DNA of 64,000 bases, taken from NCBI GenBank assembly GCA_016191285.1, contig JACPPA010000022.1, positions 1 through 64,000 of the forward strand, written 5' to 3'. The notes under the pieces are model-generated. The model was not told the DNA's origin, ran no database searches, and saw only the letters and a program-made list of their open reading frames with translations. Source of the stretch: Gammaproteobacteria bacterium. GTDB taxonomy: Bacteria; Pseudomonadota; Gammaproteobacteria; Ga0077536. Shown here one piece after another: positions 1 through 64,000 of this stretch (position 1 is its first letter; the number at the start of each line of letters is the position of its first letter). Position numbers and translations under genes: made by a program.

Positions 1-167
1 TTCCCTGTTTGGGAACAGTAGCACTGACATCAGAATTGCGGGCGCATAGACCGGCCGTTGAGGAGAAGAAAATTGAAGGGGTGGAGACTCCGAGTCCCAC
101 TCGCCTACTTGACACGAGACGGCTAATGGGTGACCCCTTGATCCCATAACTCTAACCCCTTGCTCAG

Positions 168-1091
168 CTACGGCTGCATCCGCTCCATCTGCCGCCACTC
201 CCCCGTCGATCCGTTATTTGGATTCACACTCGGATCGTTCGTTCCTTGAACGTTGTTTTGTTGGTCGATCCAATAGTATTTGTACGTGGTGGGCAGCTCG
301 AGCGCTGGACCGTTGCCATAGGGATTACTATAAGTCTGCACCCCGCCCAAGTTCTCGCGAACCGCGAAGTTCTTGCGATCCTCGCTTAAGTTCCGCGCAT
401 CGGTAACTCCCTGCCAATTCTTTTGCGACCAATCCCGATATTGCCGCGCGGCTTCGGCGTAGGCCGTGGAATTCTGTAAGTTCTGCGCCATGACGCCGCG
501 TGCGCCAAACGCCGCCCCGTTGGTGGCCGAAACCTGCTCGGCCACCTGCGGCAACCACGATGAATACGCGGGCCACTGGCTGGCCTCGGACACCGCCGCC
601 GTCATCGCCATCGTGGCCGTGTCGTAGGCGGGAGCAACGTGCCACTTTGCAATGCCGCGGCAGGGAACGCCGCCCACGCTGTAGCTCACGTCAAATTCAA
701 AGGCCTGCGCGAATCCCGCCGCTGGTGCTGCCGGTCTTGGCGCGCTCAGTTGCAGATTCTCCGGTCGAATCGCCATCAGCTTCTCATAGATAAATTGACC
801 CGGTGGAGTGTTGGGCGGCATGCCGGCATTACCCACCATGATGGTAAGCGCCTTGTTGTCCGGCGCCACCAAGGTCAAGGCAAACTGGCCGTCTTCGCCA
901 ACTCGCCAGCCCGGTGGCAGCGCGTAGGAGAAGGCCTGCCCTTGGCCGATGCGGAGTTCCGCGACCGGCACTGGAGATCCCGCCGCTTGACGAACCACCG
1001 GCTGCACCGGAAATAGATCGTTCGCGGTCGAGCGATGGGGATAGATCAGCAGCGAAAGTAGTGCGGCACCGAACAGTGTGCGTGTTTGCAA
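168..1091 (-). CDS. Secreted protein of unknown function (307 aa)
   Basis: I do not recognise a family. The protein starts at a TTG codon placed 9 nt after a strong GGAGG ribosome binding site. It opens with a basic residue and a hydrophobic core (about residues 6-17) that ends near a small-residue cleavage site around residue 23, which looks like a Sec signal peptide, so export is likely. The middle (about 70-190) looks like a soluble alpha/beta domain. The last 90 residues are rich in Asn, Gln and Tyr. No metal, heme or catalytic motif is visible. It stands alone, with the monooxygenase gene starting further along the same strand. Export is inferred from the N-terminus only. Confidence 0.7.
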   Translation of the reverse strand: MQTRTLFGAALLSLLIYPHRSTANDLFPVQPVVRQAAGSPVPVAELRIGQGQAFSYALPPGWRVGEDGQFALTLVAPDNKALTIMVGNAGMPPNTPPGQFIYEKLMAIRPENLQLSAPRPAAPAAGFAQAFEFDVSYSVGGVPCRGIAKWHVAPAYDTATMAMTAAVSEASQWPAYSSWLPQVAEQVSATNGAAFGARGVMAQNLQNSTAYAEAARQYRDWSQKNWQGVTDARNLSEDRKNFAVRENLGGVQTYSNPYGNGPALELPTTYKYYWIDQQNNVQGTNDPSVNPNNGSTGEWRQMERMQP

Positions 1092-1184
1092 GGCAAGGTT
1101 CCTCCGTATTGGTTAAAGCGTCATTCACCAGCGGGGATCGAGCGGCGTTTGATTATGGGACGCGAACTCAAGTGGGGTCGACCA

Positions 1185-2816
1185 TCAGCGAAACGCGATA
1201 CCCTTATAGTTTTCTTCGGCGACCTGAGTGATCGTGGCGCGAAACTTCGGGGCGCCGCCGTTGTACACGAGATAGCGGACTTTGCCGTGCTCGTGACCCG
1301 CGACGTTGGAGTTGTAGCCCGTGAACCAGCCCTTGGCTTTGCGCATCAGCATGGTGCTGTACATCTTGACCACGTGTTGGGTCCACCGCGCCTCGGCTTC
1401 CGGGGTGGCCTCCATGCGCGTGAAGCCGTGCTTCCGCGTGTACGCGAGCAGTTGGGTTACCCACTCCACACCCACCTCGATTCCGCGGGGGAAGTTGGTC
1501 GATGCTGAACCGCTCTGGGGGCCGGCAACCGTGATGAAGTTAGGGAACCCGCTGATCTGCATGCCGAGGAAAGTGACCGGGCCATCGGCCCATTTGTCGC
1601 GCAAGCGCTGGCCGCCGACACCGCGGATGTCGATGCGATCATAGGAACCCGTGATCGCGTCGAAACCCGTGGCGTACACGATGATGTCGAAGTCGTAGTC
1701 TCGTTTCGACGTGCGGATCCCGGTCGGCGTGATGCGCTCGATGGGCGTTTCCTGGATATCCACCAGGTGAACGTTGTCGCGGTTGTAGGCCTCGTAATAG
1801 CAGGTCTCCAACGGCACCCGCTGGATACCGAAGCCGTGATCTTTCGGGATCAGCTTCTCGGCGATGACGGGGTTTGTTACCCGCTCCCGGATCTTGGCGG
1901 CAATGTACTCGGAGAACTCCGCGTTCGCCGCCTCGTCCATGAAGATTTCACGGAAATTGCTGAGCCAGATCCCGAACCCTGGTTCGCCGTAGAGCCGATC
2001 CCACAGCGCGCGCCGTTCGTCCGCCGTCACCTCGTAGAAGCCACGTCGATCGGGCTCGTGTTCGAAGCCGCCGGGCGTGCGCAAACAGGTTTCGAAGATC
2101 TCATCGTAGCGCGCCCTGATAGCGGCCATCTCCGATGGGGAGATCGGCCCATTATTCAGCGGCGCGCACCAGTTGGGCCGCCGCTGGAACACCGTGAGTT
2201 CGGCCACCTTGTCGGCGATTTCCCCAATTACCTGCACGCCCGTGGCGCCGGTGCCGATCACCGCCACCTTTTTGCCGGCGAGCGCTATGGGTTCGTGTGG
2301 CCAATAATAAGTATGGAACGACGGACCCTTGAAGCTCTCCATCCCCTCAATCCGGGGCAGTGTGGGCGCCGAGAGCAGCCCGAGGCCGGTCACTACGAAT
2401 CGGCACGTCAACTCGCGGCCGTCCTCGAGATGCAGCCGCCACAGGTTGCGGTCCTCGTCGAAATGCGCCGACTCGACCTTGCTGTTGAACTGCATGTGTT
2501 TGCGCAAATCGAATTTATCCGCCACATGATTCAAATAGCGCAGGTTCTCGGGCTGACCCGAGAAGCGCTCTTTCCAATCCCACTCCTGCAACAGTTCCTT
2601 CGAGAACGAGAAGCCGTAGGTATAGGACTCGGAATCGAACCGGCAACCTGGGTAACGATTCCGGTACCAAGTTCCGCCGAGGCCACCAGCGGCCTCGAGC
2701 ACCGTGGTGTGAAAACCGAGTTCAACCAATCGATACAGTTGGTAGATGCCAGCCACCCCGGCACCGATGATGATCACCTCGTACTGCGGGCTCGCTGCTG
2801 TCGTTTGTTTATTCAT
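1185..2816 (-). CDS. Flavin-containing Baeyer-Villiger-type monooxygenase
   Basis: This 543-residue enzyme belongs to the class B flavin monooxygenases, which use FAD and NADPH to insert oxygen next to a ketone or to oxidise a heteroatom. The FAD dinucleotide motif GAGVAG lies at residues 18-23, the NADPH motif GTGATG at 188-193, and between them sits FKGPSFHTYYWP at 162-173. That stretch fits the Baeyer-Villiger fingerprint FxGxxxHxxxWP exactly. The length matches cyclohexanone/phenylacetone monooxygenases. It appears to be a single-gene unit; the convincing start is the ATG just before the GAG-rich upstream gap. The substrate cannot be told from sequence. A steroid, cyclic ketone or aryl ketone is typical of the family. 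Confidence 0.92.
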   Translation of the reverse strand: MNKQTTAASPQYEVIIIGAGVAGIYQLYRLVELGFHTTVLEAAGGLGGTWYRNRYPGCRFDSESYTYGFSFSKELLQEWDWKERFSGQPENLRYLNHVADKFDLRKHMQFNSKVESAHFDEDRNLWRLHLEDGRELTCRFVVTGLGLLSAPTLPRIEGMESFKGPSFHTYYWPHEPIALAGKKVAVIGTGATGVQVIGEIADKVAELTVFQRRPNWCAPLNNGPISPSEMAAIRARYDEIFETCLRTPGGFEHEPDRRGFYEVTADERRALWDRLYGEPGFGIWLSNFREIFMDEAANAEFSEYIAAKIRERVTNPVIAEKLIPKDHGFGIQRVPLETCYYEAYNRDNVHLVDIQETPIERITPTGIRTSKRDYDFDIIVYATGFDAITGSYDRIDIRGVGGQRLRDKWADGPVTFLGMQISGFPNFITVAGPQSGSASTNFPRGIEVGVEWVTQLLAYTRKHGFTRMEATPEAEARWTQHVVKMYSTMLMRKAKGWFTGYNSNVAGHEHGKVRYLVYNGGAPKFRATITQVAEENYKGIAFR

Positions 2817-2999
2817 TTGCTAATCATCCGTCGACGGCACGTTCCCGCCGTGTCGAGCGCACCTTAGCGCGGCTCGGCGTTAACGAGCGCCATGAAAAAA
2901 TGTCGATTCAAGCGGGCGGCACGAAGGGCTACCCTTAGCACTTGACGCTAACACAGCCCTGGATGCCCGGCAAATTTCGCCGAGGTACCTGGTGCCGGT

Positions 3000-3692
3000 C
3001 TACAGCAAGAAGCGGTAACCGACTCCGGCCTCTGTGATGAAGTGCGCGGGCCGTGCGGGATCCCGTTCAAGCTTTTTCCGCAGATTTCCCATATAGACCC
3101 GTAAGTAGTGTCCACTCTCGACATGCGAAGGGCCCCATATCTCTCGCAATAACTGCCCCTGTGTGAGCACCTTATCGGCATGCGATAAGAAGTAGGTTAG
3201 AAGACGGTATTCAATCGGCGTTAAATGAACCCGCTCTCCTGTTCGGCAGACGATGCGTTTGGTCAGGTCGACTGAAACCTCGCCAAATTTCTGGGTCGAA
3301 GCGCCGTCGGTCGCGCCTCGATCACGACGCCGTAGTTGGGCACGCACGCGCGCCAGCAACTCCCCAGCGCCGAACGGCTTTGTTAGGTAATCATCCGCGC
3401 CGGCATCCAGAGCCATGATTTTTTCGCATTCCGCTAGGCGCGCGGAAAGCACTATCACTGGTATCTCGGACCAGCTTCGCAAGTCGCGGATCAGGTCTAC
3501 CCCGTCGCCATCCGGTAAACCAAGGTCAAGCACCATCAGATCGGGCTTTCGCGTGCCAGCCTCAATCAGGCCCCGTCGGATGCTGTCCGCCTCGAAGACG
3601 TGGCACCGTTCAGCAGTCAACGCCATGACGACGAAGCGGCGTATCTGCGGGTCATCTTCAACCACGATAATTACTGGAGCGGGCTCACTCAT
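3000..3692 (-). CDS. kdpE: KdpE, potassium-responsive response regulator
   Basis: KdpE is the OmpR/PhoB-type regulator that switches on the kdp operon when potassium is scarce. The receiver domain fills residues 1-120, with the acidic pocket VEDD at 11-14 and the phospho-acceptor Asp56 in MVLDLGLPDGDG. The winged-helix DNA-binding domain occupies about 130-228 (LTPIEYRLLTYFLSH, then a C-terminal GVGYRF wing). The length of 230 residues is normal. Its start overlaps the end of kdpD by 4 nt (ATGA), so the two are translationally coupled and made in a fixed ratio. It is the last gene of the operon. Confidence 0.97.
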   Translation of the reverse strand: MSEPAPVIIVVEDDPQIRRFVVMALTAERCHVFEADSIRRGLIEAGTRKPDLMVLDLGLPDGDGVDLIRDLRSWSEIPVIVLSARLAECEKIMALDAGADDYLTKPFGAGELLARVRAQLRRRDRGATDGASTQKFGEVSVDLTKRIVCRTGERVHLTPIEYRLLTYFLSHADKVLTQGQLLREIWGPSHVESGHYLRVYMGNLRKKLERDPARPAHFITEAGVGYRFLL

Positions 3693-6412
3693 TTCGCGGC
3701 AACCTCCAGTTCCGTCGCACTCTCAATCTCGTCAAGCGACGGTGGTGCACCAAGCGGCAGAGTGAACACAAACCGGGCGCCATCACCATCGCCCTTCCCG
3801 GCCCAAATTCTTCCGCGGTGAACATCGATTATCGCCTTGCAGATAGCTAATCCCAGTCCGACGCCGGGAATGGCGCTTTCTTTTTGTCCGCGCGTGAATT
3901 TTCGAAAGATTTCTTCTTCCTCACCCGGTCGAAGTCCGGGGCCGTTGTCTTCGACCGTTATTTCGACTACATCGCTTTTTGGCGTCGCGGCGATCATGAT
4001 GCGGCTACCGGCAGGCGTGTATTTCGCTGCATTCTCGATCAGGTTGCACAACACGCGCTCGATCAACACGGCATCAAATTCAAGCAGCGGGAGATCAGGC
4101 GCCAGCTTCACGTCGACGGTATGTTTGCCAAGTACGGACGCGGAAGAATTGAGCGCACTGCCGACCACTTCCTCGAGTGACTGCCACTGGCGGTTGAGCT
4201 TGACCTCTCGTGCCTGCAGCCGTGCCATGTCGAGCAAATTGTTCACCAATGCGTTCATGCGCAGCGCACCTTCGCGTATAGCAGCCGCAATTTCCTTCTG
4301 CTTGTCAGACAGGATTGGTGGCACCAGTGACAACGATTCGGCCAATCCGACCAACGCCGTGATCGGTGTGCGCAAGTCATGCGAGAGCGCCGACAGCAGA
4401 GAATTGCGCAGACGCTCGGATTCCATCTGCACCGTGGTCGATTGCGCCACCTCAACGTAGTGCACACGCTCCAAGGCAATGGCGATTAAGCGAGCGAACG
4501 TATCCAAGAGCCGCCTTTGTTCAGGGATCAATAGCCGGCCGGTGTTGCGCAATTCCAGCGCAAGTACGCCTCTGACGCGCATCGGCGCCTTCAGCGGCAA
4601 ATAAAGAATCGGGCTCCCCGGCAAGGTGTCGGTTCCCTGACCTGCCGCCTCAGTGTGATCGAAGGCCCACTGGGCGATACCCAGATCGGTGACCGGCGCG
4701 CCTTTGACGGGGTTAATATTGGGGGCTTGCAGCCGATCCTTTTCGTCCGTGAGCAGGATCACCGCCTTGGCGCCAAAACCGATCGCGACGAAACGATCGC
4801 AGATCTCCGCAATCTGTTCCGGCATTAGCGCGCCAGACAGGTCGCGCGCCATTTCGTAGAGGGCGTGGACCCGGCCTTCGCGCTGAGTCGCGACACGCGC
4901 CTGATAACGCAGTCCCGCCGTCAACTGTCCGATCGCGAGACCCACCACCAGCATCACCGCGAAGGTCAGCAAGTACTGCACATCGCTCACCGCGAACGAT
5001 AGCCGCGGCGGGACGAAAAAGTAATCGAAGGCTCCAACGCTGACCACGGAGGCCAGCACCGCCGGACCTCGTCCGTAGCGGAGTGCCGCCACCACGACGG
5101 CCAGCAGAAACAGCATCACGATGTTGGCGAGATCGAGGAAGTCGCGCAGCGGCATCGCGATTAACGCCATCGCCGCGCAGACGGCCACGCTCTTGGCGTA
5201 GGCAGGCCAGGGTGTTTTCAATCGGTCGCGTAAATCGTCGGCCAGACTTATTGGAGGGGCACGATTTTCGCTGCTCGCTTCGCGCCCGATTTGGATCACG
5301 TCAAGATCGGGCGCAAGCCGGCCCGTGCGGTCGACGAATGTTCGCCGCCACGGCTTCCATGAAGGTGTATTTCCGCGACCCAACACCAGCTTGGACAAAT
5401 TGTGGCTGCGAGCGTAATCAACCGCGATTGCCGCAGCATCGCCGCCCGCCAGTGCCGCTGTTTCCGCACCCATGTCTTCAGCAGTCTTGAGCACTTTTAA
5501 AATGCTTTGCCGTTTTTTGTCGGGCAATCGTTGCAGTGCCGGCGTCTCGATGTAGACCGCATGCCACTGCACGTCAAAGCGCGCCGCCATGCGTGCGGCC
5601 GCACGCACGATCCGGTCGCCATCGTCGCCAGGGCCGATGCAGGCGAGCATGGATTCCCGCGTCTGCCACACCTTCACCACGGACCGGTCGCGGCGGTATT
5701 CAAGCATCTGGCTGTCCACGCGATCCGCCGTGCGCCGCAGCGCCAGTTCGCGTAACGCGATTAGATTGCCTTTGCGGAAGAAGTTGTTTATCGCACGCTC
5801 GGCCTGTTGCTCGAGATAAACCTTGCCTTCTTTAAGTCGTTGCAGCAGTTCATCCGGCGGCAAATCGACCAGCACCACTTCGTCGGCCGCGTCAAACACC
5901 TTGTCCGGTACCGTCTCCCAGACGCGCACGCCGGTGATACCACCGACGACATCATTCAAAGTTTCCAGATGCTGCACATTCATCGTGCTGTAGACATCGA
6001 TTCCGGCCGCCAACAATTCCTCAACGTCCTGCCAGCGCTTGGGGTGACGCGAGCTGGACGCATTGGAATGAGCCAGCTCATCGACCAAGATCAGTGCTGG
6101 CTTACGCGCCAGCGAAGCATCGAGATCGAATTCGCGCAAAGTTCGATCTCGGTACGGGATCTCGCGTAACGGTAAGCGCTCCAAACCCTGCGCCATTGCT
6201 TCGGTCTCGGTCCGGCCGTGGGTCTCGACTACGCCGATCACCACATCGATTGCGTGCTTACGCAAGTGCTGCCCCGCCGACAGCATTGCATAGGTTTTGC
6301 CGACACCGGCCGACGCGCCGAAGAAGATTTTCAGTTTGCCCCGACGGGCGCGCGCTTCATCCTCATTGATGCGATCTAGAAGCTGGTCAGGATCGGGACG
6401 TTGATCGGTCAT
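3689..6412 (-). CDS. kdpD: KdpD, osmosensitive potassium sensor histidine kinase
   Basis: KdpD senses potassium and phosphorylates KdpE from the inner membrane. Domains in order: the cytoplasmic KdpD domain with Walker A GASAGVGKT (32-40), a universal-stress-protein-like domain (about 255-370), four closely spaced transmembrane helices (about 400-500), a GAF domain (about 520-650), HisKA with the phosphorylated His678 in SHDLRTP, and HATPase with N box NLIENAAKY and G boxes DNGPG and GVGLGLAI. The length of 907 is typical (E. coli about 894). It lies 21 nt after kdpC and overlaps kdpE by 4 nt. Confidence 0.97.
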   Translation of the reverse strand: MTDQRPDPDQLLDRINEDEARARRGKLKIFFGASAGVGKTYAMLSAGQHLRKHAIDVVIGVVETHGRTETEAMAQGLERLPLREIPYRDRTLREFDLDASLARKPALILVDELAHSNASSSRHPKRWQDVEELLAAGIDVYSTMNVQHLETLNDVVGGITGVRVWETVPDKVFDAADEVVLVDLPPDELLQRLKEGKVYLEQQAERAINNFFRKGNLIALRELALRRTADRVDSQMLEYRRDRSVVKVWQTRESMLACIGPGDDGDRIVRAAARMAARFDVQWHAVYIETPALQRLPDKKRQSILKVLKTAEDMGAETAALAGGDAAAIAVDYARSHNLSKLVLGRGNTPSWKPWRRTFVDRTGRLAPDLDVIQIGREASSENRAPPISLADDLRDRLKTPWPAYAKSVAVCAAMALIAMPLRDFLDLANIVMLFLLAVVVAALRYGRGPAVLASVVSVGAFDYFFVPPRLSFAVSDVQYLLTFAVMLVVGLAIGQLTAGLRYQARVATQREGRVHALYEMARDLSGALMPEQIAEICDRFVAIGFGAKAVILLTDEKDRLQAPNINPVKGAPVTDLGIAQWAFDHTEAAGQGTDTLPGSPILYLPLKAPMRVRGVLALELRNTGRLLIPEQRRLLDTFARLIAIALERVHYVEVAQSTTVQMESERLRNSLLSALSHDLRTPITALVGLAESLSLVPPILSDKQKEIAAAIREGALRMNALVNNLLDMARLQAREVKLNRQWQSLEEVVGSALNSSASVLGKHTVDVKLAPDLPLLEFDAVLIERVLCNLIENAAKYTPAGSRIMIAATPKSDVVEITVEDNGPGLRPGEEEEIFRKFTRGQKESAIPGVGLGLAICKAIIDVHRGRIWAGKGDGDGARFVFTLPLGAPPSLDEIESATELEVAAK

Positions 6413-6433
6413 TTGGTGTTACATGAGCTCATG

Positions 6434-7015
6434 TTACTTGGCCACCAGCGCGTCAAGGGCCAGATTCAGTCCGAGCACGTTGACTCGCGGCTCGCCGAAC
6501 GCCCCCCATTGGCGACCTTCCGTGTTGGCGGCGACCAATGCCTTGAGACGCTCGGCGGGGATGCTGCGCGCCGTGGCGATACGCAGCAATTGATAGTCGG
6601 CTGCTGCAGGGCTGATGTGCGGATCGAGCCCACTGCCCGAGGCGGTAACCAGGTCTGCCGGAATCGGCAGCATGTTATTCGGATCGGCCGCCTTGAGGGC
6701 ATCAATACGACCCTTCACGGCGTCGATGAGCGCTGGGTTAAGCGGACCGAGATTGGACCCGCTCGATGCGCCGGCGTTATAGGGATAACGGCCCGTTGCC
6801 GACAGGCGGCCCCAGAAATACTTGGGGCCGCTGAAGTTCTGTCCGATCAGCGTCGATCCGACCGGCTTGCCGTGTTGGATGATCAGGCTGCCCGCGGCCT
6901 GATCGGGGAATACCGCCTTGCCGATGCCGGTAACGAGCAGCGGATAGGCAAATCCCGTAATCAGCGAAAGCAGGATGAACAGCGAAATAGCGGGTCTCAA
7001 AAGCGTCTTCATCAC
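6434..7015 (-). CDS. kdpC: KdpC, potassium-transporting ATPase subunit C
   Basis: KdpC is the small periplasmic chaperone-like subunit of the KdpFABC potassium pump; it sits next to KdpA and stabilises the complex. The 193-residue protein has one N-terminal transmembrane helix (about residues 7-29) followed by a soluble periplasmic domain with the family motifs [10 protein letters not shown] and [13 protein letters not shown]-type text (here [13 protein letters not shown]). The C-terminal part carries [15 protein letters not shown], the usual ending of the family. It starts 7 nt after the kdpB stop, so it belongs to the same transcript. Confidence 0.97.
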
Positions 7016-7022
7016 ATTCTCC

Positions 7023-9089
7023 TCAAGTCAGTCCAGCGATCACGAGCAATAGATCGATAAGCTTGATGCCGATGAACGGCACGATGAGGCCGCCCAGCCC
7101 ATACACCACCAGATTGCGCCGCAGCAGTGGGGCCGCGCCTAGCGGGCGATATTTGACCCCCTTCAAGGCCAGCGGAATCAGCACCACAATGATCAATGCG
7201 TTGAAAATCACTGCTGACAATACCGCGGACGACGGTGTCGCCAACTGCATGACATTTAGAGCGCCGAGTAGCGGATACGTGGTGACGAAGGCCGCGGGAA
7301 TGATCGCGAAATACTTGGCGACATCGTTAGCGATACTGAACGTGGTCAGCGCGCCGCGCGTCATCAGCATCTGCTTGCCGGTCTCGACGATCTCGATCAG
7401 CTTGGTCGGATTAGAGTCAAGATCGACCATGTTGCCGGCTTCCTTCGCCGCCTGCGTGCCGCTGTTCATGGCCACCGCAACGTCAGCCTGGGCCAGCGCC
7501 GGCGCATCGTTGGTGCCGTCACCCGTCATCGCCACCAGCTTGCCTTCGGCTTGGTGCTGCCGAATCAGCGCTAGCTTAGCTTCCGGTGTTGCTTCAGCGA
7601 GGAAGTCGTCGACGCCGGCCTCGGCCGCGATCGCCGCGGCGGTAAGGCGGTTATCGCCGGTAATCATTACCGTCTTGATGCCCATGCGGCGAAGTTCAGC
7701 AAAGCGTTCCTTGATACCGCCCTTGACGATGTCCTTCAGTTCGATCACACCGAGTACCTTGGCGCCGTCGGCGACGGCGAGCGGCGTGCTGCCGCGACGT
7801 GCTACGTCATCAACAATGCGCAGCAACGATTCCGGGAAGGTGCCGCCGAAGGCTTCGACATGCCGGCGAATCGCATCTGCCGCGCCCTTGCGGATCTGGC
7901 GCTCGTCGAGGTTTACGCCGCTCATGCGTGTATGGGCGCTGAAGTGCACAAAGGTCGCGCCGAGTGCTTTGATGTCGCGCTCGCGCAGCTTGAAACGCTC
8001 TTTGGTCAAGATCACGATGCTACGGCCTTCCGGAGTTTCGTCGGCGAGCGAAGCGAGTTGCGCGGCATCGGCGAGTTCCGCTTCGGTCACACCCGGCGCG
8101 GGAATAAACGTCGACGCCTGACGATTGCCCAACGTGATCGTGCCGGTCTTGTCGAGTAGCAGCACATCGACGTCGCCCGCCGCTTCGACGGCGCGGCCGG
8201 AGGTTGCAATCACATTGGCCTGCATCATGCGGCTCATGCCGGCCACACCGATGGCTGAGAGGAGTCCGCCGATGGTCGTAGGAATAAGGCATACGAGCAA
8301 CGCGATAAGCACCGTGATGGTGATAGGCGTCCCCGCGTTCGCCGTGCTCACGCTGAAAATGGAAAACGGCAGCAGCGTCACGGTGACGCCGAGAAAAACG
8401 ATGGTGAGCGCGATGAGCAGGATGGTGAGCGCGATTTCATTGGGAGTCTTCTGACGTTTCGCACTCTCCACCATCGCGATCATGCGATCGATGAAGGCTT
8501 CGCCGGGATTGACCGTGACGCGCATCACGATCCAGTCCGACAGGACGCGTGTGCCGCCGGTGACGGCGCAGAAATCGCCGCCCGATTCACGGATCACCGG
8601 CGCGGATTCGCCGGTGATCGCGCTCTCATCGACCGACGCGACGCCTTCGATCACTTCGCCGTCGGCGGGAATGGTGTCACCCGCCGACACCAGCAGCGCA
8701 TCGCCGCGGCGCAGTTCGGTCGCTTGCACGGTGTCGAACTCCGCATCGAATTTCGGCTCTTTTAGCTTCTTCGCTGAGGCGGCTTGTTTTAACCCACGCA
8801 GCGACGCGGCTTGCGCCTTGCTGCGGCCTTCGGCCAGCGCCTCGGCGAAGTTGGCGAACAACACGGTGAACCACAGCCACAGCATGATGGCGAGAACGAA
8901 CCCCGCCGGCGCTTCACCCTGGCCCGTGAGGGCTTGCAACCAGAGCACCGTGGTCAGGATGCTGCCGACGTACACCACGAACATCACCGGGTTGCGCCAC
9001 TGCAGGCGCGGGTCGAGTTTCTTGAAAGAGTCGACGATCGCCGGCTTGACCAGCGCCGGATCGAACATTGTCAGAGTTTTTTGTGTCAT
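7023..9089 (-). CDS. kdpB: KdpB, potassium-transporting P-type ATPase catalytic subunit
   Basis: KdpB is the ATP-hydrolysing subunit of the Kdp pump in the inner membrane. The phosphorylation motif DKTGT puts the phospho-acceptor at Asp313. The actuator loop TGES is at 159-162, whose serine corresponds to the inhibitory Ser162 of E. coli KdpB. The hinge [16 protein letters not shown] is present in the C-terminal half, followed by the final transmembrane helices. The length of 688 matches the family (E. coli 682). The gene lies 10 nt after kdpA and 7 nt before kdpC. Confidence 0.98.
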
Positions 9090-9099
9090 GGCCTCTTCC

Positions 9100-10902
9100 T
9101 TAGTGCCAGAGCATCAACTGTTCGACGACCGGTCCGAGCGCCAGGGCGGGAACGTAGTTCAAGGCGCCGACCAGTACCACGGTGCCGATCAACAGCATCA
9201 CGAACAGCGGGCCGTGGGTCGGCATGGTGCCCGCCGTCACCGCGATGCGTTTCTTCGCCGCCAGCGAACCGGCGATGGCCAGCACCGGTACGATCACGCC
9301 AAAGCGGCCGAACCACATCGCGATGCCGAGCATCACGTTGTAGAAGGGCGTGTTGGTGCCGAGACCGGCAAAGGCGCTGCCGTTGTTGTTGGCCGCTGAG
9401 GTAAAGGCGTAGAGCACCTCGGAGAAGCCGTGGGCCCCGGGGTTGTAGAGGGTGGCGCGGCCATCGACGGCCATTACCGCAATGGCGGTGCCGGCCAGCG
9501 CCAGCAGCGGCGTGACGAGGATCGCGATCGACACCATTTTCATATCGAAGGCTTCGATCTTCTTGCCGATGTATTCCGGCGTGCGGCCGATCATCAGGCC
9601 GGCGATGAACACCGCCATCACGGCAAATACCAGCATACCGTAGAGCCCGCTGCCAACGCCGCCGAACACCACTTCGCCGAGCATCATGTTCCACAGCGGC
9701 ACCAAGCCGCCCAGTGGGGTAAAAGAGTCGTGCATGCCATTCACCGCGCCGCAGGAAGCAAGCGTGGTGATGGTCGCGAACAATCCGGAATCGGCGATGC
9801 CGAAGCGCGTTTCCTTGCCTTCCATATTACCGCCTGCCTGCAAGGCGGTAAGGGACTGATCAACGCCGAGTTTGCCAATCAAAGGATTGCCCTGTTGCTC
9901 GAAATACATCGCGGCCACAGCCATCACGGCGAACATCAACGTCATCGTGGCCAGCAGCGCCCAACCTTGCCGCTCGTCGCCGACCATGCGGCCGAAGGTG
10001 AGGCACAGCGCACCAGGGATCAGGAAAATCGACAGCATTTGGACGAAGTTCGAAAGCGGCGTCGGGTTCTCGTAGGGATGTGCCGAGTTGGCATTCAGAA
10101 AACCGCCGCCATTGGTGCCGAGCATTTTGATGGCTTCCTGTGAAGCAATCGGGCCCATCGGTAAAGTCTGGATCGGTGTCGTCGCGGCTCCGGTAATTGC
10201 GTTGCCCTTGTCGTCCTTGAGCGGCTGACCGGCGGCATCGAGGTTAGGCGTCGAATAGTTCGTCACTTCGACGGTAGTCACCGCCTTGTAAGCGTCGAAG
10301 TTCTGGATCACGCCCTGGCCAATAAGGAACACTGCATAGACCAGCGACATCGGCAGCAGCACATAGAGCGTGATGCGCGTGAGATCGACCCAAGCATTGC
10401 CGATGGTCTTGGCCGTGTGACGCGCGAAACCACGGATCAGGGCGATGGCGACGGCGATGCCGGTGGCCGCCGAGAAGAAGTTCTGCACTGCCAAGCCGAG
10501 CATCTGCGTCAGGTAGCTCATGGTCGATTCACCGCCATAGCCCTGCCAGTTGGTGTTGGTGACAAAGCTGATGGCGGTGTTGAACGAAGAATCCGCGCTG
10601 ACATTGGTCATTGCCTGGGGATTGAGCGGCAGCGCGAGTTGCAGCCTTTGCAGCGCATAGACTGCCAGGGCGCCGAGCAGGTTGAACAGCAGGATGGCCA
10701 GTGCATAGGGCAACCAGCCCATTTCTTCGTTCTTGCGTACGCCGCCGATACGGTAAATGACGTTCTCGATCGGGCTACCCAGGCGCAACGCCAGCGTCGA
10801 GCGACCTTCCACGATAGCCGCCAGGTAGGCGCCGACCGGTTTGACCAGCGCCAGCAGCACGACGAGATAAATCCCTAACAGGAGCCATGCATGAGGAGGC
10901 AT
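9100..10902 (-). CDS. kdpA: KdpA, potassium-binding channel-like subunit
   Basis: KdpA is the membrane subunit that binds and passes potassium; it is related to Trk/Ktr channels and has four pseudo-repeated selectivity-filter regions. Visible filter loops are [11 protein letters not shown] (about 115-125), [11 protein letters not shown] (about 263-273), [16 protein letters not shown] and [11 protein letters not shown]. The length of about 600 residues is slightly longer than the E. coli protein (557). The ATG at 10902 is the best start because it overlaps the kdpF stop in the sequence TGATG, a classic translational coupling. A GTG one codon upstream is possible but less likely. Confidence 0.97.
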
Positions 10903-10991
10903 CACAAATCCTCCGCGTTGATCAACGCAACGACGAGATAGACCAGAACGCCTCCCGCCACCACTCCGCCGAGAACATAGAGCCAGATCAT
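10902..10991 (-). CDS. kdpF: KdpF, small stabilising subunit of the Kdp ATPase
   Basis: This 29-residue single-helix peptide begins [14 protein letters not shown] and ends ALINAEDL, the recognisable KdpF pattern (a hydrophobic helix, then ALI.PE.F-like text). KdpF inserts in the inner membrane and stabilises the KdpABC complex. Its stop codon overlaps the kdpA start (TGATG), and its own start overlaps the stop of a preceding 30-codon ORF (ATGA), so all three appear translationally coupled. It is short enough that automated gene callers often miss it. Confidence 0.93.
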
Positions 10992-11080
10992 TTAGGGCCT
11001 CTCAGCTTGTCGCAGCCCATGGCGAGTTCCACTAACAGGCCGAAGAACAGCCACATTCCTGCGATGTAAGCGAATTCCAT
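10988..11080 (-). CDS. 30-residue membrane peptide preceding kdpF
   Basis: A 30-codon ORF ([20 protein letters not shown] at 1-20, then a polar CDKLRGPK-like tail) sits directly ahead of kdpF and overlaps it by 4 nt (ATGA). It has one hydrophobic segment (about residues 4-21) carrying a Glu, followed by a short basic tail, so it could be a single-helix inner-membrane peptide with its tail in the cytoplasm. Upstream, GGGG/GCTTGCC gives only a weak ribosome site. Coupling to kdpF suggests either a Kdp accessory peptide or a translational leader. I know no named family for it. Confidence 0.55.
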
Positions 11081-11160
11081 GGCAAGCCCCCTGAACAATT
11101 GTCTGTGCCGACAAGCATAGGTGTCGCCCCGTAAAGAACTTGATAAATGTTAAGGGTCCA

Positions 11161-11183
11161 GTATAAAAATCTCGTAAAGATGA
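11161..11183 (-). promoter_or_regulatory. Possible KdpE-binding T-rich box upstream of kdp operon
   Basis: About 80 nt upstream of the first ORF of the kdp transcript, the minus strand reads TTTACGAGATTTTTATACT. The ATTTTTATACT part resembles the T-rich KdpE box described for E. coli (TTTTTATA next to TTTACA), here with the two halves in swapped order. It is the only T-rich direct element in an otherwise G+C-rich intergenic region. This is pattern resemblance only. Confidence 0.35.
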
Positions 11184-11590
11184 AGGTGTTTCGCACCTAC
11201 AAGCAACAGGGCGCGGGCTGCGACCGTGTTGGTATTCGATAAAATAGCAGCGTCACCGGCGCCGGAGTTTCGATTATTTGGTGAGCGAATAAACTAACCT
11301 CCGGCACCGTTTGTCTATTGCCTGATCCTAGCGATTGCACTGAACGATCTGATCGCTACTTCCACGGAAAGTTCAACGCCGAATCACGGGTTTTTACACG
11401 GCCTCGAATGCCGGAATCCAGTGAAGAAAGTGTCTACGCAATGCCCGGACCCCTGATCTGACTGGATCCCGGATAACCGCTACGCGGTTTCCGGGATGAC
11501 GGCGTGCGATCAGCGCCTCGCTCGGTACGTATACCCAACACAGGCTCGACTCGCTCTATCGAGTTTTCACACGGCCTGGAAAGCTGGAAT
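11184..11590. other. Intergenic region with palindromic repeat debris
   Basis: I see no gene here. The stretch holds the far upstream part of the kdp regulatory region, a GCCGGAGTTTCGATT repeat at 11261 that recurs at 14209, and a CTGGATCCCGGAT...TCCGGGATGACG palindrome (about 11460-11500). It also holds two copies of a CACGGCCTxGAAxGCxGGAATCCAG unit (about 11397 and 11566), which recurs at 32585. The second copy is joined directly to the luciferase-like relic. Confidence 0.5.
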
Positions 11591-11593
11591 CCA

Positions 11594-11944
11594 GTTGACT
11601 ACATGATCGACACCGGATTCGCCGTCATCGGCACACCAGACGATTACGTCGCGCAGGTAGAACGACTGACCGGGCAGTCCGGCGGCTTCGGTTGCTTCCT
11701 GAATCTCGATCATCACTGGGCCGATTGGGCGGAAACGAAGCGGTCGTACGAACTCATCGCCCGTTTTGCGATCCCGAAGATCAACAAGCTCAACGTGAAT
11801 CGCATCGCGTCGGAGGACTGGCTTCGCGACAATAACGTGGTATTCCGTGGTGAGCTGACCGCCGCCGTCGGCGCCAAGATTGCCGAACACGCAGCCGCGA
11901 AAGGAGTCGACAGGCTATCGCCGGATTACTTAAAATTGTTCAAT
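11594..11944 (+). pseudogene. C-terminal relic of a luciferase-like flavin monooxygenase
   Basis: The reading frame from about 11594 encodes YMIDTGFAVIGTPDDYVAQ and continues through GFGCFLNLDHHWADWAETKR and ARFAIPKINK. This is the C-terminal third of a luciferase-like monooxygenase of the alkanal/limonene-monooxygenase type. The first roughly 250 residues, which carry the flavin barrel, are absent. In their place is an intergenic CACGGCCTGGAAAGCTGGAATCCAG repeat. The relic ends where the opposing secreted-protein gene ends. An open frame extends upstream to 11504 only because the repeat happens to lack stops. It cannot encode a functional enzyme. Confidence 0.75.
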
Positions 11945-13927
11945 GCGACGCGGCAGGTCAGCATAACCCTGCACGCGAGGGTGTTTCCCGCGCTTGAGAC
12001 CGAGCATGATGCACGCGAGCAGGAGCAGTGAACTCGTGTTCGGTTCTAGGATTCCATTCGAAACGATGCTGCTCCGCGTAAAGGTCAATTCTTGAAAGTA
12101 TTGGCTGTTCGCTAATATAGGATCGAAGAGTGAGCTTGCAGGGTTTAGCAAATCGTTAAGCAATGGAAGTTGAGGGAACGAATTTAGATCTGACAGGAAA
12201 ATGGATTGACCGGACACTCCATCGGTGAGAACGGGACTGGTGGGAAGAAACAGCTGCGAAAAATCGCGACACGTTAGACAAAACAACTTACCCAAGTTGC
12301 CTCCCAAGTCGGTCACTACGTCCTGGTCCGCGACGAATAGAGTTTGGCAATTGATTGGGTTCTCAATTAGTAGACCGTTGCATCCGAAGCCGTTACCGGT
12401 TCGCCGGACGTCGCCAAAAGCAGTCGCGAATAGGCTGTTGCCGGAAAACAAATCGAACAGACTATGTCCTTGGCTATTAGTGCTGCCCGAAGGATCCACG
12501 CCGATATGGAAGTCCTGCAGTAACTGTTGGGGCACACCGGTACGCGCGATTGACTGTGATGGGCCGCTGATAGGTGGGATCGCCAAGGTCCAGAACTGGT
12601 CCACCAGCGGCGCCAGCGGAATCGATCCCAGGTCGATCGGCGGCCGAGTGTCGAAAACTGGTCCGAGTTTAAACGGCGTGTCGAACTCAAGCGACTTAAC
12701 GTCAAGCGTACCGTTTAACACTAAATCCGTTTTGTTATGAATCGTGTTATCGAGAAAGTAGGTTGGCTTCACCGTAAGCGGACCGCCCCCAAGCACTGTA
12801 CCGATCGTCGGCGTGAGATCGACCGATTGTCCGACCTGAAACACGACATTATTTTTGAGTTGGCCATCCCGGTTATCGAAGACGGGCGTTGCGAACTGGA
12901 GATCGACCATGAGTTTCGGATCAAAGGTAATGGACTGCCGTATCCCTAAAGAGACAGTGGGGGTAACTGACAGTAAATCGTAACCAAAGGGTCCAACGTT
13001 GCTTTGTAGCAGCTGACCGACGAAAGGGATGAGTTGCCCGACGTTGAATGAAACATCCAGAAAGTTCTGGCTCTTCGTATCGCTTAACGATTGGTTGGAA
13101 CGCAATACACCGTCCAAGGCCACGTTCGGTGATTTAAAAGCGATGGACACCCCTTGTGCAACGTCAATCGTCTGGTTAAACGGAACAACCGGTTGTTCCA
13201 AGACTTTCAAACCGTTCAGCGTGCTGAGTTCGAACAGTTGCTGGTGCAAATTTACGCTGCCGAGATTGAAAGTTTTGGAAATGCAGAAGATTAGGCATCC
13301 CTCGGCGGTGATACCTCCGCTCGCGTGCAAGTCCAATTCGACTCTGGCTTCCGCATATGGAAATACGGTAGAGAAGCCTGGGGTGGGTTGGAAAGCCGAT
13401 CCCACTGACGATGTCAGCAGCTTGGATAGGCCGGGGGCAGCGTAACCGCCTCCACCTGTAGACGTGAGCGCGGAAGACGGTAGGTGAGTGAAATTACTTA
13501 ACGACACCGGCCCGGGTAGCGCCGCCGACACCAGAAAGGAATGTCCGGCTTGAACTTGCTCGGGTAAGGTCAGTTGCACGGATCTAGGATAGTTTAGGTC
13601 GATCAAGCCGCTGTTGGCATGGAAGTGACCGCTTAAGCCGGTCGAAAAAGATGCCGTAGGCGAGACGTTGACGCCAACATCAACCCCGAGAAAATGGGCG
13701 AGCGCACTCGTCGGGTCCCGGAACGCCCCTGGTTTGAGCGTAGCGCTTACGCCCGACGGCGGCGGAAGCGTGATGTCTTCATTGACGATTCGGGCGTCAC
13801 CCGGGCCCCACAGGCTTTGGTTAACAGTCGCGAAATTGAGGTTCGAGCTTATCGGTATCCCGAACCCCTGATTGCTGTATAGCAGATGGACCAAGATGAA
13901 GCCCACAACGAACTCGGTCCGCCGCAT
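11930..13927 (-). CDS. Large secreted protein with degenerate PEP-CTERM-like tail
   Basis: I do not recognise the main domain. From the ATG at 13927 (preferred over the upstream start at 14044) the protein is 665 residues and opens with MRRTEFVVGFILVHLLYS, a signal-peptide-like segment. The body is rich in Ser, Leu, Pro, Asn and aromatic residues with repeated beta-type stretches and few charges, like an extracellular beta-rich protein. Near the end, LEPNTSSLLLLACIMLGLKR resembles a PEP-CTERM sorting tail (xPEP, hydrophobic helix, basic cluster) with the first Pro of PEP changed. About 18 extra residues follow; they are read antisense to the luciferase relic, so the original stop may have been lost at a recombination junction. 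An exosortase would have to lie outside the window. Confidence 0.65.
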   Translation of the reverse strand: MRRTEFVVGFILVHLLYSNQGFGIPISSNLNFATVNQSLWGPGDARIVNEDITLPPPSGVSATLKPGAFRDPTSALAHFLGVDVGVNVSPTASFSTGLSGHFHANSGLIDLNYPRSVQLTLPEQVQAGHSFLVSAALPGPVSLSNFTHLPSSALTSTGGGGYAAPGLSKLLTSSVGSAFQPTPGFSTVFPYAEARVELDLHASGGITAEGCLIFCISKTFNLGSVNLHQQLFELSTLNGLKVLEQPVVPFNQTIDVAQGVSIAFKSPNVALDGVLRSNQSLSDTKSQNFLDVSFNVGQLIPFVGQLLQSNVGPFGYDLLSVTPTVSLGIRQSITFDPKLMVDLQFATPVFDNRDGQLKNNVVFQVGQSVDLTPTIGTVLGGGPLTVKPTYFLDNTIHNKTDLVLNGTLDVKSLEFDTPFKLGPVFDTRPPIDLGSIPLAPLVDQFWTLAIPPISGPSQSIARTGVPQQLLQDFHIGVDPSGSTNSQGHSLFDLFSGNSLFATAFGDVRRTGNGFGCNGLLIENPINCQTLFVADQDVVTDLGGNLGKLFCLTCRDFSQLFLPTSPVLTDGVSGQSIFLSDLNSFPQLPLLNDLLNPASSLFDPILANSQYFQELTFTRSSIVSNGILEPNTSSLLLLACIMLGLKRGKHPRVQGYADLPRRIEQF

Positions 13928-14252
13928 GCACCGATTCGCGCGGAGGGGCAATCGGCCGCAGGGAGTACTAGACGTCGCAAGCCCTTGCCGTGTGCCGTCG
14001 GCGGTGGTTACGGCAGCGGATTGCTGAAGTGTTTCTAGCGTCACAGGGAAACCTCCAAACTCCGCTACTTCGCGTCTACGAAGCGAACAAGTCGCCGGTA
14101 GCCGGTTTCGATTTCCTCGGCGAAGAGTCGCACGCTTCGGCGGCGCCAGGCAACCGCTAATTTCGGTAATAGTTCCTGTAATAAATTCGATGACCGCGGG
14201 TAACCAGTGCCGGAGTTTCGATTTTTCGATTATTGGCGGAGGATGCTAGCGC

Positions 14253-15341
14253 TCAGTCGAAAGCCGGCCGCTCTCCGATATACGATAGCTGTTCGATCAG
14301 TTCGAGCATGATGCCGTCCGGGTCGCGGAAGATCACGACTTTGCGCGCGCCGAACTCGCCCATATCCCAGGTTTCGATCGGTCCGACTGGCGTGTGTCCG
14401 GTGGCGACCAAGCGCGCGCGTGCGGCCACGATGTCGTCGACTTCGAACGCCACACGCATGATCCCGAGATGGTTGGCTACCTGATAAGGTTCGCCATAGG
14501 GTTTGGGCGCGATCCATTCAAGCACGTCGATGGGGCTGCGCGAATCCGAGCGCACGCCGAGCAGCGTGGCGGCGAACTGCATCTGCCCGCGGTACTCGGA
14601 ACCGTCGGGATTGCGCAAGGCGTCGCCGAGCGAACCGTTACTCGCGGGCTGCAGCTCCGCTGGCGCTAGATAGGCTTGGAGATCGAGACCGAGGGCATCG
14701 CGATAGAAGCGATACGAGCGCTCGAGAATGCGCACGTTTAGATTGCAGTGATGCATCATGCCCGGGTAGATAATCTTGCCGGCCGGATCCTCCGCGCCGA
14801 TCATCTCCAGCGTGTTGCCGTCCGGATCGCGATAGGCAAACACCGTCACGCCGAACCCGTCTGGGGTAAGAATGATCCAGCTCGGCTCACCGTAGGGTCG
14901 ACCGCCGTGTGCCTGTACCCGCGTGTAAGCCTCGTTCAAATTGCTGACCAGCGAATTCTGGCGATAGATGCCGACGTGGTTGGCCTCACGATACGGTGCG
15001 CCGATCGGTCCCGGGCTCTTCCATTGCACGAGATGCATGAGGCGCGCCGGAAATTCGGCGAGTAGATCGCCGGGTGGTGAGAGATCTTTCTTGTTCTCCA
15101 GTACCCATCCTTCGAATTGACCGCGCTCGATACCGAGTCCCGCATAGCGCTGCGCGGGGCCGTTGATGCGCTGCCGACGGCGTACAGGAAAAGTGTTCTC
15201 GTAAAACTCGACCGCGCGATCGAGATCGGAGACGTTGATCACCACGTGCGAAAAGCGATTGAGGTGCCCGCGTAGGCCATGGCTCAAGCGGTCGAGCCGT
15301 GCTGGCAGGTTTTCTGTGTTGCTCGCCGTAACCATCTGCAC
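14253..15341 (-). CDS. Two-domain VOC-family dioxygenase-like protein
   Basis: This 362-residue protein holds two vicinal-oxygen-chelate domains (about 28-185 and 195-350), like extradiol ring-cleaving dioxygenases and related bleomycin/glyoxalase-fold enzymes. The first begins RFSHVVINVSDLDRAVEFY and ends FAYRDPDGNTLEMIG. The second begins HHCNLNVRILERSYRFYRDA and ends FRDPDGIMLELIEQ. The His and Glu metal-ligand positions typical of the fold are present in both. It stands divergent from a carboxymuconolactone-decarboxylase-like gene, which suggests aromatic or cyclic-compound breakdown. The substrate is unknown. Start: the ATG at 15341; an internal Met two codons later is equally possible. 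Confidence 0.8.
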   Translation of the reverse strand: MQMVTASNTENLPARLDRLSHGLRGHLNRFSHVVINVSDLDRAVEFYENTFPVRRRQRINGPAQRYAGLGIERGQFEGWVLENKKDLSPPGDLLAEFPARLMHLVQWKSPGPIGAPYREANHVGIYRQNSLVSNLNEAYTRVQAHGGRPYGEPSWIILTPDGFGVTVFAYRDPDGNTLEMIGAEDPAGKIIYPGMMHHCNLNVRILERSYRFYRDALGLDLQAYLAPAELQPASNGSLGDALRNPDGSEYRGQMQFAATLLGVRSDSRSPIDVLEWIAPKPYGEPYQVANHLGIMRVAFEVDDIVAARARLVATGHTPVGPIETWDMGEFGARKVVIFRDPDGIMLELIEQLSYIGERPAFD

Positions 15342-15573
15342 TCCTTATCCCTTGATCGAATTCCAATATTGTGTTGAAGAAGGTACTGATGTCGGAATAT
15401 CGATTCTTTAATAAGCTTTTCCATTATGCAACCGATGACTTCTCGGGATCTTGTACTTTGCCCGCAAGATTAAGCGCAGATAAAGTCGTTGTCGCGCTCG
15501 CTTCGCGTGTTGCCACCGGGTTGGACATCCGTTAGCGTGGCCTCAATCAGTCCGTCATGCGTAAGGAGTAGTT

Positions 15574-16173
15574 GTGAAACGACTTGCCGAAGTCGCAAAA
15601 GCCGACGCGACGCCAGAGGTTTTAGCCATCTACCGCGAATTCTTTGGCGATCGTGATCCGGTCGCTGCGCCAGGGACCGCCACCGGCACTCCCGGCAATT
15701 ACTGGACAACCTTTGCGTTAGCGCCGGATTTGCTGCAAATGGCACATCGGGATTTGCTGAGCCTATTACAACCCGGTCGGCGGCTCGCGGCCGAATTGCG
15801 CGAGCTGGCCATCGTGCGGACCGGCATTGTCGGCGATTCAAAATTCGAATATTCACAGCATCTCAAAATGGCGCGCGGCGTCGGCATCGCCGAGCACAAA
15901 CTCGCCGCCATCAAAGGCTGGACGACGAGTGATTTATTCTCGCCAGTGGAACGTGCGGTTATGGCCGCGACCGATGAAATTCTGTCTCGTAATCTGGTTG
16001 AAGACGCGACCTTTGCGGCGCTGAAATCGCATCTCGCTGATCCGGCGATCCTCGAACTCTTCGTCGTGATCGGCCTATGGCGCATGCATGGTCTAATCGT
16101 TCGCGCGTTGCATCTCGAGTACGACAGCGACACGACCGCGCGGATGCAGGAAGTGCCGGCGCCATGCGAATGA
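15574..16173 (+). CDS. Carboxymuconolactone decarboxylase / AhpD-family protein
   Basis: The 199-residue protein has the all-helical AhpD/CMD fold. The core LRELAIVRTGIVGDSKFEYS followed by QHLKMARGVGI (about 88-118) is the family signature, with Glu, Tyr and His at the usual active-site positions. The CxxC of true AhpD peroxidase reductases is absent, so it is more like the gamma-carboxymuconolactone decarboxylase branch, many members of which have no assigned substrate. It starts 92 nt before an EthD gene on the same strand and is divergent from the VOC enzyme. These three probably serve one degradation route. Confidence 0.82.
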   Translation: MKRLAEVAKADATPEVLAIYREFFGDRDPVAAPGTATGTPGNYWTTFALAPDLLQMAHRDLLSLLQPGRRLAAELRELAIVRTGIVGDSKFEYSQHLKMARGVGIAEHKLAAIKGWTTSDLFSPVERAVMAATDEILSRNLVEDATFAALKSHLADPAILELFVVIGLWRMHGLIVRALHLEYDSDTTARMQEVPAPCE

Positions 16174-16265
16174 CTGCAATGCGGTTGCCGCCGTCCCGCC
16201 GAGGCGCCGGATGATGGTAAATAATTGAGCCGCCGAGCGGCCTAACACGATCCCAGGAGGATCTC

Positions 16266-17042
16266 ATGTTCCGTTTAGAATTTGCGTTGCGGCGAAAGCC
16301 TGGCATGTCCCGCAAAGATTTTCAGCAATATTGGCGGGAGGTGCACGGCCCGCTGGTGGCGCGTCATTCAACGACGCTTGCCATCCATCGATACATCCAG
16401 CTGCATACGCTCGACGATCCCATAAACGATGCGCTGGCCGCGGCGCGCGGCGGCATGGAGCCGGCTTACGATGGGGTCGCGGAACTGTGGTGGACCAGTC
16501 CCGAAGCGTTCAAGGCCTTCGGGACCAAAGCCGGTCAGGCGGCGGCGATGGAGTTGCTCGAGGACGAGAAAAATCTCATCGACCTGCCAAACTCTCCACT
16601 GTGGTTTGCCTACGAGTACCCGCAGGTGAACCCGACCGAGTACATGGTGGCGACTGAACACAGTCCGCTGGTCAAACTTTTTTTCTGCTTAAGGCACCTG
16701 AATAATCAGAGCCTCGATGAAGCGCAGTTGTACTGGCGAACCAATCATGGACCGCTCATTCGCAGCGTTTCCACCGGTTTTCGCATGCAGCGTTATCTAC
16801 AGGTTCACACCTATCAGAGTGGCCTTGAGGCGCAACTGACTGGCCCGCGTGGGACTAAGGCAGCGCCGTATACTGGCCACGCCGAGGCCTGGTTCAACCG
16901 CGCCGATTTATTGACGATGGCAACGGTGCCGGAAGCCGCGCGGGCGATGGAACTCGCGATCGAAGACGAGACCAAATTCATCGATTTTCCGCGCTCCGCG
17001 ATGTGGATTGGCAAGGAACGGGTGTTTGTTGATCGGAGATGA
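16266..17042 (+). CDS. Tandem EthD-domain protein
   Basis: Residues 1-125 and 130-258 are two copies of the EthD dimeric alpha+beta-barrel domain. The first begins FRLEFALRRKPGMSRKDFQQ and then YWREVHGPLV; the second begins KLFFCLRHLNNQSLDEAQLY and then WRTNHGPLIR. Single-domain EthD proteins normally dimerise, so this gene looks like an internal duplication that makes the dimer in one chain. EthD is needed for ethyl tert-butyl ether breakdown in Rhodococcus, but most homologues act as small barrels for other degradations or decarboxylations. A good AGGAGG site precedes the ATG. Confidence 0.85.
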   Translation: MFRLEFALRRKPGMSRKDFQQYWREVHGPLVARHSTTLAIHRYIQLHTLDDPINDALAAARGGMEPAYDGVAELWWTSPEAFKAFGTKAGQAAAMELLEDEKNLIDLPNSPLWFAYEYPQVNPTEYMVATEHSPLVKLFFCLRHLNNQSLDEAQLYWRTNHGPLIRSVSTGFRMQRYLQVHTYQSGLEAQLTGPRGTKAAPYTGHAEAWFNRADLLTMATVPEAARAMELAIEDETKFIDFPRSAMWIGKERVFVDRR

Positions 17043-17130
17043 AGCGAAAATGAATGGATCACAACCGACGGGTGATGGAGATCTCTAGTCTAGGCCTCTT
17101 CAGCTGTGCTTCCTGATCGGGATATTCGCG

Positions 17131-17342
17131 CTAACGCTTCTCGAGGAGCGCCGCGAGCTGGTCAGCGGCCTGCCCCCAGCCTTCGCGCACGTCCGTTTCA
17201 ACGATTGGCGTAGTCCACGGTCGTGGGGTAAACCACCGCTTCAGTAGCGCAGGGTCGGTCCACGCCTTGAATACTTGTTCGCGTGGCGCTTTGATGAGGC
17301 GGGTGAGGCTAAATCGCGGCTTTCGATGGCGGTGGTATTGAT
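17131..17342 (-). pseudogene. Decayed SRPBCC (AHSA1-like) gene with internal deletion
   Basis: On the minus strand the text IKAPREQVFKAWTDPALLKR and WFTPRPWTTPIVETDVR is the clear N-terminal part of an AHSA1-type SRPBCC protein. It is fused in frame to EGWGQAADQLAALLEKR, the C-terminal end of the same family. Roughly 85 residues of the middle are missing. Upstream, GGAGAACCCC is followed by ATCAATACCACC, where functional relatives have ATGAAYACC, so the start codon also appears lost. One further frameshift separates it from the body. This is a gene relic with at least three lesions. Confidence 0.8.
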
Positions 17343-17359
17343 GGGGTTCTCCTATAGCG

Positions 17360-18577
17360 TTAACGTTTAGAGGCGACCCGCCATGCGGTCAGCATGGCGA
17401 CGAAAAAACATCCGGCAATGGCGTAGAACACGGCCGCATAGTGACCGTGGTCGAGCATCTTGCCAAATACCACCGGCCCAACCGCAATGCCTAAATCCAA
17501 ACCCGAATACACCACGCCGTAAACGCGCCCGCTCGCCCCGCGCGGCGTGACCGAGCGGATCAGCATATCGCGTGAGGGTCCCGCAAGACCGCTGCCGAAA
17601 CCCATCGCGGCGATGCATCCGAGCGCGAGCGTGGCGGGCAAGACGCCGACGCCGATGAGGATCGCCGCGGCGATGGAGAGCGCGAACGCGAGCGTGATAT
17701 TGCGTTCGACCGCGCGCCCGCGCAGTAACAACCAACCGCCAGCCAGCATGCCGGTCGCGCTTGCGAGCATGTAGAGCGTGACACAGAGCGCGGCATTCGC
17801 GACGGTCAGGCCGTACAGCGCCGTGAAAATGGTCGGCGCGAAATTCTGCACACCGCTGGCCGCGGCGGCGACGATGCAGAAAAAAGCGAAGCACCACCAG
17901 ATGGCAGGCAAACGCAGAAAGCCGAATTGGGTATTCGTGGTAGTCGGCGCGGTGGCCGCCGTTTCGGACGGCGTCCGTCGAATGAGATCGCGGTTACCCA
18001 TGAGTAAGGCCGCGACTAACAGCGGCAGACCAGCCGCCGCCAATACGCTCGTGCGCCAGCCGAACGTGGCGGCGATGCTGACCAAGAACACCGGCGCGAG
18101 CGCCCAGCCAAGACTGCCGGTAATGCCATGCACCGAATACGCGGGGCCGATACGGGCGACGCTGACGCGCTGGTTGAGCAGTGAATAATCCACGGGATGA
18201 AACACCCCGTTGCCAAGGCCGACGATACTCGCACTTAACAACAGAGAAACGTAATGATGACTGAGCGCAAAGCCGAGGGCGCCAAACGCGAGACAGCATA
18301 GACCGCCGATTAAGGTGACGCCGGGACCGAAGCGATCGACTACAAAGCCGGCGAGCGCCTGCGATACGCCAGAGACGATGAAGAGCACACTCATCACAAA
18401 GCCGAGCGCGGCGAAGCTATAACCAAATTCGATGCGGAGCCACGGAAAGAGGGGCGCAATGATGAGCTGAAAGAAGTGGCTTGTGAGATGGGCGAGTCCT
18501 ACATAGCCGACGACGCGTGCGTCCGTTTGCCACGGCACCCATTTGGCGTCGGCGGTGCTGACTGAACCTACTACCAT
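17360..18577 (-). CDS. Major facilitator superfamily transporter
   Basis: The 405-residue protein has about 12 hydrophobic helices and a central cytoplasmic loop (about 195-215, polar and Thr/Ala-rich), as usual for an MFS permease in the inner membrane. The loop between helices 2 and 3 reads GFVVDRFGPGVTLIGG, the family's D-R-x-G signature, near residue 62. No substrate-specific motif is visible; sugar/organic acid and drug branches share this layout. It begins 5 nt from the MaoC-family gene downstream of it on the map, with both on the minus strand and MaoC upstream in transcription, so they are probably co-transcribed. Confidence 0.85.
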   Translation of the reverse strand: MVVGSVSTADAKWVPWQTDARVVGYVGLAHLTSHFFQLIIAPLFPWLRIEFGYSFAALGFVMSVLFIVSGVSQALAGFVVDRFGPGVTLIGGLCCLAFGALGFALSHHYVSLLLSASIVGLGNGVFHPVDYSLLNQRVSVARIGPAYSVHGITGSLGWALAPVFLVSIAATFGWRTSVLAAAGLPLLVAALLMGNRDLIRRTPSETAATAPTTTNTQFGFLRLPAIWWCFAFFCIVAAAASGVQNFAPTIFTALYGLTVANAALCVTLYMLASATGMLAGGWLLLRGRAVERNITLAFALSIAAAILIGVGVLPATLALGCIAAMGFGSGLAGPSRDMLIRSVTPRGASGRVYGVVYSGLDLGIAVGPVVFGKMLDHGHYAAVFYAIAGCFFVAMLTAWRVASKR

Positions 18578-18582
18578 GCTAG

Positions 18583-19452
18583 CTAGCTAACTGGTGACTG
18601 GCCGTGGTGACATAGAAATCCGCGACGAATCGCGTCCGAGCCATCAGGATTCACCACACGGAACGCGAGTGCGTTCGCGGTTTGTCCTTCAACCACCAGC
18701 TTCAACAACGTGCCCAAGCGCACCATGCCAGCGAAGCGGCCGCCAAGGCGAGTGATAGACAAGGGATCGCCGCCCAAATATTCGCGCACGAGCACCGATA
18801 CCGCGCGCGCCAACGTGGCCGTGCCATGCAGGATGAGACCAGGCAAATTCGCGGCGAGCGCAGCCGCGCGATCCGTATGAATGGGGTTCCAGATCCGTGC
18901 GCCTTCGGTGTAGAGGTGGGCGGCATTGGCGGCGACGCAGAAGTCGAATTCGCGCGGCGTGGTCGGCGCGATGCCGGGCCAGGGTGGCGCGGTTTCGATG
19001 GCGGTCGCGGGCCCACTAAGCGGAACGCCACGGAATAAGGTGCCGTAGTACGTGCGACAGTAGCAGCTGCCGGCCAAGTCTACGGTATCGATGCGTTGCG
19101 TGAGATAAGCGCCGGGTCCGCGTTGTTCGACCGCGATCGCGGTGGCGGTGGTGCCGAGCACAAGGTCCGGGCGTAATGGCTGCAATAGATGGATATCGTG
19201 TTCGGCGTGCACCGCGCATGCGAGTTCAGCAGGGAGCAGCGATTGCATGCCGGGTCCGCGACGCTGGGTGAGCACGGCGTCCCATTCCAGGCACACCGGA
19301 AATACCGGATGCGCGGCGATTTGACGAGTCGTATCGAAGTAACACTCCGCCATGTCGTCGATACTCGCGGCGTACGCCATCAGCCAGCGGGCATCGACCG
19401 CATGCGTGAATTCGCCGGTGGGATGGCCAAGTACCTCGGAGGAAAGCGGCAT
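18583..19452 (-). CDS. MaoC-like hot-dog dehydratase
   Basis: This 289-residue protein is a double hot-dog enzyme of the MaoC/FAS1-dehydratase type, which hydrates or dehydrates 2-enoyl-CoA thioesters. The catalytic hydratase stretch is in the second half: IWNPIHTDRAAA (about 188-199) followed by LPGLILHGTATLARA. The conserved Asn and His of the R-hydratase motif are present. The first half (residues 8-150) is a second, non-catalytic hot-dog domain. It is co-directional with the MFS gene, which follows after 5 nt. It probably acts in side-chain or fatty-acid-like degradation; the substrate is unknown. Confidence 0.8.
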   Translation of the reverse strand: MPLSSEVLGHPTGEFTHAVDARWLMAYAASIDDMAECYFDTTRQIAAHPVFPVCLEWDAVLTQRRGPGMQSLLPAELACAVHAEHDIHLLQPLRPDLVLGTTATAIAVEQRGPGAYLTQRIDTVDLAGSCYCRTYYGTLFRGVPLSGPATAIETAPPWPGIAPTTPREFDFCVAANAAHLYTEGARIWNPIHTDRAAALAANLPGLILHGTATLARAVSVLVREYLGGDPLSITRLGGRFAGMVRLGTLLKLVVEGQTANALAFRVVNPDGSDAIRRGFLCHHGQSPVS

Positions 19453-19543
19453 AGATTTACACGCCTTGGACCATGCCCATTTACGATTGGATTGCCACCC
19501 TCACAATGATATCGAGTCCTTGCACGAGCCCTGGTACGTAGAA

Positions 19544-19622
19544 GATTCGCGGATAAATCCGCTCCCACAAATAAGACCCAGTCCAAGCACCGTTCCTGTG
19601 GGAGCCGCTTTAGCGGCGAATC
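19544..19622. repeat. REP-like inverted doublet
   Basis: Two facing copies of a 25-bp palindromic unit: GATTCGCGGATAAATCCGCT then CCCAC at 19544-19568, and GTGGGAGCCGCTTTAGCGGC then GAATC at 19597-19622. The unit (GTGGGAGCsGmTTTAkCsGCGAA) closely resembles the Pseudomonas REP sequence and recurs at 21035, 21094, 29933, 43553, 43591, 47188 and 47243. Inverted pairs a few tens of bases apart are typical of BIME elements. Confidence 0.75.
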
Positions 19623-19647
19623 TTTATTGGAGTCCCTCCGTCGCTAA

Positions 19648-19893
19648 GGAAACTCCGAATAAGTCCATTCCTGACTTTCGTCAGGACAGGCTCTGGACTT
19701 TGACTCGCCGCATGCTGAGGCTCGCCCTAGCGGGCCGCACGAGGTGCGTTCAAAATCGTTGCGGGCGATTTTGTCAGAGTACGGGAAGCAAAAAGTATGA
19801 TTTTTGCCTCCCTTCATTTGCAATGGTTTGCAACCATCGAAAATGGCGGCGCCTCCGAGTGCCTAGGGAAGCTCTGCCTTTTGCAGAGCTTCT
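19648..19893 (+). mobile_element. IS5-type MITE, copy 1 (non-coding, hairpin-rich)
   Basis: A 246-bp non-coding element flanked by a 4-bp direct repeat CTAA (19644-19647 and 19894-19897). Its ends are imperfect inverted repeats: GGAAACTCCGAATAAG at the left and AGAAGCTCTGCAAAAG on the opposite strand at the right (11 of 16 match). It is clearly homologous to the element at 36172. It contains an additional TCCTGACTTTCGTCAGGA hairpin (19669-19686) that the other copy lacks, plus three hairpins shared with it. The YTAR-type duplication is the IS5-group pattern. It encodes no transposase and would depend on one elsewhere. Confidence 0.8.
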
Positions 19894-19921
19894 CTAAAGC
19901 AATCCCGACAAAATTCGTGAA

Positions 19922-20398
19922 TTATCGCGCACGCAGCAACCACCACACCGCGGCGGCCAATGCGAGTAGTGCGAAGACGCCGATGATCACGCCAAGGCTA
20001 CTTTTCTCCGGGGGTGGTGCGGCTGGTAACGGACTAGGGTCATTGGGGGACACGGCCGAAACCGGCGGTGCGAGCGGCTGAGGACGCACAGTTGGTGGCG
20101 TGCGCGGTCTGCCCGCGGCCGACACCACGCGCGTGGCGTCAGCTGACTCCATATCCAGGTCGAGAGCGGCGGGATTCGGCACGGGTGCACCACGCGATTC
20201 ATCCGTTAGATCGAGATCAATCTCATGCGTGACGTGCTGGGTCACCGGCGCCTTTGGCAGCACGGCGGTTTCGGTAAACGCCGGAGCAACGGCCGCCGGT
20301 TCCGAGTTGCCGAAGACGTCGAAGTCGACTGTTTCATGCGTCGGTTTCGCTACCGGTGAGGTGCCCGTGATATCGATAATGTCGTCTAATTTTGTCAT
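19922..20398 (-). CDS. Tail-anchored membrane protein of unknown function
   Basis: A 158-residue protein made of a long polar, Pro/Ala/Thr-rich and acidic N-terminal region (1-130) and one hydrophobic helix at the very C-terminus (LGVIIGVFALLALAAAVWWL, about 135-154) followed by RAR. It should be anchored in the inner membrane by this tail, with the disordered part in the cytoplasm. No family is recognised. The composition (repeated TPV, DLDLT-like acidic patches) looks like a flexible linker or adaptor. The gene is isolated between repeat-rich DNA and two gene relics. Confidence 0.65.
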   Translation of the reverse strand: MTKLDDIIDITGTSPVAKPTHETVDFDVFGNSEPAAVAPAFTETAVLPKAPVTQHVTHEIDLDLTDESRGAPVPNPAALDLDMESADATRVVSAAGRPRTPPTVRPQPLAPPVSAVSPNDPSPLPAAPPPEKSSLGVIIGVFALLALAAAVWWLLRAR

Positions 20399-20525
20399 GG
20401 CGATAGAAGCGATGGGTTACACGTATTATCGCGGGCGCGTCGGAATCCGTCCATCCTCTTCTTTCCGCTGCAGCGCCACGTGTTACGCGGGTCGCGGTGC
20501 AGGCGGCTCGACCCGTGCGGCGGGC

Positions 20526-20841
20526 TTACGTCACGGCCGCGACCGCTGCGTTGGCCAAGAAATGCCTCACCACTCGCGCAAAGGCGTCGGGCTGCTCGAT
20601 CTCTGGCAAATGTCCGGCGCCGGGCGGCACGGCGCGGGCCCGTTGCCACGTGGGCCATACGGCGCCGGCACCACGCGAGCGTGTTCGCTGGTCACGATTA
20701 GGGTCGGCGCCTTGATGCGCAAGAGACGTTTCTTAATGCCAGTATCGGGGATGGGCCATAAGAATTTCGCGCTCGCGCGTAAGCTCAGTAATTCATCCAC
20801 ATGCGCGTCGACTTTATCGCGGCCGCCAAAAATAAATCGCT
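20526..20841 (-). pseudogene. Relic of an alpha/beta hydrolase (C-terminal part, frameshifted)
   Basis: The minus strand encodes GRDKVDAHVDELLSLRASAK then FLWPIPDTGIKKRL and KAPTLIVTSEHARVVP, a typical late part of an alpha/beta hydrolase fold enzyme. After a frame change it continues AVPPGAGHLPEIEQPDAFAR and VVRHFLA, which contains the catalytic His (GAGH). The N-terminal half with the nucleophile Ser is absent, and the two pieces are in different frames. The relic abuts a luciferase-like oxidoreductase fragment at about 20841, so the two genes were joined by a deletion. Confidence 0.7.
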
Positions 20842-20972
20842 TGCGCGAGGCCGGCGGGGATCCAAATCGGTGGCGGCGTTTGAATGGGGCGCGGCCACAA
20901 ATTCGCATAGCGTAATTTGTAATGCTTGCCGTTCCAGGCGAACACCTCGGGATCGGCCCAGGCGCGTTTCAC
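20842..20972 (-). pseudogene. Short relic of a luciferase-like flavin oxidoreductase
   Basis: On the minus strand the frame RAWADPEVFAWNGKHYKLRY followed by ANLWPRPIQTPPPIWIPAG is the well-conserved central stretch of luciferase-like monooxygenases, where W..RP.Q.P.PPIWI ends the flavin-barrel insertion. Nothing of the N- or C-terminal portions remains. It is bounded on the upstream side by a REP-like palindrome and on the downstream side by the alpha/beta hydrolase relic. This is a second relic of the family, besides the one at 11.6 kb. Confidence 0.7.
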
Positions 20973-20977
20973 GGGAG

Positions 20978-21119
20978 GGATTCGCCGTTCAAGCGGCTCC
21001 CTGGAGAAGCGCCCTGCGTCGATGGGTCGTCTGGTGTGGGAGCGGATTTATCCGCGAATCCCGACTGCCCGGGTAGCGATGGAAGCTGTAAGGGATTCGC
21101 CGCTAAAGCGGCTCCCACG
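20978..21119. repeat. Cluster of three REP-like palindromes
   Basis: Three units of the GTGGGAGCsGmTTTAkCsGCGAATC family occur in 140 bp: a degenerate one at 20978-21001 (GATTCGCCGTTCAAGCGGCT), a forward one at 21035-21060 and a reverse one at 21094-21119. The last two form an inverted pair 33 bp apart. They lie just downstream of the CmcJ-family gene, where they could act as mRNA 3' hairpins. Confidence 0.7.
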
Positions 21120-21138
21120 AATACTGAGCAGACGAAAG

Positions 21139-21996
21139 CTACATCACCACCAAGGTCCGAGCCTCGATGCTTTCGCGAGGCACGAACTCGGGCGGGCAGG
21201 CCGGATTCTTAAATCCCGTATGTGGCATGAAGCGGGCGCGCCCGTCGGTTGCCGAGTCGAAACATTTCAGGAGCAGCACTTCCTCCGGTTGCATGTCGGA
21301 GAGATAAAACCATTGATGGCCTGACGCATGCCGCACCGATTGAATCTGTCCGGTGTGGCGTGGGGTTTCGAGATCGTCTTCGCCATAGTGATAGATCGGC
21401 GTGTCGACAATATCGCCCGGCTGCACACTGCGCGCGTCGCACACCGCGAGCGGTGTATCTTGCACGGGACCGATGATCGGCCGCCATAAATTCACGAACA
21501 GATACCGACGACCGATGAGATCGAGTCGCTTCGCCTCCATCAAGATTTCGCGCGAACGTTTGGGGCCTGAGAATTCGGTGTAGTCGTTATGCACGGCGTC
21601 GACCGGCAAGCGCACGCCGGGGTCGCCGCGTTTGGCGCGCACGGCGCTACGCGTGTTGTGATCGAACACGATTACCGCGGTGGCGCCGAGAACGTTCTGC
21701 ACAAAGCGTGAAACTTCCGCGTAATAATCCACCTTCACCAGCGGATCGTCGTAGAACGCGTTAAAGCTTGTTGAATGACGATGAAACGCAAAGCCGTTGA
21801 CATCGAGTTCGAGCTTGCTGGCGATTGGTCGCGCATCGTGAATGCGCATGGTTTGATAATCGATCGGCGGGCGCGCGGTGCGGCGGCCGGAACTCACCGG
21901 ATACACGCGGTGCTCAATCGGCTCGCTGGTCGGTCCCAGATAGGCCAGTGGTGCGCTGACATACGGGAGATTCGCCAAGTCGGTGGTAGTCGTCAT
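21139..21996 (-). CDS. CmcJ/NvfI-family oxidoreductase
   Basis: This 285-residue protein matches the CmcJ/AsaB/NvfI family, which includes Fe(II)/2-oxoglutarate enzymes from fungal and actinobacterial natural-product pathways and many uncharacterised proteobacterial members. Recognisable stretches are the N-terminal YVSAPLAYLGPTSEP, DVNGFAFHRHSTSF (about 65-80), VDAVHNDYT (about 132, His and Asp likely metal ligands), RYLFVNLWRPI (about 163), and DSATDGRARFMPHTGFKNP near the C-terminus. The conserved His and Arg near 260-265 suit 2-oxoglutarate or substrate binding. It stands just downstream of selO on the same strand (15 nt apart), so they may be co-transcribed. The substrate is unknown. Confidence 0.8.
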   Translation of the reverse strand: MTTTTDLANLPYVSAPLAYLGPTSEPIEHRVYPVSSGRRTARPPIDYQTMRIHDARPIASKLELDVNGFAFHRHSTSFNAFYDDPLVKVDYYAEVSRFVQNVLGATAVIVFDHNTRSAVRAKRGDPGVRLPVDAVHNDYTEFSGPKRSREILMEAKRLDLIGRRYLFVNLWRPIIGPVQDTPLAVCDARSVQPGDIVDTPIYHYGEDDLETPRHTGQIQSVRHASGHQWFYLSDMQPEEVLLLKCFDSATDGRARFMPHTGFKNPACPPEFVPRESIEARTLVVM

Positions 21997-22011
21997 GAGA
22001 TTTCTCTTTAC

Positions 22012-23595
22012 TTAAGAACTACAAGACAGCATCGAACAGCCGGCGCGTTGGCGGGCCCAGTCCGGACGCTTCGCGGCGTAGGATTCGCGGGTTGGCTGTT
22101 CGTCATACGGGCGGCGGATCACGTCGAGAAGTTCGTTGACGCGACTGTAATCGCCTTGTTCGGCTTGGTCGATGGCCAGTTGCGCGAGGTAATTGCGCAG
22201 CACATATTTGGGATTCACTCGATTCATCGCCGCGCGTCGCGGATCCGCGGTGCGATCATCGGCGCGAAGACGTTCGCGGTAACGCTTCAGCCACGCTACC
22301 GTACGCGTTCGGGTGTCATCGGTGTGCGTTTCTGGCCGATAGTAGGCGGGCGCAATGGTTGCGATCAGTGCTGCGTCTGTCGCGTCCATGTTGGTATCCA
22401 AGATCGCCAACTGTCTAAAGAATATAGTCATGTCGGTTTCAACCAGCTGCAACACCGCGAGTAATTCGGTGACAAGTTCGGTATCGCGCGCGCGATCAAA
22501 ATGATTCAGACCGAGTTTGCCCGCCATCATGTCCTGCCACGCCGACTCAAAGGTGCTGCGATAGTCATCGAGTGCGGCTTCGAGCGGTGGCACCTCGTTG
22601 ATCAGTGGATATAGCGCATTGGCGAGCTGCACCAGATTCCACAAGGCAATTTGCGCCTGTGCGCCGAACCGATAACGCCGGCCTTCGGCATCGGTGGTAT
22701 TCGGCGTCCAATCGGAATCGTAGTTCTCGAGCCAGCCGTACGGACCATAGTCGATGGTCAGCCCCAGAATCGACATGTTGTCGGTATTCATCACCCCGTG
22801 TACGAAGCCAACCCGCAGCCAATGCGCGACCATCACCGCGGTACGTCGACCGATCTCGCGTAACCAGGCGACATACACTTCCTTGCATGGCGTACCAAGC
22901 TCGGGATAGTCGGTGGTGATGGTGTAGTCCACCAGTCGCTTGAGGAGTTCGACGTCACCACGCGCGGCCAGGATCTCGAAATTACCAAAGCGCGTGAAGC
23001 TTGGCGCGACCCGGCACACAATGGCGCCCGGTTCGGGGCGCGGATTGCCGTTGTAGAACATGTCGCGCACTACCGATTCCCCAGTCACCACCAGACTCAA
23101 GGCACGGGTGGTCGGCACGCCTAAGTGGTGCATCGCCTCGCTGCATAGAAATTCGCGAACCGACGATCGCAATACCGCCAATCCGTCTGCCGTACGCGAG
23201 TACGGGGTAGGACCCGCGCCTTTTAATTGCAAGGCCCAACGCAGGCCGCGCTGATTGACGACTTCGCCCAGCACGATCGCGCGGCCATCGCCGAGCTGAC
23301 CGGCCCAATGGCCGAATTGGTGTCCGCCATAACACATGGCGAACGGATCCATGTCGGCGAGCGCTCGATTGCCGGCAAACACTTCCGCGAACGTGCTCGA
23401 TTCGCAATCGCTGACGCTTAAGTCAAGCAGCGCCGCGACTTCGCGCGAATAGGCCACCAGTCGCGGTGCGGCGACTGGGGTTGGCCGGACCCGCGAATAG
23501 CACGCGCCGGTGACTTGGCGCCGAAAATTATTGAGCTCCGGATCGGCCGGCAGCTCACGGGTGAAGCGATTGTCGAAGCGTAGCGTGTCGAGCAT
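22012..23595 (-). CDS. selO: SelO (YdiU) protein AMPylase
   Basis: SelO is a pseudokinase-fold enzyme that transfers AMP from ATP to Ser/Thr/Tyr side chains and is linked to redox stress. From the ATG at 23595 it is 527 residues. Family blocks are CYGGHQFGHWAGQLGDGRAI, the KGAGPTPYSRTADG loop, REFLCSEAMHHLGVPTTRAL and HGVMNTDNMSILGLTIDYGP. The C-terminus ends Cys-Ser-Ser. In eukaryotic SelO the same position holds selenocysteine, so this is the cysteine form. An open frame reaches 23643, but the upstream gene ends at 23600 and the Met at 23595 begins the conserved LRFDNRFTRELP text. It lies 5 nt after a thioredoxin-like gene, fitting a redox role. Confidence 0.95.
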   Translation of the reverse strand: MLDTLRFDNRFTRELPADPELNNFRRQVTGACYSRVRPTPVAAPRLVAYSREVAALLDLSVSDCESSTFAEVFAGNRALADMDPFAMCYGGHQFGHWAGQLGDGRAIVLGEVVNQRGLRWALQLKGAGPTPYSRTADGLAVLRSSVREFLCSEAMHHLGVPTTRALSLVVTGESVVRDMFYNGNPRPEPGAIVCRVAPSFTRFGNFEILAARGDVELLKRLVDYTITTDYPELGTPCKEVYVAWLREIGRRTAVMVAHWLRVGFVHGVMNTDNMSILGLTIDYGPYGWLENYDSDWTPNTTDAEGRRYRFGAQAQIALWNLVQLANALYPLINEVPPLEAALDDYRSTFESAWQDMMAGKLGLNHFDRARDTELVTELLAVLQLVETDMTIFFRQLAILDTNMDATDAALIATIAPAYYRPETHTDDTRTRTVAWLKRYRERLRADDRTADPRRAAMNRVNPKYVLRNYLAQLAIDQAEQGDYSRVNELLDVIRRPYDEQPTRESYAAKRPDWARQRAGCSMLSCSS

Positions 23596-23599
23596 GGTG

Positions 23600-24112
23600 T
23601 TAGTGAATTGCTGTGTGCTTGCGAATGAAGTTTTCCAATACATCGCGCGTCAGATCGCCGGAACGCGCAGCGACTAATTGTCGCTTGGGATCAAAAATGA
23701 GATAGGTGGGTGTCCCGGTGAATTTATCGCCGGTGGCGGCTTCAAAGGATTTCGCCATCCGCTCGGGTTCGGCGATCACACTGGGAAAGGTGAAGGGTTT
23801 TTTGCCAATAAATTCTTTCACTTTGTTCAACTCGCCGTAACCGTCTAAGGAGATGCCGAGAACCTCTGCGTCTTTCCCTACATGCGCATCATGAAAGGCC
23901 GAGACTTCGGGGAATTCCTTCTTACACACCGGGCAGTACGTGGTCCACATCATCACCACGGTGAAATGGTTGGCTTTGATTTGCTCGGCCAACGATGAGG
24001 CTTCCCCGGCCAAGGTTCGCACTTCGATCCCGCCCGCGATGGCCGGATTGGCGATCAGGCTAAATAATAGAAACGCGCAAGCACGCTGAATTGCAGGGTG
24101 ATTTTTCATCAT
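23600..24112 (-). CDS. Exported thioredoxin-like (TlpA/peroxiredoxin-type) protein
   Basis: The 170-residue protein has an N-terminal signal peptide (about 1-26, ending near AIAG) followed by a thioredoxin fold. Its redox motif is CPVC in WTTYCPVCKKEFPEV (about residue 60). Later, FTGTPTYLIFDPK supplies the cis-Pro loop and GDLTRDVLENFI the last helix. It should work in the periplasm, reducing or oxidising disulfides. It is directly followed by selO with 4 nt between stop and start, so the two are probably one transcript. Confidence 0.88.
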   Translation of the reverse strand: MMKNHPAIQRACAFLLFSLIANPAIAGGIEVRTLAGEASSLAEQIKANHFTVVMMWTTYCPVCKKEFPEVSAFHDAHVGKDAEVLGISLDGYGELNKVKEFIGKKPFTFPSVIAEPERMAKSFEAATGDKFTGTPTYLIFDPKRQLVAARSGDLTRDVLENFIRKHTAIH

Positions 24113-24158
24113 GATTGTCGGGATAGCACAAGGCTGGACCTACAAAAGTCCGCGCAGT

Positions 24159-25085
24159 TCACTTGAGCGCGGCCCGCAGCGCACGCGCTGCGTCATCCAG
24201 GGCCACTTTCCCGAGATCGACCTTGCCGCCCATGCGGGCGAACCCATGCACCATGCCGGCATAACATTTTTCCTCGACTGCGACCCCGGCGGCGCGTAAC
24301 GTCGCGGCGTAGTCGTGGCCCTCGTCACGCAGCGGATCGAACTCCGCGGTTTGCACCAGCGTAGCGGGCAAACCACGATGATGTGCCGCGTGCCGCGGCG
24401 ATAGTTGCGGATCGCCCCATTGGCTTTCGTCCGCAAGATACCAGCGGCACAGTTTTTGGTACGCGGCGCGCGTCAACAAATAGCCGGTCGCATTGGTGCG
24501 TAGGGATTCGTTGTCCGCGATCAGATCGCACACCGGATAAATGAGGAGTTGAAACGCGAGCGAAGGACCGCTGGTATCGCGCAAGCCCAAGGCCACGGCG
24601 GCCGCGAGCTGCCCGCCGGCCGAATCGCCACCCACGGCCATGCGCCCGGGATCGATCCGCAAACTTGCTGCATCGCGCGCGATCCAGCGCGCGGCGGCGA
24701 TCGAATCTTCAAGCGCGGCCGGGAAGGGATGTTCCGGCGCCAGTCGATAGTCGATGGCGGCGACGGCCACACCGGCGCGCGACGCCAGATGGCGGCAGAC
24801 ATGATCGTGGGTTTCCAAATCACCCACGACCCAGCCGCCCCCATGATAGAAAACCAACACGGGGAACACGGCATCCGATCCCGCCGGCCGGTAGAGACGA
24901 ACCCGCACCCGGCCTGCCGGGCCGTCGAAGGCCGTGTTTTCGGTTGCGACCGGACCCGGATCGTAGGCGTAACCCGCGGTCGATGCAGCGTAAGCGGCAC
25001 GCATGGCGGTAGGATCCTCGGCACTAAACGGCGGACTGGCGCGGGCCGCGTCAATGAGTGCGGCGCATTGGGGATCGAGTGGCAT
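24159..25085 (-). CDS. Alpha/beta hydrolase of the hormone-sensitive lipase family
   Basis: The enzyme is an HSL (family IV) esterase of 308 residues. The oxyanion-hole motif HGGGW is at about 77-81, the nucleophile motif GDSAGG at about 148-153, the catalytic Asp in TAEFDPLRDEG (about 247) and the catalytic His in YAGMVHGFARMGG (about 277). It probably hydrolyses short-chain esters in the cytoplasm. The ATG at 25085 starts the conserved LDPQCAALIDAA helix and has GGAGTCG before it. A longer reading frame to 25139 lacks support. A TATACT -10 box with TTGGGA 16 nt upstream lies 27 nt ahead of the start. Confidence 0.9.
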   Translation of the reverse strand: MPLDPQCAALIDAARASPPFSAEDPTAMRAAYAASTAGYAYDPGPVATENTAFDGPAGRVRVRLYRPAGSDAVFPVLVFYHGGGWVVGDLETHDHVCRHLASRAGVAVAAIDYRLAPEHPFPAALEDSIAAARWIARDAASLRIDPGRMAVGGDSAGGQLAAAVALGLRDTSGPSLAFQLLIYPVCDLIADNESLRTNATGYLLTRAAYQKLCRWYLADESQWGDPQLSPRHAAHHRGLPATLVQTAEFDPLRDEGHDYAATLRAAGVAVEEKCYAGMVHGFARMGGKVDLGKVALDDAARALRAALK

Positions 25086-25111
25086 TGGGCGACTCCGAAA
25101 CGGGTATGCAC

Positions 25112-25117
25112 AGTATA
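25112..25117 (-). promoter_or_regulatory. Putative -10 box for the esterase gene
   Basis: Minus-strand TATACT, in the context CTTGCGTATACTG, with TTGGGA 16 nt upstream as a possible -35 element. The start codon is 26 nt downstream. The same CTTGCGTATACTG string precedes the cinA-like gene. Confidence 0.45.
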
Positions 25118-25172
25118 CGCAAGCGCCCGCCGGTCCCAACCCCTTCGCGCGCGGCTTGAAAGAACCCGCCCC

Positions 25173-26402
25173 TTATTGCCGCCGCGCCGCCGGGAAACGC
25201 TGCATCTTTCTGAGTTCGGGAAACAGTCGCATGAAGCAGCCGACGACACCCAGGGTCATGACTCCACCGAGGATCACGGCCGGAATCAATCCCAACCATT
25301 TCGCGGTAAGGCCGGATTCAAATTCGCCGAGTTCGTTCGACGAGCCAATGAAGATTGAGTTCACCGCACTAACCCGCCCGCGAATGGCGTCTGGCGTCGC
25401 CAACTGGACGAGCATATGGCGAATATAAATGCTGACCATGTCGCCGGCGCCGAGCGCCATCAAAGCCAACAGCGACACCCCAAAGCTGCTCGACGCGCCG
25501 AACACCACAGTGGCGAGGCCGAACACCGCAACCCCCGCGAACATCCAGCGTCCGATGTGGCGCGCGATCGGATGCAAGGCGAGGAACCCCGCGGTTAGCA
25601 CCGCGCCGACGCCGGGCGCCGTGCGCAAGGCGCCGAGCCCGACTGGTCCCACGTGCAGCACATCGGCGGCGAAAATGGGTAATAACGCCGTGGCGCCGCC
25701 GAACAACACCGCGAACAGATCGAGCGATATCGCACCGAGCACAATCCGTTGGCGGAAGACGAAGCGTAATCCGTCCAAGGTATCGCGCAGTTGCCAACGT
25801 ATGGCGCGCTCGGTCTTTACGGGGTCCATCAGATAGATCAGTACCGTGGAAATGCAGAGCAAGCCGACCGAGCTGCCATAGACCACCGCCGGACCAAGCA
25901 AATAAAGCAGCCCGCCAAGCGTCGGACCGCTGACGCCGGCGATTTGATACAGCGTTGAATTGAGCGCGATGGCGCGCGGAAAAATCTCGGGCGGCACGAG
26001 GTTAGGGGTCATCGCTTGACCGGTCGGCATCCAGAATGCGCGGCCGGCGCCGAAGAATCCCATCGCCACAAAAATCGGCCACGCCACGCGCAGACCGCTC
26101 ACGGTGAACCACAGCAGGGTTGCAGCGCTCGCGGCCTCCAACGCGTAAGCGCCGATGAGCACGAATCGGCGGTCCGCCAAATCCGCGATCTGGCCCGCTG
26201 GGATCACCAACAGCAGGAACGGCAGGAATTGCACCAGCCCGACCAGCCCGAGCGCGAGCGGATCCTGGGTGACCGCGTAGGTCTGCCAGCCCACCGCGAC
26301 CGCGAGCATCTGCCATGACAAGGTCGCCAAGAAGCGTGCGGCCGCATAACGCGCGAAATTACGGTGGCGCAGGACCTCGCCTACCTGGGACCAGCCCGTC
26401 AC
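25173..26402 (-). CDS. MFS transporter of the EntS-like exporter branch
   Basis: A 409-residue inner-membrane permease with about 12 helices. The N-terminal text LRHRNFARYAAARFLATLSW and the loop AGQIADLADRRFVLIG, followed by FWMPTGQAMTPNLVPPEIFP, are typical of the EntS/MFS_3 branch, which includes enterobactin and drug exporters. The best start is the GTG at 26402, which overlaps the stop of the upstream cinA-like gene (GTGA). A frame from 26456 exists but would overlap that gene by 58 nt. It is the second gene of a two-gene transcript. The substrate is unknown. Confidence 0.88.
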   Translation of the reverse strand: MTGWSQVGEVLRHRNFARYAAARFLATLSWQMLAVAVGWQTYAVTQDPLALGLVGLVQFLPFLLLVIPAGQIADLADRRFVLIGAYALEAASAATLLWFTVSGLRVAWPIFVAMGFFGAGRAFWMPTGQAMTPNLVPPEIFPRAIALNSTLYQIAGVSGPTLGGLLYLLGPAVVYGSSVGLLCISTVLIYLMDPVKTERAIRWQLRDTLDGLRFVFRQRIVLGAISLDLFAVLFGGATALLPIFAADVLHVGPVGLGALRTAPGVGAVLTAGFLALHPIARHIGRWMFAGVAVFGLATVVFGASSSFGVSLLALMALGAGDMVSIYIRHMLVQLATPDAIRGRVSAVNSIFIGSSNELGEFESGLTAKWLGLIPAVILGGVMTLGVVGCFMRLFPELRKMQRFPAARRQ

Positions 26403-26884
26403 TGCTGAGTGAGTGCGCGCTCGAGCAGCGTCAACGCCGCTATCGTGAATTCCCACATATTGCCTTCGCGATCGGCACGTCCATTCTCGATGCGAAAGGT
26501 CAGCGCGACCGGGCCTTCAACCGCGAGTACACAGATCCCGGGCGGATGGCCATATTGGGTGCCGCTTGGACCGGTCGCGCCAAGTTCCGCGATGCCCCAG
26601 GTGGCGCCGAGTTTGTCGCGAATAGTGCGCGCGCAGAGCGCGACATAGGCTTCACTGAGTGGGGTCTGCGCCTTCAGTTGATCCTTAGTGAGGCCGAGGA
26701 GCTCGTTCCGCGCCTTGAGGGTGTAGATCACGGTGCCGCCCAGGTAATACGCAGAGGCGCCGGGCACGGCGAGCAAACTCGCGGAGAGGAGACCGCCGGT
26801 TGATGACTCCGCCACCGCGACGGTTTGCTTGCGCGCCTTCAGAAGTGTCGCAACCGCGTTGGCGCGGTCGGCTAGTGGTGTCAT
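26399..26884 (-). CDS. pncC: CinA C-terminal-type nicotinamide-nucleotide amidase
   Basis: This 161-residue protein is the stand-alone CinA/PncC amidase domain, which deamidates nicotinamide mononucleotide to nicotinate mononucleotide in NAD recycling. The motif VAVAESSTGGLLSASLLAVP (about 22-41) contains the catalytic Ser. GASAYYLGGTVIYTLKAR follows, and the end carries GATGPSGTQYGHPPG and GICVLAV. The ATG at 26884 is preceded by AGGAGAGG; a longer frame to 26905 has no site. Length and motifs are normal. It is followed by an MFS gene with an overlapping start, although the functional link is unclear. Confidence 0.92.
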   Translation of the reverse strand: MTPLADRANAVATLLKARKQTVAVAESSTGGLLSASLLAVPGASAYYLGGTVIYTLKARNELLGLTKDQLKAQTPLSEAYVALCARTIRDKLGATWGIAELGATGPSGTQYGHPPGICVLAVEGPVALTFRIENGRADREGNMWEFTIAALTLLERALTQQ

Positions 26885-26911
26885 GGATCCTCTCCTGCGT
26901 AACAAAGCAGC

Positions 26912-26917
26912 AGTATA
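26912..26917 (-). promoter_or_regulatory. Putative -10 box for pncC
   Basis: Minus-strand TATACT within CTTGCGTATACTG, 27 nt upstream of the start and with the AGGAGAGG ribosome site between. No good -35 element is visible. The string matches the one ahead of the esterase gene. Confidence 0.4.
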
Positions 26918-26937
26918 CGCAAGGGAGGGTGGATTAT

Positions 26938-27050
26938 TTCCCTCTCACCCCAGCCCGCGAGGGGAGAGGGACGAAGATAGTAGATGGCACCTCCTAGCCT
27001 CATTGAAACCATCCCCTCTTCCCGCGCGGGAGGGCCACGGTGAGGGGCAA
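26938..27050. repeat. CTCACCCC-type palindromic repeats
   Basis: Two diverged copies of a palindromic intergenic repeat (CCCTCTCACCCCAGCCCGCG followed by AGGGGAGAGGG, and CCTCTTCCCGCGCGGGAGGG followed by TGAGGGG). The family recurs at 31171, near 32685, and three times at 39449-39600. It is widespread in proteobacterial intergenic DNA. No coding potential. Confidence 0.6.
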
Positions 27051-27075
27051 GAGTTCGACCCGGCCAGGAACCTCG

Positions 27076-27081
27076 TATACT
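27076..27081 (+). promoter_or_regulatory. Putative -10 box giving a near-leaderless mRNA
   Basis: TATACT in CTCGTATACTCAAATCCTATG lies only 8 nt before the ATG of the quinone oxidoreductase gene. With normal -10 to start-site spacing, transcription would begin 0-2 nt before the start codon. No ribosome binding site is present, which is consistent. Confidence 0.45.
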
Positions 27082-27089
27082 CAAATCCT

Positions 27090-28088
27090 ATGAATGCACC
27101 GCGATTATTCCGAGCTTATCGCTGCCATCGCTTCGGCGATTACCACGCGCTCACGATCGAAGAAGTTCCAGTGCCCGCGCTCGCGCCGAATGAGATTTTG
27201 CTCGATGTCCACGCCGCGGCGGTGGCCTTTCACGAGATGTTGATGGTCCAAGGCCTTTATCAACTGAAGCCGCCCTTGCCCTTTACGCCAGGCAGCGAAT
27301 GCAGCGGCGTGGTTCGCGAAGTGGGCGCCGCGGTCATGTGCTTCAAGCGCGGCGATCGCGTGATCGCCGCCGTGCGCCATGGCGCACATGCCGAATGTCT
27401 GACCGTGGCCGAAGAATACTGCTTGCCGCTGCCGCGAACTTTTGACGATGCCCAGGGCGCCAGCTTTTTTACCGCGTATAAAACGGCCTACGTCGCGTTG
27501 GTGTCGCGCGGCGCGCTAGCCGCGGGAGAAACCTTACTCGTGCACGGCGCCAGCGGTGGCGTGGGCCTGGCTGCCGTCGAACTCGGCAAACACCTGGGCG
27601 CGCGGGTGATCGCGACGGCGTCGACCGACGAAAAGCTCGCGGTGACTGCCGCCAAAGGCGCCGATCATCTCATTAAGCTCGACGCCAACGGCGAGTTCCG
27701 CGAGCAAGTGAAAGTGTTAACGGACGGTCGTGGTGCGGATGTCATTTTCGATCCGGTGGGTGGCGATGTATTTGACCAATCGATGCGCTGCATCGCGACT
27801 TTCGGACGACTGCTGGTGATCGGGTTTGCCGCCGGCCGCATTCCGTCAGCCGCCGTCAATCACGTCTTAATCAAACAGGTCTCGATTGTTGGCGTGCGCG
27901 CCGGCGAATACGGGCGACAGAATCCAGCCGGCGGCGCGCAAGTCAATCAAGCGCTGCTCGAACTGGCGAACGCGGGATCTCTCACCCCGCACCTTCACGC
28001 GCGCCTGCCGTTTGAGCAGTTAGTGGAAGCCTTTGATGCGATCGCCGCGCGTCAGGTCATCGGTAGAGTTGTTCTCAACATGAAATAA
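27090..28088 (+). CDS. Quinone oxidoreductase-like MDR family enzyme
   Basis: The 332-residue protein is a zinc-free medium-chain dehydrogenase/reductase of the NADPH:quinone reductase type. The catalytic-domain stretch FTPGSECSGVVREVG lies at about 66-80, and the coenzyme motif GASGGVGLAAVELGKHLGA lies at about 150-168. The structural-zinc cysteines are missing. The start at 27090 begins the conserved AYRCHRFGDYHALT. A longer frame goes back to 26829 through palindromic repeats and is not credible. A TATACT box 8 nt before the ATG suggests a leaderless transcript. The gene is followed after 10 nt by a luciferase-like enzyme, so it may recycle reduced cofactor or act on the same compound. Confidence 0.9.
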   Translation: MNAPRLFRAYRCHRFGDYHALTIEEVPVPALAPNEILLDVHAAAVAFHEMLMVQGLYQLKPPLPFTPGSECSGVVREVGAAVMCFKRGDRVIAAVRHGAHAECLTVAEEYCLPLPRTFDDAQGASFFTAYKTAYVALVSRGALAAGETLLVHGASGGVGLAAVELGKHLGARVIATASTDEKLAVTAAKGADHLIKLDANGEFREQVKVLTDGRGADVIFDPVGGDVFDQSMRCIATFGRLLVIGFAAGRIPSAAVNHVLIKQVSIVGVRAGEYGRQNPAGGAQVNQALLELANAGSLTPHLHARLPFEQLVEAFDAIAARQVIGRVVLNMK

Positions 28089-28098
28089 CGGAGGTTTT

Positions 28099-29121
28099 AT
28101 GCGCTTCGGAGTCATGCACGATTTTCGAAATCCAAAACGCTGGCACTTGCCATCGGCGGTGTTTTATCAGGCCATGATCGAACAGACGGTGGCCATCGAG
28201 CAATTCGGCTACGACCATGTGTGGTTGACCGAACATCATTTCACCGACGACGCGTACAACCCGGCATCGCTGTCGATGGCGGCGGCGCTCGCGGTCCGCA
28301 CCAGCCGGATCCGCATCGGCACCTTTGTGTTGTTATTGCCGTTCATTCATCCGGTGCGCGCGGCGGAGGACGTGATCCTCGCCGATATTTTATCCAATGG
28401 CCGCTTCGATCTCGGCGTGGGGCAGGGCTACACGCATGAAGAGTTCGATGCGTTTTGCATCAAGCGCAGTGAACGCGGGGCGCGCCTGCAAGAAGGCGTA
28501 GAACTCATCCGCAAACTCTTGTCCGAAGAGCGGGTGACGTTCGAGGGCCGCTTCACTCAGGTCAAGAACATGACATTGATGCCGCGCGGCGTGCAAACGC
28601 CGCATGTGCCGATCTGGATAGGCGCGCGCGGTCCCAAAGGCATTACGCGGGCGGCCGAGATGGGCGCGAATCTGATGGCGACCTTAGGGCCCGATCCGGC
28701 GCCCCTGTATCTTGAAACGCTGCGCGCGCACGGCCGCGATCCGAGTCAATTCAAAATTGCGCAGTTGCGCATGGTGTATTGCGCGGATTCGGAAGATCAG
28801 GCGTGGGAAGAGTCGCAGCATCATCTGTGGCATGTGTTTGATTACTATCGTGAGGTGCTCGCGACATCGAATGACGTGGCGGGCGACGCCGCGCCGTGGC
28901 CAATCACGCGCGCGGAAGAATTACGTAATTCGCCGCTGGCGGCGGATCTGCTCATCGGCACCCCAGAGCAAGTGGCCGCGAAACTCGATACTTTTTGCAA
29001 AAACTACCGGTGCACCGACTTTATCATGTCGACGCATTTTGCCGGCATCGATCCCAAGAAGAGCACGCGGTCGCTGGAATTGTTCGCGAAAAAAGTCATG
29101 CCTGCGTTTAGGAGTCGATGA
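28099..29121 (+). CDS. Luciferase-like flavin-dependent monooxygenase (LLM class)
   Basis: A 340-residue TIM-barrel flavoenzyme of the bacterial luciferase superfamily. Residues 1-130 contain MRFGVMHDFRNP, FGYDHVWLTEHHFTDDAYNP with the typical EHH, and ILSNGRFDLGVGQGYTHEEF; later comes HVPIWIGARGPKGITRAAEM. The layout resembles alkanal and limonene-type monooxygenases, which use FMNH2 or F420H2. AACGGAGGTTTT before the ATG is a fair ribosome site. It is co-directional with the quinone reductase (10 nt upstream) and overlaps the next luciferase-like gene (ATGA), so the three form one operon. The substrate is unknown. Confidence 0.88.
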   Translation: MRFGVMHDFRNPKRWHLPSAVFYQAMIEQTVAIEQFGYDHVWLTEHHFTDDAYNPASLSMAAALAVRTSRIRIGTFVLLLPFIHPVRAAEDVILADILSNGRFDLGVGQGYTHEEFDAFCIKRSERGARLQEGVELIRKLLSEERVTFEGRFTQVKNMTLMPRGVQTPHVPIWIGARGPKGITRAAEMGANLMATLGPDPAPLYLETLRAHGRDPSQFKIAQLRMVYCADSEDQAWEESQHHLWHVFDYYREVLATSNDVAGDAAPWPITRAEELRNSPLAADLLIGTPEQVAAKLDTFCKNYRCTDFIMSTHFAGIDPKKSTRSLELFAKKVMPAFRSR

Positions 29122-29927
29122 ACATGAAACTTGGCATCATGGTGCGCAATATGGGACCGGCATCGACGCCGGCGCTGATCGCACAATGTGCGCGATACGC
29201 CGAGGACATCGGACTCGATGATGTGTGGGTGTGCGATCACCTGGCCATTCCCCCCGACGATGCCGAAGGTTCGGGTGGCCGCTACCTCGATCCCTTGGCG
29301 ACGCTGGCCTATCTCGCCGGTATTACGTCGCGCATTGAGCTTGGCGTGACGGTGTTGATCGTCCCGTATCGTCCGCCGCTGCCTACCGCGAAATGGGTGG
29401 CCACTGTGCAGGAGCTATCCGGTGGTCGCTTGTTACTCGGCGTAGGCGTGGGTTGGATGGCGCCGGAATTTAAGGCGCTGGGCGTGAATCGCGCGCGACG
29501 TGGCGCGCTGACCGATGAAACGTTGGATTTCTTAAATCAATGCTTCGCCCAGGATGAGGTCACGCTTAACGCGCAACGCTTTCTATTCAAGCCGCGCCCA
29601 GCCAAGCCGCCCATCCTTATCGGTGGTTCCGGCGCGCATTGCGTCGAGCGCGTGGTGCGCCATGGCGATGGCTGGATGCCGATGACGAGCGAGCCCGAGA
29701 AGTTGCGCGCGCCGATTGCGGAGTTAACGCGGCGCATGCAGGCGGCCGGCAAAGCCGCGCCCGCTGTGATCCCACTCGGCGGTTTGCCGCTCGGCGATCG
29801 CGTCGCCGCTCGTGAACGGGTGCAGGCCTTCGCCGAAGTCGGTGCGACGGCGTTTGTGCATGGCGGGCGCTACACGATGTTCGATGAATTTAAAGCCATG
29901 GCTGATCAGTTAGCGCTGGTCCGGTAG
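29118..29927 (+). CDS. Second luciferase-like oxidoreductase of the same operon
   Basis: This 269-residue protein belongs to the short F420-type luciferase-like family. It starts MKLGIMVRNMGPASTP, has IGLDDVWVCDHLAIPPDD (about 33-50), SRIELGVTVLIVPYRPPLP (about 72-90), SGGRLLLGVGVGWMAPEF and KPPILIGGSGAHCVERVVRH, and ends with a short HGGRYTMFDEF. It is 70 residues shorter than its neighbour, as usual for this branch. The first ATG overlaps the preceding stop (ATGA); a second ATG lies two codons on. FMN or F420 cannot be decided from sequence. Confidence 0.85.
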   Translation: MNMKLGIMVRNMGPASTPALIAQCARYAEDIGLDDVWVCDHLAIPPDDAEGSGGRYLDPLATLAYLAGITSRIELGVTVLIVPYRPPLPTAKWVATVQELSGGRLLLGVGVGWMAPEFKALGVNRARRGALTDETLDFLNQCFAQDEVTLNAQRFLFKPRPAKPPILIGGSGAHCVERVVRHGDGWMPMTSEPEKLRAPIAELTRRMQAAGKAAPAVIPLGGLPLGDRVAARERVQAFAEVGATAFVHGGRYTMFDEFKAMADQLALVR

Positions 29928-29932
29928 TTATT

Positions 29933-29995
29933 GTGGGAGCGGCTTTAGCCGCGAACGGGATTTCTCCAGAAGATTCGAAGCTCAAAGCGGCTCTC
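29933..29995. repeat. REP-like palindrome with degenerate partner
   Basis: GTGGGAGCGGCTTTAGCCGC then GAA (29933-29956) is followed after about 20 bp by a degenerate reverse copy (GCTCAAAGCGGCTCTCACC). It lies between convergent genes just after the second luciferase-like stop. A 3' hairpin or terminator role is plausible but unproven. Confidence 0.6.
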
Positions 29996-30055
29996 ACCAA
30001 GCGCCGCCTGTGGCAGGCGAATTATGCCGAATGCGTCTGGCGCGTTTAGACGTGC

Positions 30056-31132
30056 TTACGCGCCGATAACGCCAAGCTCGCGCAATATCGGCATGACTTC
30101 GCGTTGAAAGCGCAAGGTGTCCTGGTAGTACGCCTGAAACACCATCAGTACGCCGTCGAGCCCAGCGTGGTGCAAAGCTTGCAATTGCAGCGCGACGTCT
30201 TCGGCAGTGCCGACAATTGGAAAGGCGCCCGCGCCCAAGATCATTTGATCAAGCGTGAACCGATCGAACGATCCGCTCTCGAGATTAAGCCCGCGCAGCC
30301 AATTATTGCTCGCAATGGGATCTTTGTACGCGATAATTTTGGCGACTTCCGCCTGCGCTTCTTCCGCGCTGTCGCGCCACAACACAAAGGGAAAGCCAGC
30401 GCATTGAATATGCCGTTCGCGCGCCTGTCCGCGGGCTTTAATATCAGCTACCGTGAGGCGCGCGGCTTCAATCGACAGCAGGCTGATAAACGCCCAGTCG
30501 CAGTGCTCCGCGATTATAGCCTTGGCGTCGTCGGAAATGCCGGCATTGACGATCGGCGGATGCGGTTGTTGCACCGGTTGCGGCAGCGAGTAGCCATTAT
30601 TTATTTTGTACCAGGGCGAGTCGTAATTGAATGTGCCGGGTGGCTGCGTCCACAACCCTTTCAACACTTCAATGAAGGCCCGGGTGCGTTGATAGCGCTC
30701 GATATGCGGCAGGAGTTCGATTCCCATCATGCCGAATTCTTCCTTGCTCCACCCACTAACCAGATTAATTCCCCAGCGGCCTTGTCCGATGTGATCAAGC
30801 GACGCGCCCATTTTGGCGACAATCAGCGGGTGAAACGCCGGTACGTGCACGGTGGAGTAGACGCGGATGCGTGAGGTTACCGCGAGGAGGGCCGAAGCCC
30901 AGGTCATGGTTTCCAGCGAAGTGCCCAGATAATCCGTCGGTCCCCCGAAGCCGCGCCAGCGGCTCACGGGGAACAAGAAATCGAATCCGGCGGCTTCCGC
31001 GGCGAGCGCGATCTTTTTATTTGATTCGTAATCCCATTCGTCAGGTACGATGCGGTAGGTGCTGATGGCGGCCATGTTGCTGCAGTTCGGCATGAAAAGG
31101 CCAAGTTGCAATGGGGTGTTTGGAATATTCAT
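30056..31132 (-). CDS. Luciferase-like monooxygenase of the SsuD/RutA type
   Basis: The 358-residue flavoenzyme begins with LGLFMPNCSNM and carries FLFPVSRWRGFGGPTDYLGT (about 53-72) and INLVSGWSKEEFGMMG, which are family marks of the SsuD/RutA/SfnG branch that oxidises sulfonates, pyrimidines or nitrilotriacetate-like compounds with FMNH2. YDSPWYKINNGYSLPQP and PHPPIVNAGISDDAK follow. It stands alone on the minus strand, convergent with the LLM operon. A reduced-flavin supplier is not next to it. The substrate is unknown. It is the third intact enzyme of this family within 3 kb. Confidence 0.88.
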   Translation of the reverse strand: MNIPNTPLQLGLFMPNCSNMAAISTYRIVPDEWDYESNKKIALAAEAAGFDFLFPVSRWRGFGGPTDYLGTSLETMTWASALLAVTSRIRVYSTVHVPAFHPLIVAKMGASLDHIGQGRWGINLVSGWSKEEFGMMGIELLPHIERYQRTRAFIEVLKGLWTQPPGTFNYDSPWYKINNGYSLPQPVQQPHPPIVNAGISDDAKAIIAEHCDWAFISLLSIEAARLTVADIKARGQARERHIQCAGFPFVLWRDSAEEAQAEVAKIIAYKDPIASNNWLRGLNLESGSFDRFTLDQMILGAGAFPIVGTAEDVALQLQALHHAGLDGVLMVFQAYYQDTLRFQREVMPILRELGVIGA

Positions 31133-31170
31133 GGTGCCGAATCATGCCTCATTTAATTTTGCCGACTTCG

Positions 31171-31209
31171 TCTCCCGCTCCCCTTGCGGGAGAGGGCTGG
31201 GGTGAGGGG
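31171..31209. repeat. CTCACCCC-type palindromic repeat
   Basis: TCTCCCGCTCCCCTTGCGGG followed by AGAGGGCTGGGGTGAGGGG, a clear palindrome of the same family as at 26938 and 39449, lying between divergent genes. Confidence 0.6.
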
Positions 31210-31264
31210 TGTGGAGATCAACGTGACAATAATTGATTAAGTCCGCAGCGCGAGAATTCGTACG

Positions 31265-32398
31265 ATGACGGAACAGCGTAAATTTGCAAGCGTCGAAGCG
31301 GTCGCGGCGGAACTCGCGCCGAGTTATCCCGTGTACTGCTTGCACGGCGCACGTTTGCGCGCGACGGTGCGAGATTTCCTGACACTGTTTCCCGGTCGCG
31401 TGCTCTACGCCGTGAAATGTAATCCGCACCCGCAAGTCCTGCGCGCGTTAGTGGCGGCAGGGATTGCCGATTTCGATACGGCGTCGCTGCCCGAAATCGC
31501 GCAGGTGGCCGAAACTTTTCCGGAAGCCCGCGCGTACTTCATGCATCCGGTCAAAAATCGGGCGGCGATCAAGATGGCGCATCTCGCTTATCGTGTGCGC
31601 CATTACGTCGTCGATCATGCGGCTGAACTCGACAAGGTATTGTCCGAGATCCCAGACCGTAATCTCTGTGTGGTGGTGCGTCTGAAAACCGCACCCGACG
31701 CCGCCACGGTTTACGATCTTTCCAGTAAATTCGGCTGCGATCTCGACGAAGCGGTACACCTGCTGCGCGCGGCGAGCAACGCGGGTTGCGACACCGGAGT
31801 GGCGTTTCACGTGGGTTCGCAATGCGGCAGCCCGGAGGCCTATCGCGCCGGGTTGATGCGGGTAGGCGAGGTGCTCCGCGCTTCAGGCGTGGCGCCCACG
31901 GTGATCGACGTGGGCGGTGGCTTTCCCGCGCCGTACACGAATGCGAGCGTCCCGCCGCTTGCAGCGTATATGCAGGTGATTCGTGACGCTTACGCCGCCT
32001 TGACCTTGCCCGCGACAGTCACCTTAGCGTGTGAGCCTGGACGAGCCTTGGTCGCAGAGGCGGTGTCGCTGGTCGCGCAGGTGTTGTTGCGCAAGGGCGA
32101 TCGTTTGTATCTCAACGATGGGATCTACGGCAGCCTGGCCGAGATGTACCAGTCCAGGCTGCGCCTGCCGGTGCGGCTGATTCGCAAAGCGCCCCGCGCG
32201 GCGGCGGCGATCGCCGAATTTCGTCTGTTCGGGCCGACCTGCGATTCATTGGATGTGATCCCTGGCACGTTCACTTTGCCCGGCGATGTCGATGAAGGCG
32301 ATTGGTTGGAAGTCGGCATGGTCGGCGCTTACTCGAATGCACTCGCCAGTCGCTTCAACGGGTTCTATCCTGAAACGATGGTGGAGATCGGCGACTAA
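31265..32398 (+). CDS. Ornithine/diaminopimelate-type PLP decarboxylase
   Basis: A group IV (alanine-racemase-fold) decarboxylase of 377 residues. The PLP lysine is Lys51 in YAVKCNPHP. The glycine loop VIDVGGGFPAPY is near 215, the phosphate site CEPGRALVAEA near 262, and the second active-site motif GPTCDSLDVIPG (catalytic Cys) near 322. The length and CDSLD favour ornithine decarboxylase over diaminopimelate decarboxylase, which would be about 415. It would make putrescine in the cytoplasm. It is a single gene. Its stop lies inside one arm of a 67-bp inverted repeat. Confidence 0.88.
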   Translation: MTEQRKFASVEAVAAELAPSYPVYCLHGARLRATVRDFLTLFPGRVLYAVKCNPHPQVLRALVAAGIADFDTASLPEIAQVAETFPEARAYFMHPVKNRAAIKMAHLAYRVRHYVVDHAAELDKVLSEIPDRNLCVVVRLKTAPDAATVYDLSSKFGCDLDEAVHLLRAASNAGCDTGVAFHVGSQCGSPEAYRAGLMRVGEVLRASGVAPTVIDVGGGFPAPYTNASVPPLAAYMQVIRDAYAALTLPATVTLACEPGRALVAEAVSLVAQVLLRKGDRLYLNDGIYGSLAEMYQSRLRLPVRLIRKAPRAAAAIAEFRLFGPTCDSLDVIPGTFTLPGDVDEGDWLEVGMVGAYSNALASRFNGFYPETMVEIGD

Positions 32399-32461
32399 AT
32401 AACGAACTGGAAATACCGACCACCCGAAGGGCGCCAGGTCTTACTTATCGTCGTTTTGGCG
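32395..32461 (+). repeat. 67-bp inverted repeat, copy A
   Basis: This stretch matches the reverse complement of 36105-36171 at about 56 of 67 positions. The first 35 bp (CTAAATAACGAACTGGAAAT onwards) differ at a single base. It overlaps the stop codon of the decarboxylase gene. The pair brackets 3.7 kb containing five genes. Confidence 0.75.
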
Positions 32462-32751
32462 CGACAGGGCGTGTAACAAAGTCTTTGCGAGGAGCGCGTA
32501 GCGCGACGCGGCAACCCATCAGGCGTTGTTCGCGTCGGCCTGGATTGCGCAGCTCAACTCGCCAAGACGAATGGCGGCGTTTTTACACGGCCTGGTAAGC
32601 CGGAATCCATGAAGTTTCCTTCAATGCCTCTTTTGAGATTCAAGTGGGTGCGTCGTCACGCGCTTCCAAACCCTTTCTAAACTCCTCACCCTAACCCTCT
32701 CCCGCTGAAAAAAATGGCGGAAGGCGCTGCGCTTTTCCGTACGATTGATGG
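32462..32751. other. Intergenic repeat-rich stretch
   Basis: No gene is seen. It contains the CACGGCCTGGTAAGCCGGAATCCAT unit (about 32585), a 42-bp block beginning TTTGAGATTCAAGTGGGTG (32632) that recurs at 39410 with about 38 matches, and a degenerate CTCACCCTAACCCTCTCCCGC repeat at about 32685. Confidence 0.5.
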
Positions 32752-33147
32752 TTAAGCGCGCTGCACGAACTCAACGACATTGCCGTCGGGGTCGCGGACC
32801 ATGGCAATGGTGACGCCGGGCATCAATTCTTGCTTCGGCATTTCAAATTCAACGCCGGCTTGTTGGCAGGCGGCGCAGACTTCATCGATATTGCTAATTT
32901 GAAATGTCAGATAGCGAAAGCCGAGCGCTTTGGTCAAGCCCAGCGTGCCAGCCGGCGGTACGGTTTTGGGATCGATCAACTTGACGAAACTCTCACCAAA
33001 TCCTAAGCGGTGCATGTGGCCGAAAGGAATGGGCATTTCGCCAATCTTTTTCAGGCCGAGAATGTCTTGGTAGAACACCAGGCTTTTTTTGATGTCCTCG
33101 ACCAGGATGCCTATGTCAACGCAATTCTTTGCCGGTGTCATGCCCAT
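32752..33147 (-). CDS. Single-domain VOC (glyoxalase-fold) protein
   Basis: The 131-residue protein is one glyoxalase/bleomycin-resistance fold: CVDIGILVEDIKKSLVFYQD at the N-terminus, GHMHRLGFGESFVKLID in the middle and VRDPDGNVVEFVQRA at the C-terminus, where Glu is a normal metal ligand. It would work as a dimer; family roles include lactoylglutathione lyase, isomerase or epimerase activity. It lies 30 nt after an alpha/beta hydrolase gene on the same strand, so the two are likely co-transcribed. Confidence 0.82.
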   Translation of the reverse strand: MGMTPAKNCVDIGILVEDIKKSLVFYQDILGLKKIGEMPIPFGHMHRLGFGESFVKLIDPKTVPPAGTLGLTKALGFRYLTFQISNIDEVCAACQQAGVEFEMPKQELMPGVTIAMVRDPDGNVVEFVQRA

Positions 33148-33177
33148 ATGAGTGCTCCAATCGTTGGGGTGAGTGAG

Positions 33178-34032
33178 TTAGAGGTGTTCGATAAACCAAT
33201 CGCAGGCGGCTTTGCAGGCGGGCGCAAAGTCGCGGGTGTACGGATCGTAATGCTTACAGTCCAAAGTCAGCAGGCGCTTTGGAGCGCCCGCGCGTTCGAA
33301 CGCGGCGAGCTGACCGTTGAACGGGGTTTGTTCGTCGTTACGCGCGAGAATCATTAACAGCGGTGTCGGCGCCACGCGCTCGATATAACTGCCGGGTTCA
33401 TAGGTCCCCAAGAGTTCCAAACTTCGCTGTGTAATCTCGTTCGGATAGATGGCTTCGGACTTGGTTGCGAGCACCCAGTCCCAGGTTTCGGTTCCTTCGC
33501 GCGCGGGTTTGGTAGTGCGTGGGGCAGCGCCTCGATAGCGCGCATCACGGTCTTCAATGAAACGTGCTTGGAGTTTCGGCCATGCCTCGGGTGGTACCCA
33601 GCTGCGGAGCGTGGCATCTCCCGCCATCAGGGGAACCTGCGAGACCACGCAACGCACGCGGCGATCAAGCGCGGCGACGACAATGGCGTGACCACCCGAG
33701 TAACTGGTTCCCCACAGCCCAACGCGTTCCGGATTTACAGCGGGTAGCGTTCGCGCGCAGCTAATCGCATCGCGCGTATCGGCCACCTGCTGCCAGGGAT
33801 CAATCTCGTGGCGCGGACTTCCTGCACTCGCGCCAAAGTTACGGTGGTTGTACACCAGGCAGGCGAATCCTGCGGCGCAAAAGGCCTCGGCATAGGCCGC
33901 AAGGCCCATCTCCATCAACGCGGAAAAGCCATGCGACAGGATAATGACGGGATGCGGACCAGTGGTGGTTGGTCGGTACAGCCACCCGGCGAGCTCCACG
34001 CCATCGGCCTTGAACTTAATCTTGGTGTGCAT
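33178..34032 (-). CDS. Alpha/beta hydrolase, dienelactone-hydrolase/acyl-peptidase-like
   Basis: A 284-residue hydrolase with oxyanion-region text PVIILSHGFSALMEMG (about 28-43), nucleophile motif GTSYSGGHAI (about 111-120, Ser in GxSxG), catalytic Asp region LMILARNDEQTPFNG and the late His in LDCKHYDPYTRDFAPA. The long insert PWQQVADTRDAISCARTLPA is typical of the DUF1100/X-Pro peptidase-like branch. It is probably a cytoplasmic esterase or C-C hydrolase. It is upstream of the VOC gene and divergent from the membrane-anchored protein at 34183. Confidence 0.85.
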   Translation of the reverse strand: MHTKIKFKADGVELAGWLYRPTTTGPHPVIILSHGFSALMEMGLAAYAEAFCAAGFACLVYNHRNFGASAGSPRHEIDPWQQVADTRDAISCARTLPAVNPERVGLWGTSYSGGHAIVVAALDRRVRCVVSQVPLMAGDATLRSWVPPEAWPKLQARFIEDRDARYRGAAPRTTKPAREGTETWDWVLATKSEAIYPNEITQRSLELLGTYEPGSYIERVAPTPLLMILARNDEQTPFNGQLAAFERAGAPKRLLTLDCKHYDPYTRDFAPACKAACDWFIEHL

Positions 34033-34182
34033 CGCTTTTCTCGGCGTTCTGTGGACCAGAGTGTGCCAAGTTCACGTCGCGCGAACCAGCAATATTTTGG
34101 GGTGGGTGGAGGACACCTAGGGTGCCGCGTGCTAAGTTTCGGTCTACGCAAAATCACACAGACGACAGCCGGGGAGGGGAAT

Positions 34183-34710
34183 ATGGGCAAGCTACTGTTG
34201 ACACTCATCGTCGTTGCCGCCGCCGTGGTGGGCGGCGGGTACTTCAATCGCACGCAATGTCTAAGCGATGAGGGACCGCGGGCAGCGGTGCTGGGTTATG
34301 TTACTGCGATGAAGGACAAGCGCTTCGAAGACGCCTATCAATTTGTTACCGCCACCATGACTGACGGCAAACCGGTGGCGGAGTGGGCGGGGCTTCAGCG
34401 CAAGATGTTTGAGATGGGTGGGGTTGCCATCGGCGAGATTGACGTGCGTAGCCCGCATCGCGAACTCAAAAATAGTTTCATGTGCGCGGCCACCGCCAAG
34501 GTGCCGAATGTGTTGCATGCGGGCGATGTGCTGAATAACCAGGGCAGTACTGAGTTCGAGGTGTACAACGTGGTGCTGGAGGGCGGTGCGTGGAAGATCG
34601 ATTCGCAAGAAACGTTGTTCGATGAGCCGATGATTCATCGATGGTTCCCCAACGATAAGATCCCAGACTTGAAGGGCACCGCCGACCAGCCAGCCACGGA
34701 GAAAAAATGA
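34183..34710 (+). CDS. Membrane-anchored protein, NTF2-like domain candidate
   Basis: From the ATG at 34183 (with GGGGAGGGGAAT before it) this is a 175-residue protein. It has an N-terminal hydrophobic helix (LLLTLIVVAAAVVGGGYF, 3-20) and a periplasmic alpha+beta domain that contains AVLGYVTAMKDKRFEDAYQF and then VYNVVLEGGAWKIDSQETLF. This pattern resembles the DUF4878/NTF2-like lumazine-fold group. No catalytic residues are evident. Its stop overlaps the start of the HAD gene (ATGA), so they are coupled. An upstream open frame to 33808 is antisense to the hydrolase and is not used. Confidence 0.75.
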   Translation: MGKLLLTLIVVAAAVVGGGYFNRTQCLSDEGPRAAVLGYVTAMKDKRFEDAYQFVTATMTDGKPVAEWAGLQRKMFEMGGVAIGEIDVRSPHRELKNSFMCAATAKVPNVLHAGDVLNNQGSTEFEVYNVVLEGGAWKIDSQETLFDEPMIHRWFPNDKIPDLKGTADQPATEKK

Positions 34711-35348
34711 TCGTACGCGCCATTCTGTGGGACTTTGGCGGGGTAATGACCACCTCGCCGTTTGAAGCCTTTGCGAGCTTTGAGGTAGCCTGCGGGTTGC
34801 CGCCGAATTTCATTCGCGACATCAACGCGACCAATCCCGAGACGAACGCGTGGGCGCGCTTCGAGGCGAATCAGAGTAGCCTCGACGAATTCGATCGCGA
34901 GTTTGAAGCTGAATCGCGTGCAGCGGGGCACTCGATTCCTGGCCGTGTGGTGCTGGGTCTCCTCGGCGGCGAGGTGCGGCCACGGATGGTTGAGGTGTTG
35001 AAGCGCTGTAAGCAAGACTATCAAGTGACCTGCCTCACCAATAACATGAATACCGGTGAAGGCCCGGGGATCTGGGGCACGCAGGTGCGCGCCGCCGAGG
35101 TGGACGCAACCATGGCGTTGTTCGATCTCGTGATCGAATCGAGCAAGGAAGGGTTGCGCAAACCGGATCCGCGCATTTACACGTTGGCGTGTTCGCGGAT
35201 GCAGGTGTCGCCCACTGAAGTGGTCTACTTGGACGATCTGGGGATCAATTTAAAGCCGGCGCGGGCGCTTGGAATGCGTACTATCAAAGTCACATCGGAA
35301 GCGCAGGCAGTGGCAGATCTCGAGATAGCGTTGGGATTGACGTTCTGA
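34707..35348 (+). CDS. HAD-family hydrolase
   Basis: A 213-residue HAD-superfamily IA enzyme. Motif I is AILWDFGGVMT (nucleophile Asp, about residue 9), motif II is CLTNNMNTG (about 112), and motif III/IV are the Lys in EGLRKPDPRIY (about 151) and VYLDDLGINLKPARALGM (about 174). It resembles the HAD part of epoxide hydrolase/acyl-CoA dehydrogenase-type proteins, and the start is the overlapping ATG of ATGA. It probably dephosphorylates a small metabolite or acts as a dehalogenase-like hydrolase. It is followed by an AhpD-like gene after 74 nt. Confidence 0.87.
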   Translation: MIVRAILWDFGGVMTTSPFEAFASFEVACGLPPNFIRDINATNPETNAWARFEANQSSLDEFDREFEAESRAAGHSIPGRVVLGLLGGEVRPRMVEVLKRCKQDYQVTCLTNNMNTGEGPGIWGTQVRAAEVDATMALFDLVIESSKEGLRKPDPRIYTLACSRMQVSPTEVVYLDDLGINLKPARALGMRTIKVTSEAQAVADLEIALGLTF

Positions 35349-35422
35349 TTGACGCTAATCGGATTCAGCGCCGCATGGCGCATCGTTCCTTCGAATAACT
35401 CTCTCAGCCGAGGAAATCCACG

Positions 35423-35779
35423 ATGAGTGAAGAACAAGCCGCTAAAGGCCGCGCGTTGCTGGCGCAATTAACAAACACACCCGAAGCGATCGATCGCTTT
35501 CCGAAGCGCTTCCGGGATTACACCATAGAACATCTTTTTGGCGATGTGTGGCAGGGCGACGCGCTGGCCCTGCCGGAACGCTCGCTGGTGACCTGCACTA
35601 TTCTGACTGCGCTGGCGCGCGAGCCCGAGCAGCGCTTCCATTTCGCCGCTGCGCGCCGGCTTGGCATACCGCGTGACAAGCTAGTCGAAATGATTACGCA
35701 TGCGGCGCACTATGCTGGTTGGCCGAATGCGGTGGGTGCGCTGCGCAGTCTTGAGGAAGTGTGGCCCGGCACCGAATGA
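35423..35779 (+). CDS. Carboxymuconolactone decarboxylase-like protein
   Basis: A 118-residue helical protein of the CMD family. The core ERSLVTCTILTALAREPEQR then FHFAAARRLGIPRDKL, and VEMITHAAHYAGWPNAVGAL, follow the classic gamma-carboxymuconolactone decarboxylase pattern (His at the H of FHFAA, and GWPNA near the end). There is no CxxC. AGGAAATCC precedes the ATG. It is likely in one transcript with the HAD gene. Its length matches true PcaC better than the 199-residue paralogue at 15.6 kb, but the rest of the protocatechuate pathway is not in the window. Confidence 0.85.
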   Translation: MSEEQAAKGRALLAQLTNTPEAIDRFPKRFRDYTIEHLFGDVWQGDALALPERSLVTCTILTALAREPEQRFHFAAARRLGIPRDKLVEMITHAAHYAGWPNAVGALRSLEEVWPGTE

Positions 35780-36104
35780 CGGGCTGGCGCGACGACGCCT
35801 GGAACATCGTGCAGTTACGATGCGGGTGCTCGTTTGACCGACCGCGAGTTTATTGGAGCGAGAAAGGATGCAGTTGGTCGCGAGCGCACGCGGTGACACA
35901 GCTGTCCCGTGAATCTAAATATCGGTGCGCTGGGCGCACGCAATTGGTTTAAAACTGCGATGCGTCGAATCGCCTCTTTCCCTTTCTTCTTCGTCGCTGC
36001 GGGCTACTTCTTTTCGAAAGAGATCGATAAAGGAGGAGTGCTCACTAAATAGACGAGCATTAATACCGGCCAGGCTAATAGGATGCGATAGGCGATGTGG
36101 ATCA
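35780..36104. other. Gene-free stretch
   Basis: No convincing gene is visible. Short frames on both strands lack ribosome sites and recognisable protein text. The stretch ends in the second arm of the 67-bp inverted repeat. Confidence 0.4.
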
Positions 36105-36171
36105 CGCCGGAATGACGACAAGTAACCTCTGTCTCACTTCGGGTGGCCGGTATTTCCAGTTCGTTATTTAG
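36105..36171 (-). repeat. 67-bp inverted repeat, copy B
   Basis: Reverse-complement partner of 32395-32461. Its outer end (GTTATTTAG) is immediately followed by the MITE at 36172, whose target duplication TTAG overlaps this repeat's last bases. The MITE therefore inserted at or inside a copy of this repeat. Confidence 0.75.
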
Positions 36172-36395
36172 GGAACCTCTGAATAAGTCCCTCCTGGACT
36201 GTTACTCGCCTCATCCTGAGGCTCGCCCTAGCGGGCCGCACGAGGTGCGTTCAAAATCGCGCTGGGCGATTTTGTCAGAGTAAGGAAAACAAAAAGTGTC
36301 ATTTTTGTTTTCCTTCATTTTCAACGGTCTTCGACCATTGAAAATAGCGGCACCTCCCTGTGCCCTAAGGAATCTCTGCCTTTTGCAGAGATTCC
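36172..36395 (+). mobile_element. IS5-type MITE, copy 2
   Basis: A 224-bp non-coding element flanked by TTAG on both sides (36168-36171 and 36396-36399). Terminal inverted repeats are GGAACCTCTGAATAAG on the left and GGAATCTCTGCAAAAG on the complement of the right end (13 of 16). Inside are four hairpins: 36252-36274, 36284-36313 (12-bp perfect stem), 36317-36345 and 36367-36397 (13-bp perfect stem over the right end). It is homologous to the copy at 19648 but lacks that copy's extra hairpin. Confidence 0.85.
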
Positions 36396-36502
36396 TTAGG
36401 TGGCGAAAATACGTCGCAGGGCTTGGGTAGGAAATGTAAGCGAGGAATCCTTGCCTGACCCCTGCGTATCTCGCTCTCGGAGTGCTCAGCGCGTTCGTGG
36501 AA

Positions 36503-37309
36503 TCACAAAAATGATTTTAAGATTTCTTCAGTTTTAGCCCACAAGCTATCGGCCAACCGATCATCCAGCGCACCGCGCGCCGCGGGTGTCTCACGGCAAT
36601 CAACAAAATATTTTCCGCTGATTTTGGCGACGCTCGGGTCAGTTGCCAAGAACACCGAGGTCCGCGCGCCTTGCGCGACCGGCGCGCCGCCACTGCCGAA
36701 TCCGGCATGGAGCAGCTTGGTGCCGATCACCCCCGGGTGTAGCGCGTTGGCGGTCGCCGATGTGCGCGCCAATCGCTTGGCGAGGGCGCGGGTGAAGAGC
36801 ACGTTGGCGAGTTTCGAATTTGAGTACGCGCCGTATGGGGTCCAGCCGACTTCCGCGTTGAGATCGTCAAGATCGATACGTCCGCTATGATGCGTGCCTG
36901 AACTGACGGTGACGACGCGCGCTGCCGGCGCCGCGTCAAGGCTCGGCATCAATAATCGCGTCAATAAGTGATGCGCAAAATGATTGACGGCTAAGGTGCG
37001 TTCAAGCCCATCGCTGGTTAGCACGCGTCGGAGTTCATAAACGCCGGCATTGTTCACGATACAATCGAGTGCCGGCGCGAGCGTTCGCACTTGCGCGGCC
37101 AGCGCTACAACTTCGGCCAAGCTGGCGAGATCGCCCCACACCGGGGCCGCAGTCTCGGTTTTTTCGTCGATGTTTAGTGCTGTCGCGCAATCTTGCGCAC
37201 GCGCCTCGTTGCGGCCATGGACGAGAACCCGCATGCCTTTAGCGATTAGCTGGCGCGCAGTTTCCAGACCGATTCCATCGGTCGCGCCAGTGACGAGTAC
37301 GGTCGACAT
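36503..37309 (-). CDS. Short-chain dehydrogenase/reductase, retinol-dehydrogenase-like
   Basis: A 268-residue SDR. The coenzyme motif TGATDGIG lies at 7-14, NNAG at about 90, the catalytic Ser in VVTVSSGTHHSG (about 137), and YSNSKLANV gives the YxxxK pair (about 160-164). The HGRNEA text after beta-2 suits NADP. The start is the ATG at 37309 with a GGAGCCATT site before it; a frame reaching back to 37540 runs through the divergent promoter region. The layout resembles the retinol dehydrogenase/WW-domain oxidoreductase branch. The substrate is unknown. Confidence 0.9.
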   Translation of the reverse strand: MSTVLVTGATDGIGLETARQLIAKGMRVLVHGRNEARAQDCATALNIDEKTETAAPVWGDLASLAEVVALAAQVRTLAPALDCIVNNAGVYELRRVLTSDGLERTLAVNHFAHHLLTRLLMPSLDAAPAARVVTVSSGTHHSGRIDLDDLNAEVGWTPYGAYSNSKLANVLFTRALAKRLARTSATANALHPGVIGTKLLHAGFGSGGAPVAQGARTSVFLATDPSVAKISGKYFVDCRETPAARGALDDRLADSLWAKTEEILKSFL

Positions 37310-37507
37310 AATGGCTCCTCCGCGCATAGCGTCGCTAGTGCATTGTCCATGGCAACCTTGCGTAAATTGACGCGTTGTTATTATGTTGTGGCAGCCGCCA
37401 GTGACATGTGAATTATGCAGGTTCGTCGTGTGGCAGCACACCAGATCGTTATACGCACCCAGACCCAGGCCTGAATCGGCGCATACGGCGACCAGAATAT
37501 AGTCTCG

Positions 37508-37513
37508 TATACT
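37508..37513 (+). promoter_or_regulatory. Putative -10 box giving a leaderless ABC transporter mRNA
   Basis: TATACT in TCTCGTATACTGTCGGCATG, six nt before the ATG at 37520. Normal spacing puts the transcription start at the A of ATG. No ribosome site is present. Confidence 0.45.
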
Positions 37514-37519
37514 GTCGGC

Positions 37520-39370
37520 ATGCTCGATGCCTCTCAGCAATTGGATCCACCCGCGCCGCGCCTCCCTAATTCACCGCTCGCGTTCGTCCTGCACTTCGTG
37601 CGCATGTACTGGCCCGCAGTATTGGGCGTTGGCTTGCTCGAAACCGGACAGTCGACGTGCGCGATTCTGATGCCGTATGCCATCAAGCAGATTATGGATG
37701 CGGTATACACCGCACAGTCGCAAGGATCGGAGGTGTGGACCGTCGTCAGTACGCCACTGTGGTTCTTCGGACTACTCAACCTTGGTCTCGTGCTGTTTTC
37801 ACGCGGCAGCGGCACGATCTTGGTGATGCTGGGTCCGGCGCTCAGGCGGCGCATTCGGCGTCATTTGTTCGCCTACCTCCAACATCATTCTCAACGTTAT
37901 TTCTTAAGCAACTTCGCGGGTTCGCTGGCCAACCGCATTGCCGAAACGTCGATGAGCACCGCGCAGGTGTTGTGGACGACGATGTTCGATTTTTGGCCGC
38001 TGGCGATCACGTTCAGTGTGTCATTGGTGTTGCTGTCGCGCGTTAATCTCAGTCTCGCGGCGGTGCTCGCGGTGTGGGTGGCGGTCTATGTGTCGGTGTC
38101 GTTCGCGTTGGCGTTGCGCTGCCGGCGTTATGCGCGCGAATACGCTGCGGCGCGTAGTCTGGTCAGCGGCAAGATCGTCGACTCGGTGACCAATATCATG
38201 AATTCGAAGCTCTTCGCGCGGCGCGACTTCGAGCGTGAGTATCTGGAGCATTATCTCAACATCGAAGTCAGTCGCGCGCGGCGCACCTTCTGGTTCATGG
38301 AAGGCATACGGTGGTTTCAATTTATTGCAGCGGCGTGCTTGATGGTGGGGATTGTGACGTATGCCATTAAAATTTGGACCGCTGGCGGCATGACCATCGG
38401 TGAGTTCGCGATGGCCGCTAGTCTGTGCTTGTTGCTCATCGAACAAGCGCGGGGCTTGAGCCGCAAATTTCTGGAGTTTTTCGAATACGTGGGCAATGTG
38501 AATGATGGCGTGTCGGTCATCATCCGGCCGCATGAGGTGATCGATCGGCCTGAGGCGTTACCGCTGCGCGTGTCGCGTGGCGAGATCAAAATTCAAAATC
38601 TGGATTTCTCCTATACACCCACGCGCCCGGTGTTCTCGCGCTTGAATCTGCACATCCGTCCCGGCGAGAAGCTTGGGCTGGTTGGGTTCTCGGGTAGCGG
38701 CAAAAGTACCCTAGTCAATTTGATCTTGCGACTATTCGAGCCGCAAGGCGGCCGGATTTTAATCGATGGCCAAGACATCCAAGCGGTGAGTCAGGAAACC
38801 CTGCGCGGCGCGGTAGCGATGATCCCGCAGGATCCCATGCTCTTTCATCGCACCTTGATGGAAAACGTCCGCTACGGCCGCTTGGAAGCGCGCGACGACG
38901 AGGTGATTGCCGCGGCGCGTCAGGCGCACGCGCATGAATTCATCATGGCCACCGAAGAAAAATACGAATCTCTTGTCGGTGAGCGTGGCGTCAAGCTTTC
39001 CGGGGGCCAACGGCAGCGCATCGCACTCGCCCGCGCGATTCTAAAAGACGCGCCCATCCTCATTCTCGACGAAGCCACCAGCTCGCTCGATTCGGTGACC
39101 GAGCACTACATCCAGGAAAGTCTAACGGCATTGATGCGCGATAAAACCGTACTCGTGATTGCCCATCGCTTGTCGACGCTGGCGCACCTTGATCGAATCG
39201 TGGTGTTTCACGCGGGAGAAATCAGGGAGCAGGGTACGCACGCGGAATTGCTCGCGCGCGAAGGTCACTACGCACGCATGTGGTCGATGCAGGCCGGCGG
39301 GTTTCTTCCCGAGGTTGCGCCGGAGGCAGCCCTGGCTGCCGTGGACGATGAGCTCGAAACGGCGGAATGA
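37520..39370 (+). CDS. ABC exporter, fused membrane and ATPase domains
   Basis: A 616-residue half-transporter of the ABCB/MsbA type in the inner membrane, acting as a homodimer. The membrane domain spans about 30-325 with six helices. The ATPase domain has Walker A GFSGSGKST (about 392-400), the Q loop in MIPQDPMLFHRT, the signature LSGGQRQRIALARA (about 493) and Walker B ILILDEATSSLDS. It probably exports a lipid, peptide or drug. A TATACT box six nt before the ATG points to a leaderless mRNA. It is divergent from the SDR gene. No substrate clue lies in the neighbourhood. Confidence 0.9.
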   Translation: MLDASQQLDPPAPRLPNSPLAFVLHFVRMYWPAVLGVGLLETGQSTCAILMPYAIKQIMDAVYTAQSQGSEVWTVVSTPLWFFGLLNLGLVLFSRGSGTILVMLGPALRRRIRRHLFAYLQHHSQRYFLSNFAGSLANRIAETSMSTAQVLWTTMFDFWPLAITFSVSLVLLSRVNLSLAAVLAVWVAVYVSVSFALALRCRRYAREYAAARSLVSGKIVDSVTNIMNSKLFARRDFEREYLEHYLNIEVSRARRTFWFMEGIRWFQFIAAACLMVGIVTYAIKIWTAGGMTIGEFAMAASLCLLLIEQARGLSRKFLEFFEYVGNVNDGVSVIIRPHEVIDRPEALPLRVSRGEIKIQNLDFSYTPTRPVFSRLNLHIRPGEKLGLVGFSGSGKSTLVNLILRLFEPQGGRILIDGQDIQAVSQETLRGAVAMIPQDPMLFHRTLMENVRYGRLEARDDEVIAAARQAHAHEFIMATEEKYESLVGERGVKLSGGQRQRIALARAILKDAPILILDEATSSLDSVTEHYIQESLTALMRDKTVLVIAHRLSTLAHLDRIVVFHAGEIREQGTHAELLAREGHYARMWSMQAGGFLPEVAPEAALAAVDDELETAE

Positions 39371-39685
39371 TTGGGGTGTGACGCTCCAACCGTAAAGGTT
39401 AAATGGCTCTTTGAGATTCAAGTGGGTGGGTTGTCACGCGCTCCCAAACCCCTCACCCCAGCCCTCTCCCGCAAGGGGAGAGGGCGTAATGCGAAAGCGC
39501 GATCTTTCCCCTCTTCCCCTTGCGGGTAGGGTTAGGGCGACAGAGGGGTTTGTGATCTTTCCCCTCTCCCCTCGCGGGAGAGGGCTGGGGTGAGGGGGAC
39601 CGCCGATCGCGGTTAGCCATTCAACCCTTTGGCGACCATTACTTTTGTAGCCGCACTCATTCAAAATTCAAAAGAGGCAGTTAAA
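39371..39685. repeat. Repeat-rich intergenic block
   Basis: There is no gene. A 42-bp block starting TTTGAGATTCAAGTGGGTGG (39410) matches 32632. It is followed by three CTCACCCC-type palindromes between 39449 and 39600, alternating in orientation, such as CCTCACCCCAGCCCTCTCCC and the reverse GGGAGAGGGCTGGGGTGAGG. Such clusters can be mistaken for short CRISPR arrays, but unit spacing and spacers are irregular. Confidence 0.6.
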
Positions 39686-41254
39686 TCACAGGGCGCGCGC
39701 AGTCATTTGCTTGGCGATGAACTCCGCTTGTCGAATGGCGAGCGTGACGATGGTTAACGTTGGGTTCGCCGCGGCGCCGGTGGTGTATTGGCTACCATCC
39801 GAGACGAAGAGATTCGGCACGTCGTGCGCCTGACCCCAGCGATTCACGACGCCATCGCGCGGCTTCTCACTCATGCGGCAAGTGCCCAGATTGTGCGTCG
39901 AAGGGTAGGGCGGTGTGTGATAGACCTTGCGCGCGCCGACGGCCTCATACAATGCGCTACCCTGGCGATAACCGTGGGTGCGCATCGCGAGATCATTCGC
40001 GTGATCGTCGTAGTGCACATTGGGAATGGCCAAGCCCCACTGATCTTTTTCTTTTGAATTCAAGGTGACGCGATTGCTCTCCTGCGGCATGTCTTCGCCG
40101 ACGATCCAGAGTCCTGCCATGTGCGCATAATTGTCGAGCGCTTCCGTGAACCCAGGGCCCCACGCGCCGGGATCCAAAAACGCCGCGGCAAAGGGGAGGC
40201 CGACCGACACGGTTTCCATTTCGTAGCCGGCGGCAAAGCCGCGTTTGGGATCATGCGGAGCTTCATCGCTGATGATGCCGGCCATGGTGGTGCCGCGATA
40301 CATATGCACCGGTTCATCGAAGGTAGCGTAAACCGAACCGGTGGTATGCCGCAGGTAATTACGTCCGACTTGCCCTGACGAGTTCGCGAGCCCCTCCGGA
40401 AAGTGATTCGACTCCGACAGCAATAGCAGGCGTGGGCTTTCGATGGAATTGGCGGCCACGCACACTACGCGCGCGCGTTGCTGCTGAGCTTTGCCTTGCG
40501 CATCGAAATAGACCACCCCAGTAACCTTGCCGGCCTTGTCGTGTTCGATCCGTGCGACATGGCATTGTGCGCGCAACTCACAGTGCCCGGTCTGCTTCGC
40601 GGCGGGGATCTCGGTATACAGCGTCGACCATTTCGCGCCGGTTTTGCAGCCTTGAAAGCAGAACCCAAATTGCTGGCACGAGGCGCGTCCGGCGCGGACA
40701 CGACTGTTGATCGCCATGCGGCCGGTGCTGGCGGTTTTATATCCGACTTTGACGGCGCCGTTGTAAAAGACCTTGAAATTGTTATTGCCGGGTAAACCTG
40801 GAATATCGTTGGTGCGGGTCACACCCAGTTTGTCTTCGGCGCGGACGTAATACGGTTCCAATTCCGTCAAAGTCAGCGGCCAATCGAGCAGGTTCGCGCC
40901 AGCGATTTCGCCATAGGTCGTTTTCGCTTGAAACTCATGCGCACGAAACCGCAGCGATGCGCCAGCCCAATGGGTAGTGGTGCCGCCCACGGTTTTGCAG
41001 ATCCATGTCGGCAGGTTTTGAAAGTCTTTAGCGATTCGCCACGTGCCCGACGTGGTGCGTTTATCGAGCCAGGCCAATTGATTGAACGACGCCCATTCAT
41101 CGTTGATGAAAGTGGTTGGGGATTCCTGCTTGCCGGCTTCTAGGAGCACCACGTTGATGCCCCGTTGCGCCAGTTCGTTGGCGAGCGTGCCGCCGCCTGC
41201 GCCGGAGCCGACGATTACCACCACCGAGTCGTCTGATTGTTCGAAAGTTTTCAT
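39686..41254 (-). CDS. GMC-family FAD oxidoreductase, gluconate 2-dehydrogenase-type
   Basis: The 522-residue flavoprotein belongs to the glucose-methanol-choline family. The FAD motif GSGAGGGTLANELAQRG lies at about 17-33 and VVLLEAGKQE follows. TVGGTTTHWAGASLRFR (about 89-105) and RAGRASCQQFGFCFQGCKTG (about 187-206) are typical of the gluconate/sorbosone dehydrogenase branch. STHNLGTCRMSEKPRDGVV carries the catalytic His region near the C-terminus. The next gene upstream in the operon is the small Tat-exported subunit, 23 nt away. By analogy with gluconate 2-dehydrogenase, it probably oxidises a sugar acid or alcohol in the periplasm after co-export with that subunit. The cytochrome c subunit of that complex is not here. 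Confidence 0.9.
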   Translation of the reverse strand: MKTFEQSDDSVVVIVGSGAGGGTLANELAQRGINVVLLEAGKQESPTTFINDEWASFNQLAWLDKRTTSGTWRIAKDFQNLPTWICKTVGGTTTHWAGASLRFRAHEFQAKTTYGEIAGANLLDWPLTLTELEPYYVRAEDKLGVTRTNDIPGLPGNNNFKVFYNGAVKVGYKTASTGRMAINSRVRAGRASCQQFGFCFQGCKTGAKWSTLYTEIPAAKQTGHCELRAQCHVARIEHDKAGKVTGVVYFDAQGKAQQQRARVVCVAANSIESPRLLLLSESNHFPEGLANSSGQVGRNYLRHTTGSVYATFDEPVHMYRGTTMAGIISDEAPHDPKRGFAAGYEMETVSVGLPFAAAFLDPGAWGPGFTEALDNYAHMAGLWIVGEDMPQESNRVTLNSKEKDQWGLAIPNVHYDDHANDLAMRTHGYRQGSALYEAVGARKVYHTPPYPSTHNLGTCRMSEKPRDGVVNRWGQAHDVPNLFVSDGSQYTTGAAANPTLTIVTLAIRQAEFIAKQMTARAL

Positions 41255-41277
41255 GGTTATGCGCCTGGGGTGATGGC

Positions 41278-41850
41278 CTACGCTGGATCGGGACTGGCGG
41301 TGGCCGACGGCGCCGGCAACCAGGTGAGATCGTTGAAGCCGCGTCTTAAATAGCCGCCGCCTTGTTTGAACGCATTGCCCTGGTAGCCAAAATGCGCAAA
41401 GGCGAGTTCGTTGTTGTAGAGCGAGATCACGGCGGTGCCGCGAACCTTGTCGAACAAGGGTCTGCCCGCGATGGCGTGAACGGCTTCGAGTTGTTGCGCC
41501 GGCGGTTGGCTTAGCCAGTTACCGGCGGCTGCGGTATTAAGTTCATCGATGCCCGCTCGCAGCAGTGTTTTCACTGCCGCGTCGGCGGTCGCAGCGCGAT
41601 CAAGATCCTGTACCACCAAGGCGTAAACCGCATCATCGAGTTTGGCATGCGGAAAAATATGCCGCGTAAGCGCGAGCAAGGTTTTTCCATCCGCTTCGCC
41701 GAGCGTCTGCAGCGGCAGCGCCCAGACCGGTGTTGGCGCCAGCGCGAGCAGCGCGGAGTGGGCCGCGAGCACCCCGGTTAACAGACCACTGGCCTTTAAG
41801 AATTCACGCCGCGCTAAAGATGTTTGATCATTCACGACATTGTCACCCAC
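41278..41850 (-). CDS. Gluconate 2-dehydrogenase subunit 3-like Tat protein
   Basis: This 190-residue protein starts with a twin-arginine signal (ARREFLKASG at 13-22, then a hydrophobic core to about 45, ending PVWAL). The mature part resembles the DUF/gluconate 2-dehydrogenase subunit 3 family: LLALTRHIFPHAKLDDAVYA and ALYN-type text (VISLYNNELAFAHFGYQGNA), then GGGYLRRGFNDLTWLP. It lacks a cofactor motif. Its role is as the small escort subunit that carries the GMC partner through the Tat system. The two genes form an operon with this one first. Confidence 0.88.
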   Translation of the reverse strand: MGDNVVNDQTSLARREFLKASGLLTGVLAAHSALLALAPTPVWALPLQTLGEADGKTLLALTRHIFPHAKLDDAVYALVVQDLDRAATADAAVKTLLRAGIDELNTAAAGNWLSQPPAQQLEAVHAIAGRPLFDKVRGTAVISLYNNELAFAHFGYQGNAFKQGGGYLRRGFNDLTWLPAPSATASPDPA

Positions 41851-41948
41851 GTGTAAAGCGGTGCGCGAATGATAACGGGAAATGCGGCTGACTCAATGTC
41901 CGGGATTCGTGATCGCATTAGGTGGAGATCAGCCGACTCGGTGGCACG

Positions 41949-41954
41949 TATACT
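41949..41954 (+). promoter_or_regulatory. Putative -10 box for the epoxide hydrolase transcript
   Basis: TATACT in GCACGTATACTGCACCCCATG. An ATG follows after seven nt and opens a ten-codon peptide (41962-41994, MPSHLTTEDD, then TGA). The hydrolase start is 64 nt further on. Confidence 0.4.
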
Positions 41955-41990
41955 GCACCCCATGCCTAGCCATTTAACGACGGAAGATGA

Positions 41991-42004
41991 TTGATACGTA
42001 TCAA
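41991..42004. promoter_or_regulatory. 14-bp perfect palindrome, putative operator
   Basis: TTGATACGTATCAA reads identically on both strands and sits 21 nt before the ATG of the epoxide hydrolase and just after a putative transcription start. Such placement suits a dimeric repressor site (TetR, GntR or similar). No regulator gene lies next to it. Confidence 0.45.
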
Positions 42005-42025
42005 GTCAAAGACTAAAGGTGATTT

Positions 42026-43072
42026 ATGACCGCTCCCACGCGCCGCCATCGCTTACTCAATATCAACGGCTGCCGCCTTCACACGGTGGAAGAAGGCGAG
42101 GGACCGTTGGTGATCCTCGTGCATGGCTTTCCGGAACTTTGGTACTCATGGCGCTTTCAATTGCCGGTGCTGGCCGAGGCGGGTTATCGTGTGGTGGCCA
42201 TCGATCAACGCGGTTACGGCCGCTCATCGAAATTCTGGAACTCGGACGCGTATCGCATTCATCCCTTGGTTGACGATCTCGTTGGCTTGGTGGCGGCGTT
42301 GGGCGAACGCCATGCGATTCTTATTGGCCACGATTGGGGTGCACCGGTGGTGTGGACCGCGGCGTGGCTGCATCCCGAAGTTTTCAAAGGTGTGCTCGGA
42401 TTAAGTGTGCCGTTTGGCGGGCGCGCTCAAATTCCGTTGCCGGGTAACCCCTTTGGCGAGCGCTCGCCGCATGAGATTCACCGCGCGGTCGCCGGTCCTG
42501 ATCATCTTTTCTACCAGGAATACTTCAGCACGCTGGGCCCGATTATCGACGAGATCGAACAAGATTTACGCGGCTGGGTACGCGACATCGTGTGGACAGT
42601 TTCCGGTGATGCGCTGCGGGCCGCCGGGTCTAGTTTGGAAGGGAATGATCCCATTCAACTAATTCGCGAGAGCGCCTTATCCGTTCCGCACGGCGCCCGC
42701 ATGCGCGATCGCTTTGCCACGCCGACGGCGCAGCCCGCCTGGTTTACGGACGCGGACTTGGACGTTTTTGTTCACGAACTAGAAGGGGGTGGCTTTGCCG
42801 GCCCGCTGAGTTACTACCGCAACCTCGATAACAACTGGCAGGCCCTGGAAAGTCAGGCCAAGCAGCCACTCAGCGTGCCGGCGATGTTTCTCGGTACCGA
42901 CTACGATGTGGCCACTTGGTGGGGTCGCGAGGCTATCGAACGCGCGCCCGAAGTCATTCCCAATTGGCTTGGCAGCCGGATTTTAAAAGGCTGCGGACAT
43001 TGGCTACAGCAAGAGCAGCCCGCGGAAACGAATGCCGTGATTTTGGAGTTTCTGCGCGCGGTCGCACCCTAA
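42026..43072 (+). CDS. Epoxide hydrolase-like alpha/beta hydrolase
   Basis: The 348-residue enzyme has the epoxide hydrolase hallmarks: HGFPELWYSWRFQ (about 32-44, HGxP oxyanion loop), the nucleophile elbow GHDWGAPVVW (about 98-107, Asp nucleophile) and a cap domain carrying a Tyr in LSYYRNL. The late GTDYDVATWW (about 292) supplies the acid and GCGHWLQQEQP (about 324) the catalytic His. It opens epoxide rings to diols in the cytoplasm. AAAGGTGAT precedes the ATG. The gene is monocistronic with an interesting upstream palindrome. Confidence 0.92.
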   Translation: MTAPTRRHRLLNINGCRLHTVEEGEGPLVILVHGFPELWYSWRFQLPVLAEAGYRVVAIDQRGYGRSSKFWNSDAYRIHPLVDDLVGLVAALGERHAILIGHDWGAPVVWTAAWLHPEVFKGVLGLSVPFGGRAQIPLPGNPFGERSPHEIHRAVAGPDHLFYQEYFSTLGPIIDEIEQDLRGWVRDIVWTVSGDALRAAGSSLEGNDPIQLIRESALSVPHGARMRDRFATPTAQPAWFTDADLDVFVHELEGGGFAGPLSYYRNLDNNWQALESQAKQPLSVPAMFLGTDYDVATWWGREAIERAPEVIPNWLGSRILKGCGHWLQQEQPAETNAVILEFLRAVAP

Positions 43073-43646
43073 ATAGCTCGCACTGTAACTTGAGACCAAC
43101 GCAGGCTTCGAGGCGGTGCCGACACCGGATGCTGCCTACCCGGTCAGCCCGGAAAGTGCGCAGCCCTTATAGACGTCACCCCGGAATTCGCGCAGCGAAA
43201 CTCCGGGGCGGGATCCCGCTGGTAGTTCAGGCGCCCCTGGATCCCGGGTCGGCGCGGCTGACGTGGCTCCGCCCGCGGGATGACCGACCGCACAATTTAG
43301 GTCGGGTGCGAAGGGCACTTGTTTAAGTGCGGTTTACGCCGTCACCCTGTGCGCCGAGCACTGGGTCCAGTGAAGAATGAATCCATTATTTGACTGGATT
43401 CCGGCGTTCGCCGGAATGACGAAGGGCCAAGCCGGCATTCGTCGGAATGACGAAGGGCCAAGATTGCGCATCTGTCCCGGCATTTCAGCTCAAGTAAGTG
43501 CCATTCAGGTCGGGTGCCTCATCTTGATCCCATGGCATCGAGGTGTCACTGTTGTGGGAGCCGCTTCAGCGGCGAATAAGGCCTTAAAAAGATTCGGCGC
43601 TACGGCGGCTCCCACCAATAGCGCGCTATATATTCAGCGCGTTTCG
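43073..43646. repeat. Repeat-rich intergenic region
   Basis: No gene is visible. It holds two CGGAAT.../GGGATCC-type palindromes (about 43180-43290), an ACTGGATTCCGGCGTTCGCC plus GGAATGACGAAGGGCC unit with a second partial copy (about 43393-43460), and an inverted REP doublet (43553-43577 and 43591-43616). The last one lies near the convergent EF-G-like gene. Confidence 0.6.
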
Positions 43647-45698
43647 TTACTCTTCGCGCTCGCTCGGTTTAAACGCGGCCATCAATTCTTGTTGCGACTT
43701 ACTCGGCACCGCGCCGTAACGGCTGAAGCGCAGGGTGTAATTGCCGTCACCGCCAGTGAGCGATTTTAGCCGCGATTGGTAGCCATTCAATTCCGCGAGG
43801 GGGACTTCGGCGGTGATCACGGACAGCCCCGAGACTTCCATGTCGGTGTGTTGAATGCGCGCGCGTTTAGTCGCGAGATCGGCGGTGATGTCCCCGACAT
43901 TAGCTGGAGTGGTCGTCACCTCGACGGTGACAATCGGTTCCAGAATGAACGGTTGGGCGTTTCGCACCGCTGCAACGAAGGCTTTGCGTCCGGCGGTGAC
44001 GAACGCGACTTCTTTGGAGTCCACCGGATGGTATTTGCCATCGTGAACACTGACTTCAATGCCATGCAGTTGGTAACCCGCGATCACCCCGTCCTGCAAC
44101 GCCTGGCGCACGCCTTTCTCGATGGCAGGTAGAAATTGTCGCGGGATCGAACCGCCGACGGTAGCGTCAACGAAGCGAAATCCATCGTGTTCTGGGAGCG
44201 GTTTAATGCGCAGGAATACTTCGCCAAACTGGCCGGCGCCACCGGTTTGCTTTTTATGCCGATAATGGCCGTCAGCTTCGCCCTTGATAGCTTCGCGATA
44301 CGCGATCTTGGGCGGGCTGGTTTGCACTTCAACGTGAAATCGATCGCGCAGATCCTCCAGCATTACCCGTAAATGCAGCTCGCCCAAGCCGCGCAGCACC
44401 GTCTCATTCAAGGTGTGATGGTGCTCGACCACGACGCTCGGATCTTCCGCCGCGACCTTGCGTAGCGCATCCGAAACGCGCTGTTCATCGCCGCGACTCT
44501 TCGGCGCGAGCGCAAGCCCGTGCATGGGCCGCGGCAGCACCGGCGCGCGCAGATGAATTTGGTCCTCATCATGCGAGTCATGGAGGACCGCGTTGAATTC
44601 GATGTCATCGATCTTCGCCACTGCGCAAATATCGCCAGGAACGCCGTTCTCGATTTCGTAAGTGTCACGCCCATGCAACTTAAAAAGATGCCCCACCCGA
44701 AAGGGCTTCCGCGCGTCATTGATGAACAGTTGTGAATCCCTGCGCACCATGCCTTGATGGATCCGCATGACGCATACTCGGCCAATAAAGGGATCGATGC
44801 TCACTTTGAATACATGCGCTAAAACGTGCCCAGTGGTGTCTCCGGTCAAGACTATCCGATGCGCGTTATCATCCGTGCCGTCATAGAACGGCGGTGGATT
44901 CCCTTCTGCGGGATTGGGCATTAACCGCACAAAAACATCGAGCAATGCCTCAATTCCCGCACCGCTTTCGGCTGAACAAAAACACACTGGAACTAAATGT
45001 CCCTCGCATAAGGCCTGCTCGAAAGGGGCGTGCAATTGTGTCGGCGAGAGTTCTTCGCCCTGCTCAAGGTAGAGCGACATCAAGGCGTCATCGACTTCGA
45101 TAACTTGATCGATTAGGCGGGTGTGTGCATCGGTCACCGACGAAAAATCAGTGGGTCCGCCGCGCGCCGCGAAAAAACAATCTTCAACTTGTGTCCCGCG
45201 CGCGGCCGGCAGGTTGAGTGGCAGGCACGAATTACCGAACAACGTTTGAATCTGATGCAGACAGCGCGGAGCATCGGCGCCTGGCGCATCGATTCGATTG
45301 ACCACGATGATCCGATCGAGGCCGCGCGCACGAGTCCATTCCATCAATACACGCGTCGTGGGATCAGGGCCCGCTACGGCGTCGACGACGATGGCCACGG
45401 TTTCGACGGCCGGGAGCACGGCCAACGCGCGACCTAGAAAATCCGGCGCCCCTGGCGTATCCAATAAATTGAGATGTGCGCCGCCGAAATCCAGGTTCAC
45501 CACCGCGGTTTTTAACGAGTGCTGGAGTTCGCGTTCGCGCGGCAGGTAATCGCAGACCGTGGTCCCTTTACTGATGAGGCCGCGGTGCGGGATTTTTTCG
45601 GCCGCGAAGCACAGGGCTTCGATCAACGTCGTCTTGCCAGCGCCGCTGGGTCCGGCCAGCGCGATGTTTCGGATTTCAGCGGTTTGATAGCTAGGCAT
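43647..45698 (-). CDS. EF-G-like translational GTPase (non-canonical paralogue)
   Basis: The 683-residue protein has the EF-G layout: a GTPase domain at about 8-275 with G1 GPSGAGKT (16-23) and G3 DTPGAPDF, then domains II-V (DGHYRHKKQTGGAGQFGEVF in domain IV, with EPIVTVEVTTTPANVGDITA in V). Deviations from canonical EF-G are G3 DTPG-A rather than DTPGH, and G4 NRID instead of NKxD. These place it in the EF-G-like paralogue group, whose function is uncertain, rather than the main elongation factor. The ATG at 45698 follows AAGGAACGG; the frame from 45728 is less likely. It is monocistronic and divergent from the pectin-acetylesterase-family gene. Confidence 0.88.
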   Translation of the reverse strand: MPSYQTAEIRNIALAGPSGAGKTTLIEALCFAAEKIPHRGLISKGTTVCDYLPRERELQHSLKTAVVNLDFGGAHLNLLDTPGAPDFLGRALAVLPAVETVAIVVDAVAGPDPTTRVLMEWTRARGLDRIIVVNRIDAPGADAPRCLHQIQTLFGNSCLPLNLPAARGTQVEDCFFAARGGPTDFSSVTDAHTRLIDQVIEVDDALMSLYLEQGEELSPTQLHAPFEQALCEGHLVPVCFCSAESGAGIEALLDVFVRLMPNPAEGNPPPFYDGTDDNAHRIVLTGDTTGHVLAHVFKVSIDPFIGRVCVMRIHQGMVRRDSQLFINDARKPFRVGHLFKLHGRDTYEIENGVPGDICAVAKIDDIEFNAVLHDSHDEDQIHLRAPVLPRPMHGLALAPKSRGDEQRVSDALRKVAAEDPSVVVEHHHTLNETVLRGLGELHLRVMLEDLRDRFHVEVQTSPPKIAYREAIKGEADGHYRHKKQTGGAGQFGEVFLRIKPLPEHDGFRFVDATVGGSIPRQFLPAIEKGVRQALQDGVIAGYQLHGIEVSVHDGKYHPVDSKEVAFVTAGRKAFVAAVRNAQPFILEPIVTVEVTTTPANVGDITADLATKRARIQHTDMEVSGLSVITAEVPLAELNGYQSRLKSLTGGDGNYTLRFSRYGAVPSKSQQELMAAFKPSEREE

Positions 45699-45860
45699 GA
45701 GACCCGTTCCTTCGCAATCGTCATTCACGGATACGATAGCAGCACGCAGGCTTTAGCTTGAGTATAGACGACGCAATTCGTGACGGTTTAGGACTTGCTT
45801 GTGCATCGCGACTCCGTCAACACTGACTGACGCTCTGCCACAAAAATTGCTGGGGGCTTT

Positions 45861-47153
45861 ATGACTGAATTTGCGCGCCGCTTGTTAACGGTTTTAGCAG
45901 TACTCGGCAGTGCTGTCTCCAGCATATCTGCCTTCGCGGACGAACGTGACGATCCTGGACAGTGGACCCAGGTGTTTCTGAGTGGTCCAATCCAGCATCG
46001 ACTTTCCGACGGCACTACCCGGGTACTGCATCCGATGTGCTCCGGCGGCCCGATAGTCACCCCGCAAGGTCTGGCACCGGCGCCAATGCAGTACTCCTTC
46101 TTCATCAAGCGCGGGGATCCTAAAAAACTAGTGGTCGCTCTCGACGGGGGCGGCGCCTGCTGGAACGCAAACACGTGCGTTGGATCACCGCTCAGCGGCC
46201 AGGGTTCGAGCTACTCGGAAGTCGTCGACGAAACTCCCCAGACGCTAGCGCAAGGCGAAGGACTGTTAGACGATCGGAATCCCCACAACCCTTACAAGCA
46301 CTACACCAAGGTTTTTATTCCTTACTGCACGGGCGACGTGTTTTGGGGGAACAAGGACACCGTCTATGTGCTGCCACTTCCGACCGGTGGCGGGCTGCCG
46401 TGGATCATTCATCACCACGGCGCGGATAATTTGTTGGCGGTATTGCATTGGCTGCAAACGCAAAACCATGAAGCCGCCGATCTTGACCACCAAGTCGCCG
46501 ATCTTGACCTGCGTAAACTGAAAGATCTCTCGGTGATCGGCACCAGCGCAGGGGGTTACGGCACGATGCTGGCGTTTCCGTATTTCGCACAAGAAACGCC
46601 ACATGCCCGTTTGAATTTAATCGGCGATGCGTCGATCGGTGTGCTGACCGGTTCGTTCTATCGTGAGGCCCTGTTCAACCCAGCGAACCCCGGCGCCGAA
46701 AGTTGGGGCTTTGGTCAGAATCTGCCCTCGTGGGTGCCCGGTTATTCGAACCTGTTGGTTAGTGGTTTAAGCGATGCTCGATTAATCATGCCAACGGCAT
46801 TCGCGGCGTTGGCGAGCTATAAACCCAGGGCACACTTTGCTTCGTTGACCAACAACTTCGACAACGTCCAAATTGGATTTTATGGTTTGATGAAGGGAGT
46901 TTTTCCGCCGGGTTTGCCTGAAGTAATTGAATGGTACGGAAGTATGAAGTTCATCACCTTGAGCACCGCGGCGTTGCCGAATTACCGCTTTTTCATCGAT
47001 AGAAGTGCGGCGCACACGTTGACGACGAGCAATGCCCAGACCTACGGCGTGGGCGTCAACGGCATTTCGCTCGCTGCGTGGATCAAGGCGATGGTAAAGC
47101 CGGGTTCAGGCCCATGGGACAATTTGGATAACGCAGGTCCGCCCGGACCGTAG
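45861..47153 (+). CDS. Secreted pectin acetylesterase-family serine hydrolase
   Basis: The 430-residue protein begins with a signal peptide (about 1-26, cleavage near AFA-DE). It shows the pectin acetylesterase/Notum fold: VVALDGGGACWNANTCVGSP (about 92-111, oxyanion region), IPYCTGDVFWGNKD (about 155) and the nucleophile VIGTSAGGYGTMLAFPYF (about 227-244, GxSxG with Gly-Gly). The late RSAAHTL supplies the likely His. It probably deacetylates polysaccharides or other acyl esters outside the cytoplasm. GGGGGCTTT before the ATG is a fair site. Confidence 0.87.
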   Translation: MTEFARRLLTVLAVLGSAVSSISAFADERDDPGQWTQVFLSGPIQHRLSDGTTRVLHPMCSGGPIVTPQGLAPAPMQYSFFIKRGDPKKLVVALDGGGACWNANTCVGSPLSGQGSSYSEVVDETPQTLAQGEGLLDDRNPHNPYKHYTKVFIPYCTGDVFWGNKDTVYVLPLPTGGGLPWIIHHHGADNLLAVLHWLQTQNHEAADLDHQVADLDLRKLKDLSVIGTSAGGYGTMLAFPYFAQETPHARLNLIGDASIGVLTGSFYREALFNPANPGAESWGFGQNLPSWVPGYSNLLVSGLSDARLIMPTAFAALASYKPRAHFASLTNNFDNVQIGFYGLMKGVFPPGLPEVIEWYGSMKFITLSTAALPNYRFFIDRSAAHTLTTSNAQTYGVGVNGISLAAWIKAMVKPGSGPWDNLDNAGPPGP

Positions 47154-47187
47154 GCGTTCGGGTCGATGCTGCCGCTTCAATGCGAAA

Positions 47188-47270
47188 CTTCGCCGCTGAA
47201 GCGGCTCCGAAGGGCCTCTGCTCTGCTCCAGAAGTGAATTTATTGTGGGAGCGGATTTATCCGCGAATTC
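47188..47270. repeat. REP-like inverted doublet
   Basis: A reverse unit (CTTCGCCGCTGAAGCGGCTC at 47188-47211) and a forward unit (GTGGGAGCGGATTTATCCGC then GAAT at 47245-47268). Both lie between convergent genes. Confidence 0.65.
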
Positions 47271-47291
47271 GATCGCGCATAGTTCGTTAGT

Positions 47292-48140
47292 TCAATGGTC
47301 CATCGCTACCGAACCTTCGCCGCCATTGACAATCATCCTTAACATGCGGCGCGGCTCTGTATAACCGGCAACCGCACAGTGGAGCGACGCGCGGTTATCG
47401 AGTCCGACAAGCTGGCCCGCCTGCCAGCGATGTCGATATTGAAATTCCTCTTTCAGCGCATGTTCGAACAGGCGTTCGAGCAGGTCATTGCTGGCCGCGG
47501 CTTCGAGCTGGTCGACGCGCACCGTATACCCCGGACTCACGAACAAGGACTTGCGTCCCGTTTTCGGATGTGTGCGCACTACGGGGTGTGAGACGTCTGG
47601 ATAACGCGTCGATTGTTCCGGCGTCAGGGGGACTACGGCCCCACCCCCGCGATAGCCATAGCGATGCGTCGCGGTTAGTCGTTGCAGTTGGCGCTTCAGC
47701 GCTTCCGGTAGCGCTGCGTACGCCAAGTTCATATTCGCCATCAGCGTGTCACCGCCCTCGCGCGGGATATGCGTTGAGTATAAAAAAATCGCATCCGAGG
47801 GCCGCGCGGTGTACGACAGATCCGAATGCCAGAACGCCCCGGCCGGTAAGGCGGTTTGACGGGATTCGGCGCTATTCATATTTGCGCTGATAATCGACAT
47901 TTCCGGCGTCGATGGGTGGTGATACTGCGTTAACGCGTGCGGCACCAGGGGGCCGAAGCGTCGTCCAAGCTCGAGCAACCATGGCACGTTCTCTTCGAGA
48001 TCCGAGATCACAATCGCGATGTATTCGAGGAGCGCGCGTTCGATGAACGAAAATTCTATGTCGCTCAAGCGACGGCGACTGTCCAGGCCATCAATTTTGG
48101 CGCCGAGCGGAGCCTCAAGCGGGGTAATCGTCAGTGGCAT
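47292..48140 (-). CDS. TauD/TfdA-family 2-oxoglutarate dioxygenase
   Basis: A 282-residue Fe(II)/2-oxoglutarate dioxygenase. The metal motif HSD is in GAFWHSDLSYTARPSDAIF (about 103-121), the distal His in NRASLHCAVAGYTEPRRML (about 250) and Arg for 2-oxoglutarate in the same block. PREGGDTLMANMNLAYAALP is the family's second signature. It resembles taurine and 2,4-D dioxygenases but the substrate is unknown. It is the last gene of the five-gene operon starting at 50626, 22 nt after the SDR. Confidence 0.88.
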   Translation of the reverse strand: MPLTITPLEAPLGAKIDGLDSRRRLSDIEFSFIERALLEYIAIVISDLEENVPWLLELGRRFGPLVPHALTQYHHPSTPEMSIISANMNSAESRQTALPAGAFWHSDLSYTARPSDAIFLYSTHIPREGGDTLMANMNLAYAALPEALKRQLQRLTATHRYGYRGGGAVVPLTPEQSTRYPDVSHPVVRTHPKTGRKSLFVSPGYTVRVDQLEAAASNDLLERLFEHALKEEFQYRHRWQAGQLVGLDNRASLHCAVAGYTEPRRMLRMIVNGGEGSVAMDH

Positions 48141-48161
48141 GGAGCGATCATCGGCTCAACA

Positions 48162-48944
48162 TCAGATCATGGTATAGCCGCCGTCGACATTCCAGCTTTG
48201 TCCGGTGATGTAACTCGCTTCATCCGAACCCAGATACACCGCTAAGGACGCCACTTCTTCCGGCCGGATGTAGCGTTTGATTGGAACCGCATTAATGAAA
48301 TTTGCCGCGGTTTGCTTGGGTGTGAGCCCGGCAGCTGTGGCGTGTTCAGCGATAAAACTAGCGGCGAGGTCGGTATCGACGATCCACGGACAAATCGCAT
48401 TAACGCCGATGTTATGCGGCGCCATCTCGAGCCCCAAGCACCGCGTGAGTCCGACCACCGCGTGCTTGGAAACGTTGTACGCGCTTTGATTGCGCGAGCC
48501 CCATTTGCCGGCGGTCGAGGCGAGATTCACGATGCGGCCCGCGCGCCGCGCAATCATGCCGGGCAACACCAATTGCGTGGCATGCAGCACGCCAAAAAAA
48601 TTTACTTCGAACACCGCGCGAAAATCATCGGGTGTGTAGGCGAGAAACGGCGCGGCCTTATGGATGCCGGCGTTATTAACCAGGATATCAATCGGCGCGC
48701 GGGCTTCCGCATCACGTACCATTCCTTCCATGGCCGTCCGGTCCGCGACATCGGCGGCGTGAGTGGCAACATGGACCGCGAAGCGTGCGCGCAACGTCTG
48801 CGCAACTTCGTCTAGGCGCTGTCCATCGCGCGCGTTGAGCGTGAGTGCCGCGCCTTCGGCGGCATAAGCTTCGGCGATGGCCAAACCGATCCCGCGACTG
48901 GCGCCGGTGATCAGCGCGTGTTTGTGCTTTAGGCGATCAGCCAT
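48162..48944 (-). CDS. SDR oxidoreductase, 3-hydroxybutyrate dehydrogenase-like
   Basis: The 260-residue SDR has TGASRGIG at 14-21, NNAG at 91-94, the catalytic Ser in IVNLASTAGKWGS (about 142) and YNVSKHAVVGL for the Tyr and Lys (about 156-160). C-terminal YIRPEEVASLAVYLGSDEAS and GQSWNVDGGYTMI are the usual ending. It is NAD-type by the DADVAD-like text. The nearest well-known type is 3-hydroxybutyrate dehydrogenase, but a keto-acyl or sugar alcohol substrate is equally possible. It lies 5 nt after the isomerase gene in the operon. Confidence 0.88.
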   Translation of the reverse strand: MADRLKHKHALITGASRGIGLAIAEAYAAEGAALTLNARDGQRLDEVAQTLRARFAVHVATHAADVADRTAMEGMVRDAEARAPIDILVNNAGIHKAAPFLAYTPDDFRAVFEVNFFGVLHATQLVLPGMIARRAGRIVNLASTAGKWGSRNQSAYNVSKHAVVGLTRCLGLEMAPHNIGVNAICPWIVDTDLAASFIAEHATAAGLTPKQTAANFINAVPIKRYIRPEEVASLAVYLGSDEASYITGQSWNVDGGYTMI

Positions 48945-48949
48945 CGCGA

Positions 48950-49555
48950 TCAGAACCTTTGGTTAGCGAGCTTTTGTTGAATTAACACCAAGCGATCGTT
49001 GCCGAAGTACATGTCGTCGCCATTGAGGAAAAACGTCGGCGAACCAAAGCCGCCACGCGCGATCAACTCGTCCGTGGTCGCGCGCAATTTATCCTTGTAC
49101 ACGGCGGAATTTATTTTGGCGAAAAACTGAGCCGGCTCCAAGCCCGCTTGCCGCACAACTTGCTCCAATACTTCGTCCCGCGAGATATCCTCAAGCGCTG
49201 TCCAATACCGGGCAAAAGCCGCCCGTGCATAAGGCACCAGGCAGCCGGCCTCAAGCGCCACGAACGCACCCCGCATCGCTTTTACGCTATTCACCGGGAA
49301 TACGGGGGGTGATCCGATCGTAATCCCGACAAAACGCGCCCAGTCCTGAAGATCTTTCTGTGCGTATGCCGCCTTGGCCGCAACCGGGTTGGCGCGGTTG
49401 GCATAGACGCTGGGGTTAACGGTATTGAAGAGACCGCCGACCAGGATCGGTTTCCAGACCAGGTCGGTGCCCGAGTCAAACAGTTTGAGCGCGTGTTCGA
49501 ACGCCAGGTAGGTCCATGGGCTCGACACGTCGAAATAAAATTCAAGTCGATGCAT
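48950..49555 (-). CDS. DsbA-fold 2-hydroxychromene-2-carboxylate isomerase-like protein
   Basis: The 201-residue protein is a kappa-class GST/DsbA fold of the HCCA isomerase group. It begins LEFYFDVSSPWTYLAFEHAL, with Ser in place of the redox cysteines, and has KPILVGGLFNTVNPSVYANR and GGFGSPTFFLNGDDMYFGND, where the cis-Pro loop and FxGxDRL ending are typical. HCCA isomerases work in naphthalene-type ring breakdown with glutathione. Its start overlaps the PPOX gene's end by 14 nt. The operon holds two DsbA-fold genes, this one and the CPWC protein. Confidence 0.85.
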   Translation of the reverse strand: MHRLEFYFDVSSPWTYLAFEHALKLFDSGTDLVWKPILVGGLFNTVNPSVYANRANPVAAKAAYAQKDLQDWARFVGITIGSPPVFPVNSVKAMRGAFVALEAGCLVPYARAAFARYWTALEDISRDEVLEQVVRQAGLEPAQFFAKINSAVYKDKLRATTDELIARGGFGSPTFFLNGDDMYFGNDRLVLIQQKLANQRF

Positions 49556-49958
49556 GAGTGGCTCGTTCGTCGTCTAGCGTGATTTCGATAATCGCACGTT
49601 GCCGATAGCGCCCGCTTAATTTCGCCAAAGCGTCACCGAGCCACATCGCCCAGCCATATTTTGCCCGCAGAGCGGCATAAGCGATGGTAATTGTCGGGGC
49701 ATCGGTAACCACGCGGCCTACGCCTGCCTGCCAGCCGGATTTGACGCGCCCGCCAGCAGTGCAGCGGGCGAGTCTAACTTGCGGGTTAGCGCGCAGACGT
49801 TTGACCTTCCCGGCCTGTCCCGCGCTGAACAGATAATGTTTGCCGTTGGCGGGTGCGAGCCATACCGGTGTGGCAACTTCCGCACCATTACGTCGATAGG
49901 TCACGAGGCTGCCATAACGGGCCGCATCGATATCGATTCCGACGCTGGTCACGGCCAC
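49542..49958 (-). CDS. PPOX-class F420/flavin-dependent oxidoreductase
   Basis: This 138-residue protein is a split-beta-barrel of the pyridoxamine-5'-phosphate oxidase-like group. It starts at GTG directly on the DsbA gene's stop (TAGTG) and has YGSLVTYRRNGAEVATPVWL (15-34), YLFSAGQAGKVKRLRANPQV (42-62) and RLARCTAGGRVKSGW. This resembles F420-binding Rv1155-type reductases but FMN is also possible. It should be a homodimer. It is tightly packed between the DsbA and isomerase genes. Confidence 0.85.
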   Translation of the reverse strand: MAVTSVGIDIDAARYGSLVTYRRNGAEVATPVWLAPANGKHYLFSAGQAGKVKRLRANPQVRLARCTAGGRVKSGWQAGVGRVVTDAPTITIAYAALRAKYGWAMWLGDALAKLSGRYRQRAIIEITLDDERATHAST

Positions 49959-50626
49959 TAGTCGGCGGCAGACGCGCTGCGTTTTGCGTGCAAGGTACGC
50001 AGCATTTGCACGATGGTGTCGGGTTCCTGAGCGCCGGAAAACAGATAGCGCCCCTCCAGCACGAACGCTGGCACGCCGTCGATACCGAGCGACCGCGCGG
50101 TGGCCTCTTGCGTGGCGACTTCCGCCCGGCCGCGCTCGCTCGCCAGCAGGCTCGCGACTTCCGACGCCGGCAAACCGGCGGCTTGTCCGACGTCGACCAG
50201 GACTGCGGGGTCGCCTAAATCGCGCCCGGCCACGAAATAGGCGGCGAATAAGCCGTCGACCACGGCGTCCTGTCGGGCAAACGCCTCCGCCAGCCAGATC
50301 AAACGATGGGCATCGAAGGTATTCGGGACGCGCGGCAGGCGCTCGACATTGAAGGACAGACCTTCGGCAACCGCATGCGCCGCCACATTGGCATACAGTT
50401 GCTCAGTGCGTGCGACTGAACCAAATTTACGTACGGTGTAATCCGTGCGATCCATGCCGCCGCGCGGCATCCCGGGATTTAATTGAAACGCTCGCCAGCG
50501 AACGTCTACTTCAAATTCGCTAGCCAGCACGGCCGTGGCGCGATCCAAGCGGCGTTTGCCCACGTAACACCAGGGACAGATGATGTCCGATACGATGTCG
50601 AGGACCAGGCGCGTTGCAGACGGCAT
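49958..50626 (-). CDS. DsbA-family oxidoreductase, FrnE-type
   Basis: The 222-residue protein carries a DsbA fold with the redox motif CPWC in VSDIICPWCYVGKRRLDRA (about 11-29), the FrnE signature text RAFQLNPGMP, and SLGIDGVPAFVLEGRYLFSG with the cis-Pro (about 185). It lacks a signal peptide, so it is cytoplasmic. FrnE-like proteins act as disulfide or glutathione-linked oxidoreductases in polyketide and stress contexts. I chose the Met at 50626. A frame from 50707 adds a Cys/Pro-rich extension and cannot be excluded. It is the first gene of the operon. Confidence 0.87.
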   Translation of the reverse strand: MPSATRLVLDIVSDIICPWCYVGKRRLDRATAVLASEFEVDVRWRAFQLNPGMPRGGMDRTDYTVRKFGSVARTEQLYANVAAHAVAEGLSFNVERLPRVPNTFDAHRLIWLAEAFARQDAVVDGLFAAYFVAGRDLGDPAVLVDVGQAAGLPASEVASLLASERGRAEVATQEATARSLGIDGVPAFVLEGRYLFSGAQEPDTIVQMLRTLHAKRSASAAD

Positions 50627-50866
50627 AGTCGCGAACGTCTGACTAACCGGCGCCGGGCAGCGGTCCGGCGCACAAGCCGCATGATCGAAATCAGGGACTA
50701 GATTCATCCGGTCGGTCTCTTCACTTCATGGCGCCTTAAACTATCTGGTCTCGCCAAATTATGGTAGGGGTTTGGCCCGCGAAAGCTCTACACTTAAGAT
50801 CCAGCGTTGGCCGGACCCGCCATCGATACCGGTCGGGTCGATTAAGAAACCATTTCGGGAGGCGTG

Positions 50867-52018
50867 ATGCAGAATCGGACTACACTCACCTTGGCCGCCT
50901 GGCTGATTGCTCAGACCGGCGCGCTGCCAGCCGCCGATTTCATTGCCGAGCAGCCATCCGTCGCCACCCTGCCACCGGCCACTGCGACGCGCATGTACAT
51001 CTCGGACGTGGCTCTGTCCCACATCATCGACGGTCGTCTGTTTGTCGTGGATGGCGCCAGTTTTAAGTACCTCGGGACGATTGGCACTGGCTTCGTCGGC
51101 CTCGCGACCTTGGCGCCAGCGGGTAAGGAACTCTACGTCGCGACCAGCTATTACTCGCGACTCAATCGCGGTACGCGCACCGACGTCATTGATGTCTACG
51201 ATGCACAAACGCTTAAGCCAACAACCGAAATCGCGATCCCACCGAAACATGCGCAAGCCCTGCCGTATAAAGGCACGATTACGACGACTGCGGACGGCCG
51301 CTTTATCTTGGTTCAGAATGCGACGCCGGCGAGTTCGATTGCCGTGGTGGATCGCAAGGCAGCGAAATACGTCACCGAAATCCCAACGCCTGGCTGCTGG
51401 AGCATTCTGCCGGCGCACGGCGTCGCGAACCGCTTCACGACGGTGTGTGGCGACGGGACCTTGCTGACCGTCACCCTCGATGCCGCGGGCCAGCCAACGG
51501 ATCAACAACGCAGTGAGCGCTTGTTCGATCCCGATCAGGATCCGATCTACAGCCAAACCGAGAACGACGGCGACAATTATTTGTTTCTATCGTTTAACGC
51601 GCGCCTCTACAGCGCAAACCTCGGGGCAGCCAAAGCCAGTATCGGACCCAGTTGGTCGTTGGTCGATGACACCGATAAACAGAAGAATTGGCGGCCCGGC
51701 GGCTATCAGCCGTTCGCGTATCACGCGGCCACGCATCACCTCTATGTTGCCATGCATCCGGATGGCAAGGAGGGGAGCCACAAAGATCCCGCCGCCGAAA
51801 TCTGGAGCTTTGATGTGCGCGCCAAGCAGCGCATCGAGCGGGTCGATGGCAACCACGTCATAGCGCTTGCGCTTAGCCATGAAGCGTCGCCGAAGCTGTT
51901 TGGAATCGATCCGTTGTCGGCTGGACTGGTGCGTTACGACACCACGCCGGGGCTTAAGTTCGGCGGGCGACTCGACGGCTTTGGCGAAGATCCCATCCTG
52001 ATTCAGATGCAGCCGTGA
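50867..52018 (+). CDS. mauB: Amine dehydrogenase heavy chain (MauB/AauB-like)
   Basis: The heavy chain of the TTQ amine dehydrogenase is a seven-bladed beta-propeller in the periplasm that holds two light chains. The 383-residue protein has a signal peptide (about 1-23, ending LPA-AD) and family blocks TRMYISDVALSHIIDGRLFV, SYYSRLNRGTRTDVIDVYDA, PTPGCWSILPA and LYVAMHPDGKEGSHKDPAAE. The ATG at 50867 follows GGGAGGCG; a GTG one codon earlier is possible. mauE begins by overlapping its stop (GTGA). Methylamine versus aromatic amine specificity cannot be decided here. Confidence 0.93.
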   Translation: MQNRTTLTLAAWLIAQTGALPAADFIAEQPSVATLPPATATRMYISDVALSHIIDGRLFVVDGASFKYLGTIGTGFVGLATLAPAGKELYVATSYYSRLNRGTRTDVIDVYDAQTLKPTTEIAIPPKHAQALPYKGTITTTADGRFILVQNATPASSIAVVDRKAAKYVTEIPTPGCWSILPAHGVANRFTTVCGDGTLLTVTLDAAGQPTDQQRSERLFDPDQDPIYSQTENDGDNYLFLSFNARLYSANLGAAKASIGPSWSLVDDTDKQKNWRPGGYQPFAYHAATHHLYVAMHPDGKEGSHKDPAAEIWSFDVRAKQRIERVDGNHVIALALSHEASPKLFGIDPLSAGLVRYDTTPGLKFGGRLDGFGEDPILIQMQP

Positions 52019-52566
52019 GCGCTGCGTTGCACCTTGCGGATCCGGTGGTGGTGGCCATCGTGAGTTTCGCGCTGGCGGCGATATTTCTGACCGGCGCGGC
52101 GGACAAGCTGAAAGCGCGCGACGTGTTTGTTAGCGTAGTGCAGGCCTACGGTTTACTGCCGATTCCGCTGGTCGTCGTCTTCTCATTCGCGATCGCGGTG
52201 GCCGAACTGCTGATCGGCGCGGCGTTGCTGATCCCGGCGACTTGGCCGTTTTCGCAGACTGCGGCGCTTGGTTTGCTTGTGATCGTATCCGGCGCCATCG
52301 TGATTAATTTACTACGCGGCCGCACCGAACTCGACTGCGGTTGCGGAGGCGCGAGTGCCGATCAACCACTCTCGTGGGGCTTGGTGTTACGCAATGTGGG
52401 CCTGGGTGCGCTGATTGCGCTCACCTTAATACCGTTGCAGGCGCGCGCCTTAACGTCACTCGACTATGCGACCATGGCGGTCGGAACCGTGGCGCTATTT
52501 GGTCTTTATGCCGCGACTAATCAACTGCTCGCCAACGCCCCGCGCGTGGCGAGTCTGAGATTTTAA
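52015..52566 (+). CDS. mauE: MauE, membrane protein for amine dehydrogenase maturation
   Basis: MauE is an integral membrane protein needed with MauD for light-chain maturation. The 183-residue protein has about four to five hydrophobic helices. A conserved Cys pair sits in the loop RTELDCGCGGASADQPLSWG (about 103-122), consistent with electron or disulfide transfer. It resembles the DoxX-like family. It starts at GTG overlapping mauB and ends 2 nt before mauD, so the trio is strictly coupled. Confidence 0.93.
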   Translation: MSAALHLADPVVVAIVSFALAAIFLTGAADKLKARDVFVSVVQAYGLLPIPLVVVFSFAIAVAELLIGAALLIPATWPFSQTAALGLLVIVSGAIVINLLRGRTELDCGCGGASADQPLSWGLVLRNVGLGALIALTLIPLQARALTSLDYATMAVGTVALFGLYAATNQLLANAPRVASLRF

Positions 52567-52568
52567 CG

Positions 52569-53165
52569 ATGGTGGAAGCTTTAGTGGTGGCGGTTGGCGT
52601 TTTGTCAGTACTCGTCGTGTGCTTGATCGCCGCCGTGTTTGCGCTCGCGCGCCAGGTTGGTATTTTGTATGAACGAATTGCGCCGGTCGGCGCGTTGACC
52701 ATGGATGCCGGACCGAAAGTCGGTGAACTCGCGCCGCTGTTTACCCTATCCGATCTAAGCGGGCAGACCGTTGAACTAGGTCGCGCGGCGGCCGCGAGCA
52801 CCTTGTTGTTCTTTCTGTCGCCAACCTGTCCCGTGTGCAAGAAATTATTGCCAGTCTTGAAATCGACCGCCCATAGCGAGCGAAGTTGGCTCCGGCTGGT
52901 ATTCGCGAGCGACGGCGACCTGGCGGAGCAAACGCTTTTTTATCGCAGCGCGAAGCTTCAGGACTTCCCTTACGTCGTGTCGAGCGAACTCGGCCTGGCA
53001 TTCAAGGTCAGTCGTTTGCCGTATGCCATTCTGATGGACGAGGCGGGACGGATTCGAAGCAAGGGGCTGGTCAATTCGCGCGAACAGATCGAAAGCTTGT
53101 TCAACGCCAAGGAGCTCGGGGTGGCGACAGTCCAGGAGTTTTTAGGCGCCGCCCAGAACGCATAA
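52569..53165 (+). CDS. mauD: MauD, membrane-anchored thioredoxin-like protein
   Basis: MauD is a thioredoxin-like protein required for disulfide formation in the six-disulfide light chain. The 198-residue protein has an N-terminal membrane anchor (about 4-27) and a periplasmic thioredoxin domain with CPVC at 87-90 (SPTCPVCKKLLPVLK). The cis-Pro loop is VSRLPYAILMDEAG. It is 2 nt after mauE. Its place between mauE and mauA matches the classic mauBEDA order. Confidence 0.93.
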   Translation: MVEALVVAVGVLSVLVVCLIAAVFALARQVGILYERIAPVGALTMDAGPKVGELAPLFTLSDLSGQTVELGRAAAASTLLFFLSPTCPVCKKLLPVLKSTAHSERSWLRLVFASDGDLAEQTLFYRSAKLQDFPYVVSSELGLAFKVSRLPYAILMDEAGRIRSKGLVNSREQIESLFNAKELGVATVQEFLGAAQNA

Positions 53166-53222
53166 TCGGAACGTATAACACGTACGCCGTCACGGCGATG
53201 ATGATTTGGTAGGAGAATGGCT

Positions 53223-53780
53223 ATGCAATGGTTAGATAATTATTTCGAACGCAAGACCCGCGAAGTCGCGCAACTGACCTCCCGTCGCAACGCGCTCATT
53301 ACCGTGGGCAAGGTGCTGATCGGGGCCGGCGCGCTGTTCCCGATTCTGCCGTTCGATCGCCAGCCGCTGGCTGCGCCATCAGGTCCTGGCCAGACAGGCG
53401 AACACGGCGGGCCCTCGAGCGATCCCAACGTCGACACCAGCTGCGAGTACTGGCGATATTGTGCGCTCGACGGCTTCCTCTGCACCTGTTGCGGCGGCTC
53501 GATTACCCAGTGTCCGCCGGGCGCGGAGGTCTCCAAGGTCACCTGGGTGGGGACCTGTCAGAACCCGAACGATGGGAAGAACTATCTCATCAGTTACAAC
53601 GACTGCTGTGGTGTCACTGCCTGCGGTCGTTGCCTGTGTAACTACAACCAGGGCGAACGCCCGGCCTACCGTATGGGTGTACATAACGACGTGAATTGGT
53701 GCATGGGCAATAAGGTCAATGCCTATCATTGCACGGTGGCGGTCGCGCTCGGCGTGGCGGAAGCGCGGCCACCCGCCTGA
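53223..53780 (+). CDS. mauA: Amine dehydrogenase light chain with TTQ tryptophans
   Basis: The light chain carries the tryptophan tryptophylquinone cofactor, made from two tryptophans. From the ATG at 53223 (AGGAG 7 nt upstream; an ATG at 53217 is too close) it is 185 residues. The two tryptophans are at 108 (KVTWVGTC) and 159 (DVNWCMG), spaced 51 as in known enzymes (57 and 108 of the mature protein), and the Asp residues corresponding to 32 and 76 fall at 83 and 127. About twelve cysteines suit six disulfides. A long Tat-type leader (TSRRNALITVG) is present. Deamination releases an aldehyde and ammonia in the periplasm. Confidence 0.96.
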   Translation: MQWLDNYFERKTREVAQLTSRRNALITVGKVLIGAGALFPILPFDRQPLAAPSGPGQTGEHGGPSSDPNVDTSCEYWRYCALDGFLCTCCGGSITQCPPGAEVSKVTWVGTCQNPNDGKNYLISYNDCCGVTACGRCLCNYNQGERPAYRMGVHNDVNWCMGNKVNAYHCTVAVALGVAEARPPA

Positions 53781-53797
53781 ACCGGCTCGGTCCGCGC

Positions 53798-54256
53798 GTG
53801 GCGCTAGTTTCCAAAGTACTCGCTGCCGGGTGCGCGCTCGGCGCATTATTCGGCCTTAGCCCGCCAGCGCGGGCGATGGACTATGCGCGCCAGAATTACA
53901 TTCTGCACTGCGCCGGGTGTCACCAGCTCGATGGTCGCGGCAGCGCCGCGAATGACGTGCCGACGCTACACCGCATACCCGGCTTGCTGGTGACGATCGC
54001 GCGTGGCCGCGAGTTCTTGGCGCAGGTGCCCGGGATCATTTATTCGCCGCTATCGAATGCCGAGGTCGCTGAAATCTTGAATTGGATGCTTGGCGAATAT
54101 AACAAGGACGAGCTGCCCAAAGACTTCGCACCCTATACCGCCGCCGAAGTCGGCAAATATCGCGCGATCCGGCCCCCAAGTATCATGGACGTACGCGCTG
54201 AAGTGCTGACTGAACTCGCCAAGCGCGGGATTACCGTCGACTACCAGGCGCATTAG
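53798..54256 (+). CDS. Small c-type cytochrome next to mauA
   Basis: A 152-residue monoheme cytochrome c with a signal peptide (about 4-27, VSKVLAAGCALGALFG then PPARA-MD) and heme motif CAGCH near residue 38 (HCAGCHQLDGRG). The later SPLSNAEVAEILNWML suits the Met/helix end of class I cytochromes. It may take electrons from the amine dehydrogenase, as amicyanin or cytochrome does elsewhere. The start is uncertain: the GTG at 53798 is 17 nt after mauA and is preferred, although a TTG at 53729 inside mauA keeps the frame. Only one heme is present, so it is not MauG. Confidence 0.8.
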   Translation: MALVSKVLAAGCALGALFGLSPPARAMDYARQNYILHCAGCHQLDGRGSAANDVPTLHRIPGLLVTIARGREFLAQVPGIIYSPLSNAEVAEILNWMLGEYNKDELPKDFAPYTAAEVGKYRAIRPPSIMDVRAEVLTELAKRGITVDYQAH

Positions 54257-54473
54257 CGCCTTCGACAATCTTTCGCGCTGATCGAGTGCGACACCGGCAA
54301 GCGCCGCACCGTCATGGCGCACTCACCCCGGCCGATGTCATTCACGCTGAGCTGATGAGAGAGGAGTGGCTATGGCGTTTCCCCATTCTCGGTGCGCTGG
54401 CACGCTTCTCGCTACGAACTCAATGACAAGGAGAATCGACGCTGGAGATCACTCAGCGCATTCAACTCAATAA
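54257..54473. other. Leader region with no visible gene
   Basis: I see no gene. A small open frame at 54392 runs into the riboswitch and is not credible. The promoter of the guanidine operon must lie here, but no clear -35/-10 pair is visible. Confidence 0.4.
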
Positions 54474-54566
54474 GGTCGCTAGGGTTCCGGCGCGAGGGCG
54501 TGACTGGTCCGAGAGCAACCGACCTCGCTTCGAGGTTACACGGCGGGATAAAAGCCCGGGAGATCG
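54474..54566 (+). ncRNA. Guanidine-I (ykkC subtype 1) riboswitch
   Basis: The sequence carries the guanidine-I consensus in order: CTAGGGTTCCG (54479-54489), GACTGGTCCGAGAG (54502-54515), a variable stem (ACCTCGCTTCGAGGT, 54522-54536) and ACACGGCGGGATAAAAGCCC followed by GGGAGA. I know of no other RNA class with this combination. Guanidine binding switches on guanidine export or breakdown genes. It lies 82 nt upstream of the transporter's substrate-binding gene. Downstream, a CGCGGCGCTGGCCGCG hairpin is followed by CTCTCC at 54605-54610, which can pair with the GGAGAG Shine-Dalgarno at 54637-54642, suggesting translation control. Confidence 0.95.
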
Positions 54567-54647
54567 TGGAAGCTCATCGCGCGGCGCTGGCCGCGTGAGT
54601 GTCACTCTCCTTGGTTTGTGCGTCGTAACTTTGAAGGGAGAGCATTC

Positions 54648-55733
54648 ATGCATCATTCCGCTGGATTGAGAATTCGATTTACTGCTGCGTTGCTAGTGGT
54701 CGGCGCCGCCTTGTTGGCGCACAGCGCCTATGGCGTGGCCGACGAGATCAAACCGAAATTTCGCGTCGCCTGGACGGTGTATGTCGGGTGGATGCCATGG
54801 GACTACGCCGCGCAGTCCGGCATCATGAAAAAGTGGGCGGACAAACTCGGCATCGAGGTCGAGATCGTTCAATTAAACGACTACGTCGAGTCCATCAATC
54901 AATACACCGCCGGCAAATTCGACGGCTGCGTGATGACCAACATGGACGCGTTAACCATCCCTGCCGCCGGCGGCGTTGATTCGACGGCCTTGATCGTCGG
55001 CGATTTCTCGAACGGCAATGACGGCGTAGTGCTAAAAGGCAAGGATAAGCTTGCCGATATCAAAGGACAGCGCGTCAATCTGGTCGAGCTCTCGGTGTCG
55101 CACTATCTATTAGCGCGTGCGCTGCAGAGTATTAAGGCCTCGGAGAAGGACATCAAAGTCGTCAACACCTCGGACGCCGACATCGTTGCCGCCGCCAGCG
55201 CGAGCGATACCACGGCCCTGGTGACCTGGAACCCGCAGCTCTCCGAAGTCAAGAAATTGCCGACGGCGCATGAGGTGTTTAATTCGAGTCAGATCCCGGG
55301 TGAAATTATCGATCTGATGGTGGTGAATTCGGCCAAGCTAAAAGCCAATCCCAAACTCGGTCAGGCTTTGGTCGGTGCGTGGTACGAAATCATGGAGTTA
55401 ATGTCGAGCCCGTCACCCGCCGGTGTCGCGGCGCGGACCGCGATGGCCAAGGCCTCGGGCACGGATTTAGCCGGCTTCGAATCGCAGCTCAAGACCACTC
55501 GAATGTTTTACACCCCGGCCGACGCCGTCAAATTCACGCAGAGCCCGGCGCTCGCCAACACCATGCAACAAGTCGCCGAGTTTTCCTTTATGCACGGCTT
55601 GCTCGGCGAGGGCGCGAAGAGCGCCGGGGCGGTGGGGATCGCGACCGCCTCACGCACGATCGGCGCCAGCGCGAATGTGAAGCTACGCTTCGACGATTCC
55701 TTCATGCAGCAGGCGGTGTCGGTCAAGCCGTAA
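54648..55733 (+). CDS. Guanidine/urea-operon ABC transporter substrate-binding protein
   Basis: A 361-residue periplasmic binding protein of the NitT/TauT fold, in the family usually named putative urea ABC transporter (urea-carboxylase-associated). It has a signal peptide (about 1-32) and then KFRVAWTVYVGWMPWDYAAQ, VEIVQLNDYVESINQYTAGK and FDGCVMTNMDALTIPAAGGV. The start follows GAAGGGAGAG 6 nt upstream of ATG. It is the first gene after the guanidine-I riboswitch, so the captured substrate is more likely guanidine than urea. The permease and ATPase follow. Confidence 0.9.
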   Translation: MHHSAGLRIRFTAALLVVGAALLAHSAYGVADEIKPKFRVAWTVYVGWMPWDYAAQSGIMKKWADKLGIEVEIVQLNDYVESINQYTAGKFDGCVMTNMDALTIPAAGGVDSTALIVGDFSNGNDGVVLKGKDKLADIKGQRVNLVELSVSHYLLARALQSIKASEKDIKVVNTSDADIVAAASASDTTALVTWNPQLSEVKKLPTAHEVFNSSQIPGEIIDLMVVNSAKLKANPKLGQALVGAWYEIMELMSSPSPAGVAARTAMAKASGTDLAGFESQLKTTRMFYTPADAVKFTQSPALANTMQQVAEFSFMHGLLGEGAKSAGAVGIATASRTIGASANVKLRFDDSFMQQAVSVKP

Positions 55734-55752
55734 GCCCGCGGCAGCGACGCCA

Positions 55753-56574
55753 ATGCGTAAGCTCATTAATTGGCGCCCAGCCAAGGGCGCGCTTGCCGCG
55801 CTCGGTTGCGCGCCATTTGTGCTGGTGTTGATCGCTTATATGGTGGCTTCCCAGGCGCGTCTCGAAGTGAATCCGAACGATAAAATGCTGCCGGCCTTCG
55901 CGAGTTTTAGCGCCGCCATCACGCGGGTCGCGATCGAACCTGATCGACGGACCGGCGAGCGCCTCCTATGGGTGGATACCGCGGCGAGTTTGCGGCGCCT
56001 GGGGTTGGCGATAGCGATCAGTGCGGTCATCGGTCTCACCTTGGGAATGGCGCTTGGGGCGTTGCCCATCGCTGGCGCGAGCTTGTCACCGCTAGTGGCT
56101 GGCGTGTCGTTAATTCCGCCGCTCGCTATTCTGCCGATCCTGTTTATCGTGGTGGGCCTGGGCGAACTGTCTAAGGTAGTCTTGATCTGTATCGGTATCA
56201 CGCCGGTGATCACGCGCGACATCGAACAACGCGTGCGTGAAATTCCGCGCGAACTCATCGTTAAGGCGCAGACACTTGGCGCTTCGACCTGGCAGATCAT
56301 GCTGCGCGTGGTCCTGCCGCAAGCCTTACCGCGCTTGGTGAGCGCGCTGCGCCTTGGCCTTTGCTCGGCGTGGCTATTTTTGATCGCGGCCGAGGCTATC
56401 GCCGCCGAAAGCGGTTTGGGCTATCGGATATTTTTAGTGCGTCGCTACCTCGCGATGGATGTCATTCTGCCCTATGTCCTGTGGATCACGGCCGTCGCCT
56501 ATCTCACCGATTATGTGCTCGGTTGGATTTCGCGGCGCGCGTTTCGCTGGCACTTCCTGGGGCAACTACAGTAG
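55753..56574 (+). CDS. ABC transporter permease of the guanidine operon
   Basis: The 273-residue permease has about six hydrophobic helices and the binding-protein-dependent loop QTLGASTWQIMLRVVLPQAL (EAA motif near 172-195) for contact with the ATPase. It is of the SsuC/TauC type. It lies 19 nt after the binding-protein gene and ends 1 nt before the ATPase GTG start at 56576. A GTG-started coupling to the ATPase makes one transporter operon. Confidence 0.88.
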   Translation: MRKLINWRPAKGALAALGCAPFVLVLIAYMVASQARLEVNPNDKMLPAFASFSAAITRVAIEPDRRTGERLLWVDTAASLRRLGLAIAISAVIGLTLGMALGALPIAGASLSPLVAGVSLIPPLAILPILFIVVGLGELSKVVLICIGITPVITRDIEQRVREIPRELIVKAQTLGASTWQIMLRVVLPQALPRLVSALRLGLCSAWLFLIAAEAIAAESGLGYRIFLVRRYLAMDVILPYVLWITAVAYLTDYVLGWISRRAFRWHFLGQLQ

Positions 56575-56575
56575 C

Positions 56576-57379
56576 GTGGCCTTTCTCGAACTAACCAACG
56601 TGTGGCAGGAATACCCCGATCAGGTCGTGTTGGAGCGCTTGAATCTGATGCTCGAGGCCGGCGAATTTTGTGTAGTGGTTGGCGCATCGGGTTGCGGCAA
56701 AAGTACCTTCTTGCGTTTATTGCTCGGCGAGGAGCGCCCGTCGCGCGGTCGCGTGATACTCGACGGCAAGCCCTTGCGCGATGAACCCGATGCCGCGCGT
56801 GGCGTGGTTTTTCAGCGCTATTCGGTATTCCCGCACTTAACGGCGCTCGCCAATGTGCTGGTCGCGCTGGAATTCAAACAGGCGCCACTCACGGCGCGCT
56901 TATTCGGTCGCACGCGGTACGCCGCGACAAAACGGGCGCAGGCCATGTTGGAGGCGGTGGGCTTGGGCGCCGCCGCCGCGCGTTATCCGTGCGAATTATC
57001 CGGCGGAATGCAGCAACGCCTGGCCCTGGCTCAAGCGCTTATTGCCGAACCGCGCGTGTTGCTGCTCGATGAGCCGTTCGGCGCGCTCGATCCGGGAAGC
57101 CGCGCCGACATGCATGTCTTGGTACGCGACCTGTGGCGCCGACATGGCCTTACCGTCGTCATGGTCACCCACGATCTAAAAGAAGGATTTTCGCTCGGCA
57201 CGCGTTTACTCGTGTTCGATAAGGTCAGACACGATCCACAAGCGCCTAACGCCTATGGCTCGCGCGTCACCTACGATCTCAAGTTGCGAACTAACCCCCT
57301 GACGCCGATGACGCACGCTAACCGCGCCGCGGCGTTACGCCTGGCTAGCATCGTCCCCGGGCATGCCGCGCCGGGCTAA
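56576..57379 (+). CDS. ABC transporter ATPase of the guanidine operon
   Basis: A 267-residue ATPase of the nitrate/taurine type. Walker A is GASGCGKST (about 38-46), Q loop VVFQRYSVFPHLTAL, signature LSGGMQQRLALAQAL (about 141) and Walker B VLLLDEPFGALDPGSR. The C-terminal 50 residues (FDKVRHDPQAPNAYGSRVTY) are typical of the urea-carboxylase-associated subfamily. The GTG at 56576 begins FLELTNVW and directly follows the permease; upstream frames are artefacts of overlapping sequence. It is in one operon with its permease. Confidence 0.9.
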   Translation: MAFLELTNVWQEYPDQVVLERLNLMLEAGEFCVVVGASGCGKSTFLRLLLGEERPSRGRVILDGKPLRDEPDAARGVVFQRYSVFPHLTALANVLVALEFKQAPLTARLFGRTRYAATKRAQAMLEAVGLGAAAARYPCELSGGMQQRLALAQALIAEPRVLLLDEPFGALDPGSRADMHVLVRDLWRRHGLTVVMVTHDLKEGFSLGTRLLVFDKVRHDPQAPNAYGSRVTYDLKLRTNPLTPMTHANRAAALRLASIVPGHAAPG

Positions 57380-57395
57380 GCACAGGAGTTTCGGC

Positions 57396-58145
57396 ATGTC
57401 TCCCGATCAATCACCGATTATCCGCCGAGAACGTATTCCCGGGGGCCGCGCGTGGTCGGTGATCCTGCGTCGTGGCTTCGCCCTGCGACTGACGGATATC
57501 GAGGGCGGCGCGAATTGCAGCGCGCTGTTCTTTAACGCCGCCGCGCCGCTCGAACGTTACAACCTGGCCGATACGCTGAAAGCGCAACATACGGCCCATC
57601 TCACCCGCGGCCATGTCTGCTATTCGGACATGGGCCGCATCCTCGTGTCGATCACGGAGGACACGCTGGGCTGGCACGATGCCTTGTGTGGCGTGAGTAC
57701 CGAGGCCGAAGTGCTTGCCCAATTTGGCGCTCAGCGTTATCAAGAAGCGCGGAATGCGTTTCAGCGCAGCGGCGAGACCTTGTTTTTGATCGAGCTGGGG
57801 AAATGGGGCTTGGGCGTGCGTGATCTGGTCGCGAATGTGAATTTTTTCAGCAAGGTCACGGTGGATGAAACAGGCGCTTTGCACTATCAACCGGGGCATT
57901 CGCGCGCGGGCAGCAGCGTCACCTTGCGCGCGGAAATGACTACGCTGGTGGTCTTGAACACCGCGCCGCACCCGTTGGATCCCGCAATCTCGTGGCAGCC
58001 GCGTTCAATTGACTGCGCAATCACCGCGGCGGCGGAAGTCTCTACCGAGGATCCGTGTCGGTTGTCGCGGCCAGAAAATGCACGCGGTTTTGCCACTACC
58101 GCGCTCTATCACAGTCAGTGCGATCATTTGCACGTTAAGCCTTAA
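57396..58145 (+). CDS. DUF1989 protein 1 (urea amidolyase-associated; carboxyguanidine deiminase candidate)
   Basis: The 249-residue protein is a DUF1989 member, earlier named urea amidolyase-associated protein 1. Family text is IPGGRAWSVILRRGFALRLT, NCSALFFNAAAPLERYNLAD, GLGVRDLVANVNFFSKVTVD and VVLNTAPHPLDPA. In guanidine-using bacteria the DUF1989 pair (CgdAB) deiminates carboxyguanidine to allophanate, and this gene with the next fits that role. AGGAGTTTC precedes the ATG at 57396; a longer frame from 57363 overlaps the ATPase gene. It is followed 16 nt later by the second DUF1989 gene. Confidence 0.9.
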   Translation: MSPDQSPIIRRERIPGGRAWSVILRRGFALRLTDIEGGANCSALFFNAAAPLERYNLADTLKAQHTAHLTRGHVCYSDMGRILVSITEDTLGWHDALCGVSTEAEVLAQFGAQRYQEARNAFQRSGETLFLIELGKWGLGVRDLVANVNFFSKVTVDETGALHYQPGHSRAGSSVTLRAEMTTLVVLNTAPHPLDPAISWQPRSIDCAITAAAEVSTEDPCRLSRPENARGFATTALYHSQCDHLHVKP

Positions 58146-58161
58146 GGCGGAAGGGCGAACG

Positions 58162-58803
58162 ATGGAATTGGTGACCAGTGCGCGCATCCCGACGGCGGCG
58201 GTCTTGGATGTGATCGTGCCCGCGGGCGAGCCTTGGACCACGGTATTAAAAGCCGGACAAGTTTTGCGGATTTTGGATCTCGAAGGCAATCAAGCCGTCG
58301 ACACGCTGTTCTTCAACTTCAACGATCCGCAAGAACGCTATAGCGTTACGCATACCGTGCGTGCGCAACGCGCGCTCTACCTGGGTTATGGGTCGCGGCT
58401 GATGTCGAATGCGGGCAGTGTCATGCTGACCATCGTCGCCGATACCTGTGGCCGTCACGATACGCTGGGCGGCGCCTGCGCGGCCGAGAGCAATCAAGTG
58501 CGCTATGCACTCGATAAATGGCCGATGCATAGCTGCCGGGATAATTTTCTGTTGGCCTGTGCGACGACGCCTTACGGTCTCACCAAACGCGATCTCGTCT
58601 CGAACATCAACTTTTTCATGAACGTGCCGGTCACGCCGCAAGGCGCGTTGAGTTTTGAGGATGGGATCTCGGGCGCCGGTAAATACGTCGAATTGCAGGC
58701 GGCAATGGCGGTGATCGTCCTGGTCTCCAATTGCCCGCAATTGAACAATCCGTGCAACGCCTATAACCCGACGCCAGTGCGCATGCTGGTGTGGGACGCG
58801 TGA
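58162..58803 (+). CDS. DUF1989 protein 2 (partner of carboxyguanidine deiminase)
   Basis: A 213-residue DUF1989 protein, the shorter partner (UAAP2). It shares ILDLEGNQAVDTLFFNFNDP, QERYSVTHTVRAQRALYLGY and RDLVSNINFFMNVPVTPQGA with the first protein, including VLVSNCPQLNNPCNAYNPTP near the end (Cys near 194 and 200, likely metal or catalytic). It probably forms a heteromer with the previous protein. AAGGGCGAAC precedes the ATG at 58162. An upstream frame to 58009 overlaps the first gene and is not needed. The carboxylase starts 22 nt later. Confidence 0.9.
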   Translation: MELVTSARIPTAAVLDVIVPAGEPWTTVLKAGQVLRILDLEGNQAVDTLFFNFNDPQERYSVTHTVRAQRALYLGYGSRLMSNAGSVMLTIVADTCGRHDTLGGACAAESNQVRYALDKWPMHSCRDNFLLACATTPYGLTKRDLVSNINFFMNVPVTPQGALSFEDGISGAGKYVELQAAMAVIVLVSNCPQLNNPCNAYNPTPVRMLVWDA

Positions 58804-58825
58804 ATCGTTCCACACGGGATTAGCC

Positions 58826-61800
58826 ATGTTCAAGAAAGTATTGATCGCCAATCGGGGGGCTATTGTATGTCGAATCGCGCGCACGCTGCGTAAGCTCGAC
58901 ATCGAGCCGGTGGTGGTCTACACGCAAGCTGATTCGAGTTCGCTGCATGTGTCCGAAGGCAGCGCGCCGATTTTGATCGGCGAGGGACCTGCGCTCGACT
59001 CGTATTTGAACGTCGATAAGATTATTACGGCAGCGCGCACCAGTGGCGCGGAAGCAATCCATCCGGGTTACGGATTTCTGGCCGAGAACGCGGCGTTCGC
59101 CGAGGCCTGCGGTGTAGCGGGGATCCCTTTCATCGGGCCAACACCCGAACAACTGCGCGCGTTTGGATTGAAGCATACGGCGCGCGCGCTGGCGCGAGCG
59201 GCCGGCGTACCGCTGTTACCGGGCACCGAGTTATTGGCCGATCGCGCGGCAGCGTGTAGCGCGGCGGCCGGTATTGGCTATCCCGTCATGCTAAAAAGCA
59301 CGGCCGGCGGCGGCGGAATTGGCATGCGCGTGTGTCGCGACGAAGCAGCGTTGACCGCGGCATTTGACAGTGTGCAGGCGCTGGCCCAACGCAATTTTGC
59401 CGACGGTGGTGTGTATTTGGAACGCTACATTGAACACGCCCGGCATCTTGAAGTTCAAATCTTCGGCGACGGATTAGGGCAGGTGGTGAGCCTGGGTGAG
59501 CGTGATTGTTCGCTACAGCGACGGAATCAAAAAGTGGTTGAAGAAGCGCCGGCGCCGAACCTTAATCCGAGCACCGCCGCCGCGCTGGCTCACCACGCGA
59601 TCGCGCTGGGGAAGCGCGTCGCGTATCGCTCGGCCGGCACGGTGGAGTATGTGTTCGATGCCACCACGGGTGAATTCTATTTTCTTGAAGTCAACACGCG
59701 GCTGCAGGTTGAGCATGGGGTCACCGAACTCGTCACGGGTGTCGATTTAGTCGAATGGATGGTGCGGCTTGCCGCGCAATGCTTGCCGCCGCTTACCGCG
59801 CTTACGCCACAGATTCGCGGTCACGCTGTCCAAGCACGGATCTACGCCGAGGATCCCGCGAAAAATTTCCAGCCCTCGCCGGGCCTTCTCACCGACGTGA
59901 GTTTTCCGAGCACATTGCGCTGCGATACCTGGGTGACGCGCGGGACTGAAGTCTCGCCGTTCTACGATCCCATGCTCGCCAAGATCCTGGTGCACGCAGC
60001 CGATCGAACCCAGGCGCTCGCCGAGCTTGAAGCAGCGTTGGCGGCGACTCGCATCGCAGGCACCGAGACCAATGTCGATTATTTACGCCAGGTGCTGACC
60101 GCCGGCGCCTTTGTCGCGGCGACCCACACCACGGCGACCCTCGGCCAGTTAGCGTTCCAACCGAAGACCGTCGATGTGCTGACGGCTGGCACCGACACCA
60201 CCGTTCAGGACTACCCGGGACGCGTTGGATATTGGGCAGTGGGTGTCCCGCCGTCGGGACCGATGGACGATTACGCGTTTCGGATTGGCAACGCGTTGTT
60301 GAAAAACGACGCGCGCGCCGCGGGACTTGAGATGACGATCACCGGCGCGACCTTGCGCTTTAACGTGCCGACGGTGGCCTGCCTGACCGGCGCCGCCATG
60401 GCCGCCACGCTCGACGGCGTCGCGGTGCCCTGGTGGCAGCCCTTCCCGATCGCAGTGGGCGCGCTGTTGAAGATTGACGGTCTGATCGCTGAAGGCGCGC
60501 GTGCCTATCTCACGCTTTATGGCGGGTTCCAAGTGCCGTCGTATCTAGATAGCCGCGCGACCTTTACGCTGGGCCGCTTCGGCGGTCACACCGGGCGTGC
60601 GCTGCGTGCCGGCGACGTATTGCATATCGAGCCAGTCGCGTCACCGGCCGCGTATGCATCATTACCTCGTGCAATGATTCCATCCTTCACCGGTACGCGT
60701 GAATTGCGCGTGATGTATGGGCCGCACGGCGCGCCCGATTTTTTTACCGACCATGACATCGCGGTTTTTTTCGCGACCGCGTGGGAAGTGCATTACAACT
60801 CGAGCCGTACTGGCGTGCGACTCATCGGTCCGAAACCGACCTGGGCGCGGGCCGATGGTGGCGAAGCCGGATTGCATCCATCGAATCTCCACGACAATGC
60901 GTACGCGATTGGCACTGTCGATTTCACCGGCGATATGCCAGTGATTCTGGGTCCCGATGGTCCGAGCTTGGGCGGCTTTGTGTGTCCGGCCACCGTCATC
61001 GCCGCCGATCGCTGGCGGCTAGGTCAATTGCGCGCCGGCGATAAGGTGCGGTTCGTGCCGGTCGATGACGCGACCGCGAAGTTATTAGAACTCGCGCATG
61101 AAGCGGCGGTGACGAAGTTAAAAAAAATTCCGAATGAGTGGGCGCCGACGATATTGGCAGATCCGGTGCGTCGCCGAATTGAGTCGCCACCACATCCAAT
61201 CGGGGTGGCTTACCGGCCCGCCGGCGATCAGTATTTGTTGATCGAATATGGACCCCAAGTACTCGACATCGCGCTGCGTTTCCGCGTGCAGGCGCTGCTC
61301 CGCCTGATCGAGGCACAAGACTATCGCGGCATTCTTGACCTTACGCCCGGCATTCGCTCACTGCAGATTCACTACGACCGCCGTCTGTCATTGCCGTTTC
61401 TATTGCGCGAACTCGAAGCCCTGGAACCCGAGTTGGACGCCAACCAGATTGAAACCGTGCCGAGCCGCATCGTGCATCTGCCGCTGTCGTGGGATGATCC
61501 GGCGACGCGGCTCGCGATCGAACGTTACATGCAATCGGTGCGCAACGATGCGCCCTGGTGTCCGAGCAATCTGGAGTTTATCCGGCGGATCAATGGACTC
61601 GAATCCGTTGACGACGTGCACGCCGTGGTGTTTGCCGCCAACTATTTGGTGCTCGGGATCGGTGACGTTTATTTGGGCGCGCCGGTCGCGACGCCGCTCG
61701 ACCCGCGGCATCGTCTGGTCACGACGAAATATAATCCGGCGCGCACGTGGACCCCGGAGAATGCCGTTGGCATTGGCGGTTCCTATCTGTGCATCTACGG

Positions 61801-62422
61801 AATGGAGGGGCCGGGTGGCTATCAATTTGTCGGTCGGACCGTCCAAATGTGGAATCGCTTCCGGGTGACGCCGGAGTTCGCGCGGCCGTGGATGCTGCGG
61901 TTCTTCGATCAAATACGATTCTTTCCGGTGTCCGCCGAAGAACTTAAGCAAATTCGCGAAGACTTTCCGCACGGTCGGTATCGCTTACGGATCGAAGACA
62001 CGGAATTCAGTTTGCCGGCGTATCAACGGTTTCTCGCGGACGAGCGCGGCAGCCTTGCTGAATTCAAAGCGCGACAACAGGCTGCGTTCGATGCAGAGCG
62101 CCGACGCTGGCGCGTCGCGGGCCAGGACTTGGTCGCCGAGGGTGCCCGTCCCCCGGCAACCGACACGCGACGCGCCTTGGCCGTCCACGAACGCACGGTC
62201 GCGACCCAGGTTCATGGCAGTGTCTGGCAACTCAAAGTAGTTCCCGGACAGCGCGTTAAAGCGGGCGAAACACTGGCGGTTATTGAATCGATGAAAATGG
62301 AGATTGCGGTCATCGCCGAGGAGGCAGGCGCGGTGACGGAACTCCTTTGCGGTCCCGGCACCGAGGTCAGTCCTGGACAGCCGCTCATGGTGTTGACCAC
62401 CTCATGCGCGCCCTTGAATTAA
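58826..62422 (+). CDS. Biotin-dependent guanidine/urea carboxylase
   Basis: The 1198-residue enzyme has three blocks. Residues 1-450 are biotin carboxylase ([20 protein letters not shown], ATP-grasp [29 protein letters not shown]). Residues about 460-1010 are the carboxyltransferase domain built from KipA/KipI-like halves ([60 protein letters not shown]). A C-terminal biotinyl domain has the biotin lysine Lys1157 in ESMKMEIAV. It carboxylates guanidine (or urea) with ATP and bicarbonate. The guanidine-I riboswitch and DUF1989 pair favour guanidine. Length is normal. The stop overlaps the allophanate hydrolase start region by 19 nt. Confidence 0.95.
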   Translation: [1198 protein letters not shown]

Positions 62423-64000
62423 GCCTGACAAGTTTGCGTGAACGTTATTGCGCGGGAACCTTAACGCCGGCGCGCCTGTGCGCGGAAATCGCCGAGCGCT
62501 GCGACGCGACGGCCGCCGATAATATTTGGATCCACCGCCTGACCAATGACGAACTCGCGCCGTATTTGGCGCGACTTAAGACAACGGATCCGGCGACGCG
62601 GCCACTCTACGGCATCCCATTCGCCATCAAGGACAATATCGATCTCGCGGGCATTCCAACGACGGCCGGATGCCCGGCGTTCGCGTATGTGCCGGCCAGT
62701 TCCGCGTTCGTGGTCGAGCAGCTGATTGGGGCTGGCGCCATTCCGATCGGTAAAACTAATCTCGATCAATTCGCGACTGGCCTGGTTGGAACGCGGTCAC
62801 CCTATGGCGCGACGCGGAATGCGTTTAATCCCGCTTACATTGCCGGTGGATCGAGCGCGGGCTCGGCGGTCGCGGTTGCAAAAAACTTAGTCAGCTTTGC
62901 ACTCGGTACCGACACCGCGGGATCCGGGCGCGTCCCGGCGGCATTTAATAATTTGATCGGGGTCAAACCCACGCGCGGGCGGTTGAGCGCACGCGGTGTC
63001 GTGCCCGCCTGCCGCTCGCTCGACACGGTGTCGATTTTTGCGCGCTCGCTTCAGGATGCAGCGGCCGTGTTGCAGGAGGTGAGCACCTTTGATCCCGACG
63101 ATCCGTATGCGAGGCCGGTGGAAGTAGAGGGCTCGGTCCGCGAGAAATATTGCGTCGGCGTACCGCGTCAGCTCGAATTTCGTGGCGATCCCGACGCCGA
63201 ACGCCTGTTTCGACAAATGCTCGAACGGCTGCGGTCGCGGGGCGCAGAAATTATCGAAATTGATTTCGCGCCGTTCCTGGCCGCGGCACGCCTGCTCTAC
63301 GCGGGGCCGTGGGTCGCGGAGCGGTATGCGGCGATTAAATCCTTTATCGCTGGAGCGCCGCACGCGCTGCATCCGATTACGCGCGCGATCATCGAACCGG
63401 CGAAAAACCGGACGGCAGTCGAAGCCTTCGAAGCCCAGTACGAACTGCAACGGCTGAAGCGCACGACTGATGGGATCCTGGCGAGGCTCGATTACGTGCT
63501 GACGCCGACGACACCGACCATCTTTACGTTTGAGGAACTGGCGCGCGATCCAATCGGATTGAACAACGCGCTGGGTCATTACACAAATTTCATGAACTTA
63601 CTCGACTATGCGGCGGTCGCTGTGCCGAGTGGGTTTGGGGGCCACGGCGTGCCCTATGGCGCGACGTTGTTTGGTCCGGCGCACAGTGACGAGAGGCTAA
63701 TCGACTACGCCGCGCGGTTGCTTGATGAACCGCCGGTGAGAATCAGCGGCGGGCGTGCTGCTCAACAGGCGGTAACTACTGCATACCTCAAGCTAGTGGT
63801 ATGCGGCGCGCACATGTCTGGTTTGCCGCTCAACGCGCAATTACGCGATCGCGGCGGGCGCTTGGTGCATGCCGCGCAAACCGCGCCGGTCTATCGCTTG
63901 TATGCGCTCCCCGGCGGCCCGCCAGCGCGGCCGGGGTTGGTACGCGTCGCCGCGGGAGGGGCGGCGATCGCGGTCGAAGTATGGGAGCTACCCATCACCG
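62404..64000 (+). CDS. atzF: Allophanate hydrolase (partial, runs off the window)
   Basis: At least 532 residues are present and the frame is open to the window end. It is an amidase-signature enzyme: Lys76 in PFAIKDN, the Ser pair in GGSSAGSAVAV (Ser150) and the nucleophile Ser174 in DTAGSGRVP. Spacings 74 and 24 match AtzF. The C-terminal AtzF domain has begun (LVVCGAHMSGLPLNAQL, 463 on). It hydrolyses allophanate to two CO2 and two ammonia. The ATG at 62404 lies inside the end of the carboxylase gene (19-nt overlap), so it is coupled to it. Usual length is about 600, so the last 60-70 residues are probably missing. Confidence 0.95.
   Translation, partial: MRALELSLTSLRERYCAGTLTPARLCAEIAERCDATAADNIWIHRLTNDELAPYLARLKTTDPATRPLYGIPFAIKDNIDLAGIPTTAGCPAFAYVPASSAFVVEQLIGAGAIPIGKTNLDQFATGLVGTRSPYGATRNAFNPAYIAGGSSAGSAVAVAKNLVSFALGTDTAGSGRVPAAFNNLIGVKPTRGRLSARGVVPACRSLDTVSIFARSLQDAAAVLQEVSTFDPDDPYARPVEVEGSVREKYCVGVPRQLEFRGDPDAERLFRQMLERLRSRGAEIIEIDFAPFLAAARLLYAGPWVAERYAAIKSFIAGAPHALHPITRAIIEPAKNRTAVEAFEAQYELQRLKRTTDGILARLDYVLTPTTPTIFTFEELARDPIGLNNALGHYTNFMNLLDYAAVAVPSGFGGHGVPYGATLFGPAHSDERLIDYAARLLDEPPVRISGGRAAQQAVTTAYLKLVVCGAHMSGLPLNAQLRDRGGRLVHAAQTAPVYRLYALPGGPPARPGLVRVAAGGAAIAVEVWELPIT

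Follow-up and report, generated by a model that had tools for sequence, protein, structure and literature searches.

Two homologous non-coding elements lie in the window, the whole 64,000-nucleotide stretch of DNA that was analysed. Element 1 (19648-19893, 246 bp) and element 2 (36172-36395, 224 bp) have exactly the coordinates and sizes given in the initial annotation, and their proposed homology is borne out by 85% identity over 201 bp. Element 1 lies between two copies of the target-site duplication CTAA (19644-19647 and 19894-19897), and element 2 between two copies of TTAG (36168-36171 and 36396-36399); no strand is assigned to the elements or their duplications. Both direct repeats are perfect, as had been claimed, and both fit YTAR, the target-site duplication motif of the IS5 group (PMC10359306).

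Element 1 begins with the left terminal repeat GGAAACTCCGAATAAG (19648-19663, plus strand) and ends in a minus-strand hairpin (19867-19893) that includes the right terminal repeat AGAAGCTCTGCAAAAG and is of the 11-bp stem type, with the outermost pair lost. Core hairpins 3 and 4, CATTTTC..GCAAATG and GGGAGGC..GCTTCCC, occupy 19783-19845 on the minus strand and are conserved and covarying in relatives. Element 2 begins with the left terminal repeat GGAACCTCTGAATAAG (36172-36187, plus strand) and ends in the minus-strand hairpin GGAATCTCTGC-AAAAG-GCAGAGATTCC (36369-36395), which includes its right terminal repeat. Inverted repeats of about 16 bp had been proposed for both; the length holds, with imperfect pairing, 11 of 16 positions between GGAAACTCCGAATAAG and AGAAGCTCTGCAAAAG and 13 of 16 between GGAACCTCTGAATAAG and GGAATCTCTGCAAAAG. 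The non-coding status also stands: neither element contains a plausible gene, and the reading frames that cross them look incidental. One such frame, of 181 aa at 19352-19897 on the plus strand, spans all of element 1 and carries a risk of gene mis-annotation.

The covariance model of the family matches element 1 with 109 bits (minus strand, 19744-19893) and the whole of element 2 with 126 bits (minus strand). Comparison of copies shows that element 1 has some 94 additional bp at its left hairpin, within 19668-19773 (boundaries approximate), lacking in the common 152-bp form, and that element 2 has an extra module of about 74 bp in its left hairpin (36201-36274), likewise lacking in the common form; both are given without strand. 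By this comparison, the window copies are atypical long variants of a five-hairpin element of about 151 bp, whose additional module sits within or next to the left hairpin. Relatives of this module (..GCTCGCCCTAGCGGGCCGCACGAGGTGCGTTCAAAATCG..), 54 bp long, also occur elsewhere (L048, L054), where they stand without the remainder of the element. The two window elements are not chance arrangements, because the end motif, at zero or one mismatch, occurs in the whole window at four sites only, which are the ends of both elements, because both fold far more favourably than shuffled sequence (z of -6.5 and -11.1), and because many genomic copies carry the same type of duplication.

The insertion history can be read at a REP-like palindrome, GTGGGAGCSGCTTTAGCSGCGAATC, which occurs eight times in the window against zero expected, often as inverted pairs (19544-19568, 19598-19622, 21036-21060, 21094-21118, 29933-29957, 43554-43578, 43591-43615 and 47245-47269). 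The central TTAG of the REP is the insertion site of two full MITE copies, and removal of the element together with one TTAG gives back the REP, with 2 mismatches at one site and 3 at the other, so the 4-bp duplication was created by insertion. In the uninterrupted REP the 4-bp sequence is single; the repeats do not predate the element, a concern raised in the initial annotation.

Element 1 as a query gave at least 44 matches on many contigs of the 5.1-Mb genome. The end motif with up to two mismatches gave 246 matches against 86 for the reversed control, among the matches listed, and the right-end hairpin pattern gave at least 71 exact matches against 0 for its control, most of them in elements of about 151 bp. 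The commonest form in the genome is 151-152 bp long, accompanied by forms of 246, 223-224, 179, 176, 165, 158 and 86-88 bp and by remnants of about 66, 45 and 27 bp. The further copies that had been anticipated are thus numerous, and their duplications are mostly of the expected type: among the matches listed, 61 of 77 two-ended entries have a perfect 4-bp duplication, and 57 of those 61 fit YTAR, where most copies are entered once per strand and one-ended copies are excluded from the counts. The family is short, non-coding and multi-copy, with terminal inverted repeats and a target-site duplication made by insertion. The shortest derivatives, of about 27, 45 and 66 bp (L064, L084, L087, L116, L071, L101), retain the outermost end together with a YTAR duplication; they apparently arose by internal deletions at short repeats, alternative internal ends being judged less likely.

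In many copies in the draft, the sequence breaks off precisely at the apex of one of the two terminal hairpins and no duplication is present (examples are L010, L016, L066, L081, L083, L107 and L114), and where such one-ended copies are flanked by REP, the remainder of the REP is absent. The end of contig C28 and the start of contig C27 fall at the same apex positions, and in a genome assembled as a single contig, G159, the 40 best copies are all full length, under a ranking that favours full-length copies. One-ended transposition was set aside because of these contig breaks and full-length copies, and the one-ended copies in the draft are probably assembly artefacts. Forty other contig starts lie outside MITEs, so this reading is likely rather than proven.

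A candidate partner is present in the same genome. PF01609 has ten hits, of which one is an intact gene of 317 aa on contig C40, within an IS of 1158 bp (C40:93296-94453) that is bounded by GGAACTTCTGCATAAG and GGAACGTCTGAACAAG and flanked by a TTAG duplication. The protein carries the PF01609 and PF05598 domains and scores 337 bits against the IS5-family model NF033581 (cut-off 140). About 13-14 of 16 bases match between the MITE terminal repeats and those of this IS, which makes them close, not identical, and both have the same end asymmetry, with CTGCA at one end and CTGAA at the other; terminal repeats common to an autonomous IS join the 4-bp YTAR duplication and the intact IS5-family transposase as features of the system. 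Contig C48 (L127, from 1917 onwards) holds a second IS5-group element with a frameshifted transposase and the target-site duplication CTAA, and one of its ends is identical to a MITE right end.

The IS5-group reading of the initial annotation gains from the YTAR duplications, the restored REP sites and the intact IS with matching ends, and the cognate transposase it had suggested might be active elsewhere has a candidate in the C40 element, whose end motif is the same and whose duplication is TTAG. On this reading, an IS5-group DDE transposase would have acted in trans on both window elements, and it was probably encoded by the 1158-bp C40 IS or a close relative. The end and target anatomy is read directly; the enzyme would recognise GGAAnCTCTG ends and insert at YTAR with a 4-bp duplication. 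The C40 transposase may be active at present. That both elements are structured MITEs mobilised by an IS5-group enzyme is given a probability of roughly 0.9, a figure that covers their identity and excludes the mechanism of selection discussed below.

In hand-picked sets of other genomes, a related transposase is detectable in 8 of 24 MITE-rich genomes and 1 of 24 MITE-poor genomes. The 16 of 24 MITE-bearing genomes with no detectable related transposase count against the partner model; in them the partner would have been lost, have diverged or be absent from the draft assemblies. In G295, GGAAACGCTG marks the ends of the commonest IS, and CACTG or CGCTG takes the place of CTCTG in those MITE ends that were read; the CGCTG change is common to IS and MITE ends, which appear, in a few examples, to have changed together.

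The family extends well beyond this genome. The right-hairpin pattern was found in 31 of 369 genomes of the class, with 0 control matches in all, and a covariance model based on 18 elements identified the family in 60 of 274 such genomes, representing 45 genera, at E <= 1e-4. Genomes from other classes of the phylum also matched the model, with full-length scores of up to 115 bits, and several of seven such loci read directly have CTAA or TTAA duplications. Named matches in one collection were metagenome-assembled Gammaproteobacteria and the Olavius algarvensis Gamma 3 endosymbiont. A set of 74 elements drawn from many genomes includes 65 with a length of 149-153 bp and 39 with perfect YTAR duplications. 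Sampled relatives in the same genus gave at most short matches, so the distribution is patchy. A search of the plasmid collection with two distant copies gave no match.

Judged from its copies, the family has multiplied in a recent burst in at least one genome assembled as a single contig, G159, which holds at least 40 full-length copies that are 98-100% identical. Duplications there are perfect in 28 of 30 copies checked, with YTAR in 24, and the genome, the richest in MITE copies, also contains an IS in five copies, with a transposase that shares 74% identity with that of C40. At one locus (L216) the related IS adjoins a MITE, with CTAA between and around them, an arrangement that would follow from insertion of one into the duplicated target of the other.

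Most of the element is taken up by five hairpins; each terminal repeat makes up one hairpin arm, and several hairpin loops are conserved. In a structure alignment of 28 elements with mutual identity below 85%, 91.7% of cells at 60 base pairs can pair, a percentage inflated by choosing the pairs on the same alignment; the compensatory double changes, seen at 43 of the 60 pairs, are therefore the stronger evidence. The covariation score is 0.398, against 0.153 for shuffled data (0/500) and at most 0.115 for slid partners. This pattern describes the family core as a chain of five hairpins of about 151 bp, kept by compensatory change across many bacterial families.

The explanation preferred here, tentatively and at a little under even odds, is that the hairpins are selected through the transposition cycle at the DNA level, where only copies able to fold them would multiply. 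A constraint of this kind is suggested by stem changes in the young subfamily A (26 single, 0 double) and by the G159 copies, whose orientation shows no preference with respect to adjacent ORFs (tandem contexts 6 vs 7). The mismatch counts on one strand (G-T 75 against A-C 42) make a weak test: they are not independent and so only hint at strand-specific folding. A simple ORF heuristic places the G159 copies outside predicted ORFs, with convergent neighbours the most frequent setting.

Imperfect palindromes are known to undergo correction by template switching, and it is possible, though doubtful, that the stems of these IS5-mobilised MITEs are kept by such correction and not by selection on the fold. 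Copy L113, with two unique compensatory double changes, and the lack of strong asymmetry between G-T and A-C mismatches would suit that process. The complete lack of double changes in subfamily A argues for selection among multiplying lineages over rapid templated repair, and the conserved loops and the constant length across families would require a separate cause under templated correction. A role of the fold as RNA, in which transcribed copies would serve as terminators, attenuators or small RNAs to the benefit of hosts or elements, is unlikely. The covarying stems and conserved loops are like those of a structured RNA family, G-T exceeds A-C on one strand, the copies are intergenic and in G159 mostly between convergent ORFs, and small RNAs arise from Coxiella MITEs (PMC5896051). 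Set against an RNA role are the unbiased orientation towards neighbouring ORFs, a presence that is patchy even inside family and genus, and a search of Rfam 15 in which the best matches were far below gathering scores and no known structured RNA family was recognised.

REP/REPIN elements are moved by tyrosine transposases and, to our knowledge, have neither a YTAR duplication nor IS5-type ends. In intergenic position, high copy number and hairpins, the MITE is like REP/REPIN with RAYT (PMC3116915, PMC2817692), and a separate REP family is present in the genome. It is nevertheless highly improbable that the elements themselves belong with the REP/REPIN-like palindromes and travel as single-stranded DNA through the action of a RAYT (HUH) transposase: the 4-bp YTAR duplications contradict the RAYT criterion of none, the terminal inverted repeats are common to an IS5-group IS, and the MITEs are inserted into REPs rather than identical to them. 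Returning to selection in the transposition cycle, it is quite improbable that the family is an old phylum-wide lineage in which the folded single strand would be an obligatory substrate or intermediate for the IS5-group DDE transposase, an enzyme class thought to work on duplex ends. If true, this would mean structure-dependent transposition by an IS5-group DDE enzyme.

Correia, ERIC and RU elements are long-lived, structured small mobile repeats of Proteobacteria, with other ends and duplications and, as far as is known, a narrower taxonomic spread than the MITE here. RU elements are treated in PMC2759123. With the IS5 group of the IS5 family (NF033581) the MITE shares ends that begin with GGAA, the 4-bp YTAR duplication and the partner transposase family; unlike IS5-group ISs, it is about 151 bp long, has no gene and carries interior hairpins that were absent from the ends of the examined ISs. 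Like BrickBuilt/PgRS of Porphyromonas gingivalis and ATR of Neisseria, it is non-autonomous and intergenic, with repeats common to IS5-family ISs, but the end sequences differ, the duplications of BrickBuilt vary or are absent and it contains an internal minisatellite, and no comparable spread or covarying hairpins are reported for these elements in that source (PMC4596501). The Coxiella elements QMITE1 and QMITE2 are likewise high-copy structured gammaproteobacterial MITEs, with duplications of 2-3 or 7-11 nt, unlike those here, and QMITE1 is reported without orthologues in other genomes (PMC5896051). The duplications of Thiomargarita MITEs also differ (PMC4853749). The kind, an IS5-related MITE, is already known from Neisseria and Porphyromonas (PMC4596501). 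A description of the element was not found in the literature searched, and the family is apparently undescribed so far; new against these sources are the breadth of its distribution and its covarying five-hairpin design. The MITE is of a known kind, and the depth of its structural conservation is unusual.

Bacterial MITEs are usually regarded as short-lived, species-specific wrecks of IS. Here, one non-coding design of about 151 bp, with five hairpins and compensatory changes, occurs in dozens of families, in and outside the class. The covariance model can be used to annotate the family, whose repeats may mislead draft assemblies, and the question of what is selected in a MITE becomes directly testable.
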